Of a DNA stretch of 50,140 nt, positions 1 through 50,140 are shown piece by piece. Positions within the stretch are counted from its first letter, which is position 1; every line of letters starts with the position of its first letter. The DNA is from Lentimicrobium sp. L6. Its GTDB lineage: Bacteria; Bacteroidota; Bacteroidia; Bacteroidales; UBA12170. The translations under genes and the position numbers were made by a program. Below the pieces are notes generated by a model. That model searched no databases. It was not told the DNA's origin and worked only from the letters and a program-made list of their open reading frames with translations. Where the stretch lies: NCBI RefSeq assembly GCF_013166655.1, contig NZ_JABKCA010000039.1, positions 1 through 50,140 of the forward strand, in the 5' to 3' direction.

Positions 1-213
1 TGCAGATCAAAGGGATCAAAGCCTTGAACAAAGTGAAAGGATTGAGGCCCTGGTTAGCTTAAGGGATTTTATAAAAGGCTGAGGGCTCGAACGATACTAT
101 TCGCAACCATCAATGCAGGGAGAATTATAACACATTGAAAAATGTGCCCTTTCTTTGGTTCTGTTTCTTTCATGCTGAGCGGTACCGAAGTATGTGCACG
201 CAAAGAAATGAAC
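1..213. repeat. Interspersed repeat, copy A (cut by window start)
   Basis: Bases 1-213 closely match 7254-7467, and bases 1-90 also match 440-530. The copies share the block starting TGCAGATCAAAGGGATC and, in A and C, the later block containing a CATGCTGAGCGG segment. A short frame ending in TGA runs through the shared part in all three copies, but the copies change around it with no clear coding pattern, so I treat it as a non-coding interspersed element. From 214 to 373 there is more AT-rich, A-run-containing sequence with no credible gene; a 65-codon frame at 135-332 begins inside the repeat and has no family resemblance. Confidence 0.75.
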
Positions 214-373
214 ATGAAGTCGTCATTTTTTGTCTTGACACAAAAAACGAAGCAAAAAAAGTCAAGACTCCACCTGCTTCACTCAAAAAAGCTACACTAG
301 ATTTTCTAAAATGCTTAAACCTCAATTTTTAATGCGAATTAAAAATTTCAAGCAGAAAGCATTTCTTAACGAA

Positions 374-537
374 AACTCTAGCTTGTTTTTTGGCTCACCA
401 GCTGAGGTCATTAAAATCCGGAGCAGGGAAGTGTTTTTCTGCAGATCAAAGGGATCAAAGCCTTGAACAAAGTGAAAGGATTGAGGCCCTGGTTTGCTTA
501 AGGAATTTTAAAGAAGGCTGAGGGCTCGGCACGATGC
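374..537. repeat. Interspersed repeat, copy B
   Basis: This copy starts at the same left end as copy C (AACTCTAGCTTG, 374 versus 7188) and stays nearly identical until about 537, where it diverges before the right-hand block present in copies A and C. It is therefore a right-truncated copy. The three copies differ by scattered substitutions, which fits repeated dispersal rather than a recent single duplication. Confidence 0.75.
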
Positions 538-566
538 TGTATCGATGCGTCAGCACTTCAATTATG

Positions 567-735
567 ACTAGCCGCGGGCAAAGCCCGTGGTGATGAATAA
601 ACCGAAGGTTTTAGGTCGGCCAGAGTATCATATTAGGAAACTACTTTTCCTGCCGACCTATACTCTAATCTCAAAGCATAGGCTAAACATAAAGGACGGA
701 ATACAATTCCGTCTAAGCAGATCGATTTTGAAATC
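567..735. repeat. Cluster of REP-like hairpins
   Basis: Three strong inverted repeats lie in a row with no coding sequence: CCGCGGGC/GCCCGTGG at 572-590 (3-nt loop, one G-T pair); TAGGTCGGC/GCCGACCTA at 612-660, with an inner AGGAAA/TTTCCT stem at 635-651; and GACGGAAT/ATTCCGTC at 695-713 (3-nt loop). None is followed by a T-run on either strand, so they are not typical terminators. They resemble intergenic palindromic elements; the function is unknown. Confidence 0.6.
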
Positions 736-744
736 TGAGTAAGC

Positions 745-776
745 AAAAAAAACCCCACCAAATAAATTTGATGAGG
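745..776 (-). terminator. Rho-independent terminator of the distal T9SS cargo gene
   Basis: On the minus strand CCC(T)CATCAAAT pairs with ATTTGGTGGGG, with one bulged T, and is followed by eight T residues. The 60 bases between the stop codon at 841 and this stem match the 3' regions of the other two cargo genes (near 2690-2750 and 7500-7560), including a GGATATTTTCTCCTCAGT block that can form its own small hairpin. Confidence 0.85.
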
Positions 777-840
777 GAGCTAAAATTAATTGTAATGAGA
801 TCAGATACTAACTGAGGAGAAAATATCCAATATTGGAGTA

Positions 841-2586
841 TTATTTAATTAATTTACTTCTAAATATTTTGTTTCCTGATTGAACTTCTAATATATACCA
901 GCCCGACTCCAAATCACCGACAAACAAATCTTGTAGCTTTTGACTTGGCAATTGTCCACTTAAAACTAATTGCCCTGCGGCATTGTAGATTTTATAACTG
1001 GCTGAATTGGATTCTGGTAAATCGAAATAGACAAAATCTCCATTTATGGGATTGGGGTAAATTTCTAAGAGTGTTTCTTTATAAAGATCCTCCTCTAGAC
1101 CTACATTATAATCACCAAAATGAAGCGGGTTTTTAAGGTAATCTACTCGGACTTCGTGAGCATAGTCTTGTAATAAATCTTTGCTGTTTTTTCTTAAGTC
1201 ACTAGGTGCTGTGACCAAAGCCAGATCCAAATAATGAGTACTCCCAGCTTCAAAGGTAAAAGGTCCCATTGAAGCCAGTCCTCTTATATCTTGAGGCTGA
1301 TTCCCTGCGGAATACTCACTCCAAAGAATTTCGTTATGAGGTTCTTCACCTTCAATACTCCAATGACATGAGTCACTATCTTCCATAAATACAAACCTTG
1401 TTTCAGGACCTGTCGCCCCACTACTAGAATGGCCATTTCCACCATATAATATTGAGCTCCCATCTTTCCAAAATCCTTTCATATAATTATAGAATTCTGT
1501 ATCATTTCTTGGATCTGTCATTGCATCATTCCAAACACTACTAAATGCTACAAACCTATTCATTCCGAAGCGTTCATTATCTATTATACCATCATCAAAT
1601 CCAGAGCCATTAATACTTTCATTGCATTCCCCTGATGGATTATCAATATGATCAGCATCTAAATTGGGTCCACTTAAAATACAACAAGCTTGAGATGGAA
1701 TGGTGTCTCTATATCCATATGGATAGCCTTCTGGACCATCAAAATCATCTGCATTATATCCGTAAAAATTACCATTTTCAACATGACATCCGATATAATC
1801 ATCATCTGATTTACCAATATCAAAATCGGCAAACACTCCCAGATAGGTATCTTGATATGTATTCTCACTTCTATTGATTATCTTATAGCTAAAAAAGATC
1901 GTCGTGTTATAGACACTGCTCGCACTTTGGTTCATTGCCCATGCCATACAATGTATTTCGACACCCATGATTTTCCCTTCCGACTCAGTATGCTCTCTAT
2001 TATCATTAATAATGTAGAAGACACTAGCATCACCTTTTATGAGTGGATAATCTCCACTTTCTGGGTGATAAACCCCATCTGAATCAACATCAACAAAAGG
2101 AGCTAAATCCTGTGCTTGATTATATTCTAAATTCCCATGTGCAGGCCAAGATGAAATACACTCAGGCATCTGGTATCCTGGTAAGGAATAGTTTTGAACA
2201 TGGTTATTTATTTGAACCTTAGTTACCTTCCATGATTTATACCATAGAGTTGAGATGGCAGAATTAAGGCTATTAGACCCTGCATCTGTATAAGGTCCAC
2301 TCCAGAAATCACGCCCATTTTGATAATATTTATCAGCTGCTAAGTGTAGTTCATCATTAAACATTCCTCCTATCCACAAACCAAAAGTATATAGGGGAGA
2401 CTTTGTGCTAGTTTTTGGATAAAGATAAGTTGGCATGTCATTCCCATAAAACTGAGCTCCGCGAGGGAATATCGGTGCCAGTATTTCGTTACAGCTAATC
2501 GTATCGGTAGGGGGAAGGTGTAGCTTTTGTGAATATGCTATGGTAAAGACAAATAGGAATGGTAATATCAGGATTTTGGCTTTCAT
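841..2586 (-). CDS. T9SS-sorted secreted protein (cargo 1, short form)
   Basis: A 581-residue secreted protein. I start it at 2586, because residues 1-20 from there form a clean signal peptide ending in AYSQ; the 25 codons upstream are low-quality sequence. The last roughly 80 residues are a T9SS type A sorting domain (YPNPINGD, then GWYILEV, ending RSKLIK), so export across the outer membrane by T9SS is expected. The body is paralogous to the proteins at 2849-4861 and 7563-9584, sharing the acidic DVDSDGVYHPESGDYPLIKGD-like segment, HTESEG, a Cys-containing IHCMAW motif, and an FADFDIG...DDYIG stretch. It lacks the N-terminal cadherin-like domain of the other two. The Asp-rich segments suggest calcium binding, but no enzymatic family is recognised. 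It sits at the end of the operon, 263 nt after cargo 2. Confidence 0.9.
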   Translation of the reverse strand: MKAKILILPFLFVFTIAYSQKLHLPPTDTISCNEILAPIFPRGAQFYGNDMPTYLYPKTSTKSPLYTFGLWIGGMFNDELHLAADKYYQNGRDFWSGPYTDAGSNSLNSAISTLWYKSWKVTKVQINNHVQNYSLPGYQMPECISSWPAHGNLEYNQAQDLAPFVDVDSDGVYHPESGDYPLIKGDASVFYIINDNREHTESEGKIMGVEIHCMAWAMNQSASSVYNTTIFFSYKIINRSENTYQDTYLGVFADFDIGKSDDDYIGCHVENGNFYGYNADDFDGPEGYPYGYRDTIPSQACCILSGPNLDADHIDNPSGECNESINGSGFDDGIIDNERFGMNRFVAFSSVWNDAMTDPRNDTEFYNYMKGFWKDGSSILYGGNGHSSSGATGPETRFVFMEDSDSCHWSIEGEEPHNEILWSEYSAGNQPQDIRGLASMGPFTFEAGSTHYLDLALVTAPSDLRKNSKDLLQDYAHEVRVDYLKNPLHFGDYNVGLEEDLYKETLLEIYPNPINGDFVYFDLPESNSASYKIYNAAGQLVLSGQLPSQKLQDLFVGDLESGWYILEVQSGNKIFRSKLIK

Positions 2587-2657
2587 AATAAGGGTTTTAA
2601 ATGCACTACAAATATTAAAAAAAATATCATTATTATCAAAACTTAAATACCATATAA

Positions 2658-2687
2658 ACAAACCCCCACCAAATAAATTTGATGAGG
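2658..2687 (-). terminator. Terminator-like hairpin between cargo 2 and cargo 1
   Basis: The minus strand carries the same CCC(T)CATCAAAT / ATTTGGTGGGGG stem as the other two cargo genes. The T-run is interrupted (GTTTGTTTAT), so termination may be partial and allow read-through into cargo 1 (start 2586). The conserved GGATATTTTCCCCTCAGTC element with a perfect GGATATT/AATATCC stem precedes it at about 2720-2746. Confidence 0.65.
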
Positions 2688-2749
2688 GAGCTAAAATTAA
2701 TTGTAATTATAATAGAGATCGGATATTGACTGAGGGGAAAATATCCATT

Positions 2750-2882
2750 ATTAATTCTTATTTAATCAATTTACTTCTGTATGTACTCTTTTTTCATTTT
2801 CCCCAACCCCAAGGGGAGCGAAAAAAGCATGCTCTAAAAAATTAATTCTTATTTAATCAATTTACTTCTGTATGTACTCTTT
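2750..2882. repeat. 49-bp insert flanked by 42-bp exact direct repeats
   Basis: Bases 2750-2791 and 2841-2882 are identical (42 bp) and flank a 49-bp insert, 2792-2840, containing CCCCAACCCCAAGGGGAGCG. The right copy holds the true last codons and stop of cargo 2 (SKLIK-stop at 2849); the left copy is a ghost of the same 3' end. The arrangement is what an insertion that duplicated 42 bp of target, or a slipped duplication with added sequence, would leave. Confidence 0.8.
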
Positions 2883-4861
2883 CCTACTTGTACCTCTAAT
2901 ATATACCAGCCCGACTCCAAATCACCCACAAACAAGTTTTGATGTTTTTGTTGCGGTAATTGCCCAGTAATCATGATTTGCCCAGTGGTATTATAGATTT
3001 TATAAATGGCTGAATTGGATTGGGGTAAATCGAAATGGATAAAGTCTCCATTCACTGGATTGGGATATATTTCTAGTATTGATTCTTGTTCTATGGCCTC
3101 CTCTAATCCCACATATTGGTTGCCGAATTCTTCAGGATTTTTTAAATACTCGGCTCTAATACTGGCCACATATTCTTCCAAAAGGTCTTTGCTGTTTCTT
3201 TCTTGATCGCCAGGAGCGGTTACTAGAGCTATATCTAGATATTGTACTGCTCCTGCTTCGAAGGTGAAAGGACCAATGCTTGCCATCCCTCTGCGATCGC
3301 CTGGCTGATTGCCAGAGGCTTCCTCCGTCCATAATCCTGGATAAACGTCCATTCCATCCGTTCCCCAGTTGCAAGTATCACTACCTCCAGGGTACATAAA
3401 TCTTGCTGGGATCGAACTGTCACCACCAGTAGGACTACCATTACCTCCATAATAAAATTGCGAACCATATGTAAGTAGCCCTTTTAAATTATTATAGTAT
3501 CTTGGAGCAATTGTGGGGTCTGTCAACAGGCCATCTGTATTATAAGCTAAGAAATAACTCATTCCCAACCTTTCATTATCTATAATATCATCTCCAAAGC
3601 CTGAACCATTGATACTTTCATTACAATCTCCACTTGGATTATCCATATTATCCTTATCCATAAATGGACCAGCGAGAATACAAGTCGCCTGTGAGGGTGG
3701 GTTCTCACCATAGCTTTCTGGCTCGCCATTACCATCAATGTCACGGCCATTATAAGCATAATAATATCCTTGTTGCACATTAGAACCTATATAATCATCA
3801 TTGGCAAATCCCAAGTCTATATCTGAAAATACTCCAATATAGAAATCATCATAGGTAATCATACTCCTATTAAAGAGCTTATAACTATAAAATATAGTGG
3901 AATTTAATTCTTCATTATCTGCTTGCTCTTCATAAGCCCACGCCAGACAATGTATTTCCATTCCTATATTACTACCTTCAGTTTCTGTATGAGCCAAACG
4001 ATCATTAAAAATAAAAAACACCGATTCATCACCTTTTATTAAAGGATAGTCACCTTGGCTAGGATTGTATTGTGAATTTAAATCAACATCCACAAAGGGA
4101 GCAAGATATTCTGCTTGGCCAATATTGAGATCTCCGTGAGCTGGCCAAGAGGCAATGGCTTCAGGTATGATATAATTTGGTTGATTATAATTTTTAAGGT
4201 GATATTCTATTTCTTGCTTGGTGACTTTCCAAGTTCTACACCATATTCCTGCATTTAAAGAATCAGTTATAGCCAAGCCATTATCTGTTAATGGACCTGG
4301 CCAAAAATCGGTGCCAATTTGTCTATATTTTTCTGCTGCTAAATGTAATTCCCCTGTATTTCGGCTTAGCCCTCCCATCCACAATCCATACGAAAACATT
4401 GTTTTCGAAGTAGATTCATTTGGATAATAATACTGGCTTCCAAAATAGTTTGGACTAAGTTGATAATGGTAATAGTCATCGAAAAATTGTAAATTACAGG
4501 GATATATTGGAGCCTCTATCTGGTTGCAATCTAATGTATCAAAAGTGAACTTGGGAAAAATAGTTATTGAAGCAAACCCATCAACACCAACAATTTTATA
4601 CTTAATACTATAAGTAACTAATGAATAATCGGGCATTTTATACAAAACAATTGAATCATTATAGGTGACCATATTTAAGTCTTCACTAATAATTGTATCA
4701 ATAACGAGATTTGAACCACTTTGGTTAATATCATTTAATAAAGGATTAATAGATGCGAGTTCTCCATGTTTTGCTGATGTTGTATCATTAACAAGAATTA
4801 CTTGGGAAAACAGAGCAATTGTGCAAAATAATAATCCAAATAGAAACAAGTGCTTTTTCAT
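2849..4861 (-). CDS. T9SS-sorted secreted protein (cargo 2, with cadherin-like N-domain)
   Basis: A 670-residue secreted protein with signal peptide 1-19 (ending in FSQ). Residues about 20-105 form an Ig/cadherin-like module of the kind that opens with VNDTTSAKHGELASINPLLND. The central region is the cargo-family body shared with 841-2586 and 7563-9584 (DVDLNSQYNPSQGDYPLIKGD-like acidic segment, IHCLAWAY, FSDIDLGFANDDYIG). The C-terminal 80 residues are a T9SS type A sorting domain. It lies 65 nt downstream of the sigma-coupled barrel protein gene, in the same orientation, so I infer co-transcription and regulation by that sigma factor. Function of the body is unknown; adhesion or surface structure is a guess from domain style only. 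Confidence 0.92.
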   Translation of the reverse strand: MKKHLFLFGLLFCTIALFSQVILVNDTTSAKHGELASINPLLNDINQSGSNLVIDTIISEDLNMVTYNDSIVLYKMPDYSLVTYSIKYKIVGVDGFASITIFPKFTFDTLDCNQIEAPIYPCNLQFFDDYYHYQLSPNYFGSQYYYPNESTSKTMFSYGLWMGGLSRNTGELHLAAEKYRQIGTDFWPGPLTDNGLAITDSLNAGIWCRTWKVTKQEIEYHLKNYNQPNYIIPEAIASWPAHGDLNIGQAEYLAPFVDVDLNSQYNPSQGDYPLIKGDESVFFIFNDRLAHTETEGSNIGMEIHCLAWAYEEQADNEELNSTIFYSYKLFNRSMITYDDFYIGVFSDIDLGFANDDYIGSNVQQGYYYAYNGRDIDGNGEPESYGENPPSQATCILAGPFMDKDNMDNPSGDCNESINGSGFGDDIIDNERLGMSYFLAYNTDGLLTDPTIAPRYYNNLKGLLTYGSQFYYGGNGSPTGGDSSIPARFMYPGGSDTCNWGTDGMDVYPGLWTEEASGNQPGDRRGMASIGPFTFEAGAVQYLDIALVTAPGDQERNSKDLLEEYVASIRAEYLKNPEEFGNQYVGLEEAIEQESILEIYPNPVNGDFIHFDLPQSNSAIYKIYNTTGQIMITGQLPQQKHQNLFVGDLESGWYILEVQVGKSTYRSKLIK

Positions 4862-4926
4862 AATAAATAGAATTTGGTGCTTATATATGTTTAGTCGTAT
4901 ATATTCTATGATAGGGTGCCTGAGTA

Positions 4927-6543
4927 TTAAAATAATTTGAAAGCTATTCCTAATTCCAAGCCATAAATCACATATTGTCGCTTCTCGAAATAACTGGGTA
5001 AGTCCTTTTCTTTCAACTGAAATTGTAAGGAGGGCTTGGCATAAACCGATAAATTCTTCCAGTGATAATTGAAACTCATTTGAGCATTTAAGCCCCAGTT
5101 AATCAATGCTTTCTGCTTTTGAGGATAAGCGAGAATATAACCATCAGTATTATAATAATAGCCCTCGTTTTGCAATAATATGGCCATATTGATACCCGCC
5201 AAAACATGCACCTTAAAATGTTGGCTGGGTAAATCTATTTGATAGCCAATTAATAAGGGAATATTCAAATAGGTATACTGATTGCTATACTTTTGTTGAT
5301 GTACTTCACTTATGGAATGCTCATAATAAGAAGAATCTATACCCACTAAAATGGTATCATGAATGGGTGGATCGATATGATACTCGAAAATGGAATCGTA
5401 TTGCCAATGACTTAATTCCTCATCCACATATTCTCGAAGGAAATAATAATCGATATCCTCGTTTAATTGCTGGTAATGCAATCCAGTTTTAAAACTCCAA
5501 TCACTATCCACAGGCTTAAATAGAAACTCTATACCAAAATCATAGGAAAGCTTTGTTTTTTTATTATTGAGAAAAAAGGTGACGGTATCGTTTTCTGGTT
5601 CTAAAGGAGCTGCCATATTTTTAAAGAAAACAGGTGTAAATCCCAATTCAATACTCCCAGAAAAGTTCAATGGTTTTTTCTCCTTGGGTGGTTTTGATGA
5701 TTTCAAAACTAATGCAGAACTGGGCTCATTCTGTGCTTTCTGATTACTTGTTTTTTGTTTTTGTGATTTAGTTTTATGATAAGTATCTTTTACTTCAACA
5801 GAAGCGGCCATGCTGATATTCTCTTTCTTTTCCTTCTTATTTCGTTTCTTTTTGTCTTTCTTAGCTTCTAAGCTCATTGAAGAACTACTGGTCTTAATAT
5901 TCTCTTCCTTCTTCTTTTTTTGCTTTTCTTTATGCTTCTTCTCTTTTTTTACTTGCTCAATCTTTATTGGAATAGACGGCAAGGCTGAAACACTCTTTTC
6001 CGCTAATACTTCTCTTTCCACCTGAAAATCTAGATAAATAACTTCTGAATGAAAAGGGATTTTTTCAAATACTAGGCTCCTCGAATTTTCAATATTAAGC
6101 TCTTTTACTGGACTTAAATCATCCTCAATAGATTTGCTTTTCATGCTTAGAATAATAGATTCTTTATTGTTTCTCTGAGGAGGTTCATGAATAAAACTAT
6201 CCTCTAAAACTCCAGACTGAGTGCTGCTTTTTGGAATTGACTCCTCCAATTCTCCTTCTTTAATCGATTCTATTTCAGTAGTCGTTTTTGTTTCATTTAG
6301 TTCGACGAGTTCTGTAGAGTGATATTGAGTTTGAACTGCATCCACCTCCTTATTGATTAAAATAATAGTAGTTAACAAGCTTGCAGAGATGATGGTCAAA
6401 CCTAGAATCCACTTCCAGTATTTAAACCACTGCATTCTTTTAATTTTGCTCTCCATGGCCAAGTCGAAATTGGAGGAGGTATCCTTTTGGAAATTATCAA
6501 AATCGCGATTAAAGAGTTGATCTATATCTACTTGTTTAGACAT
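4927..6543 (-). CDS. Membrane-anchored protein with C-terminal outer-membrane beta-barrel, next to ECF sigma (module 1)
   Basis: 538 residues. Residues 1-42 are cytoplasmic-looking, starting VDIDQLFNRDF; about 43-63 form one membrane helix (WILGLTIISASLLTTIILI). About 64-290 are a long charged linker with a very Lys-rich stretch near 200-260. About 295-538 are an outer-membrane beta-barrel domain with alternating strands, ending in an aromatic residue (KLF). The start codon overlaps the sigma gene stop by 8 bp, implying translational coupling. By position, the N-terminus plus helix would be the anti-sigma-like part, but no zinc-binding anti-sigma motif is visible. If both ends are placed as predicted, the polypeptide spans the inner membrane, periplasm and outer membrane. 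The paralogue is 9632-11446. Confidence 0.85.
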   Translation of the reverse strand: MSKQVDIDQLFNRDFDNFQKDTSSNFDLAMESKIKRMQWFKYWKWILGLTIISASLLTTIILINKEVDAVQTQYHSTELVELNETKTTTEIESIKEGELEESIPKSSTQSGVLEDSFIHEPPQRNNKESIILSMKSKSIEDDLSPVKELNIENSRSLVFEKIPFHSEVIYLDFQVEREVLAEKSVSALPSIPIKIEQVKKEKKHKEKQKKKKEENIKTSSSSMSLEAKKDKKKRNKKEKKENISMAASVEVKDTYHKTKSQKQKTSNQKAQNEPSSALVLKSSKPPKEKKPLNFSGSIELGFTPVFFKNMAAPLEPENDTVTFFLNNKKTKLSYDFGIEFLFKPVDSDWSFKTGLHYQQLNEDIDYYFLREYVDEELSHWQYDSIFEYHIDPPIHDTILVGIDSSYYEHSISEVHQQKYSNQYTYLNIPLLIGYQIDLPSQHFKVHVLAGINMAILLQNEGYYYNTDGYILAYPQKQKALINWGLNAQMSFNYHWKNLSVYAKPSLQFQLKEKDLPSYFEKRQYVIYGLELGIAFKLF

Positions 6544-7072
6544 GATAACCTCCTTTCTGCAATATTTCTTGGAGCTTCACTTTGGCTTTATGTAGTTGTG
6601 ATTTGGAAGTATTGACCGATATACCTAGCTTTTCGGCTATTTCCTTATGTTGAAATCCTTCAATAGTATAAAGGTTAAATACCATTCTATAACCTGCTGG
6701 CAAACATTGTAAAAGCTTCACCAATTCGTCCAGCTCCAATTGCTCCGATTGATGTTCTTGCACTTTTTTATCCAGCACATATTCTATTTCTTCAAAGGCG
6801 GGGTCGTTTTTATGCTTTCTAAAATAATCAATAGCCTTATGTACCACAATCGACTTCATCCACGATTCGAATGAAGCACCTTTTTGCGATTTTATAGTTT
6901 TGAAAATGATAACAAAAGCATCCATTAAGACCTCCTCCGCTACTTCCCGGCTATTCACATATCGCAAACATAAACCCAGAAGTTGCTTTTTATAATGGCG
7001 GAACAAGGCTAGCTGTGCCTGAGCATTTTGCTTTTTGCAAGATTTAATGATATCAGCTAGGTTCCACTCCAT
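6536..7072 (-). CDS. ECF-family RNA polymerase sigma factor (module 1)
   Basis: 178 residues, normal for an ECF sigma. Region 2 (about 25-95) contains the FRHYKKQLLGLCLRYV and VAEEVLMDAFVIIFK stretches; region 4 (about 125-175) has the LPAGYRMVFNLYTIEGFQHKEIAEKLG helix-turn-helix segment. About 60 percent of residues look shared with the sigma at 11439-11975, and both begin MEWN. It directs RNA polymerase to a small regulon; the adjacent barrel and T9SS cargo genes are the likeliest targets. No good TAnnTTTG box precedes it, only a one-mismatch TATCTTGC near 7115-7122, so expression from its own sigma is possible. Confidence 0.95.
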   Translation of the reverse strand: MEWNLADIIKSCKKQNAQAQLALFRHYKKQLLGLCLRYVNSREVAEEVLMDAFVIIFKTIKSQKGASFESWMKSIVVHKAIDYFRKHKNDPAFEEIEYVLDKKVQEHQSEQLELDELVKLLQCLPAGYRMVFNLYTIEGFQHKEIAEKLGISVNTSKSQLHKAKVKLQEILQKGGYHV

Positions 7073-7187
7073 ATGTGTTCAGTCGAGATTTGGTGCTTTG
7101 GGGTTGCCTGCAAGATATGAAAATAATTTCTATTCTAACGGAATAAGCGACAATAAATGTTTTTTGGTTTTCTTCTTTCTGAACCAT

Positions 7188-7467
7188 AACTCTAGCTTGT
7201 TTTTTGGCTCACCAGCTGAGGTCATTAAAATCCGGAGCAGGGAAGTGTTTTTCTGCAGATCAAAGGGATCAAAGCCTTGAACAAAGTGAAAGGATTGAGG
7301 CCCTGGTTTGCTTAAGGAGTTTTAAAGAAGGCTGAGGGCTTGGACGATACTATTCACAACCATCAATGCAGGGAGAATGATAATACCTTGAAAAATGTGC
7401 CCTTTCTTTGGTTCTGTTTCTTTTCATGCTGAGCGGTGTCGAAGTATGGACATGCAAAGAAATGAAC
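7188..7467. repeat. Interspersed repeat, copy C (longest)
   Basis: This is the most complete copy: its left part (7188-7340) matches copy B at 374-537 and its right part (7254-7467) matches copy A at 1-213. It fills the gap between the two sigma modules and its right edge touches the U-run of the terminator at 7468-7497. The remaining intergenic sequence, 7073-7187, carries only weak promoter-like sequence. Confidence 0.8.
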
Positions 7468-7497
7468 AAAAAACCCTCACCAAAAAAATGATGAGGG
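7468..7497 (-). terminator. Terminator of module 2
   Basis: On the minus strand CCCTCATC and GGTGAGGG form the stem, with an A/T loop, followed by TTTTTTG. The conserved cargo 3'-region with GGATATTTTCTCCTCAGTC and matching TATCC lies between it and the stop codon at 7563. Confidence 0.85.
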
Positions 7498-7562
7498 CGC
7501 TAAAATTAATTGTTATTGAGAGTGGATACTGACTGAGGAGAAAATATCCCGTATTAATGCTT

Positions 7563-9584
7563 CTATTTAATTAATTTCGATCTAAATATCTTATGATCTG
7601 CTTGTACTTCTAAAATATACCATCCAGCCTTTAAGCTTCCTACTTCAATACTCTGATTTTCTTGTGCTTCTAAATCAGCCTCTTGAACCAATTGACCTGC
7701 TGTATTATAGATTTTATAAGAAACAGTATTTGATTGAGGAATTTTAAAATGGATTCTATTTCCATTGATAGGATTAGGATAAACTTCTAAGAGTGATTCT
7801 ATCTGAATACCATCCTCTATTCCCACATGCTGATTACCAAAACTTTCTGGGTTCACTAAATAATCCGTTTTTATTTCGCTGATAAAATCTTGCAATAATT
7901 CTGTACTACTTTTTACCTGATCACCTGGTGCTGTTACTAAAGCAATATCTAAATATTCTACACTACCTGCTTCGAAAGTGAATGGTCCCATCGAGGACAT
8001 TCCTCTTCTATCACCTGGATTGTTTCCTGCATTATCTTCAGTCCACGATTGGCTTACATTAGGATCAAGACCACCTGTTCCCCAATGACATGGGTCGCTA
8101 TCTCCAGGAAACATAAACTTAGTTAGAAATAAACTATCACCACCGGCGGATGAATGCCCATTACCACCATAACACATTTGTGAACCATCTATCCAGTTTC
8201 CTTGTAATAAATTATAATACTCATCGGCAGTACTAGGATCGTATTGATATTGAAGCCCACCGTTATTAAAATAAAAGAAACTACCCATCCCATAGCGTTC
8301 ATTATCTATTTCACCATCTCCAAATCCTGCTCCATTAATGCCTTCATCACACAAACCTAATGGATTATCTAAGTTATCTTCATCCATAAATGGACCACCA
8401 AGCATACATATAGCTTGTGAAGGAGGGTTTTCACCAAAACTTCCTGGTTCCCCATTTCCATCAATTTCTGTACCATTATAAGCAAAATAATACCCTTGTT
8501 CTACATTACAACCCACATAATCGTCTCCAGCATAGCCCAAATCTATATCAGCAAACAAGCCTAAATAGGTGTCATAATAGGTTTCATCGCTTCTATTGAA
8601 TATTTTATAACTGTAAAAAATCGTGCTTTCATAAGGACTGTCTCCATCATGATCTAATCCCCAAGCCATACAATGAATTTCTAAACCCATTGGCAATCCT
8701 TCAGATTCTGTGTGTTCCAATTGATCATTATAAACAAAGAATATACTTTCATCTCCTTTAATAAATGGATAATCCCCTAATTCAGGATGGTATTCTAAAT
8801 CCTGATCTACATCCACGAATGGAGCTATAAACTCAGCTTGGTTTTTAGCAGGATCTCCATGTGCTGGCCAATTTAATATGGCTTCTGGCATTTCATAATC
8901 AGGATCTGCAAATTCAGTCATGTGAATATTTACTTCATCCCTTGTTACTTTCCAGGTTCTTAACCATTCTCCTGCAACTACTGAATCACATGTTAGCTCA
9001 TTACCTTGTGATAATGGACCAGGCCAAAAGTCAGCTCCCATTTGTCGATATCTTTCCCCAGCAAAGTGCAAATCATCTTCAGTATTCTTTCCACCTATCC
9101 AAAGGCCCATATTAAACATGGTTGTTGTTGTTGCATCTTTAGGATAATTATATACTGGCACATCTCCAAATCCTGTATATGCATCCCAAAATTGAATATT
9201 CATGGGATAAACAGCTGCACTTACCTGATTAATTTCAAGAGCATTTGAATAGTCTTTAAACATGACCCAGATCTTCCCACTAGGTGGGATTGGGTAATCT
9301 GATTCCAACTGGTAAATAACTTTTACGTTGCTCGAAAGATTATAATCAGATACTTTAAAACTCACCAGCGAATCATTAAAACTCAATAATTCAAAATATT
9401 CTGGAACACCAGCATCACTTATAATCAAATCACCTCCTTCTGTATCATAATCATTGAGTAAAGGATTTATAGTTATAATGTCTCCGAAGTTAACATATAC
9501 TGTATCGTCAACAGGCACCTGTGTCTGTGACAATAAGCTAAAGGATATAGCCATTAAAAAACTAAAAAGTATAAATTTTTTCAT
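7563..9584 (-). CDS. T9SS-sorted secreted protein (cargo 3)
   Basis: 673 residues: signal peptide 1-19 (ending in LLSQ), an N-terminal cadherin-like module at about 22-110 (VDDTVYVNFGDIITINPLLND), the cargo-family body with FVDVDQDLEYHPELGDYPFIKG, HTESEG and IHCMAWG motifs, and a C-terminal T9SS sorting domain ending RSKLIK. It is closest in architecture to cargo 2. It lies 47 nt downstream of the barrel protein of module 2, same strand, and is followed by its own terminator, so module 2 carries one cargo where module 1 carries two. The biochemical role is not recognisable. Confidence 0.92.
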   Translation of the reverse strand: MKKFILFSFLMAISFSLLSQTQVPVDDTVYVNFGDIITINPLLNDYDTEGGDLIISDAGVPEYFELLSFNDSLVSFKVSDYNLSSNVKVIYQLESDYPIPPSGKIWVMFKDYSNALEINQVSAAVYPMNIQFWDAYTGFGDVPVYNYPKDATTTTMFNMGLWIGGKNTEDDLHFAGERYRQMGADFWPGPLSQGNELTCDSVVAGEWLRTWKVTRDEVNIHMTEFADPDYEMPEAILNWPAHGDPAKNQAEFIAPFVDVDQDLEYHPELGDYPFIKGDESIFFVYNDQLEHTESEGLPMGLEIHCMAWGLDHDGDSPYESTIFYSYKIFNRSDETYYDTYLGLFADIDLGYAGDDYVGCNVEQGYYFAYNGTEIDGNGEPGSFGENPPSQAICMLGGPFMDEDNLDNPLGLCDEGINGAGFGDGEIDNERYGMGSFFYFNNGGLQYQYDPSTADEYYNLLQGNWIDGSQMCYGGNGHSSAGGDSLFLTKFMFPGDSDPCHWGTGGLDPNVSQSWTEDNAGNNPGDRRGMSSMGPFTFEAGSVEYLDIALVTAPGDQVKSSTELLQDFISEIKTDYLVNPESFGNQHVGIEDGIQIESLLEVYPNPINGNRIHFKIPQSNTVSYKIYNTAGQLVQEADLEAQENQSIEVGSLKAGWYILEVQADHKIFRSKLIK

Positions 9585-9631
9585 ATCAAAATATTTTAGG
9601 GGTTATACATAGAATAACGTTTTAATATTCT

Positions 9632-11446
9632 TTATGGTTGCCCAGCATTTTTAAAAAGTTTGATTCTTACTCCAAACTTCATCCCATATATTAAATATTT
9701 ACTACGATATGATGTGTTTTCAATTTCTTTTTGGTTGAATTGATAACGCAAGGATGGCTCTATAAATAACACTGTGGAATTCAATTGATAATTAATACCC
9801 ATATTGAATAATCCATAATAATAAACTTGTGGACTTGCTTTCACTTCGTCTATATTTAGAATATGCCCATAATTATCGTAAACATATCCTTGACTCTTTA
9901 AATGAAATGCAAAGCTCATTCCAGCAGAGGCTTCAAAACTCCATTTACTCGAATACTTATGATACTGATAGCCAAAGCGGATTGGGATTTCTAGAAACTG
10001 ATAAGTATTGCTTGCCTTCTTGGTCTCCTCTGTCCTAATCCAGTGAGCCATATATGCCGAATCTATTCTTTCAATATTGGTGTCAATAGTAGGTGGGTTG
10101 ATCACATAACTAAAGCTGGTATCCACCTGCCAATAACTTTGTTCCAAATCATCATATTCCCTCTTAAAATAATATTCAATATCTTCTGTCAGCCTTTGAT
10201 AATTTAATCCCAATTGGAGAAATAGAGGATGTCTTTTCTTTTGAATTCTCAAGCCAGCTCCAAATTGATAGGATATATTCTGAGATTCACTAGAACTTTG
10301 AAGGGTGACCGGATCATTACTTAATGCTTCTGGTTTTATGAGATTAGAAAACATCATGGGCATCACAGAAAATTCCGCTTGTATCAAGTAGTTGGGCAGA
10401 TAGAAGCCCTTTTCAAGCGAACTCATGGTTTTAGGTTGAGGAACAGAGCTTATTAATATCAAACTATCCTTCTCAAAAAACACATCATCTGATTCCACGA
10501 ATAAACTTTGCATGGAAAGGCTATTTGCTTTCTGAAGTATGTTTTCTTCTTCAATAACATCCTCTACATTCTTATCTTTATTAAATATTGATGCCTTCGA
10601 AGTTTTAGTTTTGGTGTTTTTGTGAATTAGATTGGAATTCTCAGAATTAGCTGCTTCAGTCATCATTTCCTCATCAAGTTCAATATTTGAAGCTATTGTT
10701 TCTTCTCCCTCTGATGAATGTTCTTCCATTTCTTCAGGAAGTAAAACGTGACACGATAATCCAGAAGTACTGGCACATAATTCTTTTCTATATGCTTCTA
10801 ATTGTATTTTTTCTATTTCTTGAGGAGACATTAAATAGGTCCATTCACTAGTATCGTGTTTTCTAGTATTCAATTGATCATCATGAGTGTTTAAACTGGT
10901 AAACTGAGTGGTTTCTTGTGGAGAAGTTTCAGCTTTACTCTCTTTCACCTCTTCTACTACCACAGCAGTAGTTGTAGTTACTATAGCTACAGCACCAATG
11001 GTTTTTATGATTCCTACTGATTTTAAAACTACAGTAGCTTTTGCTAATCCTGCTTTAATTAGTCCTGATTTTAAAGCGGTGACTTTAATAGCGCTCAGGC
11101 TTTTTGCAATAATTCCAGTGCTTTTCACCGCTGTTGCTGTAGTTCCAGCCACAGTAGAACTTACAGCAGCTCCAGTGGTAGTGGTGGCTACTGAGCCCGC
11201 TACACTACTTGCTCCAGCACTACTAGCAGCTCCAGAAACCGCAGATGCTCCTGAGCTAGCACTAGCTCCGGCTGCCCCGCTTGCTCCAGACGTTGAGCTC
11301 AATCCTGCTGCGGCACCTGTTCCGGTTGCTGCTGCAGAAAGGCCAATCATAGCGGCCATTTTTGCCTCCATACCCTCGGCAGGCTTAGCAGAATAATCTT
11401 CTAATCCTTCCTTAAATAACTTGTCCACATTAAATTCCTTATCCAT
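9632..11446 (-). CDS. Membrane-anchored protein with C-terminal beta-barrel and Ala/Ser/Gly-rich segment (module 2)
   Basis: 604 residues. The first 30 residues (VDKLFKEGLEDYSAKPAEGMEAK) correspond to the N-terminus of its paralogue at 4927-6543. Residues about 33-110 are a low-complexity run of Ala, Gly, Ser and Thr, followed by Lys-spaced amphipathic repeats and a hydrophobic segment at about 147-165. A charged, probably periplasmic linker follows, then an outer-membrane beta-barrel at about 365-604 that resembles the module 1 barrel (TEDIEYYFKREYDDLEQSYWQ versus NEDIDYYFLREYVDEELSHWQ, each 20 or 21 residues). It overlaps the sigma stop by 8 bp. The low-complexity region is absent from the paralogue and is the main difference between the two modules. 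A partner role for the sigma factor is inferred from gene order. Confidence 0.82.
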   Translation of the reverse strand: MDKEFNVDKLFKEGLEDYSAKPAEGMEAKMAAMIGLSAAATGTGAAAGLSSTSGASGAAGASASSGASAVSGAASSAGASSVAGSVATTTTGAAVSSTVAGTTATAVKSTGIIAKSLSAIKVTALKSGLIKAGLAKATVVLKSVGIIKTIGAVAIVTTTTAVVVEEVKESKAETSPQETTQFTSLNTHDDQLNTRKHDTSEWTYLMSPQEIEKIQLEAYRKELCASTSGLSCHVLLPEEMEEHSSEGEETIASNIELDEEMMTEAANSENSNLIHKNTKTKTSKASIFNKDKNVEDVIEEENILQKANSLSMQSLFVESDDVFFEKDSLILISSVPQPKTMSSLEKGFYLPNYLIQAEFSVMPMMFSNLIKPEALSNDPVTLQSSSESQNISYQFGAGLRIQKKRHPLFLQLGLNYQRLTEDIEYYFKREYDDLEQSYWQVDTSFSYVINPPTIDTNIERIDSAYMAHWIRTEETKKASNTYQFLEIPIRFGYQYHKYSSKWSFEASAGMSFAFHLKSQGYVYDNYGHILNIDEVKASPQVYYYGLFNMGINYQLNSTVLFIEPSLRYQFNQKEIENTSYRSKYLIYGMKFGVRIKLFKNAGQP

Positions 11447-11975
11447 GATATCCTCCCTTCTTCAATATCTCCTGTAAGCGCAATCTAGCTTTATGATATT
11501 GGGTTTTAGATGTACTCACACTAATACCCATTTTTTTGGCAATTTCATGATGCTTAAATCCCTCAATAGCATACATATTGAATACCATCCTATAACCTTG
11601 CGGTAAAAAGTCTAACATTTTAATTAAATCTTGAGCCTCTAAATGATTTTGCGGATTTTTTCCAGTAGTCTTCCATTCGCTGGTTTCATATTCAGAAAGC
11701 TTGGGGTCGTTTTTATGACTTCTATAATAATCAATAGCCTTGTGAATAACAATGGTCTTCATCCATCCCTCAAAGGAATTCTTATTATATGTATCTATTT
11801 TTTGAAAAATGAGCATAAACGCATCCATCACCACTTCTTCGGCAATCTCTTTATTATACAAGTACCTCATGCAAATACCTAAAAACTTTTCATGGTATTT
11901 ACTGAACACAGCCATCTGAGCTTGCTTATCTTGCTTCTTGCAGGCTAATATCATGTTCTCTTGGTTCCACTCCAT
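11439..11975 (-). CDS. ECF-family RNA polymerase sigma factor (module 2)
   Basis: 178 residues with sigma region 2 (IAEEVVMDAFMLIFQKI around residues 45-60; FEGWMKTIVIHKAIDYYRSHKND around 70-92) and region 4 (YRMVFNMYAIEGFKHHEIAKKMG, then STSKTQYHKARLRL). It is a same-length paralogue of 6536-7072. It is first in the operon sigma - barrel - cargo 3 and shares an 8-bp overlap with the barrel gene. The upstream region 11976-12245 is shared with the divergent malic enzyme gene; I see no clear TAnnTTTG box on this strand. Confidence 0.95.
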   Translation of the reverse strand: MEWNQENMILACKKQDKQAQMAVFSKYHEKFLGICMRYLYNKEIAEEVVMDAFMLIFQKIDTYNKNSFEGWMKTIVIHKAIDYYRSHKNDPKLSEYETSEWKTTGKNPQNHLEAQDLIKMLDFLPQGYRMVFNMYAIEGFKHHEIAKKMGISVSTSKTQYHKARLRLQEILKKGGYHG

Positions 11976-12131
11976 CTCTCAAATTAATTAACGAAGTGTT
12001 TTACGAATTGGTTGTCTGAGTTTTTCAAAAAATGATGTTTTTTTGTTAGATGGGCTAATTTAACTATGATTCTATCATGTATAACAAAAAGGTGATAATA
12101 TTTTCATATTCGTAAAATCACCCATGAGTCA

Positions 12132-12165
12132 TTTGACAGCCCTCCAATAAAAATGTGTATTTTTG
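12132..12165 (+). promoter_or_regulatory. Bacteroidota promoter of the malic enzyme gene
   Basis: TTTG at 12132-12135 and TATTTTTG at 12158-12165 match the TTTG / TAnnTTTG consensus with a 22-nt spacer. The expected start near 12170 leaves a leader of about 75 nt before the ATG at 12246. Confidence 0.75.
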
Positions 12166-12245
12166 CAGCAAATAACAGAATTCAATTTGTTAGACGAATT
12201 TGAAAATCGCCATTGCAAATTTTCAGAATATCAAAAACTTTCCTC

Positions 12246-14516
12246 ATGGATAATTTATTTAAAAAAGATGCCCTCCGCTACCATTCTCAAGGCAGAGCCG
12301 GGAAAATTGAAGTTAAACCCACAAAACCACATGCCACTCAACGCGACTTATCATTGGCTTATTCGCCAGGAGTTGCAGAGCCATGTTTAGAAATTGAAAA
12401 AAACCCAGAAACAGTATACACCTACACTGCTAAAAGTAATTTAGTTGCGGTGATTTCAAATGGAACTGCGGTTTTAGGACTTGGAGATATAGGACCCTTG
12501 GCCAGCAAACCAGTGATGGAAGGCAAAGGCCTCCTCTTTAAAATTTATGCCGACTTAGATGTTTTTGATATTGAAGTGGACACCAAAGATGTGGACAAAT
12601 TTATCGAAACCGTAAAGATGATAGCTCCAACTTTTGGAGGAATTAACCTAGAAGACATCAAAGCTCCTGAATGTTTCGAAATTGAAACAAGATTAAAAGC
12701 GGAGTTAGATATTCCTGTAATGCATGATGATCAGCATGGTACAGCCATGATTTCTTCTGCTGGATTATTGAATGCCCTTGAAATCATCGATAAAAAAATA
12801 GAGGATGTTAGGATAGTTGTAAATGGCGCTGGCGCTGCAGCTGTGAGCTGTTGCAGACTTTACAAGAGGCTTGGGATAAAAGCTGAAAATGTAGTCATGT
12901 GTGACAGCAAAGGAGTGATACGAGCAGATAGAGAAAAGCTAAGCTTGGAGAAAAAAGAGTTTGCTACAGATTTAGATTTACATACTTTAGCAGATGCCTG
13001 TAAAGGTGCTGATATGATTTTAGGCCTTTCTGTTGCAGATGTGATTACACCAGAAATGCTATTGAGCATGAATGATAATCCTATTGTTTTTGCTTTGGCC
13101 AACCCCAATCCAGAAATTGATTACAACTTAGCTATAGCCACTCGTCCCGATTTAATTATGGCTACAGGAAGAAGTGATTATCCCAACCAAATCAATAATG
13201 TTTTGGGATTCCCCTATATTTTTAGAGGCGCTTTAGATGTTAGAGCTACAGATATTAATGAAGAGATGAAAGTGGCTGCAGTAAAGGCTATTGCTGACTT
13301 GGCTAAAGAACCTGTTCCTGAAGAAGTAAATGTAGCCTTTTCTGACGGGAACCTAACCTTTGGTAAGGATTATCTAGTGCCAAAACCTACCGATCCTAGA
13401 TTATTAGAAACTATTGCCCCTGCCGTTGCTAAGGCCGCCATGGATAGTGGAGTAGCCCAAAGGACCATTAGAAACTGGCGAGCCTATGTGGAGAATTTAA
13501 GGAAACGGCTTGGTATTGGAGATCCGTTATTAAGAAAGCTGAAGGCAAATGCCAAGAAGAATCCAAAACGTATTTTACTTTCCGATGCAGATAATTATAA
13601 AATGCTTAAGGCTGCAGAGATTGTGAAGAATGAAAATATCGCCATTCCTGTACTTTTGGGGGAAAAGAGAATAATTGAGGAGATTATAGAGGAAAATAAT
13701 TTAGAGTTAGAAGGCGTTGAAATAGTTGATCCAAGAGATCCAATTGTACAAAGCTTAAGCGAAGAATTTGCAAACGATTTCTATCAAAGAAAACAAAGGC
13801 AAGGGATAGACCTTAAGAAAGCACGTCAGATGATGCGAAGCAGAAATTATTTTGCACCTTCAATGGTAAGAGCTGGACTGGTTGATGGTATGATATCGGG
13901 ATTAGAAAGAACTTATCCTGAAACCATTCGACCTGCCATGCAAATTATAGGCAGAAAAGAAGACAAATCTTTGGTAATGGGTCTCTATATTTTGTTGACA
14001 AAGGATGGTCCTGTGTTTTTGGCCGATACCACAGTAAACAAAAACCCAAGTACAGAACAATTAATTGAAATCACCTTACAAACTGCCAAAATGGTAAAAG
14101 ATTTCAATATTGAACCACATATTGCCTTGTTGTCTTATTCAAACTTTGGTTCTAATGATGGTTTTGGACCAGGTAAGATGAAGAAGGTAGCAGAATATCT
14201 TCACAAGAATCACCCTGATTTAATTGTAGATGGTGAAATACAAGCCAATTTCGCCATCAATAATGAATTATTAAGCGAAAGATTTCCTTTTAGCAAATTA
14301 GCTGGAAAACCCGTAAATACCATGATATTCCCAAATCTAAGCTCAGGAAATATCGCTTATAAAATGCTACAATCCATGGGAGATATAAAAGTGATAGGCC
14401 CCATTTTGAATGGTTTAAAAAAACCTGTTCATATATTGCAATTAGGAAGTTCGGTAGAAGAAATTGTAGATATGATTTTTGTAGCAGTGAATGATGCCAT
14501 AAAATTAGATAAATAA
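12246..14516 (+). CDS. maeB: NADP-dependent malic enzyme fused to phosphotransacetylase-like domain
   Basis: 756 residues, the usual MaeB length. The malic enzyme part (about 1-425) oxidatively decarboxylates malate to pyruvate: it carries YSPGVAEPC, the VLGLGDIGP nucleotide-site segment, [10 protein letters not shown] and the GAGAAA dinucleotide-binding loop. The C-terminal part (about 430-756) is a phosphate acetyl/butyryl-transferase-like domain that in this family is regulatory and responds to acetyl-CoA rather than catalytic. I start at 12246 ([13 protein letters not shown]), which aligns with the family N-terminus and follows a good promoter; an 11-codon in-frame extension to 12213 is less likely. 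A monocistronic unit ended by the hairpin at 14552-14608. Confidence 0.96.
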
Positions 14517-14551
14517 TTCAATACGAGACATCCTCAGTTTTTTGATATAAA

Positions 14552-14608
14552 AAAGGCTCTTCTGGTGACTTAATTTTTGTTAAAGCTTGCCAAGAGCCTT
14601 TGTTTTTT
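14552..14608 (+). terminator. Terminator of maeB
   Basis: AAAGGCTCTT at 14552-14561 pairs perfectly with AAGAGCCTTT at 14592-14601 and is followed by GTTTTTTT. The loop is long (30 nt). Confidence 0.85.
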
Positions 14609-14641
14609 TGCTATTTTAGCTCCAAACATTAAATTAAGATT

Positions 14642-14884
14642 ATGAAGATAACATTCAACGAATTACGTAAGATAAAAGATAGTTTACCTGATGGAAGTAT
14701 GCATCAAATAGCAGACGAATTAAAAGTGACAACAGAAACGGTACGCAATTATTTTGGTGGAGCCAATTATGAAAAAGGCGAAACTATGGGTTTAAGCATT
14801 GAGCAAGGACCTGATGGTGGAATAGTTGATATAGCTGATGATACCATATTAAAAAAAGCGCAAGAGATTTTAGCGCAATCGTAA
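14642..14884 (+). CDS. Small helix-turn-helix protein
   Basis: 80 residues. Residues about 18-40 (SMHQIADELKVTTETVRNYF) form a helix-turn-helix of the kind that reads DNA through the second helix, followed by a glycine-rich link and a short C-terminal helix (DDTILKKAQEILAQ). The gene stands alone between the maeB terminator and a lipoprotein gene, both on the same strand. It is too small to have an effector domain; a nucleoid-associated or constitutive DNA-binding role is possible. No target is evident. Confidence 0.8.
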   Translation: MKITFNELRKIKDSLPDGSMHQIADELKVTTETVRNYFGGANYEKGETMGLSIEQGPDGGIVDIADDTILKKAQEILAQS

Positions 14885-14984
14885 AAAGCATTTCTTAGAG
14901 TTTTATTTTTATTAATGGCCAAACACCATGAGTGATTTTGGCATGGGGTATCATATTGTATCAATTCATCAGTATTTCTAAACT

Positions 14985-15737
14985 ATGAAAAAGCTTATTT
15001 ATCTATTTTCTTTTATGGCTATTGTGTTGGTTTCTTGTGAAAAAGACGATACAAAAACTAATAGTGATTCTATATTGACATTAGCAAATATTAATGGTCA
15101 AGTGAGTTTGTATGATGAATTTGGTAACACCACCAGTAGTGAAAGAATGTTTGTGAAAGCAGAAGGAAATGGTCAATATTATATTGGAGAAACGCAAAAA
15201 GACGGCAGTTTTTTAGTGCCAAATGTTCCTTATTTCCTAAATTACACTATAAGTTATGAAAAAGAAGGATTCGGCTCCTATAAAATATATAGTTTTGATC
15301 ATCAATATACAGGCGCTGCAGGAGAGATAGACGAGGTTCCTCGTTTGTCAAAGAAATCCTCGGCATATTGTACAGCCCTTTTTACCAATGTTGCAGATGA
15401 TGAAGTAGAATTCCAACTAGCCGTTGCTGGAGGATCCTATAATGGTAAAAGAGTATTTCGCTTATTATTTCATACCATTGCTCTTATTAGCAACGAAACA
15501 TTTAGTCATAACTCTCCCAAGTATACTTTAAATGCGAGTAGTCAATCCATAACGCTAACTAAGGAAATGCTGGAAGATATTGGATTAGAAAGTGGTGTAA
15601 GTTATTATGTTCAAGCTTATGGGGATTCTTATTATAGCAATTCTTATTTTGACGATTATGCACAAAGAAAGGTGTTGCCTAATTTAGGGTATTTAGAAGG
15701 ACAAACTGTTCCAACAGGAAGCTTTACTATGCCCTAG
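14985..15737 (+). CDS. Lipoprotein with carboxypeptidase-regulatory-like fold
   Basis: 250 residues. Residues 1-18 end in a lipobox (IVLVSC, lipidated Cys18), so it is anchored in a membrane, probably the outer one. Residues about 30-100 (NGQVSLYDEFGN ... KDGSFLVPNVPYFLNYTISYEKEGF) look like a carboxypeptidase regulatory-like beta-sandwich, common in Bacteroidota envelope proteins. The rest is not recognised. It converges on the sugar transferase gene, with 9 bp between the stops. Confidence 0.8.
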   Translation: MKKLIYLFSFMAIVLVSCEKDDTKTNSDSILTLANINGQVSLYDEFGNTTSSERMFVKAEGNGQYYIGETQKDGSFLVPNVPYFLNYTISYEKEGFGSYKIYSFDHQYTGAAGEIDEVPRLSKKSSAYCTALFTNVADDEVEFQLAVAGGSYNGKRVFRLLFHTIALISNETFSHNSPKYTLNASSQSITLTKEMLEDIGLESGVSYYVQAYGDSYYSNSYFDDYAQRKVLPNLGYLEGQTVPTGSFTMP

Positions 15738-15746
15738 GAATCTTCT

Positions 15747-16337
15747 CTAAGATAAAATTTTAAGGAAAGTCTTCCACATGATTTTTAAATCGGTGAGAAG
15801 GCTTTTTTCTTTGATATATCGCAGGTTCATTTGCAATTTGGCAGGCATGATTTCTTGGATATAGGTCTGCTCAGGATGAGGGCTTTTTTGAAGAATCTCA
15901 TTTTCGTTAATATAAGCTAAACTTGCATAATCTGTTAAACCTGGTTTTACCGATAATACCTTTTTTTGCTCCTCGTTATACATATTTACATATTTGAGAA
16001 CTTCAGGTCTGGGTCCTACCCAACTCATGTCTCCTTTGAGGATGTTTAATAGTTGAGTCATCTCGTCCAGCTTATATTTTCGTAAATAATAGCCCACTTT
16101 AGTTATTCGAGTGTCTCGACCTCCCACAGTCAGCAATCCTTTCGATTCGCTATCAGGACGCATGGTTCGGAACTTGTAAATCCAGAATACTTGTTCACCT
16201 CTTCCAACTCTTTGTTGTTTAAAAATCACACCTCCTCTGGTTTCTATAATTATGGAAAGCGCAATCAGTAATAGGACAGGCCAAAGAAAAAACAAGGCCA
16301 AAACAGAAGCTATGATATCAAAAAGACGTTTAATCAT
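15747..16337 (-). CDS. Undecaprenyl-phosphate sugar phosphotransferase (bacterial sugar transferase family)
   Basis: 196 residues, the short form of the family without the N-terminal multi-membrane region. A single N-terminal helix (residues about 5-30) anchors it in the inner membrane; the catalytic part shows KRLFDI, FKQQRVGRG, YKFRTM, the RKYKLDEMTQLLNILKGDMS stretch and WVGPRPE. Such enzymes move a sugar phosphate onto undecaprenyl phosphate to begin a surface polysaccharide or glycan. No glycosyltransferase cluster surrounds it, so the target glycan is unknown. Its ATG overlaps the end of the U32 gene by 8 bp, so the two are translated together. Confidence 0.93.
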   Translation of the reverse strand: MIKRLFDIIASVLALFFLWPVLLLIALSIIIETRGGVIFKQQRVGRGEQVFWIYKFRTMRPDSESKGLLTVGGRDTRITKVGYYLRKYKLDEMTQLLNILKGDMSWVGPRPEVLKYVNMYNEEQKKVLSVKPGLTDYASLAYINENEILQKSPHPEQTYIQEIMPAKLQMNLRYIKEKSLLTDLKIMWKTFLKILS

Positions 16338-17589
16338 CTTCTTCTGTGTTTTCTACAATCTTATAAACTTTATCTCCTCTTCTTACCAATTCCTTGGTTT
16401 TAAAAGAAACCGCTTCTCCTTTATTAGCTTGTGATACTATCTTTAAATCAACTCGCATTTCATTTACCACATCCTCATAAACACCAGTGGTTGGACCAAT
16501 GATATTGATTTCATCACCAGCCAATAGCTCATTGGTCTGAATCTTCACTTCTGCAACGCCTATTTTTGTAAAGTAATTGGTGATATTTCCTAAAAAAAGT
16601 TTCTTCTTGGTCGCTTGATTACCATAGCGCTCTGTCCACTCTCCTGTTTTTCTACCTAGATAATAACCATCCCAGAATCCTCTATTATAAACTTCCCCAA
16701 GTTCTTCGTTCCATTTGACTATTTTTTCTTGGGTATACGCTCCAGTCAACCATGCATCAGCTGCTTCACGATAAACTTTTGTTACTGTCTTTACGTATTC
16801 GGGAGAGCGGCCTCTGCCTTCAATTTTCAGAACTCGAACACCTGCTTTGAGGATTCTATCGATAAAGTCTACTGTTTTCAAATCTTTTGGTGACATGATA
16901 TACTCATTATCCACTTCCAGTTCTAATCCACCATCTTTATCTTTTACATCGTAAGGACGACGACAAGGTTGTAAGCAAGCGCCTCTATTGGCGGAGCTAT
17001 TCATGGTATCGAGGCTGATATAACACTTGCCAGAAACGGCCATACAAAGCGCACCATGGGCAAATATCTCAATCTGTACCAATTCCCCTGAGGGGCCTTT
17101 TATTTGTTCTTTTTCTATGGCATCGGTGATGGCTTTTACCTGCTTCAAGTTTAGCTCGCGAGCTGTTACCATCACGTCAGCAAATAAGCTATAAAACTTC
17201 ACCGCCTCTATATTGGTAATATTGGCCTGGGTAGACATGTGGATTTCCATACCTTTGGAAAAAGCATAGTGAATAACGGATTGATCAGAAGCAATAATAG
17301 CAGTAATTCCATGCTCTTTTGCTGCATCTATCACTTTTTTCATTTCCTCTAATTCCGCATCATATACCACAGTATTTAGGGTGATATAAGATCTGATATT
17401 ATGCTCTTTACAAATTCCTACTATTTTTACTAAATCCTCTATTCCGAAGTTTTTTGAGGACTTGCTGCGCATATTTAATTTACCAATCCCAAAATATACA
17501 GAGTTGGCTCCACCTTGTATGGCAGCCATTAAAGATTCATAAGAACCCACAGGAGACATAATCTCCACAGCATGAGATGTTTTAAGCAT
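16330..17589 (-). CDS. Peptidase U32 family protein (probable tRNA/rRNA hydroxylation factor)
   Basis: 419 residues from the ATG at 17589, which follows a TAnnTTTG box; a longer reading would need TTG inside the promoter. The U32 signature EIFAHGALCMAVSGKCYIS is present near residue 165-185, with the following Cys pair (GACLQPCRRPYD) that in TrhP/YegQ-like and RlhA-like proteins is thought to help hold an iron-sulfur cluster. The fold start, VEIMSPVGSYESLMAAIQGGA, is the family TIM-barrel opening. Members of this size act in RNA hydroxylation using prephenate, rather than as collagenases; which RNA is modified cannot be told here. Operon partner is the sugar transferase. Confidence 0.9.
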   Translation of the reverse strand: MLKTSHAVEIMSPVGSYESLMAAIQGGANSVYFGIGKLNMRSKSSKNFGIEDLVKIVGICKEHNIRSYITLNTVVYDAELEEMKKVIDAAKEHGITAIIASDQSVIHYAFSKGMEIHMSTQANITNIEAVKFYSLFADVMVTARELNLKQVKAITDAIEKEQIKGPSGELVQIEIFAHGALCMAVSGKCYISLDTMNSSANRGACLQPCRRPYDVKDKDGGLELEVDNEYIMSPKDLKTVDFIDRILKAGVRVLKIEGRGRSPEYVKTVTKVYREAADAWLTGAYTQEKIVKWNEELGEVYNRGFWDGYYLGRKTGEWTERYGNQATKKKLFLGNITNYFTKIGVAEVKIQTNELLAGDEINIIGPTTGVYEDVVNEMRVDLKIVSQANKGEAVSFKTKELVRRGDKVYKIVENTEEDD

Positions 17590-17616
17590 GTATTCGGTGT
17601 TTTTAATATTCGGCTG

Positions 17617-17624
17617 CAAAAATA
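17617..17624 (-). promoter_or_regulatory. -7 box of the U32 gene
   Basis: TATTTTTG on the minus strand fits TAnnTTTG exactly, 27 nt before the ATG at 17589. No clear -33 TTTG is seen. Confidence 0.6.
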
Positions 17625-17639
17625 GTTTTTTTTAAGGAA

Positions 17640-17987
17640 GTGAAAGGTATGTGTTTTTGCTTGGTTTTGGGCTGTTTTTATTTATTGGAGGATGTTAATA
17701 TTTAACGAAAAGCCTCAAATCCGCGAATAATAAAAATGTATCTCTTAGCGGAACTTTGAGTCTCCTTTGTGTTTTTTGTGAAATAGCTTTAGTATGATTT
17801 ATGATAATGGGAATGTAAATATATCACGAAAAGTCGCCAAGTCGCGAAAGTTTATATATGCGGATGAAGATTTTAATTGGCTCACGCAAAGCCGCAGAGC
17901 TTATTAGTGTTTATTCAGAAAAAAATTTGTTTGTTTCAATTCGTGTATTCGTGGTAACTATTTTTTTCAAATTCTTACCAGCTCATA
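17640..17987. other. Gene-free region with repeat-like motifs
   Basis: No gene. It contains scattered motifs such as ACGAAAAGTCGCCAAGTCGCG (about 17822-17842), CACGCAAAGCCGCAGAGC (17883-17900) and CTTTGAGTCTCCTTTGTG (17754-17771), which look like degraded pieces of the CACAAAG/CTTTGTG type of intergenic element seen more clearly at 43150-43245. Confidence 0.5.
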
Positions 17988-19928
17988 CTATTCTACAATC
18001 ATTTTCTTAGTCTGGCATTCCTCATCCACACAAATGGTATAGAAATACACACCAGCTTTTAAATATTGAGCCTGAATGTTAATCACTTTAGCCTCCTCTA
18101 TTTTTCCTTCGAAGCTTTGGTAAACTGTATGGCCAAGCAAATCCGTAATTTCTATATTCACTTCTTTGGGTTCTTGGAAACTAGAGGTGATTTCTATTTT
18201 TGTTTCTCCAGAGAAGGGGTTTGGGGTGTTTTGGGAGATGCGAACATGAGGTGATTGCATTTCATTTTCTGTTATCTTATCAGCGCAACAGAGATAGTCA
18301 AAGGGTAATCGTAAACCATCTATATAATTATGTTTAATAGGGAGTGATGGGTTATTATATGCCCATTCTGATGGGCCTACACTTGTTGTCATTGGGAGTG
18401 CTAACATATAATTCCACCCATCTATATAAATATTTTCCGCCAAATACGGATAAAAATAGAACCCTTCATATAATGTGTTTTCAGTGAAGTTTTTGATATA
18501 AATTTCACCACCACCCAAGCATAGGCTTGCTCCAAAAATATCTGGGCTAATTAAACTATCTGCTCCTGATATTACATCGTCGTTCCAAGTAACTACATAA
18601 AAGCATTCTCCTCTTTCTTTTCCCATTTGTAAACGATGATCGAATCCTAGATTGCCAAACATGTTGGTTGAAACTCTTGTTTTTATCTTTGAAATAAAGA
18701 AAATATCTTGTAGTCCGTTTGGAGTGATTGTAAATTCAAATAAATGACCACCTAAGGCATCATCTTCTACCCAATTACCATCAGTTGGGTTCAATACATC
18801 TCCTTTTGTTGAACCATAAACATTAGCAACAATATGCAGTTTACCTTGATAGTCGACAATTCCTGGAAAATCCCTATCACCGTTAATAAAAGATGGCCTT
18901 ACAGTGCCAGGGTTTCCGTTTTCATCAATCCAAGGTTGTAAATATTCAGTTAATGCATAATGATCTTCCAAATTCAATTCTATTTCATTCCATGATTCAC
19001 CTTTATTTGTAGTATAAAAAACTTGTGGTTGGTAAACTCCGTATTCATAGGACTCATTGGTAACTCCAATCATCCACATATAACCAATACTCCCATCATT
19101 TGACCATGCTGACCAAGTAGTGTATAGCGCATATGCAAAGCCTTCATCAGGATCAATAAGCCAATCAGGCTGAACTGTATTTATTTCCCAATCATAGCCA
19201 TTTTCAGGGTTATTGGTAGTTCCCCTATAATGTTTAAGAATTTGGTTTTTTCCATATGCTCCAATACTCTCAAAATCTTGACCAAATATATAGGCTTCAC
19301 CGTCTTTAAAGGTCATGGAGGAACGAGCCCAATCGTTATCACCCTCCCAATTGTATATGTTTTCTTGGTAATTATTATTATTAATTTGAGAGGACACAAA
19401 TGCAGTATTTGACCATAGTTCATTTATTGAATCTTGCCCAACAACAAGAGAATAGAATTCTTCAAGATCATCACTTTCGTTTGGATTGATGAAAACGGCT
19501 GATGGATTGGTAATAAAATTGGAAGTCTGTGTTAAAAATGATTCATCCCAACTTACACCTTCAAATGAATATGCTGAAACTATAGTTCCTTTTTGATTTA
19601 TTTCAGAATATGATTCTGGATCGCCTTCAAATACCATCAAGAGGGCAAGATCATTAGTATTATTTAACCAATCAAATGATAATGGCCTTTGCTCAGAATT
19701 TAATATAGAAAATGCATTAGGTGATTTTCCTATATGAATCCGGCTAATATCGTTTTTTGAGTTATTATTATTTGGAAACTTAATATCCCTCTTAGGATAA
19801 TCCACCTTACTCTGACTAGGCTCCACCGGTTTCTTCATATATTTCCGATAGGATTCTTTAGATATTTGAGCTGAAGAAAGGGAAATGATTCCAAAAATAA
19901 GGGAAAAAAAGAGTAAAGTTTTTTTCAT
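17988..19928 (-). CDS. T9SS-sorted secreted protein with Asp-box-like repeats
   Basis: 646 residues from the ATG at 19928, chosen because it opens a standard signal peptide (MKKTLLFFSLIFGIISLSSA). The body includes TTNKGESWNEI, which resembles a BNR/Asp-box (S/T-x-D/N-x-G-x-S/T-W), SNDGSIGYMWMIG and several Trp-rich strands, so a sialidase-like beta-propeller is plausible but without recognisable catalytic residues. The last roughly 80 residues are a T9SS sorting domain (SQNTPNPFSGETKIEI, then AGVYFYTI, ending KKMIVE), unlike the SKLIK-ending sorting domains of the cargo family at 841-9584. No operon partner. Confidence 0.88.
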   Translation of the reverse strand: MKKTLLFFSLIFGIISLSSAQISKESYRKYMKKPVEPSQSKVDYPKRDIKFPNNNNSKNDISRIHIGKSPNAFSILNSEQRPLSFDWLNNTNDLALLMVFEGDPESYSEINQKGTIVSAYSFEGVSWDESFLTQTSNFITNPSAVFINPNESDDLEEFYSLVVGQDSINELWSNTAFVSSQINNNNYQENIYNWEGDNDWARSSMTFKDGEAYIFGQDFESIGAYGKNQILKHYRGTTNNPENGYDWEINTVQPDWLIDPDEGFAYALYTTWSAWSNDGSIGYMWMIGVTNESYEYGVYQPQVFYTTNKGESWNEIELNLEDHYALTEYLQPWIDENGNPGTVRPSFINGDRDFPGIVDYQGKLHIVANVYGSTKGDVLNPTDGNWVEDDALGGHLFEFTITPNGLQDIFFISKIKTRVSTNMFGNLGFDHRLQMGKERGECFYVVTWNDDVISGADSLISPDIFGASLCLGGGEIYIKNFTENTLYEGFYFYPYLAENIYIDGWNYMLALPMTTSVGPSEWAYNNPSLPIKHNYIDGLRLPFDYLCCADKITENEMQSPHVRISQNTPNPFSGETKIEITSSFQEPKEVNIEITDLLGHTVYQSFEGKIEEAKVINIQAQYLKAGVYFYTICVDEECQTKKMIVE

Positions 19929-20011
19929 GAGATATGGTTTTACAATATATAACACCAAATGTATAAAAAACGTTTTACAGATGCAACCTTAAATTCAAAA
20001 AGTATTTCTAA

Positions 20012-20040
20012 TAAAAAAACCCACTAGAAAACTAGTGGGT
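20012..20040 (-). terminator. Terminator of the proline dehydrogenase gene
   Basis: ACCCACTAG and CTAGTGGGT form a perfect 9-bp stem with a 4-nt loop. On the minus strand the stem is followed by TTTTTTTAT, 30 nt after the stop codon. Confidence 0.92.
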
Positions 20041-20069
20041 TGAAAATATTTTGTGTGTTTATCTTCTTT

Positions 20070-20981
20070 TTATCCTTTAAAGAAAATAGCCTTAATGATC
20101 AGCATGGCCATTTTAGGATTTTCTTTTAATCTACGTGTAGAATATCCAAACCATTCTTTACCAAATGGTACATAAACTCTCATGCGGTGGCCTTTATCCA
20201 TAATGCTTTTACGCAATGCTGGGGTTACACCATAAAGCATCTGGAATTCGTATTGGTCTGGTTTGTAATTATATTTTTCAATTAATTTATAAGCTCCATC
20301 TACCAAAGGCTTATCGTGAGTTGCAATGGCAGGATACATTCCTTTTTGCATCATATAATCTAAATCCTTGAGATAATGATCGTTCACCAAATCATAACCT
20401 TTAAAGGCTATTTCAGCAGGCTCTACATAAATTCCTTTGCAAATTCGATAGTTGATAGGATTGTCTTTAGAATGAATATCTTCTAATCCTTTAATATCGT
20501 CTAAAGTACGTTTCATATAAGCTTGTAAAACCAATCCTGTATTCTTAGGAAATTCTGCTTTTAATTTACGGAAAAGATCAATTTCTAGATCAGTACAAGG
20601 ACTGTCTTCCATATCTACTCTCACAAAGTTATTGAAGGAGGCGGCATAAGCTACAATCTCTCTGATATGTTTGTAAGCTACTTCTGCATCAATCAATAAA
20701 CCGAAAGAAGTAGGTTTTAAGGAGTAATTTCCTTGGATTTTAGCAGCCTCAGCAGCTTTAATTACCTCTAAATACTCTTTTTTATTAGCTTCAGCTTCAT
20801 TAAGATTCTCAATGAACTCACCTAATACATCAATAGTTGTTAGAATGCCTTCATCATTGAGTTTTTTTGCCGACTTAATGGCTTCCTCAATGGTTTCACC
20901 TGCAATATATTCCTTAGAAAAAAGCCATACCAGTTTCTTTGGCATATAAGGCAACATTCCAGCTATCATTTTGTTGAACAT
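20070..20981 (-). CDS. Proline dehydrogenase, single-domain
   Basis: 303 residues. It oxidises proline to pyrroline-5-carboxylate with FAD, passing electrons to the respiratory chain. The beta-alpha barrel motifs are visible: DMEDSPCTD, LQAYMKRT, YRICKGIYVEPAEIAFK, IATHD, FQMLYG, and the C-terminal YVPFGKEWFGYSTRRLKENP helix that binds proline and FAD. The length is that of the monofunctional enzyme; no P5C dehydrogenase domain or gene is adjacent. A TACATTTG box lies 47 nt upstream and a strong terminator follows, so it is monocistronic. Confidence 0.96.
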   Translation of the reverse strand: MFNKMIAGMLPYMPKKLVWLFSKEYIAGETIEEAIKSAKKLNDEGILTTIDVLGEFIENLNEAEANKKEYLEVIKAAEAAKIQGNYSLKPTSFGLLIDAEVAYKHIREIVAYAASFNNFVRVDMEDSPCTDLEIDLFRKLKAEFPKNTGLVLQAYMKRTLDDIKGLEDIHSKDNPINYRICKGIYVEPAEIAFKGYDLVNDHYLKDLDYMMQKGMYPAIATHDKPLVDGAYKLIEKYNYKPDQYEFQMLYGVTPALRKSIMDKGHRMRVYVPFGKEWFGYSTRRLKENPKMAMLIIKAIFFKG

Positions 20982-21027
20982 AACCCTTACATTTAAATTG
21001 TGAATACTTTAACGTTTGTGTCTGCGG

Positions 21028-21035
21028 CAAATGTA
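21028..21035 (-). promoter_or_regulatory. -7 box of the proline dehydrogenase gene
   Basis: TACATTTG on the minus strand fits TAnnTTTG. The flanking TTACATTTGCCGC is identical to the box before the barrel gene at 25765-26370. Confidence 0.6.
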
Positions 21036-21241
21036 ATATTTAGGACAATATACTTGCTATTTTCTAGATAAAAATATTGTCAGTAAAATACTGAATTACA
21101 AGTGGTAGGTGGAGGAGATTCAATGTTTGATGTTCAATGATTAAGGTTCATTGTTGAGTAGCGCTGAAAATATCTCTGTTTATCTGTGAGAATTTGTTAT
21201 TCCCTGTCATTCACATTAGACCTTTTCGTTTTAGGATAATT

Positions 21242-21432
21242 GCAAAGGATAGTAAAGAGTTGTAAAGCATAGTTGCTCGCTTTTGTTCCATTTTATCATT
21301 CAATCATTATATCATTTTATGGAGAATCGTAAAGAGAATTAAGGATTTGTAAAGATTAGTAAGGAATTGTAAAGTGAAGTAAGGGTGGAATGAGAGAAGA
21401 TAAGAAGGTGGAAATGATTGAATGAGGAAATG
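21242..21432. repeat. 10-bp-phased GTAAAG/GTAAGG array inside an inverted repeat
   Basis: Six hexamers at 21329, 21339, 21349, 21359, 21369 and 21379 alternate GTAAAG and (G/T)TAAGG with an exact 10-bp spacing; three more units of the same type and spacing are at 21242, 21252 and 21262. The long array is flanked by inverted 20-bp arms, 21289-21308 and 21413-21432 (18 of 20 match). No open frame of note. The rest of the 500-bp gap between 20982 and 21483 is AT-rich with only the promoter of the proline gene. Confidence 0.7.
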
Positions 21433-21483
21433 ATAGAATAGCCAGACTATTGTAGCATTAAATCATTATACCATTGTAAGAAA

Positions 21484-22017
21484 CTAAAACAAAGACAACT
21501 GAGAGGGGTTCCAACTGCCTTCTAGTTTTAGGAGTTTCTTTTTGGCTGAGAGGCCGCCGGCATAACCTACCAGTTTCCCATCACTGCCTATGATTCTATG
21601 GCAAGGAACAATGATTGATATGGCATTGGCACCGTTGGCAGTAGCTACTGCTCTGATTGCTTTTTCGTTGTTTAAGTCTTTGGATAATCCTAAATAGGTG
21701 TTGGTTTCCCCGAAAGGGATGGCTAATAGCGCTTCCCAAACTGTCTTCTGAAAATCGGAGCCTACTAGCAAAATAGGAAGGTCGAATTGGGTTCTTGTTC
21801 CACTAAAATACTCCTCTAACTGAATGATGGCTTTCTCAATAACTTCGCTATTACCTTCTTCATAGTCGGTTTTTAACTGAGTAAGAATCCTCTTGTCAAT
21901 CTGCGGTCTCATTTTTCGGAATCTCCAATCACAAAGACATAATCGGTCTTCGTAGGAACCTAGCATAAGTTCTCCATATGGAGTTTTGTGATATTTGATG
22001 AGGATGTTTTCTGACAT
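21484..22017 (-). CDS. ogt: Methylated-DNA--protein-cysteine methyltransferase
   Basis: 177 residues. It removes O6-methyl groups from guanine by transfer to its own cysteine. The active site VPCHRIIG is near residue 136-143 with the preceding GANAISII, and IPFGETNTY and AIRAVATANG of the DNA-binding winged helix are present. The N-terminal RNase H-like domain is present, so it is full length. The gene stands alone. There is no Ada-type regulatory domain. Confidence 0.95.
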   Translation of the reverse strand: MSENILIKYHKTPYGELMLGSYEDRLCLCDWRFRKMRPQIDKRILTQLKTDYEEGNSEVIEKAIIQLEEYFSGTRTQFDLPILLVGSDFQKTVWEALLAIPFGETNTYLGLSKDLNNEKAIRAVATANGANAISIIVPCHRIIGSDGKLVGYAGGLSAKKKLLKLEGSWNPSQLSLF

Positions 22018-22148
22018 GGAGTTTGTGATTTGTTTATTGGTGTAAAGATAGTTTGTTTTCGAGAATCTTTAAACCTTCATTACAAAACACTCCTGTAAAT
22101 AAATTGGGATTAGACATTACAATTTATGCAATAATGGCCAAAACCAAA

Positions 22149-22736
22149 CTAGAAATAAAAATTTACACCCAAAGCCAAACTCACCACTTGGTATAGCTTA
22201 ATCTGTCGAGAATTGAGCTTATACCAAAAAAAGGAATCCACCGAAACCACTTCAGCATAGCATTCTATTCCTTTAATGAAATACTTAGGATTGAGGTTTT
22301 TCTTGGCAGAAACTCCAGCTAGAAAGCAAAGATGAAAGGCATTGGGAGAATAATATCCACTTGGGTATTGGCAGGGGAGTTCCACAAATGAATTTCTTCC
22401 GGTTTCGTAACTAAAGGTAAAACCCAAGTAGGGAGTAAACTCCAAACCTAAATATTGTTTTCGTAAGAGTGGAAAAGTGTTTTTTAAGTTTAAGGTATGT
22501 ATTTCTGTATGGGCAAATTTTTTAGGCACATATCCATAAATAAACTCCGTCTGTAGTTTTTTCTTGAATAATTGATAAGCAAAACCTCCTGAAAAATAGC
22601 CTATATTCCCTGCAAATTGGACCTTAGCATAGTCAGGAATTATCCAGTGATGCTCTTGGCTTTCTGCTTTATTCTGTGACCATAAATCAGTGGTCAAAAG
22701 AAGAAAACTCATAAGGATGAATATGATTTTTTTCAT
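22149..22736 (-). CDS. Predicted outer-membrane or periplasmic protein
   Basis: 195 residues. Signal peptide 1-20 (ending in LWSQ), then alternating hydrophobic/polar strands with many aromatic residues (YLGLEFTPYLGFTFSYETG, FHLCFLAGVSAKK) and a C-terminal aromatic ending (LGVNFYF), the pattern of a small 8-strand outer-membrane barrel. I do not recognise a family. The gene lies between the ogt gene and the broken metallophosphoesterase gene on the same strand. Confidence 0.7.
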   Translation of the reverse strand: MKKIIFILMSFLLLTTDLWSQNKAESQEHHWIIPDYAKVQFAGNIGYFSGGFAYQLFKKKLQTEFIYGYVPKKFAHTEIHTLNLKNTFPLLRKQYLGLEFTPYLGFTFSYETGRNSFVELPCQYPSGYYSPNAFHLCFLAGVSAKKNLNPKYFIKGIECYAEVVSVDSFFWYKLNSRQIKLYQVVSLALGVNFYF

Positions 22737-22889
22737 GTTTTACATTGCTGTATTCAGTGGTCCTTGATCGGAGTCGAAAGGCCCACTTTCTATGCTGTAA
22801 AAGCTAAATTTATGGAGCTACTTAAGAACTATCATTTGCTTTATCAACTACTAAATTTGCTCAATATTTAACTCATATTTGAGACCTTC

Positions 22890-23714
22890 TCAATTAGCAT
22901 TTTCTATTCTGTAAATAATGGTTTCTTGATTTACAGATATTTTAGCATATTCTGTATTCTTGGGCCATGGAACCACCAAATAGGGAATACCATCCTTATA
23001 ATAATCTCTAGAGAGGTAAGAATGCGTATGACCGTGTATGGATAGAGAAACATTGTTGTCTGCCATTATTTTTGCATACTTCGCCTCTGAATCTTCATCA
23101 AACTGGTCACCAAAAGGAGGAATGTGAGCAATTACAAATTGATGTTCATATTGGTTTTTTTCTTGTAATTTGGATGCTAGCCAATCAAAATCTGGTGTTC
23201 TATTGCTTTCCCAAAATACATCATCGAACATGATGAAATGGGAGTTCTGAAAAACAAAATCATAATTGGTTTCTCCAAACATTTGTGCATATATTTTCTC
23301 TCCATTGGCATTATAATCGTGATTCCCTATGAGGTTTTAATAGGGCTTGTTTAGGTCTTTCATCACAGAATAAAAAAGCTCATACTCCGTCAATAGGGCT
23401 TGATCAGAAATATCTCCAGCGATAATCACAAAGTCGATTTCATCATCATTATTGATTTGTTTCACAATGCTGGCCAAACTGGTATAATGATAATGTACAT
23501 CGGCAATTACCCCAAAAGAAAATTCTGAAGGGGATTTGAATTGATTACTGATACCCTGTAGCTGAATCTCATTGGTATTTAGCTGATCATTTTCCACATT
23601 GGCATCATAGGGGCTGTACTCGAATAATTTACTGCAGGATTGACTTCCTAAAAGAATGATTGTAGAAAAGACCCCTAAGACGAAGTATCGTAATATGCAT
23701 GGTGATATTTTCAT
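22890..23714 (-). pseudogene. Metallophosphoesterase lipoprotein interrupted by an in-frame TAA
   Basis: One reading frame of 275 codons with a single TAA at 23337-23339. Upstream of it: a lipobox-type signal peptide (ILLGSQSC, residues about 20-27), then DVHYHY and GDISD metal-binding motifs, ending KPY. Downstream, in the same frame without any shift: LIGNHDYN (the GNHD motif), VIAHIPPFGD and HGHTHS. Together these are the five conserved blocks of calcineurin-like phosphoesterases, so the parts belong to one protein. The stop lies just before the catalytic GNHD, so the first half alone would be inactive; the second half could start at the ATG at 23282 but lacks half of the metal site. Either a recent nonsense mutation or a sequencing error. 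Confidence 0.85.
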
Positions 23715-23807
23715 CGTATTTGTGTATTAATTATTAATTATCCTGAACAGACTCAGAGTTGAAATGGTTTGATTATACTTAAATCGTTTATTAGTCAAAT
23801 CATGAAT

Positions 23808-23833
23808 AAAAAAATTAACGAGTTACCCCGTTA
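23808..23833 (-). terminator. Terminator overlapping the end of the TetR gene
   Basis: On the minus strand TTAACG (within the last codons) and CGTTAA (including the stop codon) form a stem with a GGGGTAACT-type loop, followed by TTTTTTTATT. The stop codon sits in the 3' arm of the stem. Confidence 0.7.
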
Positions 23834-24393
23834 ATTAATATTTCTGCAACTTTTTCCAAAGGTGGATTCGTCTTTCTTGGATTGTCTTTCAAGAAATAAG
23901 TGAGTTCCATTCCTTTAAGCAGCATGATGATGGTATCTAAAGCCACATCAAAGTCTGAAGGGTTTTTAAACACCCCTTCTTGAATCCCTTGTTCAATAAT
24001 GATTCTGAGCTGAGCTTTTTCCCAATTGTCAATATTTTCTCTTAAATCATCAATAAAATCGTAATGCTCAAAAAAATCAGCACGCACTGTTTCATTATAG
24101 TTTACAGCATTAGCAATGGTATCCATCCTCACCACAATATACTGCTTGAGTTTATCAACTGCCAGCATTTCTTTGTTCTGACTGATCTTATTCAAGATGG
24201 TTTGAAGATTAGTTAACTCTCTTTTAACCACCTCTGTAAATAAGATTTCCTTACTATGAAAATGATAATATAGCGAGCCTTTAGCTTTACGAGCAATTTT
24301 GGCAATTTCATCCATGGATGTTTTATTAAACCCATAACGACCAAATAATTTGGTGGCTACTGTTAAGATCTTATCTTTTGTTTTGTCGCTCAT
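23815..24393 (-). CDS. TetR/AcrR-family transcriptional regulator
   Basis: 192 residues. The N-terminal DNA-binding domain (about 5-55) shows LFGRYGFNKTSMDEIAKIARKAKGSLYYHFHSKE split around the recognition helix (GSLYYHF); the helical ligand-binding C-terminal half is variable, as usual. It represses target genes until it binds a small molecule. No transporter or enzyme gene is divergently placed beside it: the neighbours are the broken phosphoesterase gene and a CotH gene on the same strand, so its target is not evident. Confidence 0.94.
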   Translation of the reverse strand: MSDKTKDKILTVATKLFGRYGFNKTSMDEIAKIARKAKGSLYYHFHSKEILFTEVVKRELTNLQTILNKISQNKEMLAVDKLKQYIVVRMDTIANAVNYNETVRADFFEHYDFIDDLRENIDNWEKAQLRIIIEQGIQEGVFKNPSDFDVALDTIIMLLKGMELTYFLKDNPRKTNPPLEKVAEILINGVTR

Positions 24394-24425
24394 TCGTATT
24401 TCCTGACTATATTAGTTTTTCGGTA

Positions 24426-24457
24426 CAAACTTAAAAGAAGTTTATGAATTGTGCAAG
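24426..24457 (-). promoter_or_regulatory. Promoter of the TetR gene
   Basis: Minus-strand CTTG (24454-24457) and TAAGTTTG (24426-24433) with a 20-nt spacer resemble TTTG / TAnnTTTG, about 33 nt before the ATG. Confidence 0.55.
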
Positions 24458-24548
24458 AGTTTTAAGAATAATTAATTCATATTGTTTTGATGACGATAGA
24501 TATGATAAAATGTCTTTGGAACAATTCGATGAAAAAGGAGTCTAAAGA

Positions 24549-25772
24549 CTAGTGTATTTTATAATGATCTCCAAAATTGCGATAACGCATTTCAAATTGC
24601 TCTTGCAATCTTTCCAGTTCATAATACCAAGCTATATGGTCTCTAGGAATATCGTATTTGGCCATATTATATTTGATCTCATCCTCTATTCTATTGGCAT
24701 TCTTCTCCACAATGGATTTAAAAAGATTTGGACTGGCTTGATGATAAATTTCTTTTTGTCTTCGCTTTAAACTTGTCGCAAAATCAGCATCGGTTTTTAA
24801 GGTATCGAATAATTTCTTAAGAAATCCATTATAGCCAGTCTCGTCCACAAAAAGTCTATCTGCACTAGCTGCAAAGTCCATATCATATAGGAAGAATCTA
24901 AATTTGCCATTGGGACCCACATTATAGATTTCCACATTATTATAAGGCCAATCGCTATTGCCAATAAAATCCTCAAAAATGATATAATCTGCAAAGCAAT
25001 TTAAATCTATATTGTTCAGCAGAAAATCTGAATCCTTGGTATGAACAGCCTCTATTAAATTATTGATGATTTGCTCGTTACCACTGCCAAACTCTAAAAC
25101 TTCTTGTCCGTCTCTAATATGTGATATCTTCAAAATGTTCACCTCATCATTATCCACATTCAGGAGCTTTCCCAAACTATTATCATCTTTTTCAGTACGC
25201 AAATTGAGGAGGCCATAGAAGGATTCATTCAGAAATACTTGAACAGGTTGATGATAACTTAACTCCAAATCGAGACCTAGTTGGATGGCCAAATCAGTAA
25301 ACGAGATGTCTTTGACAAAGGTGCCATATAAATCGTTTCCCGAATTCCTCAGGCTTATTTTTTTTAATTCATTAATTGAATGGTTTGGCAGCAATTGATC
25401 AACTTGTAAAATGGGAGAGGATATGTTATTCACTTTCTTTTTAAACTTTACTTTCAGACTTTTAAGAGGATAAAAAACAGTAGATGTCCCTTTTATTTTG
25501 AGTTCTATCTTTTTGTCTTTTATTATACTTTGGTCTTGAGAGAAATAGGAAAAAAAAGCATCTATTTCCACATCAGAAGAAGGATGATGCATCATGGAAT
25601 CAAGTAAAACAGTATCCGCAGTTATGTGAATCACATTCAAAGCTGTTTGAATATTTTCTATGGTTAAAGCTGCTGGATCTATACTATATTCTTCATTTAC
25701 TATGTATTTTGTGCATGAGAATAGGCATAAAAACATAATGAGTATGCTAATAATGATTACTGGTTTAGTCAT
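24549..25772 (-). CDS. CotH-kinase-family lipoprotein (copy 1)
   Basis: 407 residues. Signal peptide with lipobox (LCLFSC, Cys20), so surface or periplasmic lipoprotein. The CotH domain shows the family order: ELKIKGTSTVFYPLKSLKVKF (nucleotide-loop region), ISLRNSGNDLYGTFVKD, VQVFLNESFYGLLNLRTEKDD, DWPYNNVEIYN and FRFFLYDMDFA, whose Asp residues match the metal-binding and catalytic positions of CotH protein kinases. Family enzymes phosphorylate secreted proteins. It overlaps the upstream barrel gene by 8 bp. It is paralogous along its whole length to 26571-27794 (both 407 residues). Confidence 0.9.
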   Translation of the reverse strand: MTKPVIIISILIMFLCLFSCTKYIVNEEYSIDPAALTIENIQTALNVIHITADTVLLDSMMHHPSSDVEIDAFFSYFSQDQSIIKDKKIELKIKGTSTVFYPLKSLKVKFKKKVNNISSPILQVDQLLPNHSINELKKISLRNSGNDLYGTFVKDISFTDLAIQLGLDLELSYHQPVQVFLNESFYGLLNLRTEKDDNSLGKLLNVDNDEVNILKISHIRDGQEVLEFGSGNEQIINNLIEAVHTKDSDFLLNNIDLNCFADYIIFEDFIGNSDWPYNNVEIYNVGPNGKFRFFLYDMDFAASADRLFVDETGYNGFLKKLFDTLKTDADFATSLKRRQKEIYHQASPNLFKSIVEKNANRIEDEIKYNMAKYDIPRDHIAWYYELERLQEQFEMRYRNFGDHYKIH

Positions 25773-26370
25773 GATTTTTCTTTTTTAGTATTTGAAGATT
25801 CATACAAACACCCAAACAAACATGATTGGTATAGTTTCTAAATAGAAAAGAATCTATTTTGTCGCTTACAATCCTAGAATATGCTAATTCCATTGCCCAG
25901 ATTTCACTAAAATGATAAATAAAACCACAGTTTAAATTTAATCTCGCATTATAACTTTTGTTTAAAGCCACATCTTCTAGGGCTCTATAATCTTGTATTG
26001 AGAAACCGATATGAGTACTCCATTTGGGTAGAAAGCAATAATGAATATCAATTGGAATATCGAAATTATAACTATAACCACTCACTTTGGTTTCATTGAG
26101 TTCAATAATATCGCGGTGCTGTTGAACCCCAGGTGTAATACTAACGGAAAATTTCTTTCCAAGGGATAGTTTATATCCAAATTTTAAATAGATGCCTCTG
26201 GAAAAAGTGCTTTTTGCTGTGTATTTCCAAAGCTGTAATTCTTTGGTATTATACCCGATAACACTTCCCAAACCGACATCCCATTTCCCTTTTGCCGATG
26301 TTTGAAAACTAAATGCGATTAGTACTCCTATAATGATGTATTTCTTCACTTTATATTCTTTAATTCCCAA
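25765..26370 (-). CDS. Outer-membrane beta-barrel protein paired with CotH (copy 1)
   Basis: 201 residues. Signal peptide near residues 8-27 (ending in TSAKG), then a small barrel with alternating strands, paralogous to 27784-28374: both share GKWxxGxGS near the mature start, GYN, a YNARLNLNxG stretch and WxMExxxS. No enzymatic motif. The gene is translationally coupled to the CotH lipoprotein gene through an 8-bp overlap and has its own TACATTTG box, so a dedicated barrel/lipoprotein pair is likely. The start could also be a GTG 7 codons further in. Confidence 0.8.
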   Translation of the reverse strand: MGIKEYKVKKYIIIGVLIAFSFQTSAKGKWDVGLGSVIGYNTKELQLWKYTAKSTFSRGIYLKFGYKLSLGKKFSVSITPGVQQHRDIIELNETKVSGYSYNFDIPIDIHYCFLPKWSTHIGFSIQDYRALEDVALNKSYNARLNLNCGFIYHFSEIWAMELAYSRIVSDKIDSFLFRNYTNHVCLGVCMNLQILKKKNHD

Positions 26371-26408
26371 TGAATCACATTTGGTATTATTTGATGTTTT
26401 TGTGGCGG

Positions 26409-26416
26409 CAAATGTA
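26409..26416 (-). promoter_or_regulatory. -7 box of the barrel/CotH pair 1
   Basis: TACATTTG on the minus strand within TTACATTTGCCGC, the same 13-mer as before the proline dehydrogenase gene. About 38 nt before the ATG. No -33 TTTG seen. The 200 bp between the two pairs hold nothing else. Confidence 0.55.
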
Positions 26417-26570
26417 ACTAATCATTCTAATATTTGAACACTTATTTGTACGTAAACACGATAATAGTACATAAAGACCAATTATTATCGAGTTTATGAT
26501 GAATAAAGAAGCCATTTCAATCAAAATACTTAATAAAAATCATTCTGAAAACATGAGGTGAATGGAAAAT

Positions 26571-27794
26571 TTAATCCAATTGATAATACCATTTAAAAAG
26601 TTTTCTTCGAGTTTCAAACTTCTCACTCAATCTTTGTAGTTCATAATACCACATGATTTCATTGGTGGGTGTTTGGTATTTTCCAATATTATAAATGATG
26701 TCTTTTTCTATGCGATGCCCATTAATATCTAGGATGTGATCAAACAATTCCACGGTAGCTTTTTCATAAATATAGGCTTGTCTTTTTTGGAGTAATTCTA
26801 CAAAATGAGCATCTTGTATAAGTGCATCATAAAGAAGTTTCAAAAAACCATTATAGGAAGATTCTGCTACAAACAGTTTGTCTTTATCAGCGGCAAAATC
26901 TAAGTCATAGAGGAAAAACCTGAATTTTCCTTGTGGTCCTACATTATAGATTTGAACATTATTATAAGGCCAATCGCTATTTCCTATATAATCTTCGAAA
27001 ATGATATAATCGGCAAAACATTTGAGATCAATGTTTTCCAGTAAATAGGGAGTATCATTTCTTTTTACAGCATCAATAAAATTTTGAATAATGAGGGAAT
27101 CTCCACTACTAAAACCAATGATTTCTTGTCCATCTCCTATATGTGATATTTTTAGGATATTTATATCGTCATTGTCCACATCAAGAAGTTTTCCTAGGCT
27201 GTTGTCATCTTTTTCAGTTCTAAGGTTGAGAAGGCCGTAGTATTGATGATTAATAAACACTTGCACTGGTTTATAATAACTCAATTCTAAGTCGAGTCCG
27301 AGCTGAATAGCCAATTCAGTATAGGAAATGTCTTTAATAAAAGTCCCGTGAAAATCGTTGCCTGAGTTTCTTAAGCTGATCTTTTTTAAAACTTCTAGAT
27401 GATGACCCGGAAGTGGACTATCCACTTGAATGATGGGAATAATTTGATTATTGACTTTCTTAATGAATTTTATTTTCAGACTTTTCAAATCATAGAAAAC
27501 GGTGGAAGTTCCCTTTATTTTCAGCTCAATATTTTTATGACTAATGATGGTATCCCCTTGGGAATACATATTAAAAACAGCATCTATCTCGATGTCCTCA
27601 TGAGGATAAGCCATCATATAGGCAAATGGAGCAGAATCGGCAGTAATATGAATGATATCCAACTGAGTTTCTATATTATCTATACTTAGGTTTTCAATAT
27701 CAATATTGGTTTCGGTATTAACCTTATACTTTGAGCAGGAGAAACTCAAAAGAAGTATCAAGGTAAAAATTGCAGCATAAAATCTATTTATCAT
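26571..27794 (-). CDS. CotH-kinase-family lipoprotein (copy 2)
   Basis: 407 residues with a lipobox signal peptide (LLSFSC) and the same CotH motif series as copy 1: ELKIKGTSTVFYDLKSLKIKF, ISLRNSGNDFHGTFIKD, VQVFINHQYYGLLNLRTEKDD, DWPYNNVQIYN and FRFFLYDLDFA. Catalytic Asp residues are retained, so both copies look active. It overlaps its barrel gene by 11 bp. The equal length and motif conservation with copy 1, with clear divergence in the C-terminal quarter, suggest a duplication old enough for functional separation. Confidence 0.9.
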   Translation of the reverse strand: MINRFYAAIFTLILLLSFSCSKYKVNTETNIDIENLSIDNIETQLDIIHITADSAPFAYMMAYPHEDIEIDAVFNMYSQGDTIISHKNIELKIKGTSTVFYDLKSLKIKFIKKVNNQIIPIIQVDSPLPGHHLEVLKKISLRNSGNDFHGTFIKDISYTELAIQLGLDLELSYYKPVQVFINHQYYGLLNLRTEKDDNSLGKLLDVDNDDINILKISHIGDGQEIIGFSSGDSLIIQNFIDAVKRNDTPYLLENIDLKCFADYIIFEDYIGNSDWPYNNVQIYNVGPQGKFRFFLYDLDFAADKDKLFVAESSYNGFLKLLYDALIQDAHFVELLQKRQAYIYEKATVELFDHILDINGHRIEKDIIYNIGKYQTPTNEIMWYYELQRLSEKFETRRKLFKWYYQLD

Positions 27795-28374
27795 TGTTCA
27801 ATCCTCTCTTTAAATTGAAACGATACCTCATACCTACAATCAGGTGATTGGGATAATTGCGAAGTAGAAAAGCATCTCGCTGATCGCTGAGAATGGTAGA
27901 AAATCCAATCTCCATGGACCAATGAGGATTAAAATAATAGGATAATCCCAAATTTAGATTCAAGCGGGCATTATAACTTCTCTCTAATGCAAACTCTTCC
28001 ATAACTCTATAGTCTTGAAGTGATACTCCCGCATAAACACTCCAATCATTATAAAAGTGATAATAGATTTCGACAGGCAAATCAAAATTATAACTAAAGA
28101 TTTCGACATTTATATTATTAATCCCCACCTCATCGTAATGTTGTTGAAAACCTGGAAACACACCAATGCCAAAGTTTTTAAACAAAGTCCACTCATATCC
28201 TAGTTTCACATATAGGCCACTTGAAAAGGTCTTTTCCACAGAATAATCCCAAATATATAGTTCAGTAGGATTATATCCAAAGGTACTGCCCACGCCAAGA
28301 TTCCATTTCCCCTTGGCAGAAACAGTTATGCTCAAACAAATGAGGAATAAGAGTATGAATTTTTTGAGTTTCAT
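27784..28374 (-). CDS. Outer-membrane beta-barrel protein paired with CotH (copy 2)
   Basis: 196 residues from the ATG at 28374 (MKLKKFILLFLICLSITVSA signal peptide). An ATG 24 bases upstream, 28398, would lie inside the TATTTTTG promoter box and is rejected. The mature part is a small barrel paralogous to 25765-26370. First gene of the pair 2 operon. Confidence 0.82.
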   Translation of the reverse strand: MKLKKFILLFLICLSITVSAKGKWNLGVGSTFGYNPTELYIWDYSVEKTFSSGLYVKLGYEWTLFKNFGIGVFPGFQQHYDEVGINNINVEIFSYNFDLPVEIYYHFYNDWSVYAGVSLQDYRVMEEFALERSYNARLNLNLGLSYYFNPHWSMEIGFSTILSDQRDAFLLRNYPNHLIVGMRYRFNLKRGLNNDK

Positions 28375-28395
28375 TTTATCCACTATAAAGGCACA

Positions 28396-28403
28396 CAAAA
28401 ATA
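28396..28403 (-). promoter_or_regulatory. -7 box of the barrel/CotH pair 2
   Basis: TATTTTTG on the minus strand, exact TAnnTTTG, about 21 nt before the chosen ATG. Confidence 0.6.
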
Positions 28404-28437
28404 AAAAAATGTCTGAATTTTGAATATATTATTGAAT

Positions 28438-28473
28438 AAAAAAAATCCGCAGGAATCATAGAAACCTGCGGAT
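28438..28473 (-). terminator. Terminator of the RNase R gene
   Basis: ATCCGCAGG and CCTGCGGAT form a perfect 9-bp stem with an 11-nt loop; on the minus strand eight T residues follow. Confidence 0.92.
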
Positions 28474-28504
28474 GATAGTTTAATATTTATGTTCTTAATT
28501 ATAT

Positions 28505-30646
28505 TCAGTCATTCACCATCACGAAATCCAATTGCTTTTTCTGAACATGAATGGCTTTTACCTGAATACGAACAGGGTCTCCTAGCTTTATGGCTTTACC
28601 ATGTCGTTGACCAATCACCTGATAGTTTTCTTCATCTAAGAAATAGAAATCATCGTCCATATCTTTCATACGAACCATTCCTTCTACTTTAGATTCTTGA
28701 ATTTCCACATAAACACCCCATTTACTCACTCCACTAATGACACCGTCGAACTCTTGTCCAACCTTATCGGCCATATAAACGGCCTGCATATATTTCACAC
28801 TAGCTCTTTCGGCCATAGCTGCATTGCGTTCCATTTCGGAGGAGTGCTTACATTTCTCTTCGTAATCCACTGCCGACATATCGTTTCCATTTTGCAAATA
28901 ATGCTGCAATAATCTATGCACCATTAAATCGGGATAACGACGAATAGGAGAGGTAAAATGAGAGTAATAGGGGAAGGACAAGCCATAGTGACCAATATTA
29001 TTGGTGGAATAATAAGCCTTCGACATGGTTCTGATGGCAATGGTTTCAATCATATTCTTTTCACCTTTGCCTTCTATATCTTTAAAAAGCTGATTATAGG
29101 AATTCACCACGTCTTCCCGGTTATTCAATTTCAGATTATAGCCTAACTTGCTCACAAATCTGGCGAAGGTATTTAGCTTTTCTGGATCTGGCTCATCGTG
29201 AACACGATAAACAAAGGTTTTGGCCTTGTGCTTACCATCCACTTTACCTATAAGCTCAGCCACTTTTTGGTTGGCCAATAGCATGAAATCCTCAATAAGC
29301 TTATGAGCTTCTTTTTGCTCTTTTACATAAACGCCTATGGGATTGCTTTTCTCGTCCAACTTAAACTTCACCTCGGTGGAATGGAACCTAATGCTACCTC
29401 TTTTAAAGCGCTTGTCCCTCAACTTAGTTGATAACTCGTTCATCTTCAAAATTTCTTCTGGGAAAGGACCTTCTCCGCCTTCTATAATTTGCTGGGCATC
29501 CTCATAGCTATATCTGTGGTCAGATTTTATTACTGTTTTTCCAAACCACTCTGACTTAATTTCAGCTTCCTCATTCATGGTGAAAATAGCAGAAAATGCC
29601 AGTTTCTCCTCGTGAGGACGTAAGGAACAAACCTGATTAGAAAGCTTCTCTGGAAGCATAGGAATAACTCTATCCACCAAATAAATAGAAGTAGCTCGTT
29701 TATAAGCCTCCTCTTCTATGGCGCTTCCTGGTCTTACAAAATGACTCACATCGGCAATATGTACACCAACTTCCCAGAGTCCATCTTTCAACTTCTTCAA
29801 AGAAATAGCATCATCAAAATCCTTAGCATCGTAAGGGTCAATGGTGATGGTAAAAGTATCTCTAAGGTCTTTACGTTTCTTAATCTCGGCCTTGTCTACT
29901 TCATTAGGGATTTTGGCGGCATCGGCTTCCACATTAGCTGGGAACTCACTCTCGAAATTATAATCGAAAACGATGCTTTCAATTTCCACCTTATGATCGC
30001 CTGGCTCTCCAAGAACTTGAGTTACTTTAGCAAATGGATTACGAGCATGCTCAGGCCATTCGAGCAATTCAACGATAACTTTTTGGCCATTTTTAGCCTT
30101 ATTCAAATGTTCTTTTCCGATAAAGAAATCTACATGGATTTTAGGATCGTCTGGTATAACAAATGCATAGTTTTTAGATACATCTATAGAACCTACAAAT
30201 TTATTTTTACCTCGCTCTAATACTTCTACTATTTGTCCTTCTAACTTGCGAGCTTTTCGTTTTGGAAAGATGAAAACCTTCACCTTATCGCCATGAAGTG
30301 CATTTTTGGTATTTCCTGCCGAAATAGAAATATCGTCACCGCCTTCATCATTTATGATATAGGCCTTTCCGGTAGATTGCATATCTACTTTTCCAGTGAT
30401 TTTAGTCTGTTTTTGCCCGTGGGTAGTAATATATTTTGGAGAAATTTGAAACTTCCCTCTTTTGGATTCTACAATTATTTTCTGCTCAAAAAAGCTGAGG
30501 ATTAGGTTTAATACTTGCATTTTTCCAGCCGTATCTTTAATCCCTAATCTTTTAGACATCTGCTTGTAATTGAACGCACTAAATGGATTATTAGCAAATT
30601 CTTTTAGTATGTTTTTTTCTATTGTGTTATTGTTTTTATTCTTCAT
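28505..30646 (-). CDS. rnr: Ribonuclease R
   Basis: 713 residues, full length. It degrades structured RNA 3' to 5'. An N-terminal winged-helix region (about 1-75), two cold-shock domains (about 80-230), the RNB catalytic domain (about 250-590) with the ITIDPYDAKDFDDAIS metal-site motif and a HIADVSHFV segment, and a C-terminal S1 domain (GVISGVSKWGVYVEIQ...VEGMV, about 630-713). The short C-terminal basic tail of enterobacterial RNase R is absent, as is common in this phylum. A single-gene unit with strong terminator. The gene is preceded by a long untranslated leader (see 30647-31037). Confidence 0.97.
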   Translation of the reverse strand: MKNKNNNTIEKNILKEFANNPFSAFNYKQMSKRLGIKDTAGKMQVLNLILSFFEQKIIVESKRGKFQISPKYITTHGQKQTKITGKVDMQSTGKAYIINDEGGDDISISAGNTKNALHGDKVKVFIFPKRKARKLEGQIVEVLERGKNKFVGSIDVSKNYAFVIPDDPKIHVDFFIGKEHLNKAKNGQKVIVELLEWPEHARNPFAKVTQVLGEPGDHKVEIESIVFDYNFESEFPANVEADAAKIPNEVDKAEIKKRKDLRDTFTITIDPYDAKDFDDAISLKKLKDGLWEVGVHIADVSHFVRPGSAIEEEAYKRATSIYLVDRVIPMLPEKLSNQVCSLRPHEEKLAFSAIFTMNEEAEIKSEWFGKTVIKSDHRYSYEDAQQIIEGGEGPFPEEILKMNELSTKLRDKRFKRGSIRFHSTEVKFKLDEKSNPIGVYVKEQKEAHKLIEDFMLLANQKVAELIGKVDGKHKAKTFVYRVHDEPDPEKLNTFARFVSKLGYNLKLNNREDVVNSYNQLFKDIEGKGEKNMIETIAIRTMSKAYYSTNNIGHYGLSFPYYSHFTSPIRRYPDLMVHRLLQHYLQNGNDMSAVDYEEKCKHSSEMERNAAMAERASVKYMQAVYMADKVGQEFDGVISGVSKWGVYVEIQESKVEGMVRMKDMDDDFYFLDEENYQVIGQRHGKAIKLGDPVRIQVKAIHVQKKQLDFVMVND

Positions 30647-31037
30647 TATTCGTTAATTTTATTCCGCTATTTATATGTGCTTGTTATTCATCAAATTTAT
30701 AAATAATAGCGAAATGATATGTATTCTATTTTTCCGTGAAATGAAGGGCAATCTTAGATATGAGTCCGGAAATTCGAGAGGGGGATATTTACGGTATTAA
30801 ATTGTCCGTCATAGAAACGGATGTGTTATTATTTGCTGCAAAGATACACTATTTGTGGAATACTTGATTAAGAGAATATTAATCCAATATTATTTAAAAG
30901 ATTTAAATACAAATTCGGACAAATGTAAACTTACTCAAATGATCTGTATCACTTGTAAATCTGAAGATATGGTAATATTCTAAAACAGAAAGAGCCAGAG
31001 AAACCCCCAACTCTTATAAAATCTTATGTATTTGAGC
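30647..31037 (-). other. Intergenic region with probable long rnr leader
   Basis: No gene. TATCTTTG at 30839-30846 on the minus strand fits TAnnTTTG and would give rnr an untranslated leader of about 185 nt containing several short self-complementary stretches around GTCCGTC/GACGGAC-like words. A second TACATTTG is at 30924-30931. Neither has a good -33 TTTG. No open frame with a credible start. Confidence 0.45.
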
Positions 31038-31970
31038 TTATTTTCCCAAACTCACCAAGTCATCGAATTCCTCATCGCTAAAATGCTCATATAAATAAGG
31101 AACAGGGTCGACGACCCTCCTGTCTTTTTGAACCTCATAATGTAAGTGTGCAGAAATGGAGCCACCTGTATTTCCTACCTCACCAATTTTAGTAGCTAGT
31201 TTTACTTCTTGGCCAAATTTTACATTAATCTTGTTGAGGTGACCGTATAAGGTGCGATATCCATTTCCATGATCAATCACAATCTTATTCCCATAACCAT
31301 CTTTCATATTACCTGCAATAACTACTCGTCCAGCTGAAGCTGCATAAACAGGGGTACCTCTTCTGGCGGTGATGTCAATTCCTTCGTGGAATTTCCTGAT
31401 GTGATATATTGGATGATTTCTATAGCCAAAACCGCTAGTAAACCTTACAATATCGCTTTTGCGAATAGGAGTGATTTTTGGTCTGCTTACTATTTCTCCA
31501 GCTAGTTTATTGGCTTTATAAGTCAACTCATCTAATGAGGACTTTTGAACAGCCACACGAGCTTGAGCTTTATCCATGTCTAATAGTGAGATAAATTGGT
31601 CTTCATTAAAAGTAAAACTTTCAGAACCTCCAATACCAGCAAGTCTGATTTCCTCTTCCAAAGGTTTTTCACCTAATAAAACTCTATATAAGTCCTCGTC
31701 TCGTTTTTCTACCTGACTCAAATAACCATGAATACTATCCAACTTCTGTCCATATACATAGAGTTGAGTTTCTAGTTTATTATTCTGTGATTTTAATTGG
31801 GCCTCCTCCGGAGTATCAAAGTTTAGAGAGTATGTCCAAGTGAAAACAATGGCCAAAACAACACTCAATCCTAAAACCAATCCTGCTTGCATAAAAAATC
31901 GCTTTGCGCTTGGTTTTACTCTTTCATAAGAGAGTGTTTTTTGATTATAAAAATATTTTCTTCTTATCAT
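31038..31970 (-). CDS. M23-family metallopeptidase (murein hydrolase), membrane-anchored
   Basis: 310 residues. N-terminal cytoplasmic stretch, one membrane helix at about 29-49, a coiled-coil-like region at about 55-165, and a LytM/M23 domain at about 195-295 with zinc ligands HEGIDI (H-x-x-x-D) and HLHYEV (H-x-H) and the GYGNKIVIDHGNGYRTLYGH segment. All expected active-site residues are present, so cleavage of peptidoglycan cross-links in the periplasm is likely. Such a helix-coil-M23 form is common in Bacteroidota cell-wall enzymes. It follows a well-spaced promoter and is monocistronic. Confidence 0.94.
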   Translation of the reverse strand: MIRRKYFYNQKTLSYERVKPSAKRFFMQAGLVLGLSVVLAIVFTWTYSLNFDTPEEAQLKSQNNKLETQLYVYGQKLDSIHGYLSQVEKRDEDLYRVLLGEKPLEEEIRLAGIGGSESFTFNEDQFISLLDMDKAQARVAVQKSSLDELTYKANKLAGEIVSRPKITPIRKSDIVRFTSGFGYRNHPIYHIRKFHEGIDITARRGTPVYAASAGRVVIAGNMKDGYGNKIVIDHGNGYRTLYGHLNKINVKFGQEVKLATKIGEVGNTGGSISAHLHYEVQKDRRVVDPVPYLYEHFSDEEFDDLVSLGK

Positions 31971-31995
31971 AAATCCGTTTTAAAAAATCGGGCTG

Positions 31996-32025
31996 CAAAA
32001 GTAATATTATTTTTTAAACCACAAA
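31996..32025 (-). promoter_or_regulatory. Promoter of the M23 peptidase gene
   Basis: TTTG (32022-32025) and TACTTTTG (31996-32003) on the minus strand with an 18-nt spacer match the Bacteroidota consensus. About 25 nt before the ATG at 31970. Confidence 0.75.
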
Positions 32026-32194
32026 ATCGGTGTTGTTCAGCTGATTAAGTGCGATTACTTGGAGCAAGACTTCTCGTAATCTGGCAAATAAAGCAATAAT
32101 TTTCATTACTATTAAAGGCCCCTAATACTAGTTTTCAAAAGGCTTCTGTTGATAAGCATGATGCAAAAACATTCATTTAGAGCTTGATTTATAC

Positions 32195-32202
32195 TATATT
32201 TG
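32195..32202 (+). promoter_or_regulatory. -7 box upstream of the 32232 gene
   Basis: TATATTTG fits TAnnTTTG and lies 29 nt before the TTG at 32232. It argues against a start at 32184, which would precede the box. The -33 region has only TTTA at 32176-32179. Confidence 0.5.
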
Positions 32203-32231
32203 AAATACCAATAAAACTTAAATTTGAACAA

Positions 32232-33791
32232 TTGCTAAAAAAACTTAAAATACTCATCATTATTGTATTGTCCTTGCTTTTTCCTCTAAGCCTATTGGCA
32301 AATGAGGTAAATTCTATATTAAAGCAAGGTTTGCAAACTCTGTCTTCAGATACCTTAATAAAGGCCATGTATATCGACAATTTCTTTTCAGCCGATAGCT
32401 CAGAGATCCTATTAGGTGATTCCGTAGCAGAGCAAGAATTATTCAATTATGCCCAAAACTGTGGTTTTAATTACCTAATTCTTTATGGACTTTCTCAGGT
32501 TCCATTGGGAAGTAATCCTGATGCTGTGGATGCTTTACGAAGTTTTGTGAGACGAGCGCATGAGAATTATGATATGAAGGTGGGCTGCATTGGGCAATCC
32601 TCCAAGTTCTTCGATAGAATACACCAGAAATACCAAAGTTTAGAAATTGTAGATTCCATTGAACGACTAGATTCCTATAATTTGGAGTTTGAGTTTTGGA
32701 AGTCTTATAATGCTGGAATTTATGAAGGCTATTATTGTGATTATTACCTAGAGCCTAATTCTTATAGCTGCGATAGTATTGGTGCTTTCGAGTTTGCTAT
32801 GGATGAAATGGTGAAAATCGATTCTATAGCAGGAATACTTGCTGATACCAGTTTAACAGAAGTGCCAAGTGTCGTAAGTACTGAAATATATATTGGTTGG
32901 ATAAATGAATATCATGCAGAAGTTTTGGCTGATAAAATGGAGCAGGGTATCATTGATAGAATTCTGGGAGCCATTTATAAACCCGCTTTGGAGGATGGAA
33001 GCTTGAATCTTTACTATTTCTATCACCAATTGAGAAGAATGAGTTTTTTGGGCAATCAGAATACTCAAATCAAATTTTTACCCATTTTTGCAAGTAAAGA
33101 AAGTGAAGGCAATGATTTAGGTGATTGGCTCGATTCTATTGGCATTGTTCCTTATGTATATGAGGATTATACACAAGATTATTTAATGGATACTTCTGCT
33201 TATACCGAGAATATAAATCTACAAGGCTATGTTTGGTATAATTATTCTAATATGCCCCTTTGTTTTGATTCTCTGGGAGCAGAAGGCTGGTTAGATGGAC
33301 CAGAGGGCGAATTGCTCAAAGATTCCATTTATACTTTTCAGGTGATGGATTATGAAAATGCCAATCGTTTTTATTGGGTATTGCCACCGGGTGTTTCTTT
33401 TGTTGATTCCTCATTTTGGGAGGATGCTGTAGATTTACAATTTGCCTTTAATTTTAATGAAGGAGATAGTATTATGGTGAGGCCAGCAAATAGCTGCCAT
33501 TTGGGAAAGAGGCAGAGCTTTGTGATAAAGGCATTCGATGACATTCCTGAAATAAAGGAAGAAGTATTTCAAATATACTATTCCAATAAGCAAATATTTA
33601 TTTCTTCTGAAATATCAGGAGCTATGGGTTTTAAGATTTATAATCTTCAAGGACAATATATTCGAGAAGGAGAAGTCTTTATAGAAGGTGGAAGAGGCGA
33701 AATTCCATTCCAGAATCATAAAGGTTATTATTTGCTTCAGTTATCAAAGCAGAAAATAAATATATCTCTACTATTTCTAATTGATGAATAA
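32232..33791 (+). CDS. Unknown secreted protein with degenerate T9SS-like tail
   Basis: About 519 residues if started at the TTG at 32232, which gives a good signal peptide (LLKKLKILIIIVLSLLFPLSLLA, written in two parts: LLKKLKILIII and VLSLLFPLSLLA). No ATG precedes the hydrophobic stretch. The body has no family I recognise; the early segment (KAMYIDNFFSADSSEILLGD ... NYLILYGLSQ ... VRRAHENYDMKVGCIGQ) has the rhythm of a TIM-barrel-type glycan-active enzyme, but no catalytic motif is certain. The C-terminal 80 residues (EEVFQIYYSNKQIFISSE, FKIYNLQGQ, GYYLLQL) resemble a T9SS sorting domain that lacks the usual NPF/NPV motif. The start is the least certain part. Confidence 0.7.
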   Translation: MLKKLKILIIIVLSLLFPLSLLANEVNSILKQGLQTLSSDTLIKAMYIDNFFSADSSEILLGDSVAEQELFNYAQNCGFNYLILYGLSQVPLGSNPDAVDALRSFVRRAHENYDMKVGCIGQSSKFFDRIHQKYQSLEIVDSIERLDSYNLEFEFWKSYNAGIYEGYYCDYYLEPNSYSCDSIGAFEFAMDEMVKIDSIAGILADTSLTEVPSVVSTEIYIGWINEYHAEVLADKMEQGIIDRILGAIYKPALEDGSLNLYYFYHQLRRMSFLGNQNTQIKFLPIFASKESEGNDLGDWLDSIGIVPYVYEDYTQDYLMDTSAYTENINLQGYVWYNYSNMPLCFDSLGAEGWLDGPEGELLKDSIYTFQVMDYENANRFYWVLPPGVSFVDSSFWEDAVDLQFAFNFNEGDSIMVRPANSCHLGKRQSFVIKAFDDIPEIKEEVFQIYYSNKQIFISSEISGAMGFKIYNLQGQYIREGEVFIEGGRGEIPFQNHKGYYLLQLSKQKINISLLFLIDE

Positions 33792-33821
33792 TGGCGACAT
33801 TAGCCCATAAATACAGATATC

Positions 33822-34586
33822 ATGAATTTCAATTTTCAAAACAAAACGGTCTTAATTACAGGAGCAAGTAAAGGTGTTGGAGCTGCTGCCGCTCAATTAT
33901 TTGCCAATGCTGGAGCTAGAGTAGCTTTGCATTATAATCAAAACAAAGAAAAGGCGGAGGCTGTTATAGGTTCATTATCTGGTGAAAACCATCAATTATT
34001 TCAAGCAGATTTGGTGAGAAAAGAAGCTGGAGTTGAACTGGTAGAACAAGTGATAAATGCATTTGGAAACATCGATATCATAATCAACAATGCAGGTATT
34101 TATGAAGAGCATCCCCAAGAAGAAACCGACCTAGAATCTTGGATGGATGTTTGGGAGCGGACCATCAATATTTGTCTTTTGGCACCTGCTCATATTTCTT
34201 ATGCCGCCACGCCATATATGATTAAGAATGGAGGCGGAAAAATCATAAACATCACCAGTAGAGGCGCTTTTAGAGGTGAGCCCACAGCTACAGCCTATGG
34301 TGCAGCAAAAGCAGGTTTAAACTCAGTGAGCCAGTCCATGGCCAAAGCTTTAGGAAACAAAAATGTATTTGTTTATGCGGTGGCTCCAGGTTTTATAGAA
34401 ACCGAAATGGTACAGTATTTATTAGATGGAGAAGATGCAGATTTCTATAAAAATCAAAGTCCATTATCGAGATTCTCTAAACCAGAGGAAATAGCCAAAA
34501 CTATAGCTTTTCTGGCATCCGAAGGTACTGATTACCTTACCGGTGGAATAATTGATGTGAATGGGGCTTCTTATTTAAGGTCTTAA
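33822..34586 (+). CDS. SDR-family oxidoreductase (FabG-like)
   Basis: 254 residues, classical short-chain dehydrogenase. NAD(P)-binding TGASKGVG at 13-20, NNAG near 89-92, catalytic Ser in INITSRGAF near 144-149 and the Y-x-x-x-K pair (YGAAK) near 158-162; C-terminal TGGIIDVNGA. The FabG-like sequence suggests a 3-oxoacyl or sugar ketoreductase, but it is not beside fatty-acid genes, so the substrate is unknown. It is 30 nt downstream of the 32232 gene and its stop overlaps the convergent gene by 4 bp. Confidence 0.94.
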   Translation: MNFNFQNKTVLITGASKGVGAAAAQLFANAGARVALHYNQNKEKAEAVIGSLSGENHQLFQADLVRKEAGVELVEQVINAFGNIDIIINNAGIYEEHPQEETDLESWMDVWERTINICLLAPAHISYAATPYMIKNGGGKIINITSRGAFRGEPTATAYGAAKAGLNSVSQSMAKALGNKNVFVYAVAPGFIETEMVQYLLDGEDADFYKNQSPLSRFSKPEEIAKTIAFLASEGTDYLTGGIIDVNGASYLRS

Positions 34587-35296
34587 CCCTTTTCTTCTAC
34601 TTTTTTATCTTCTTTATCACCAGCACCAATGGGGATATTCACTTTTAAAAAGAAACCACTATTTACAGAACCAGATTTGCCTTTATATACATTGGTGAAT
34701 CCTTGATAATATTTGGCACCAAGAGTAAACCCTTTCCCCTTCAATAGTCTATATCCTGCTCCAATGGTCATTCCGGCATCTATTCTGTTGATTTTTTCTT
34801 CATTAAAATTTCGAATGCTGACATCAGAATTATCCGATTTGCGAATAAACTCTGTCCAAGCACTATACATTAATCCTCCTTGAGCTCCAAGCTCCACATA
34901 CATGTGGTTCTTAAATTTATATTTAATTAAAACAGGAAGGATAAAATAATTAATCACTTGAGCATAATTCCCTATGGAGTCATAAGTAGGAGCTTCTAAA
35001 ACTTCTAAATCATGCGCACTGAGTTTTGCTGTTCCCAACTTGGATTTCACCAATATTCCTGTGTTTAAGCTCCATTGCTTTTTTAATCTTATATCGAAGT
35101 AAAAGCCAAGATTTAATGCTCTATTGTATTTATGGGATTCAAAGCCATTAATTTTCGACCAATTAATACCTCCCTCTAGTCCAAACTCTATACCACCGGA
35201 GTTTAGTTTATCCCCTAAAAGCAATGAGATCAATATTTGCGAATTTGCTAAGGGAGCCATACCCAATAATAAAATGGCTAGAAGAAGTTTCTTCAT
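34583..35296 (-). CDS. Outer-membrane beta-barrel protein (PorT-like)
   Basis: 237 residues. Signal peptide 1-19 (ending in LANS), then antiparallel strands typical of the PorT-type barrels in this phylum (NLGFYFDIRLKKQWSLNTG, YFILPVLIKYKFKNHMYVELG, AGMTIGAGYRLLKGKGFTLG), and a charged tail (KEDKKVEEKG), unusual because such barrels normally end in an aromatic residue. Only 3 nt separates it from the upstream M48 gene, so the two form an operon. Confidence 0.82.
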   Translation of the reverse strand: MKKLLLAILLLGMAPLANSQILISLLLGDKLNSGGIEFGLEGGINWSKINGFESHKYNRALNLGFYFDIRLKKQWSLNTGILVKSKLGTAKLSAHDLEVLEAPTYDSIGNYAQVINYFILPVLIKYKFKNHMYVELGAQGGLMYSAWTEFIRKSDNSDVSIRNFNEEKINRIDAGMTIGAGYRLLKGKGFTLGAKYYQGFTNVYKGKSGSVNSGFFLKVNIPIGAGDKEDKKVEEKG

Positions 35297-35299
35297 ATT

Positions 35300-36208
35300 C
35301 TATTTTTTACGAATAATTTGAACTGGTTTTCCATTTGTTTCTGAGTTATTTGAATTATTCGAACCACTGGTATTGCTATTCACTCCAGTACTTGTTCCGC
35401 CCGATTTATTATAATAGGTCATGGCTTCAGGCATCCATTTATTCAAATTGCTGATTCTGGTATCATCGCTGGGGTGGGTACTTAATATTTCTGGTGGTTT
35501 TGCTCCACCAACTGATGACATTCTTTCCCAAAAAGCTGGTGCTTCTTGTGGATTATATCCTGCCATGGACATAAATATCAATCCCAAATGATCGGCTTCG
35601 CTTTCATGAGTTCTACTATATGGAAGCATCACCGCGTATTGGCTTCCATAGCCATATACTGTGGACCAAATCATTTGTGTTTCGGCTGGTTTTTCGCTTA
35701 GTGCTAGCATTAGGCCAGTTGCCCCAGCTTGTTGCATTAATTGTTGGCTCATTCTTTCGTTACCATGTTCAGCTACAGCGTGAGCAATTTCGTGACCCAT
35801 GACCACCGCTAATCCAGTCTCATCTTTAGTAATAGGAAGGATTCCGGTGTACACTACTACTTTTCCGCCTGGCATACACCAAGCATTTACTTGTTCGTTA
35901 TCTACCAAATTAAACTCCCACTCGTAGCCTTCTAATAAATCAGCATAGCCATTTTGTTGTAGATATTGTTCCACAGCGGCTTGTATTTTTTGGCCTACTC
36001 GTTTTACCATTTGTGCATTAGCTTGGTCCTGACTGGCTTGATTTTCAGCCAAAAATTGGTCATATTGCTGAAAGCTCATAGATAGCATTTCACTAGATGG
36101 AATCATATTTAACTGGGAACGACCTGTTACTGGAACAGTGCTACAAGAATTTAGAAAAGTAAGCGCAATCAATAAGGCGGTAAAAGCCAATATAGGTTTC
36201 TTCATCAT
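35300..36208 (-). CDS. M48-family zinc metallopeptidase lipoprotein
   Basis: 302 residues. Signal peptide with a lipobox (FLNSCS, Cys22) followed by TVPVTGRSQLNMIPSSEM, typical of the BepA/LoiP-like M48 lipoproteins. Zinc motif VMGHEIAHAVAEHG at about 130-143, and the third ligand in THESEADHLGLIFM. Such enzymes remove damaged or misassembled outer-membrane proteins. The Gly/Ser/Asn-rich tail (about 265-295) is a linker-like extension. Operon with the barrel gene downstream. Start could be the second Met. Confidence 0.93.
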   Translation of the reverse strand: MMKKPILAFTALLIALTFLNSCSTVPVTGRSQLNMIPSSEMLSMSFQQYDQFLAENQASQDQANAQMVKRVGQKIQAAVEQYLQQNGYADLLEGYEWEFNLVDNEQVNAWCMPGGKVVVYTGILPITKDETGLAVVMGHEIAHAVAEHGNERMSQQLMQQAGATGLMLALSEKPAETQMIWSTVYGYGSQYAVMLPYSRTHESEADHLGLIFMSMAGYNPQEAPAFWERMSSVGGAKPPEILSTHPSDDTRISNLNKWMPEAMTYYNKSGGTSTGVNSNTSGSNNSNNSETNGKPVQIIRKK

Positions 36209-36288
36209 TTGGTATCATTATATTATCTCGTGGCAAAGATAAGAACAATTACATATAAGAATATCTCTTTAATCATATTAAGGTTAAT

Positions 36289-36319
36289 AGAAAAACCCAA
36301 CACTATAATAGCATTGGGT
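36289..36319 (-). terminator. Terminator of the DUF2807-barrel gene
   Basis: On the minus strand ACCCAATGCTAT and TAGTGTTGGGT pair over about 11 positions with two G-T pairs, followed by TTTTTC; 32 nt after the stop at 36352. Confidence 0.75.
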
Positions 36320-36351
36320 CTTCAAAAGGTATGATCAATAATCAAGATGTT

Positions 36352-37878
36352 TTACCAACTCACTAACATAATTCCAACTGAGAAAGGATAAAGTTTTGGG
36401 CCTTTACTTGAGTTGAACATTTCTGTTAAGGATACATTCGCATATAAATTAATCCATCCCCAACCCACTCTTAAACTGGCATCCATTTTAAAAGGACGCA
36501 TATAGAAGTTGTCGTGAACTTTTGCTTTGTTATAAGATGGTGAAGTAGCTGTAGCTATTACATCGCCACTTACTGCATGAACTAAATTATAGTCTTTGTT
36601 GTTTTCGTTGAAATAGGTTTTCTGATGGGCATGAACACGAACGCCAAAAATAGCTCCAAGGCTTACATGCCAGCGATGCTTTGTTAAAGGACTTGGATTT
36701 TTATCTTGGAATTCGAATAAAACTGGAATGGTAATGAAATTGGTGACGATTTTGCTTTTGCGAACATTAACTCCTTTGTTATAGGCACCAACAAAATAGG
36801 TAGAATCTTGCATGACGGTAAAGGATTTGGTAAAGCTATAATTATGGATGGAATATCCAATTCCAGTGACTAACCCGAAGTTTCTATTTTCTGAGAGATT
36901 TATATTTTGCTCATAGATATTCAAATCTACATTTATTGATTTTTGCCATAAAAGATCTAGATATTCATACTCCTCAGGTAGTGAATAGTAATATTTATCG
37001 TTTACATACCCATTGATTCCTATACCAACTCCACCCCAATGGCCATTAAATCTATTGTGACGAATTCGCTTATGGGTTACTTCACCCTCACTATCATAAA
37101 CCCATTTGTGACTACCCACTGTTACTTCACCAGTCTCATCATCTTCGTCTACATTTACCTTAATTCCTAAGAATTTTGCTCTTGCAGTAGAACCATCATA
37201 AGTAACTCCATAGGTTGTTTTTTCGCCATCTTCATCGGTAGCTTGTATTTCATTATCATAATTTACTTCTCTGTCTTCAGGAATCTCGGTACGCTTGTCG
37301 GTTACTAAAACACCAGCAGCACCTGAGACCACGATATCGCTACTTTCAGCTTGCAAAAGAGAAGTCTTCAAAATAGATGCGCCACTGGCTTTACAGCTAA
37401 TGGATTTTGCTTTTCCACTCAATTCTAAGATGCTAGCTCCACTTACTTGTCCATCTATATGACCTGTTTCTACTTCTAGGTTTACTTGTGCAGCACCACT
37501 CACTTCGAAGTTTATATGCTCTGGTTTTTGAGGCTCCTCCGAAACGACTATCACCGCACCACTGATATCGAAATCAGAAATATAATCACTATAAATATCT
37601 ATTCTGATGGGATTACTTTGTCTGATGGGACGGTTTGAAATCTCAAGAACACCATTTCTAACTTCTGTTTTAACTTTTTCAGCAACGCTAGGCTTAGCAT
37701 GAATCACTAATTTTGGATCGCCATTCATTAAATAGATTTTATAATATCCACCTACTATAAGACCAGTGAAGTTTTGTTCTGGTGTGCGTTCGCTTATATT
37801 TGCATCTTGAGCTTCTGATAGAAATGGGAAAAGAACTATCAGGCTTAAAATAAAAAATTGTATCATTTTTGTCTTCAT
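36352..37878 (-). CDS. DUF2807 (adhesin-head-like) domain joined to an outer-membrane beta-barrel
   Basis: 508 residues from the ATG at 37878, which opens a signal peptide (MKTKMIQFFILSLIVLFPFL, ending SEA). Residues about 35-205 are a DUF2807-type right-handed beta-solenoid with short repeats: VSGAAQ, VSGASI, ASGASI, VSGAAG, spaced about 20-25 residues, preceded by FTGLIVGGYYKIYL. After an acidic linker (about 205-265; TDEDGEKTTY, VNVDEDDETGEV) a barrel-like domain spans about 285-508 and ends in LVSW. Most DUF2807 proteins end after the solenoid, so this joins a solenoid head to a membrane barrel in one chain. Confidence 0.85.
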   Translation of the reverse strand: MKTKMIQFFILSLIVLFPFLSEAQDANISERTPEQNFTGLIVGGYYKIYLMNGDPKLVIHAKPSVAEKVKTEVRNGVLEISNRPIRQSNPIRIDIYSDYISDFDISGAVIVVSEEPQKPEHINFEVSGAAQVNLEVETGHIDGQVSGASILELSGKAKSISCKASGASILKTSLLQAESSDIVVSGAAGVLVTDKRTEIPEDREVNYDNEIQATDEDGEKTTYGVTYDGSTARAKFLGIKVNVDEDDETGEVTVGSHKWVYDSEGEVTHKRIRHNRFNGHWGGVGIGINGYVNDKYYYSLPEEYEYLDLLWQKSINVDLNIYEQNINLSENRNFGLVTGIGYSIHNYSFTKSFTVMQDSTYFVGAYNKGVNVRKSKIVTNFITIPVLFEFQDKNPSPLTKHRWHVSLGAIFGVRVHAHQKTYFNENNKDYNLVHAVSGDVIATATSPSYNKAKVHDNFYMRPFKMDASLRVGWGWINLYANVSLTEMFNSSKGPKLYPFSVGIMLVSW

Positions 37879-37927
37879 AATTATTGTTTTAATAATTTTG
37901 TTGTTTTCCATGTGACGGAAGTATATT

Positions 37928-37935
37928 TACTTTTG
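37928..37935 (+). promoter_or_regulatory. -7 box of galM
   Basis: TACTTTTG fits TAnnTTTG; TTTC at 37905-37908 is a poor -33 with 19-nt spacing. The ATG is 26 nt downstream. Confidence 0.55.
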
Positions 37936-37961
37936 TTACAGTTACATTTCAAAAAAAGACT

Positions 37962-39017
37962 ATGAATATCACTCGCAAACACTACGGAACACTCTCAAAC
38001 GGCAGTAATGTCGACATCATTGAACTTTCCAACGACCATAAGATTACCATTAAAATACTTACTTATGGAGGTATTATAGAAAGCATAATCACGCCAGATG
38101 AGGAGGGGTTTTTAAAGAATATTGTTCTAGGTAAGGACAATTTAGAAGGATATGAAAAAGATGAAAGCTCTCTGGGTGCCATTGTTGGGCCAACAGCTGG
38201 GAGAATATCTTTGGGTCATTTTACAATTGATGATAGGGATTTCTCCTTAGATAATAATGGAGCAAAGCATAGTCTGCATGGTGGAGCTGCAGGTCTAGGA
38301 AAAAAAACATGGACCGCAGAATTGGAGAAACGAACAGATTCTGTGAAATTGGTTTTAACATTTTTAGCAGCAGATGGTGAAGGTGGATATCCAGGTAATA
38401 GAATGTTTAAAACCACCTATATCCTCAATAATAAGAATCAATTATTGATCTATTTTGATGCCACTACAGATAAAGACACCATCATTAATCTTTCTTCCCA
38501 TTCTTATTTTAATATGTCCAATGAAGACGATAATATCTATGATACTCTAGTGATGATGAATGCCCAAAAAGCACTTCATGTGGATGGGGAAATGATTCCA
38601 GATGGTCAGATTGATTATGTGCTAGGAACACCCTATAATTTCAGTAGAGGAGCCAAACTAGGGGAGGCTTTAAAAGGGATGAAAGAGGGAATTGATAGAG
38701 TATATATCATCAATAAAGCATATGGTGTTTTTGGAATTTCATCAAAAGCAGTAGACGAGAAGAGTGGTCGCACTCTAGATCTAGTTACCGATCAGCCTGG
38801 CGTTGTCTTATATACCAGTAATCATTTTGATGGAAGTGAAATGGGAAGAAATGGAAAACCATTGATTAGACATGGTGCTTTTTGTTTGGAGCCACAGCAT
38901 TTTCCTGATGCTCCAAATCATGACAACTTTCCTTGTATTACTGTTAGGGCTGGTGAAATATATAAAAGCCGCAATCAATTTACATTTGGGCTTGTGAGCC
39001 ATAGCCATCATCATTAA
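37962..39017 (+). CDS. galM: Aldose 1-epimerase (galactose mutarotase)
   Basis: 351 residues. It interconverts alpha and beta anomers of aldoses. Family motifs are present in order: LTYGGIIESI, GPTAGRI, HGGAAGLGKKTW, SSHSYFNM (catalytic His), and the C-terminal FCLEPQHFPDAPNH with the catalytic Glu. No signal peptide, so cytoplasmic. The tail ends in SHSHHH, a natural His cluster. It is monocistronic and converges on the mechanosensitive channel gene with 3 bp between stops. No other galactose gene is nearby. Confidence 0.95.
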   Translation: MNITRKHYGTLSNGSNVDIIELSNDHKITIKILTYGGIIESIITPDEEGFLKNIVLGKDNLEGYEKDESSLGAIVGPTAGRISLGHFTIDDRDFSLDNNGAKHSLHGGAAGLGKKTWTAELEKRTDSVKLVLTFLAADGEGGYPGNRMFKTTYILNNKNQLLIYFDATTDKDTIINLSSHSYFNMSNEDDNIYDTLVMMNAQKALHVDGEMIPDGQIDYVLGTPYNFSRGAKLGEALKGMKEGIDRVYIINKAYGVFGISSKAVDEKSGRTLDLVTDQPGVVLYTSNHFDGSEMGRNGKPLIRHGAFCLEPQHFPDAPNHDNFPCITVRAGEIYKSRNQFTFGLVSHSHHH

Positions 39018-39020
39018 ACA

Positions 39021-41450
39021 CTACATGGGATGACCATGATCAGGAAATCTATCCTGATAAATCAAGCGTTGCTGATGAATAGGAGCTTCAATTTTCTTTT
39101 CTTTGAGTTTATCATAAATACCTAAAGCGACATCGCTTTTGGTAGATAAGCCTACATTGTATTGAACCCAAAACAAGATTCTAAAATTCAAGGCCGAATC
39201 GCCATATCCTTCAAATAAGCATAGAGGATTAGGTTCTGGATTTACGTTCGGATGTAATGAAATTTCTTTCTTCAATAGTTCAATAACCTCATGTGGATTG
39301 GCATCAAAAGAGGTTCTGATATTAATTTCTAGTCTTCGCTTTTGATCGGTGAGCGTCCAGTTGATGACTTGTTTGCTCAACAAATCTCCATTGGGTAATA
39401 TCACCTCTGAGCCCTCGAAAGTACGAATCTTACTGCTTCGAACTCCAATTTCAGTAACAGTACCATGAAGCTTATCAACTTCTACAGTGTCGCCAACATG
39501 AATAGGTCTTTCGAAGCTTACAATTAAGCCCGATACTAAATTATGGAGGATGTTTTGTAAACCAAACCCCAAACCCACACCAAGTGCACCAGCCATTAAA
39601 CCAAATTCAGACAGGTTGATGCCCGCAGCCGATAAGGCCACATAAACTCCCAATACCACTATCATATATCTGATGACCATGGAGAAGGCATTTGGCAATC
39701 CTCTGGTTGAATTACGAATGGGGAATACATTATCGTTGATCAATTCCTTTACCAGGCGAGCAAGTATGAAAGTTCCAGCAAGAATAATGACAAATGACAT
39801 AATTCCCCCTACCGATATCTTTACTCCTCCAATTTGCCAAAACAAGTCTAGGAAAGCCTCATAAGCATCTATCATTGGTTTGAGGAGGTGAAAGGCCCCA
39901 AACACTATCTTTATCCATAAAAAGGCAATATATAGAAAGATCAATCCGCTAATTCTAGATTCGAATTTCAAGTTTTTATGTGAAAATACTTTTATGGAAC
40001 TTACATATTTAGATCTTAGAAGGATTACCAAAACACTAGAGAATACTGCACCAAAAACAAAGAAAATCAAGGCGTAAGTAGTTGTATCTAAAACCCCATT
40101 CACTAATAATTCTGAAAGCTGATAGGCACCTGCAATATTGGCAAGTATAGATGAAAGAATTAATAACATAAATAGGGGAGCTAAAAACAAGATTGCTTTT
40201 TTCCAATAAGGATTTCCTATCACATGTTCCTTACTCTTTATCTGGCTTTGATGGGCTTTGTATAAAACAAAACCAAGGGCAAAGGCTTTGATTAATTGAA
40301 ATATCCTATTAGTTAATGGGTTTACGATCAGGAACTCTTGTATTTCATTGGTCAAGAATACGGCTAAAACCACATAGAGCACCCATTTGTTCTCGATTCT
40401 AACATATTTAGGAAATAAGATGATGACCGGTATGGCAGCTAATAAGGTAACGAAACTAAAAAACACTACTGGACCTCCTTCATAGAAATAGATGCTGAGC
40501 ATCAAAGCTAATGCGAAGGCACATATTATAGGATGATTAATAGTGGTAATGGCTAGTTTTATTCGATGATCATTTCCAGGGAATTCTGTGGTGGAATAGG
40601 TTTTTCTAAAATATAGAAATACGATAATCAGGATAATGAAAGAAAAAAGATGAATAATGAATTGCCATGTATATGCAGCATAAAAAATTTTGAGTATCCT
40701 TTGTTGGTCTGCCCAATTGGCTTTTATTTCTGCAAAATAATCCTCAACCGATTTCTCCGATTGGTAGTTCCATAGGGGAGGGCTATCGAGAATAAATAAA
40801 CGACCTTGATAATTTGATTTCTCTATTTCTAGATAGTCAATGACTTTGCTCACCTGGTTTTGTGCATAGATGAGTTTATCTTGAAGACGTATCATATGAT
40901 CGTTTATCTCAGATACTTCATCATCAATCATTTGTGTACTATCAATAGCCGATTTTAATCTGTTTTGAATTTCCTGTGGAGCTTCTTTTTCATCGGCATA
41001 TTTCAAGCTTTTGAGCCATACGCTTTTTTTATATTCAAGAGAATCTAAATTGACTTCCAATAGTTGTGCATGCCTACTTACATCCGTTTGCCAGTTATGT
41101 ATTCGAAGGCTATATCCATTCCACTCGCCAATTAAATTATTAATTCTTTGAAGTGTATATCTGCTGCTATCTTTTATCACCTTGGTACTCAGGCTATCAA
41201 TAGCGAAAATATATTTCTGATAATTTGTATCTAGTTCAATCACGAATGAGGGTCGCTTGGAATTTTCACGGATTTTTTCCAGTGATTTTAATAAGCTTTC
41301 ATACTTAAAGGTAATTTCTGATATGGGTATGGGTTTAATAGCTGGTATGCTATCATTGGTTTGACCTACTCCTAAATTGGGCACTAAATAGAACAAAACT
41401 AAAAAAATGAAGGAGTACTTTGTGTTTTTATATTGAAGTATAGTTTTCAT
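39021..41450 (-). CDS. Large mechanosensitive channel, MscS family (MscK-like)
   Basis: 809 residues. The ATG at 41450 follows a TATATTTG box; an in-frame ATG at 41522 lies upstream of that box and is not used. Residues 1-30 form a signal peptide (FLVLFYLVPNLGVG), then a large periplasmic, partly coiled domain (about 30-260), several membrane helices (about 270-560), and the MscS core at about 570-690 with the pore-lining Gly/Ala helix (FGLMAGALGVGLGFGLQNIL) and the SGLIVSFERPIHVGDTVE beta domain. It releases solutes under membrane tension. C-terminal cytoplasmic vestibule about 690-809 (NIRTSFDANPHEVIELL). Confidence 0.93.
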   Translation of the reverse strand: MKTILQYKNTKYSFIFLVLFYLVPNLGVGQTNDSIPAIKPIPISEITFKYESLLKSLEKIRENSKRPSFVIELDTNYQKYIFAIDSLSTKVIKDSSRYTLQRINNLIGEWNGYSLRIHNWQTDVSRHAQLLEVNLDSLEYKKSVWLKSLKYADEKEAPQEIQNRLKSAIDSTQMIDDEVSEINDHMIRLQDKLIYAQNQVSKVIDYLEIEKSNYQGRLFILDSPPLWNYQSEKSVEDYFAEIKANWADQQRILKIFYAAYTWQFIIHLFSFIILIIVFLYFRKTYSTTEFPGNDHRIKLAITTINHPIICAFALALMLSIYFYEGGPVVFFSFVTLLAAIPVIILFPKYVRIENKWVLYVVLAVFLTNEIQEFLIVNPLTNRIFQLIKAFALGFVLYKAHQSQIKSKEHVIGNPYWKKAILFLAPLFMLLILSSILANIAGAYQLSELLVNGVLDTTTYALIFFVFGAVFSSVLVILLRSKYVSSIKVFSHKNLKFESRISGLIFLYIAFLWIKIVFGAFHLLKPMIDAYEAFLDLFWQIGGVKISVGGIMSFVIILAGTFILARLVKELINDNVFPIRNSTRGLPNAFSMVIRYMIVVLGVYVALSAAGINLSEFGLMAGALGVGLGFGLQNILHNLVSGLIVSFERPIHVGDTVEVDKLHGTVTEIGVRSSKIRTFEGSEVILPNGDLLSKQVINWTLTDQKRRLEINIRTSFDANPHEVIELLKKEISLHPNVNPEPNPLCLFEGYGDSALNFRILFWVQYNVGLSTKSDVALGIYDKLKEKKIEAPIHQQRLIYQDRFPDHGHPM

Positions 41451-41484
41451 TTTATGAGGTTTTGTTGATGATTTTGATCCAAAA

Positions 41485-41492
41485 CAAATATA
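41485..41492 (-). promoter_or_regulatory. -7 box of the MscS gene
   Basis: TATATTTG on the minus strand, exact TAnnTTTG, 34 nt before the ATG at 41450; no -33 TTTG evident. Confidence 0.55.
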
Positions 41493-41565
41493 GAATATTA
41501 AAATGATTTTTAAAACTTTCATGGAAAGGGTATTTTAGTATCATTGTAAAATCAATAATATATTT

Positions 41566-42366
41566 ATGCAGAAAACAACTTTTGAGGTTAGTCAAATGGA
41601 TTGTCCTTCAGAGGAGGCTTTAATCCGTATGAAATTGGAATCTATTTCTGGAATCCAATGTTTGAATTTTGATATTCCAAAACGTAGACTTGAGGTTATT
41701 CATTTTGAAGATCTAGAGAAAATAGAGCAAGGAATATTGGATTTAAACCTTGGAGGGAAAAGGCTAAACACGGTTGAATTCAATGGGGAAAGCATAGAAA
41801 AAGTCCATGACCAAAAGCAGCAAAGGAAATTGCTTTGGGCCGTTTTGATTATTAATTTTGGCTTTTTTATTATAGAGATGGTTACTGGGTTTATTTCCAG
41901 ATCCATGGGTTTGGTTGCTGATAGTTTAGATATGCTAGCTGATTCTTTGGTATATGGGCTTAGCCTTCTTGTTGTTGGTTCCTCAATAATAATTAAAAAG
42001 AGAGTGGCACGAGTAGCAGGTTATTTGCAAATTACCTTAGCTAGTGTAGGTTTGTTTGAAGTGATGAGGAGGTTTATTTATCCAGAATTATCTCCCGATT
42101 TTCGTATGATGATTTCCATTTCTTTCATAGCATTATTGGCAAATACAGTCAGTTTGTTTTTATTACAAAAATCCAAGAGCAAAGAAGCACATATGCAAGC
42201 AAGTATGATTTTTACTTCCAATGATATCATTATTAATTTAGGGGTGATTTTGGCTGGAGGATTAGTTTATTGGCTGCAATCGAGTATTCCAGACTTGGTG
42301 ATTGGGACTCTAGTATTTATTATTGTTATTAAAGGTGCTTATAGAATATTAAGGCTTGGCAATTAG
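41566..42366 (+). CDS. Cation-efflux-like membrane protein with N-terminal heavy-metal-associated-like domain
   Basis: 266 residues. The N-terminal 75 residues are an HMA-like ferredoxin fold (VSQMDCPSEEALIRMKLE) with a single Cys where CxxC is typical. Then about six membrane helices of the cation diffusion facilitator type. The helix-2 metal site is DSLDMLADS (DxxxD, where zinc exporters have HxxxD) and helix 5 shows TSNDIIINLGVILA. These match a CDF-like branch often labelled only as cation transporter; the metal is unknown. No C-terminal cytoplasmic domain: the chain ends just after helix 6. The stop is 2 bp from the convergent HMCES gene. Confidence 0.85.
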   Translation: MQKTTFEVSQMDCPSEEALIRMKLESISGIQCLNFDIPKRRLEVIHFEDLEKIEQGILDLNLGGKRLNTVEFNGESIEKVHDQKQQRKLLWAVLIINFGFFIIEMVTGFISRSMGLVADSLDMLADSLVYGLSLLVVGSSIIIKKRVARVAGYLQITLASVGLFEVMRRFIYPELSPDFRMMISISFIALLANTVSLFLLQKSKSKEAHMQASMIFTSNDIIINLGVILAGGLVYWLQSSIPDLVIGTLVFIIVIKGAYRILRLGN

Positions 42367-42368
42367 GT

Positions 42369-43061
42369 TTAGTCTTCATCAAATAAAGAAATCTGTTTAT
42401 TGTTTTGAAAAGGCAGAATTAAATCTGAATCCTCATTTTCCACTTTGTTGATTCTGGTATTCACTTCGAAAGCTTCCATTTTTAAAGAGTCAAATGGCTG
42501 AATCATCTTTTGTAAGTCTTTTGTATTTTGATTTTCAACCCATTCTTTTTCCAAATGAGGAGGTAATATGACAGGCATTCTTGCATGTAATGGTTTCATG
42601 ATTTCATTGGATGCTGTAGTAACGATAGTAAAGGTGTTTTTTATTCTTCCTTCTGCATCTTTCCACTCTTCCCACAAACCCGCAAAAGCAAACATTTCTT
42701 TCGATTTTAAACAGATATAATGGGGAATGTTTTGCTTTCCATGCTTCTTCCACTCGTAAAACCCATCGGCTGGTACCAAACATCTTTTGGAGGAGAATGC
42801 TTCTTTAAATGCTGGTTTTTCTTGAATAGTCTCCCCTCTGGCATTTATCATTTTAAAAGCCATACGAGGATCCTGAGCCCAAGAGGGTAATAAGCCCCAA
42901 TGGTATAAGCTCAGGTGCTTGGGTGAATGATTGGTAATGACTCCGAGTTTTTGGCCTGGAGCATTATTATACCTTGCCACATAGGTGTTTCCATCCACAT
43001 GAATTTTAAATCGTTTCTCGACTTCCGAACTTAATTGAGCAAAAGAATAGCGTCCACACAT
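42369..43061 (-). CDS. SOS-response-associated peptidase / abasic-site protein (HMCES/YedK family)
   Basis: 230 residues. The start must be the ATG at 43061, since after Met removal the catalytic Cys2 (MCGRYSFA) becomes the N-terminus that forms a thiazolidine bond with abasic sites in single-stranded DNA; a 69-codon upstream extension would bury it. Conserved: NAPGQKLGVI, WGLLPSWA, INARGETI, RCLVPADGFYEWKK, and HARMPVIL with the catalytic His. It shields abasic sites from error-prone repair. It has a TATATTTG promoter box and stands alone. Confidence 0.95.
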   Translation of the reverse strand: MCGRYSFAQLSSEVEKRFKIHVDGNTYVARYNNAPGQKLGVITNHSPKHLSLYHWGLLPSWAQDPRMAFKMINARGETIQEKPAFKEAFSSKRCLVPADGFYEWKKHGKQNIPHYICLKSKEMFAFAGLWEEWKDAEGRIKNTFTIVTTASNEIMKPLHARMPVILPPHLEKEWVENQNTKDLQKMIQPFDSLKMEAFEVNTRINKVENEDSDLILPFQNNKQISLFDED

Positions 43062-43075
43062 AGCCTTAGTTTGAA

Positions 43076-43083
43076 CAAATATA
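43076..43083 (-). promoter_or_regulatory. -7 box of the HMCES/YedK gene
   Basis: TATATTTG on the minus strand, exact TAnnTTTG, 14 nt before the ATG. A GTTG at 43102-43105 gives an 18-nt spacer from a near-match -33 box. No LexA-type site is seen. Confidence 0.6.
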
Positions 43084-43149
43084 CAAATTGATACTCTTGG
43101 ACAACATTTGAATGTCAATAATGAGTCCACACCGAAAAGTAAATAAAAT

Positions 43150-43245
43150 GATATCGCCACTAAGACACCAAAAAAACACAAAGGGCTTACCGTTAACGCT
43201 TTAATTTTCGTGCATCTTTGTGTCTTTGAGCCTTTGTGGCTAAAA
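43150..43245. repeat. Long imperfect palindrome of the CACAAAG/CTTTGTG type
   Basis: The left arm (about 43155-43183, ATCGCCACTAAGACACC ... ACACAAAG) and right arm (about 43210-43236, CTTTGTGTCTTTGAGCC ... GGC) are reverse complements with small gaps. The centre contains GTTAAC. No gene. The type is seen in intergenic DNA of many environmental bacteria; a weaker relative is in 17640-17987. Confidence 0.6.
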
Positions 43246-43317
43246 AAGGCTTTTTGGAGTAGACTCAATAATGAATAATAGGACTTTGGTTTTTTTGACT
43301 GGAGTGATTAAGGATTC

Positions 43318-44223
43318 TTAAAACAAATCTTCCAATGATAAATAGCGTTCCCCAGTATCATAAGCAAAAGTCAATACTCGTTTCCCGACCAATTGTTCTT
43401 GTATTTGATGAATGGCAGCAAGGGAAGCGCCTGTGGAAATTCCGATAAATAAACCTTCTTCTAAAGCAGCTCTTTGGGTGAATAAATAAGCCTCCTCCTT
43501 TGTTATTTTAATCACTTCGTCTAAGATTTCTGTATTTAGATTCTTGGGAATGAATCCAGCTCCAATGCCTTGGATGGCATGAGGTCCAGCTTTACCTTCG
43601 CTTATAAAGGGGGAGTCGCTTGGTTCTACTGCGATTACTTTTAGGTTTGGCCAATGCTTCTTTAACTCTAAGGCTATACCACTAATATGTCCACCTGTTC
43701 CCACTCCACTTATCAAAACATCTAATCCCTCTGGAAAGTCATTTATGATTTCTTGTGCTGTAGTTTGACTATGTATTTCAGGGTTGGCAGGATTTTCGAA
43801 CTGCATGGGCATCCAAGCATTTAAGTCGGCTTGCAATTCTTTGGCTTTATCAATGGCACCTTTCATACCTAGTTCTTTTGGGGTGAGTATGATTTCAGCA
43901 CCATAAGCTTTCATAAGTTTTCGCCTTTCTATGGACATGGATTCGGGCATGGTTAATATTAAGCGATATTTTTTTACAGCAGAAACCAGAGCCAATCCTA
44001 TTCCTGTATTTCCCGAAGTGGGTTCTATGATAATACCATTTTTTTTGAGGATTCCTTTGTTTTCGGCATCCGTGATCATGGCTAAAGCAATCCTATCTTT
44101 TATGCTTCCACCAGGATTTTGTTTTTCTAGTTTGACCCAAGCGTCTAAATTGGGTTTAAATAGTCTGTTGATTTGAAGAACTGGAGTATTTCCTATTAAT
44201 TCTAATATATTTTGTTTTTTCAT
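43318..44223 (-). CDS. cysK: Cysteine synthase (O-acetylserine sulfhydrylase)
   Basis: 301 residues, PLP-dependent. It makes cysteine from O-acetylserine and sulfide. PLP lysine K42 in [18 protein letters not shown] near 67-77 (substrate/PLP site), [10 protein letters not shown] glycine loop near 178-187, and EPSDSPF. It is 12 nt after the cysE stop, on the same strand, so both are made from one message controlled by the leader upstream of cysE (45079-45230). Confidence 0.96.
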
Positions 44224-44235
44224 GTCTTTTCGTTT

Positions 44236-45078
44236 TTAGATGACAAAGTCAATCTTATCTTTTTGTTCTTGTTGGTTATTTCTTAAATGAATCTTAGCTT
44301 GATTTAGAACCACAGAATGGGGAGCTACAGACTGAGTAAGCCAAACATTTCCGCCGATGGTTGAATGATGGCCAATGATAGTATCTCCACCAAGAATTGT
44401 AGAGCCTGCATAAATCACGGTATGATCTTCGATGCTTGGATGTCGCTTCTTACCTCCTAAACTCTTCGAAACACTCAAAGCGCCAAGCGTTACTCCTTGA
44501 TATATCTTTACATGTTTACCAATTTCGGTAGTTTCTCCAATCACGATACCCGTGCCATGATCTATACAAAAAGACTCCCCAATTTTAGCATGGGCATGAA
44601 TATCGATTCCTGTTTTGCTGTGGGAAAATTCGGTGAGCATTCGGGGAATGATAGTCACTGATAAATTATTCAGAACATGAGCAATTCGATAGACTAAAAT
44701 GGCATAGAAACCAGGATATGATATAATAACCTCCTCTATGGATTTTGCTGCTGGATCGCCTTCATAAATCGCCGTGGCATCTTTGATCAAGGTCTCATAG
44801 ATTTTAGGTAACTCTTCTTTGAATTGAATGATAGGCTCTTTGGTATCCGAAACACCCGAATCATAAGATTCCAGTATTTCTTTTAGAAGAACTAGAATAT
44901 CATCTAGGTTTATTTCTTCATCTTCATTATCACAGAATGATAAAATAGGAAATAGATAGCCTATGGTTTCATTGAGGAAATCATGAACCTTTTTTCTACG
45001 GGGAACTCTGCCTAAGCTGTTTTCCAAAAACTGACCACGGGATTGTATAAAGTTGTTTTTTCTCATTTTTTCTAGCAT
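44236..45078 (-). CDS. cysE: Serine O-acetyltransferase
   Basis: 280 residues from ATG 45078 (a second in-frame ATG is 12 bases further in at 45066). It makes O-acetylserine, the first committed step of cysteine synthesis. The C-terminal half is a left-handed beta-helix: FCIDHGTGIVIGETTEIGKHVKIYQ (split here: FCIDHGTGIVIGETT, EIGKHVKIYQ), VTLGALS, HPSIEDHTVIYAGSTILGGD. The N-terminus is an extended helical domain of the EpsC/SrpH type. A terminator U-run ends at base 45079, directly before the ATG, so the gene is expressed only when that hairpin does not form. A 24-codon in-frame extension reading back through the hairpin (to 45150) is rejected. Confidence 0.95.
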   Translation of the reverse strand: MLEKMRKNNFIQSRGQFLENSLGRVPRRKKVHDFLNETIGYLFPILSFCDNEDEEINLDDILVLLKEILESYDSGVSDTKEPIIQFKEELPKIYETLIKDATAIYEGDPAAKSIEEVIISYPGFYAILVYRIAHVLNNLSVTIIPRMLTEFSHSKTGIDIHAHAKIGESFCIDHGTGIVIGETTEIGKHVKIYQGVTLGALSVSKSLGGKKRHPSIEDHTVIYAGSTILGGDTIIGHHSTIGGNVWLTQSVAPHSVVLNQAKIHLRNNQQEQKDKIDFVI

Positions 45079-45109
45079 AAAAAAAGCCCTCTCGAATTTC
45101 GAAAGGGCT
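45079..45109 (-). terminator. Attenuator terminator immediately before cysE
   Basis: On the minus strand AGCCCTTTCGAA and TTCGAGAGGGCT form a stem of about 10 pairs with one G-U, followed by TTTTTTT that abuts the cysE ATG at 45078. It sits between a Cys-rich leader frame and cysE, so it would stop transcription before the genes rather than after them. Confidence 0.9.
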
Positions 45110-45206
45110 GTATATATTAATATCTTGATTTCTAAATTTCTCGAATACACATCACCCTATCACTATTGGTTTCCCAAGAGCAACAACAATTATTAGTAAT
45201 GTGTAT
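45098..45206 (-). promoter_or_regulatory. Cysteine attenuator: competing leader RNA stems
   Basis: Segment 1 (ATACACATTAC, 45206-45196) pairs with segment 2 (GTGATGTGTAT, 45155-45145) over 11 bp with one G-U. Its loop holds the Cys codons of the leader peptide. Segment 2 continues into TTCGAGA (45145-45139), which can instead pair over 7 bp with TTTCGAA (45104-45098), the 5' arm of the terminator. Stem 1:2 and the terminator can coexist; antiterminator 2:3 excludes both. A ribosome stalled on the Cys codons would cover segment 1 and favour 2:3; one that reaches the stop codon at 45134-45132 would cover segment 2 and let the terminator form. Confidence 0.8.
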
Positions 45207-45218
45207 GTTTTTTATCAT
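45132..45218 (-). CDS. Cys-rich leader peptide of the cysE-cysK operon
   Basis: A 28-codon frame, ATG at 45218-45216 and TAG at 45134-45132. Codons 11-13 are TGT TGT TGC (Cys-Cys-Cys) and codon 24 is also Cys; four Cys in 28 codons is far above the average. It begins 4 nt after a TACTTTTG promoter box, so the message may be leaderless. Its stop lies just after the antiterminator strand. I predict it works by translation of its Cys codons, not by its product. Known leader-peptide attenuators of amino-acid operons have the same layout; one for cysteine in Bacteroidota is not something I know of. Confidence 0.82.
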   Translation of the reverse strand: MIKNIHITNNCCCSWETNSDRVMCIREI

Positions 45219-45222
45219 GGGG

Positions 45223-45230
45223 CAAAAGTA
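45223..45230 (-). promoter_or_regulatory. -7 box of the cys leader
   Basis: TACTTTTG on the minus strand, exact TAnnTTTG. The leader ATG follows after four C residues. A -33 TTTG is not clear; ATTG at 45247-45250 gives a short 16-nt spacer. Confidence 0.65.
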
Positions 45231-45284
45231 TTGATTATTTGGTTTTCAATAAATAGATGGCATGTTAATTTATTCCTTTTTTAC

Positions 45285-45322
45285 CATCCACTTCATTAAA
45301 GATATCAATAATGAAGTGGATG
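45285..45322. repeat. Perfect 14-bp inverted repeat between the cys operon and GH16 gene
   Basis: CATCCACTTCATTA (45285-45298) and its exact reverse complement (45309-45322) flank a 10-nt centre, AAGATATCAA. No T-run follows on either strand. The position, about 55 bp upstream of the cys -7 box and 280 bp upstream of the GH16 ATG, would suit an operator for either direction. From 45323 to 45601 I see no gene or clear TAnnTTTG box. Confidence 0.55.
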
Positions 45323-45601
45323 AAAATGTAAGGTTTTTATGGTTGTCAATGAATTGCTCATTCGAATAATTATCTATTTCTATGATTTTTAGTAAAATTA
45401 AAAAGCAATTAAATTGTAGTATAGCTTTTGAGTAAATTGCGTATAATATAAAAGCCAGATATACAGTGTTTAAAAAATGAAAATGATGTATAAATAGTGT
45501 AGTGTTTATTGATAATGATGTATTAATTATGTAGTGGAAAGTTTGTCTTAACCAGTTAATTATACCGAGTTTTGTTAACTAACCTTTAACAAAAAGACTA
45601 T

Positions 45602-47383
45602 ATGAGCAATACTTTACATTATTTATTTATCCATGTTTTTGTTTTTTTATTTGTTGTTAATGCTTCTTCCCAAGTAGGCGAAGTAATCTGGCAAGAAGAC
45701 TTTAATAATCTTGATAATTGGATCATTGAGACTGGAAATGGTAGTTGGGGATGGGGTAATGGTGAATTAGAGTTTTATCAGAGCGATAATGTCACTATTG
45801 AGGAAGTTTCAGAAGAACCTGGGAATTTCGCCCTTCGTATAACAGCACGACAAGAATCAGGTGCAAATATAGTGGACCAATGGGGAAACCCTTTAAATTA
45901 CACTTCCGGGAGAATCAATACCAAATCGAAAGTTTCTCTTCAATATGGAGTGGTAGAAACTCGTGTTCGAATTCCTAATATAGATTTAGGTGGTTGGCCA
46001 GCAGTTTGGATGTTAGGCACCGCCAATTATTCATGGCCAACTAAAGGAGAAATAGACATCATGGAAATGGGACATCAGCAAGCTTTCAGAGACTTACATG
46101 ATGGACATAATGGAGGCAATGGATTAAATAATTCTACAGTGAATCAAATGGTTGGTTCTAATGCCATCTTTTTTAGTGAGGATGCTATAAATCCTGATAA
46201 TCCTTCTGGAGCAGCTAGCCTTGCATGGGATCCGGATGATGAGTACTGCAGACCTTATTTTAATCATAACGATCCGCTTATTGATAGATACCTTATTTAC
46301 CGTACCTATTGGGATGAAAATAGTTTGAGATTTACAGTAATCGATAATGATATTGAATATGATTTATTTGCTGAGACATTCTACATAGATTCTATTAGTG
46401 ATGAGTTTAATCAACCTTTTTTCTTGATTGTAAATATGGCTATTGGCGGAGCCTTTACAGATGCTTATAATCTTGGCGACCCAGGGAGTGGAGAGGCTGT
46501 TTCAATGCCTTTTGATGCTGAAATGTATGTTGATTATATAAAAGTAATGGAATGGAATGGTCAGGGTAGTGTTAATGTTGGACCTCCTCAAGAACAATTA
46601 GAAACATTTGGAATATTTACCGACGAAACACCCACTAATAATGCCCTATTTACTAATGAACCTGCACATATTTATGTTTGGGAAGGTACGCTATCAGATG
46701 GTAATATCCCACCTTACGAAGGAGAAAATGGCATTAGTTGGATTAGTAATGGTTTAGGTTGGTTTGGTGCTGGAATTATGTCGGCTCAACCTATTAATCT
46801 TTTGGGTTTTGGCGAAGGATATTTGAAATTCAGAATTAAAATTCCTGCTCATGTGAGTTTTCAGATAGGCGTGATTGATGCTTGGGGAAATCAAAATTAC
46901 GTAGAGTTTCCAGCGAACCAAACTAAATATGATTTGGTAAGGAATGGTGAGTGGGGACAAGCCAGCATTCCCATCTCTGATTTAAGAGGAGAATTCATCG
47001 ATCTGCGGATGTTAAGTTATGAATTTGTAATACTTGAGGTGAATGGAGCCAATTGTGAGTTTGCCTTAGATGATATTTATTATGATGGGGGAATGGTGGC
47101 TGCCATTGAGACACAAAACCTAAGTAATAAATCTTTATTATCTATAAATCCAAATCCCGTAATGACTCAGGCTACTGTTGCATTTGAAATAGAGGACTCT
47201 GGTGATATAGAAATGATAGTTTATGACATCTTTGGTCGTAAAATAGAAGATTTGGTCAAAGGTTTTAGACCATCAGGTCAATATGAGTTTACTTGGAGTC
47301 CTAAAAATTTAAATCCTGGAATTTATTTCATTCACTTAAAAACAGCTTCTGGTGAGGTAGTTAAGAAAACTATTATCCAATAA
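45602..47383 (+). CDS. Glycoside hydrolase family 16 enzyme, T9SS-sorted
   Basis: 593 residues. Signal peptide 1-23 (ending in ASSQ). GH16 domain at about 27-320 with the catalytic motif E150-I-D152-I-M-E155 (nucleophile and acid/base glutamates) and substrate-site aromatic residues (GGWPAVWMLG). The motif form ExDxxE with one inserted residue is the laminarinase-like type, so beta-1,3-glucan or a similar polysaccharide is the likely substrate. A carbohydrate-binding-like beta-sandwich at about 335-500 (ending FALDDIYYDGG) precedes a C-terminal T9SS sorting domain (INPNPVMTQ ... GIYFIHLKT). It is the first gene of a same-strand cluster with the next two. Confidence 0.95.
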   Translation: MSNTLHYLFIHVFVFLFVVNASSQVGEVIWQEDFNNLDNWIIETGNGSWGWGNGELEFYQSDNVTIEEVSEEPGNFALRITARQESGANIVDQWGNPLNYTSGRINTKSKVSLQYGVVETRVRIPNIDLGGWPAVWMLGTANYSWPTKGEIDIMEMGHQQAFRDLHDGHNGGNGLNNSTVNQMVGSNAIFFSEDAINPDNPSGAASLAWDPDDEYCRPYFNHNDPLIDRYLIYRTYWDENSLRFTVIDNDIEYDLFAETFYIDSISDEFNQPFFLIVNMAIGGAFTDAYNLGDPGSGEAVSMPFDAEMYVDYIKVMEWNGQGSVNVGPPQEQLETFGIFTDETPTNNALFTNEPAHIYVWEGTLSDGNIPPYEGENGISWISNGLGWFGAGIMSAQPINLLGFGEGYLKFRIKIPAHVSFQIGVIDAWGNQNYVEFPANQTKYDLVRNGEWGQASIPISDLRGEFIDLRMLSYEFVILEVNGANCEFALDDIYYDGGMVAAIETQNLSNKSLLSINPNPVMTQATVAFEIEDSGDIEMIVYDIFGRKIEDLVKGFRPSGQYEFTWSPKNLNPGIYFIHLKTASGEVVKKTIIQ

Positions 47384-47430
47384 AGAAAAGAAAATAATTA
47401 AAACAATTAAATAATATCAAAACAAAATCT

Positions 47431-48780
47431 ATGAAAAATCTAATACTTATTATTTCGCTTTTATCCGTTATAGGATTGAATGCTCAGAATGCTCCTATTG
47501 ATTTTGAATCCGGTGGTTATGGTGCTGAATGGACCTGGACGGTATTCGAAAACGATGATAATCCACCAGTGGAAATTATCGAAAACCCCGATATGACAGG
47601 GGTCAATACCTCTTCTACAGTAGCCAAAATCACAGCCCGTCAAACAGGTGCCCCCTGGGTAGGTTGTGAATCCATGCATGGATCAGACATAGGCAGCTAT
47701 TCAATAAATGCAAGTAATGCTACAATCAAAATAATGGTTTGGAAATCAGTTATCAGCGATGTTGGAATTAAACTCGTAAAACCCGATGGTTGGTCTATGG
47801 GCGAAATAAAAGTGGCAAATACAGTTGTAAATGAATGGGAAGAACTAACATTTGACTTTAGCAGTCAAGTTCAAGATGGATATGATCAGATAGTTATTTT
47901 TCCTGATTTTGATCTGGCAGGAAGAACGCAAGATAATATTATCTATTTTGACAATATTACATTCTCTGAACAAGGTGGTGGCGGAACAGGTGCTGAGCCA
48001 GAAACTGCTGCAGTAGAACCTACTCAGGATCCTCAAAACGTAATTTCTATGTTTAGTGATGTATATGATGATGTTACTGTTGATACTTGGAGAACTGATT
48101 GGTCTGAAGCTGCATTAGAAGATGTGATGATTGATGGAAATCCTACAAAAAAATATACAGCTCTAAATTATGTTGGAATCGAAACGGTTGGAGTAAATTT
48201 GATAGATGCTACCGCAATGACTCATTTCCATTTAGATGTTTGGACTCCAGATGCTAATGATTTTAAAGTGAAACTTGTAGATTTTGGAGCCGATGCTGCC
48301 TATGGTGGGGGTGATGATACGGAACATGAAATTACTTTTGCTGCTCCAGAAATAGAAACATGGATATCTTACGATATTGCTCTAAGTGATTTCACAGATT
48401 TATTGAATAGAGACCATATTGCTCAGTTAATATTGGTGAAAGCTCCTCAAGGAACTATTTTTGTTGATAATGTTTTCTATTATCAAGATATAGTGGGACT
48501 TGACGATTATTCCAGCTTAAGCAACTATAAATTATATGATAATCAACCCAATCCTTTTTCTCATGCTACAACTATAAAATTTGAAATTCCTAGTCAGGAA
48601 CAAACAGAGATTAGCATCCTTGATATTTCTGGACGTAGGATTTCAACTTTAGTGAATACTGTATTTGAGGCAGGAACTCATCAGGTAGAATGGAATATCA
48701 CCAATGAAAAAGCGGGCATTTATTTTATTAAAATAGAGGCTGGAAGCTTTGTGGATGTTAAGAAATGTATTATTCAATAA
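47431..48780 (+). CDS. T9SS-sorted protein with two carbohydrate-binding-like domains
   Basis: 449 residues. Signal peptide 1-18 (LNAQ). Domain A (about 20-182) opens PIDFESGGYGAEWTWTVFEN and ends IIYFDNITF; domain B (about 200-355) opens DVYDDVTVDTWRTDWS and ends GTIFVDNVFYY. Both have the jelly-roll layout with a closing D-N/D-I/V-Y/F strand seen in carbohydrate-binding modules. The two are joined by a Gly/Glu/Pro-rich linker. The C-terminal sorting domain (DNQPNPFSHATTIKFEI ... GIYFIKIEA) marks T9SS export. No catalytic residues. It lies 47 nt after the GH16 gene, so a surface glycan-binding partner of it is likely. Confidence 0.88.
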   Translation: MKNLILIISLLSVIGLNAQNAPIDFESGGYGAEWTWTVFENDDNPPVEIIENPDMTGVNTSSTVAKITARQTGAPWVGCESMHGSDIGSYSINASNATIKIMVWKSVISDVGIKLVKPDGWSMGEIKVANTVVNEWEELTFDFSSQVQDGYDQIVIFPDFDLAGRTQDNIIYFDNITFSEQGGGGTGAEPETAAVEPTQDPQNVISMFSDVYDDVTVDTWRTDWSEAALEDVMIDGNPTKKYTALNYVGIETVGVNLIDATAMTHFHLDVWTPDANDFKVKLVDFGADAAYGGGDDTEHEITFAAPEIETWISYDIALSDFTDLLNRDHIAQLILVKAPQGTIFVDNVFYYQDIVGLDDYSSLSNYKLYDNQPNPFSHATTIKFEIPSQEQTEISILDISGRRISTLVNTVFEAGTHQVEWNITNEKAGIYFIKIEAGSFVDVKKCIIQ

Positions 48781-48801
48781 TGAAATATTAAACTTATCGC
48801 A

Positions 48802-50140
48802 ATGAAATATATAAGTACGTTTATTTTAATATTTTCACTGGCTTTCGGTTTTGCTCAAAATAATCCGATTGATTTTGAAGCTGGTGGAAATGGAGCAGAT
48901 TGGACATGGGCTACCTTCGAAAACAGCACCAACCCTCCCTTAGAAATAATTCCAAATCCTTTTAGTGGTGATGGAAATACCACTACTACAGTCGCTAAAT
49001 TCACAGCTCTAGATGCCGGAATGGATTGGGCAGGTTGTGAAACTCTTGACATTGGCAGTTTTACCTTTGATGAGGACAATAGCCTTATTAAACTTTGGGT
49101 TTATAAAGATATCTTGAGTCAAGTAAAAATCAAACTTGAAGGAACAGGTGGAAATGTTGAAAGTTATGACGTTCTAAATACCCTTACTGGACAATGGGAA
49201 GAATTGACTTTTGATTTTTCAGCTGTAATTGGAAATACCTATAATAAATTGGTCGTTTTTCCTGATTTTGCAGCTAGAGACCAAGATAATATCATTTATT
49301 TTGACGAAATGACTTTTAATGCTGGTTCTGCACCTGCTGCCCCAGTTATCGCAGCTCCAGTTCCAAGTCATGATCAGGCAGATGTAGTTTCCGTTTATAG
49401 CGGAACATATACTGATATTGCTGAAACGAACTTCAATCCAAATTGGGGTCAGTCTACGGCTATTTCTTTTGTTGATGTTGCAGGTAATGAAACCATGAAA
49501 TATGCTAATTTCAACTATCAAGGAATTAATTTAGGTAGTAATGATGGTACAGTACAAGACTTATCAGCGATGGAGTTTTTACATGTAGATATTTGGACCG
49601 CAGATGCCACAGTGGTGAAGTTAACACCTATTAGTGCTAGTACAGGAGAATTTCTTTATGAATTGACTCCTCTGACACAAGGAACATGGAATAGTTATGA
49701 TATTCCAGTAGGTGATTTCACAGATGTTTCCATGGCCGATATTCATCAGTTAAAGTTTGATGGCCAAGCGGGCGTAAATCCATCTAATATATATTTAGAT
49801 AATATTTATTTCTATAAAGAGCCAACAACAGCCACAGAACCAAGTGCAGCGGCACCATTACCAACAGAGGATGCAGAAGATGTAGTCTCTATTTATAGTG
49901 ACAGCTATACAAATCTTGCAGGAACGGATTTTAATCCAGGCTGGGGACAAACAACTGTAGTTAGTAATGAAGATATTGGTGGCAATGAAATGATGAAATA
50001 TGCTAGTTTCAACTATCAAGGAACTCAATTGGATGGTAATCAAGATTTATCAGCCATGGAGTTTTTACATGTTGATATTTGGACAGCAGATGCCACAGTG
50101 GTGAAGTTAACACCTATTAGTGCTAGTACAGGAGAATTTC
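48802..50140 (+). CDS. Secreted protein with tandem carbohydrate-binding-like domains (runs off window)
   Basis: At least 446 residues; open to the window end. Signal peptide 1-19 (AFGFAQ), then a domain like the N-terminal domain of the previous gene (PIDFEAGGNGADWTWATFEN), then at least two copies of a domain like its second (YSGTYTDIAETNFNPNWGQ and YSDSYTNLAGTDFNPGWGQ). The two copies are about 162 residues apart and still about 96 percent identical in DNA over the last 100 bases of the window, so the repeat is recent. Start 21 nt after the previous stop, hence same operon. The C-terminus, where a sorting domain is expected, is outside the window. Confidence 0.88.
   Translation, partial: MKYISTFILIFSLAFGFAQNNPIDFEAGGNGADWTWATFENSTNPPLEIIPNPFSGDGNTTTTVAKFTALDAGMDWAGCETLDIGSFTFDEDNSLIKLWVYKDILSQVKIKLEGTGGNVESYDVLNTLTGQWEELTFDFSAVIGNTYNKLVVFPDFAARDQDNIIYFDEMTFNAGSAPAAPVIAAPVPSHDQADVVSVYSGTYTDIAETNFNPNWGQSTAISFVDVAGNETMKYANFNYQGINLGSNDGTVQDLSAMEFLHVDIWTADATVVKLTPISASTGEFLYELTPLTQGTWNSYDIPVGDFTDVSMADIHQLKFDGQAGVNPSNIYLDNIYFYKEPTTATEPSAAAPLPTEDAEDVVSIYSDSYTNLAGTDFNPGWGQTTVVSNEDIGGNEMMKYASFNYQGTQLDGNQDLSAMEFLHVDIWTADATVVKLTPISASTGEF

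Follow-up and report, generated by a model that had tools for sequence, protein, structure and literature searches.

A very probable cysteine-sensing transcription attenuator upstream of cysE-cysK in Lentimicrobium sp. L6, with counterparts in related genomes

The region preceding the cysE and cysK genes of Lentimicrobium sp. L6 (Bacteroidota) very probably controls their transcription by classical ribosome-mediated attenuation in response to charged tRNA-Cys, i.e., it would belong to the same class of devices as the trp, his, leu, and thr attenuators. We consider this reading of the sequence very probable because a leader frame with a run of Cys codons and a following terminator recur in 24 loci, the antiterminator strand is matched to the terminator 5' arm locus by locus, and the stem that encloses the Cys codons covaries. 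An earlier note on this DNA, made from the letters alone, had proposed the same type of control, and the proposal is supported, as the leader, the Cys codons, the protecting stem, the antiterminator, and the terminator recur and covary in relatives. The elements, their conservation, their covariation, and the alternative pairing are shown by the sequences.

The stretch analyzed (the window; 50,140 nucleotides) comes from a genome of 5.1 Mb. The cysK gene was identified by TIGR01139 (404.4 bits, with a cut-off of 350.95), and cysE by its best NCBIfam match (E 1.1e-43), which lies under the curated cut-off of that model. The features of the locus are as follows.

45223-45230, minus strand: match to the Bacteroidota -7 box TAnnTTTG, TACTTTTG, ending 4 nt 5' of the leader ATG
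45132-45218, minus strand: leader peptide frame MIKNIHITNNCCCSWETNSDRVMCIREI, 28 codons and a stop, with counterparts in 23 other loci
45180-45188, minus strand: control codons Cys11-Cys12-Cys13 (TGT TGT TGC)
45195-45206, minus strand: segment 1, arm 1 of the protecting (pause) hairpin, partner 45156-45145
45157-45186, minus strand: inner hairpin within the protecting stem, its 5' arm containing some of the Cys codons
45148-45163, minus strand: segment 2, antiterminator strand GTGATAGGGTGATGTG, partnered either by segment 1 and the inner arm or by the terminator 5' arm
45099-45111, minus strand: segment 3, terminator 5' arm ACAGCCCTTTCGA, partner of segment 2
45079-45109, minus strand: intrinsic terminator, an 11-bp hairpin (45109-45085) followed by a U-run
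44236-45066, minus strand: cysE, serine O-acetyltransferase, start set by the alignment of relatives, with a further ATG upstream at 45078
43318-44223, minus strand: cysK, cysteine synthase A

The leader RNA of the window (142 nt) folds at -40.5 kcal/mol (z -5.05), a value equaled by none of 200 shuffles. Three elements of the earlier note were found as it had described them: the TAnnTTTG box at 45230-45223, the 28-codon frame on the minus strand (45218-45132) with Cys-Cys-Cys at codons 11-13, and an 11-bp stem around these codons (45206-45196 with 45155-45145). The minimum-energy fold lengthens the latter to 12 bp and adds an inner hairpin that pairs some of the Cys codons. The terminator that the note had placed with its U-run at the cysE ATG is also there (stem 45109-45085, U-run to 45079), but the ATG at 45078, where the U-run ends, is probably not the start of cysE; judging by the alignment with relatives, translation probably starts at 45066.

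Two further details had to be revised. The 7-bp antiterminator pairing proposed in the note (45145-45139 with 45104-45098) scored weak, at -5.0 kcal/mol, and was set aside for this reason; 45163-45148 with 45111-45099 gives -10.4 kcal/mol, and a pairing at this place recurs among relatives. The stop codon of the leader, which the note had put directly behind the antiterminator strand, does not abut the terminator hairpin, which it precedes by 20 nt in the window and by 20-33 nt across the 24 loci. Toward the end of the leader frame, close to segment 2, the window (45149-45147) and several relatives carry one more Cys codon, which may have arisen by chance from the sequence of the stem or may act as an additional control point.

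The TAnnTTTG box is placed at positions -12 to -5 in Flavobacterium by PMC9723704. With the box at these positions, a gap of exactly 4 nt makes the A of the leader AUG the first base of the transcript. Such a gap separates the box from the AUG in 7 of the 24 leaders, the window included (L001 to L005, L013, L045; four families), which is 7 of the 10 leaders having an exact box within 60 nt, and in none of the 19 box-to-gene pairs within the window (frames of at least 100 aa). We therefore predict that the leader peptide in these seven loci is translated leaderless, from an AUG at +1. Short or absent 5' leaders account for 3.7 and 5.5% in the published figures for the phylum.

Relatives of cysE were searched for in capped samples of 99 and 393 genomes and in a named collection (3 loci). 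The larger sample had a match in 191 genomes, from which 60 regions were taken, chosen mostly by best score. A scan of 93 cysE upstream regions gave a terminator-like match in 31 and none in 62. In 19 of the 31 positive loci a leader with a Cys run lies before the terminator, and the other 12 are without one. Relatives that retain the terminator and lack a Cys leader, the case that the earlier note had set against its own reading, are nearly absent: among these 12, only L110 shows what looks like a real terminator close to the start, and it has no Cys frame. A covariance model search of 393 genomes added four more cysE leaders and one cysK leader, and these five loci are therefore not independent. 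In total, a Cys-run leader and a terminator were found at 24 loci (23 cysE, 1 cysK) in at least 14 families of the order, namely 14 families plus two named metagenome genomes.

The Cys run begins at codon 11 in 15 of the 24 leaders, and at least three consecutive Cys codons are present in 17. Leader length is ambiguous for L016, L017, L031, and L054, which have alternative start codons. Three successive Cys codons in a short ATG frame were counted in 20 of 90 cysE upstream regions (the 93 without L014, L021, and L033, too short or unsuitable); shuffles gave 0.22 on average and never more than 2. Two further loci stand outside the set: L006, with a two-Cys frame and a weak terminator match, was read as lying inside the preceding gene and left uncounted, while L098 has a three-Cys leader and, by eye, a hairpin with an interrupted U-run.

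The same survey bears on the possibility that the polycysteine frame acts through translational or Rho-dependent control, as in Mycobacterium, and that the terminator is incidental. Neither the scan nor inspection by eye showed a terminator in five cysE loci that do have Cys runs (L095, L096, L099, L111, L113), four of them with the run at the C-terminus of the frame or close to it, and three-Cys frames among terminator-less loci (6/71, L098 included) exceed the 0.17 expected from shuffles. In the window, however, the Cys run lies approximately 15 codons ahead of the stop, and each of the 24 loci has a terminator, with a 5' arm that matches segment 2, which makes control by the frame without the terminator very unlikely there.

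The terminator-less cysE loci with Cys runs resemble the cysteine leaders of Actinobacteria. Short frames with two Cys codons were also seen at two cysE loci lacking an intrinsic terminator, L093 and L103; at the latter, a 13-base inverted repeat, noticed by eye between the end of the short ..RCCW frame and cysE, is a possible non-terminator control.

Segment 2 follows just 3' of the Cys codons, and its sequence complements that of segment 3, the terminator 5' arm. Summed over the 24 loci, the energy of this 2:3 pairing is -299.6, versus a permuted mean of -242.5 (sd 10.0; 0/10,000 permutations as low) and versus -171.5 with segment 2 shuffled (0/200 as low). For individual loci, 10 or fewer of 200 shuffles are as good in 16/24; the pairing is weak in L002, L004, and L032, where 86, 47, and 137 shuffles of 200, respectively, do as well. 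In the window taken alone it is unremarkable, being equaled by 23 of 200 shuffles, and the evidence is carried by the whole set of loci.

In a model of the stalled state, with the ribosome occupying the first Cys codon, 5.9 to 12 pairs form between segments 2 and 3 in all 24 loci (mean 9.15, versus 5.01 for shuffled sequences), a number that exceeds the shuffled mean in 24/24 and the 95th percentile in 14/24. Without a ribosome, 13 of the 24 leaders give up at least three of these pairs to the 1:2 hairpin, and in the remaining 11 the naked RNA favors 2:3 nearly as much as the stalled RNA (a difference of fewer than 3 pairs). The 1:2 region folds on its own better than shuffles in 22/24 loci (mean z -2.37), the comparison showing no excess for L032 and L112. 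At equilibrium the full-length RNA of nearly all loci still favors the terminator even when stalled, hence the switch must act during transcription. Attenuators are usually seen as acting in this way.

We infer the start of transcription, the translation of the leader, the stalling of the ribosome, and the response to cysteine from these elements, which together suggest the following mechanism. With ample Cys-tRNA, the ribosome would clear the three Cys codons and reach the stop, or the 1:2 hairpin would form; segment 2 would then be hidden, the terminator (3:4) would fold, and transcription would end before cysE-cysK. With scarce Cys-tRNA, the ribosome would stall at codons 11-13 and hold segment 1 and the inner arm apart, so that the freed segment 2 could pair with the terminator 5' arm, RNA polymerase would read through, and cysteine synthesis would be switched on. 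Read-through would depend on timing.

Covariation was assessed in an alignment of 19 loci (A3), which is fitted to the covariance model and hence favors the structure; it excludes the antisense rows of L003, L005, and L045, as well as five of the 24 loci (L013, L108, L112, L116, and L118) to which model R1 gave too low a score or none. Changes on both sides occur at 21 of the 28 structure pairs, and the cells with such changes number 70, versus 26.6 in shuffles (0/500 as many). The score is 0.406 and falls to at most 0.161 when the partners are slid by 1 to 3 columns. An independent MAFFT alignment of nine loci (A1) gives a smaller signal, with 18, 1, and 2 of 500 shuffles as good for covariation, paired cells, and both-sided changes, respectively, and no signal in the pair types (270/500).

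The retention of the RNA pairings through compensating changes also weighs against an arrest peptide, i.e., a nascent peptide whose specific sequence would halt the ribosome when cysteine, or a metabolite related to it, is sensed. The Cys run, often with a nearby Trp or further Cys, is conserved within the genus, as a stalling peptide would have it. Outside the run, however, the leader peptides of the 24 loci diverge and have little in common across families, and we give this explanation only a slight chance.

That the terminator ends an unrelated upstream transcript or a small RNA, with the Cys codons arising by chance, is barely credible. The leader could in principle be a small RNA, and L110 has a terminator before cysE with no Cys frame. 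Against this stand the enrichment of three-Cys frames (20/90 vs. 0.22) and the surroundings of the locus: there is no obvious gene upstream whose transcript the terminator would end, because the gene 5' of the leader (45602-47383, plus strand) is divergent and the sole minus-strand frame of at least 100 aa from 45230 to the window end is exactly 100 aa long, with a TTG start at 49521; we found no convincing minus-strand gene in this interval. A metabolite-binding riboswitch, for which a structured 5' region and a terminator might speak, has next to no probability, given that no Rfam family matches the window at its gathering score (18 matches, each under its own threshold, the best 25.2 vs. 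50, those to Trp_leader and His_leader included) and that the alignment holds no conserved aptamer-like core beyond the Cys codons and the stems.

The divergent neighbor carries a C-terminal secretion sorting domain (Por_Secre_tail). An inverted repeat, ATCCACTTCATT ... AATGAAGTGGAT (45283-45320), is found approximately 50 nt 5' of the promoter box of the leader; it was not seen in L002 and could be an operator.

The covariance model was applied to capped samples, one of 393 genomes and a phylum-wide one of 395. The first search yielded 26 loci beyond those already known: five Cys leaders, nine leaders for other amino acids, one unclear case (L048, single Cys codons before an EamA transporter), and 11 with nothing or unreadable (L059, L061, and L063 unread). 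The leaders for other amino acids include Asn leaders before asnA (L049, L050), Phe/Tyr leaders before pheA (L051) and an aminotransferase (L064), Leu leaders before leuA (L052, L053), an Ile/Val/Leu leader before ilvD (L065), and Trp leaders before trpE (L060) and trpB (L070). Where checked, the downstream gene is a biosynthesis gene that fits the amino acid of the leader. The occurrence of the same architecture with a matching amino acid before asnA, pheA, leuA, ilvD, trpE, and trpB counts in favor of the attenuator reading. In the genome of the window itself, no leader was found in seven of the weaker model matches.

The phylum-wide search gave 29 loci besides the window: nine Cys, Met/Cys, or Met leaders, five Ile/Val leaders, one Asn leader, and 14 with nothing or unreadable (L145 unread). 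Cys leaders precede cysK (L133, L141) and a peroxiredoxin (L135), and one lies near a carbonic anhydrase (L136). Met/Cys leaders were found before O-acetylhomoserine sulfhydrylase (L132, L142), PAPS reductase (L153), and a sulphate-binding protein (L159), and a Met leader before a sulfhydrylase (L156). Two Cys or Met/Cys leaders stand in series at L132, L135, L153, and L159; at L135 the second terminator was identified solely by visual inspection, and the second leader of L159 has a C-terminal Cys run and no terminator. Together with the leaders for other amino acids from the first search, the attenuator-like leaders at L134, L137 to L140, and L149 form a group with runs for Asn, Phe/Tyr, Leu, Ile/Val, and Trp; at these last six loci the genes were named by eye.

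On balance, we lean toward the wider view that Bacteroidota run much of their sulphur assimilation by ribosome-mediated attenuation. In this view, Cys leaders would act on cysE and cysK, and mixed Met/Cys leaders on O-acetylhomoserine sulfhydrylase, cysH, and the uptake of sulphate; two attenuators in series at some loci could integrate two signals; some leaders would begin from an AUG at the first base; and a second class would have C-terminal Cys runs and no terminator. The cysE-cysK arrangement very probably restricts cysteine synthesis to times of shortage. The analysis explains, in a form that can be tested, how cysteine synthesis may be controlled in much of the phylum: a classical attenuator, complete with intrinsic terminator, would here be put to use for cysteine in bacteria that lack Shine-Dalgarno initiation. 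It also leads to the sharp prediction of leader peptides begun at +1. The series before cysH and the sulfhydrylase, if they hold, would be natural two-input switches. The attenuation mechanism itself is textbook knowledge, so that the surprise is limited.

Lopatovskaya 2010 may contain earlier predictions, and Canestrari 2020 is cited on the cysteine leaders of Actinobacteria. In the open-access literature searched, as far as its available text goes, we found no cysteine leader described in Bacteroidota, whether before cysE or cysK or elsewhere (PMC13236596, PMC9031893, PMC2965389, and PMC4833913 included; subscription journals were mostly outside this scope). The cysteine leader thus seems to be undescribed in this phylum, as the earlier note had held, while the attenuator principle is well known. 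The novelty claimed there was nevertheless too strong, since cysteine leaders have been published for other bacteria (PMC1262725, PMC4633059, PMC8632094), and control by leader-peptide attenuation has been proposed by inference for Flavobacterium psychrophilum (PMC9723704) and hinted at in Bacteroides as well as Flavobacterium (PMC9723704, PMC7366714).

Among the systems known, attenuation in F. psychrophilum concerns the same phylum and amino-acid operons, but cysteine is not named in the main-text passages on it (PMC9723704). The actinobacterial leaders, as outlined in PMC1262725, have Cys-codon runs before cysteine and sulphur genes, as here, and those of mycobacteria have the leaderless start (PMC4633059) that we predict for some of our loci; their Cys run, however, lies near the stop codon with no conserved terminator, whereas in the window it occupies codons 11-13 of 28 and a terminator follows. 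The uORFC-8-2 motif before cysS in Rhodobacterales, likened here by its description in PMC8632094, comes from another phylum and precedes another gene, but has tandem Cys codons within the first stem, an intrinsic terminator, and a proposed sensing of Cys-tRNA, as we propose for cysE-cysK. Compared with the trp, his, leu, and thr attenuators, the one proposed here differs in sensing cysteine, in the predicted leader AUG at +1, and in the fact that the Rfam leaders do not match it at gathering score, and it shares with them control codons for the amino acid produced, competing hairpins 1:2, 2:3, and 3:4, and an intrinsic terminator.
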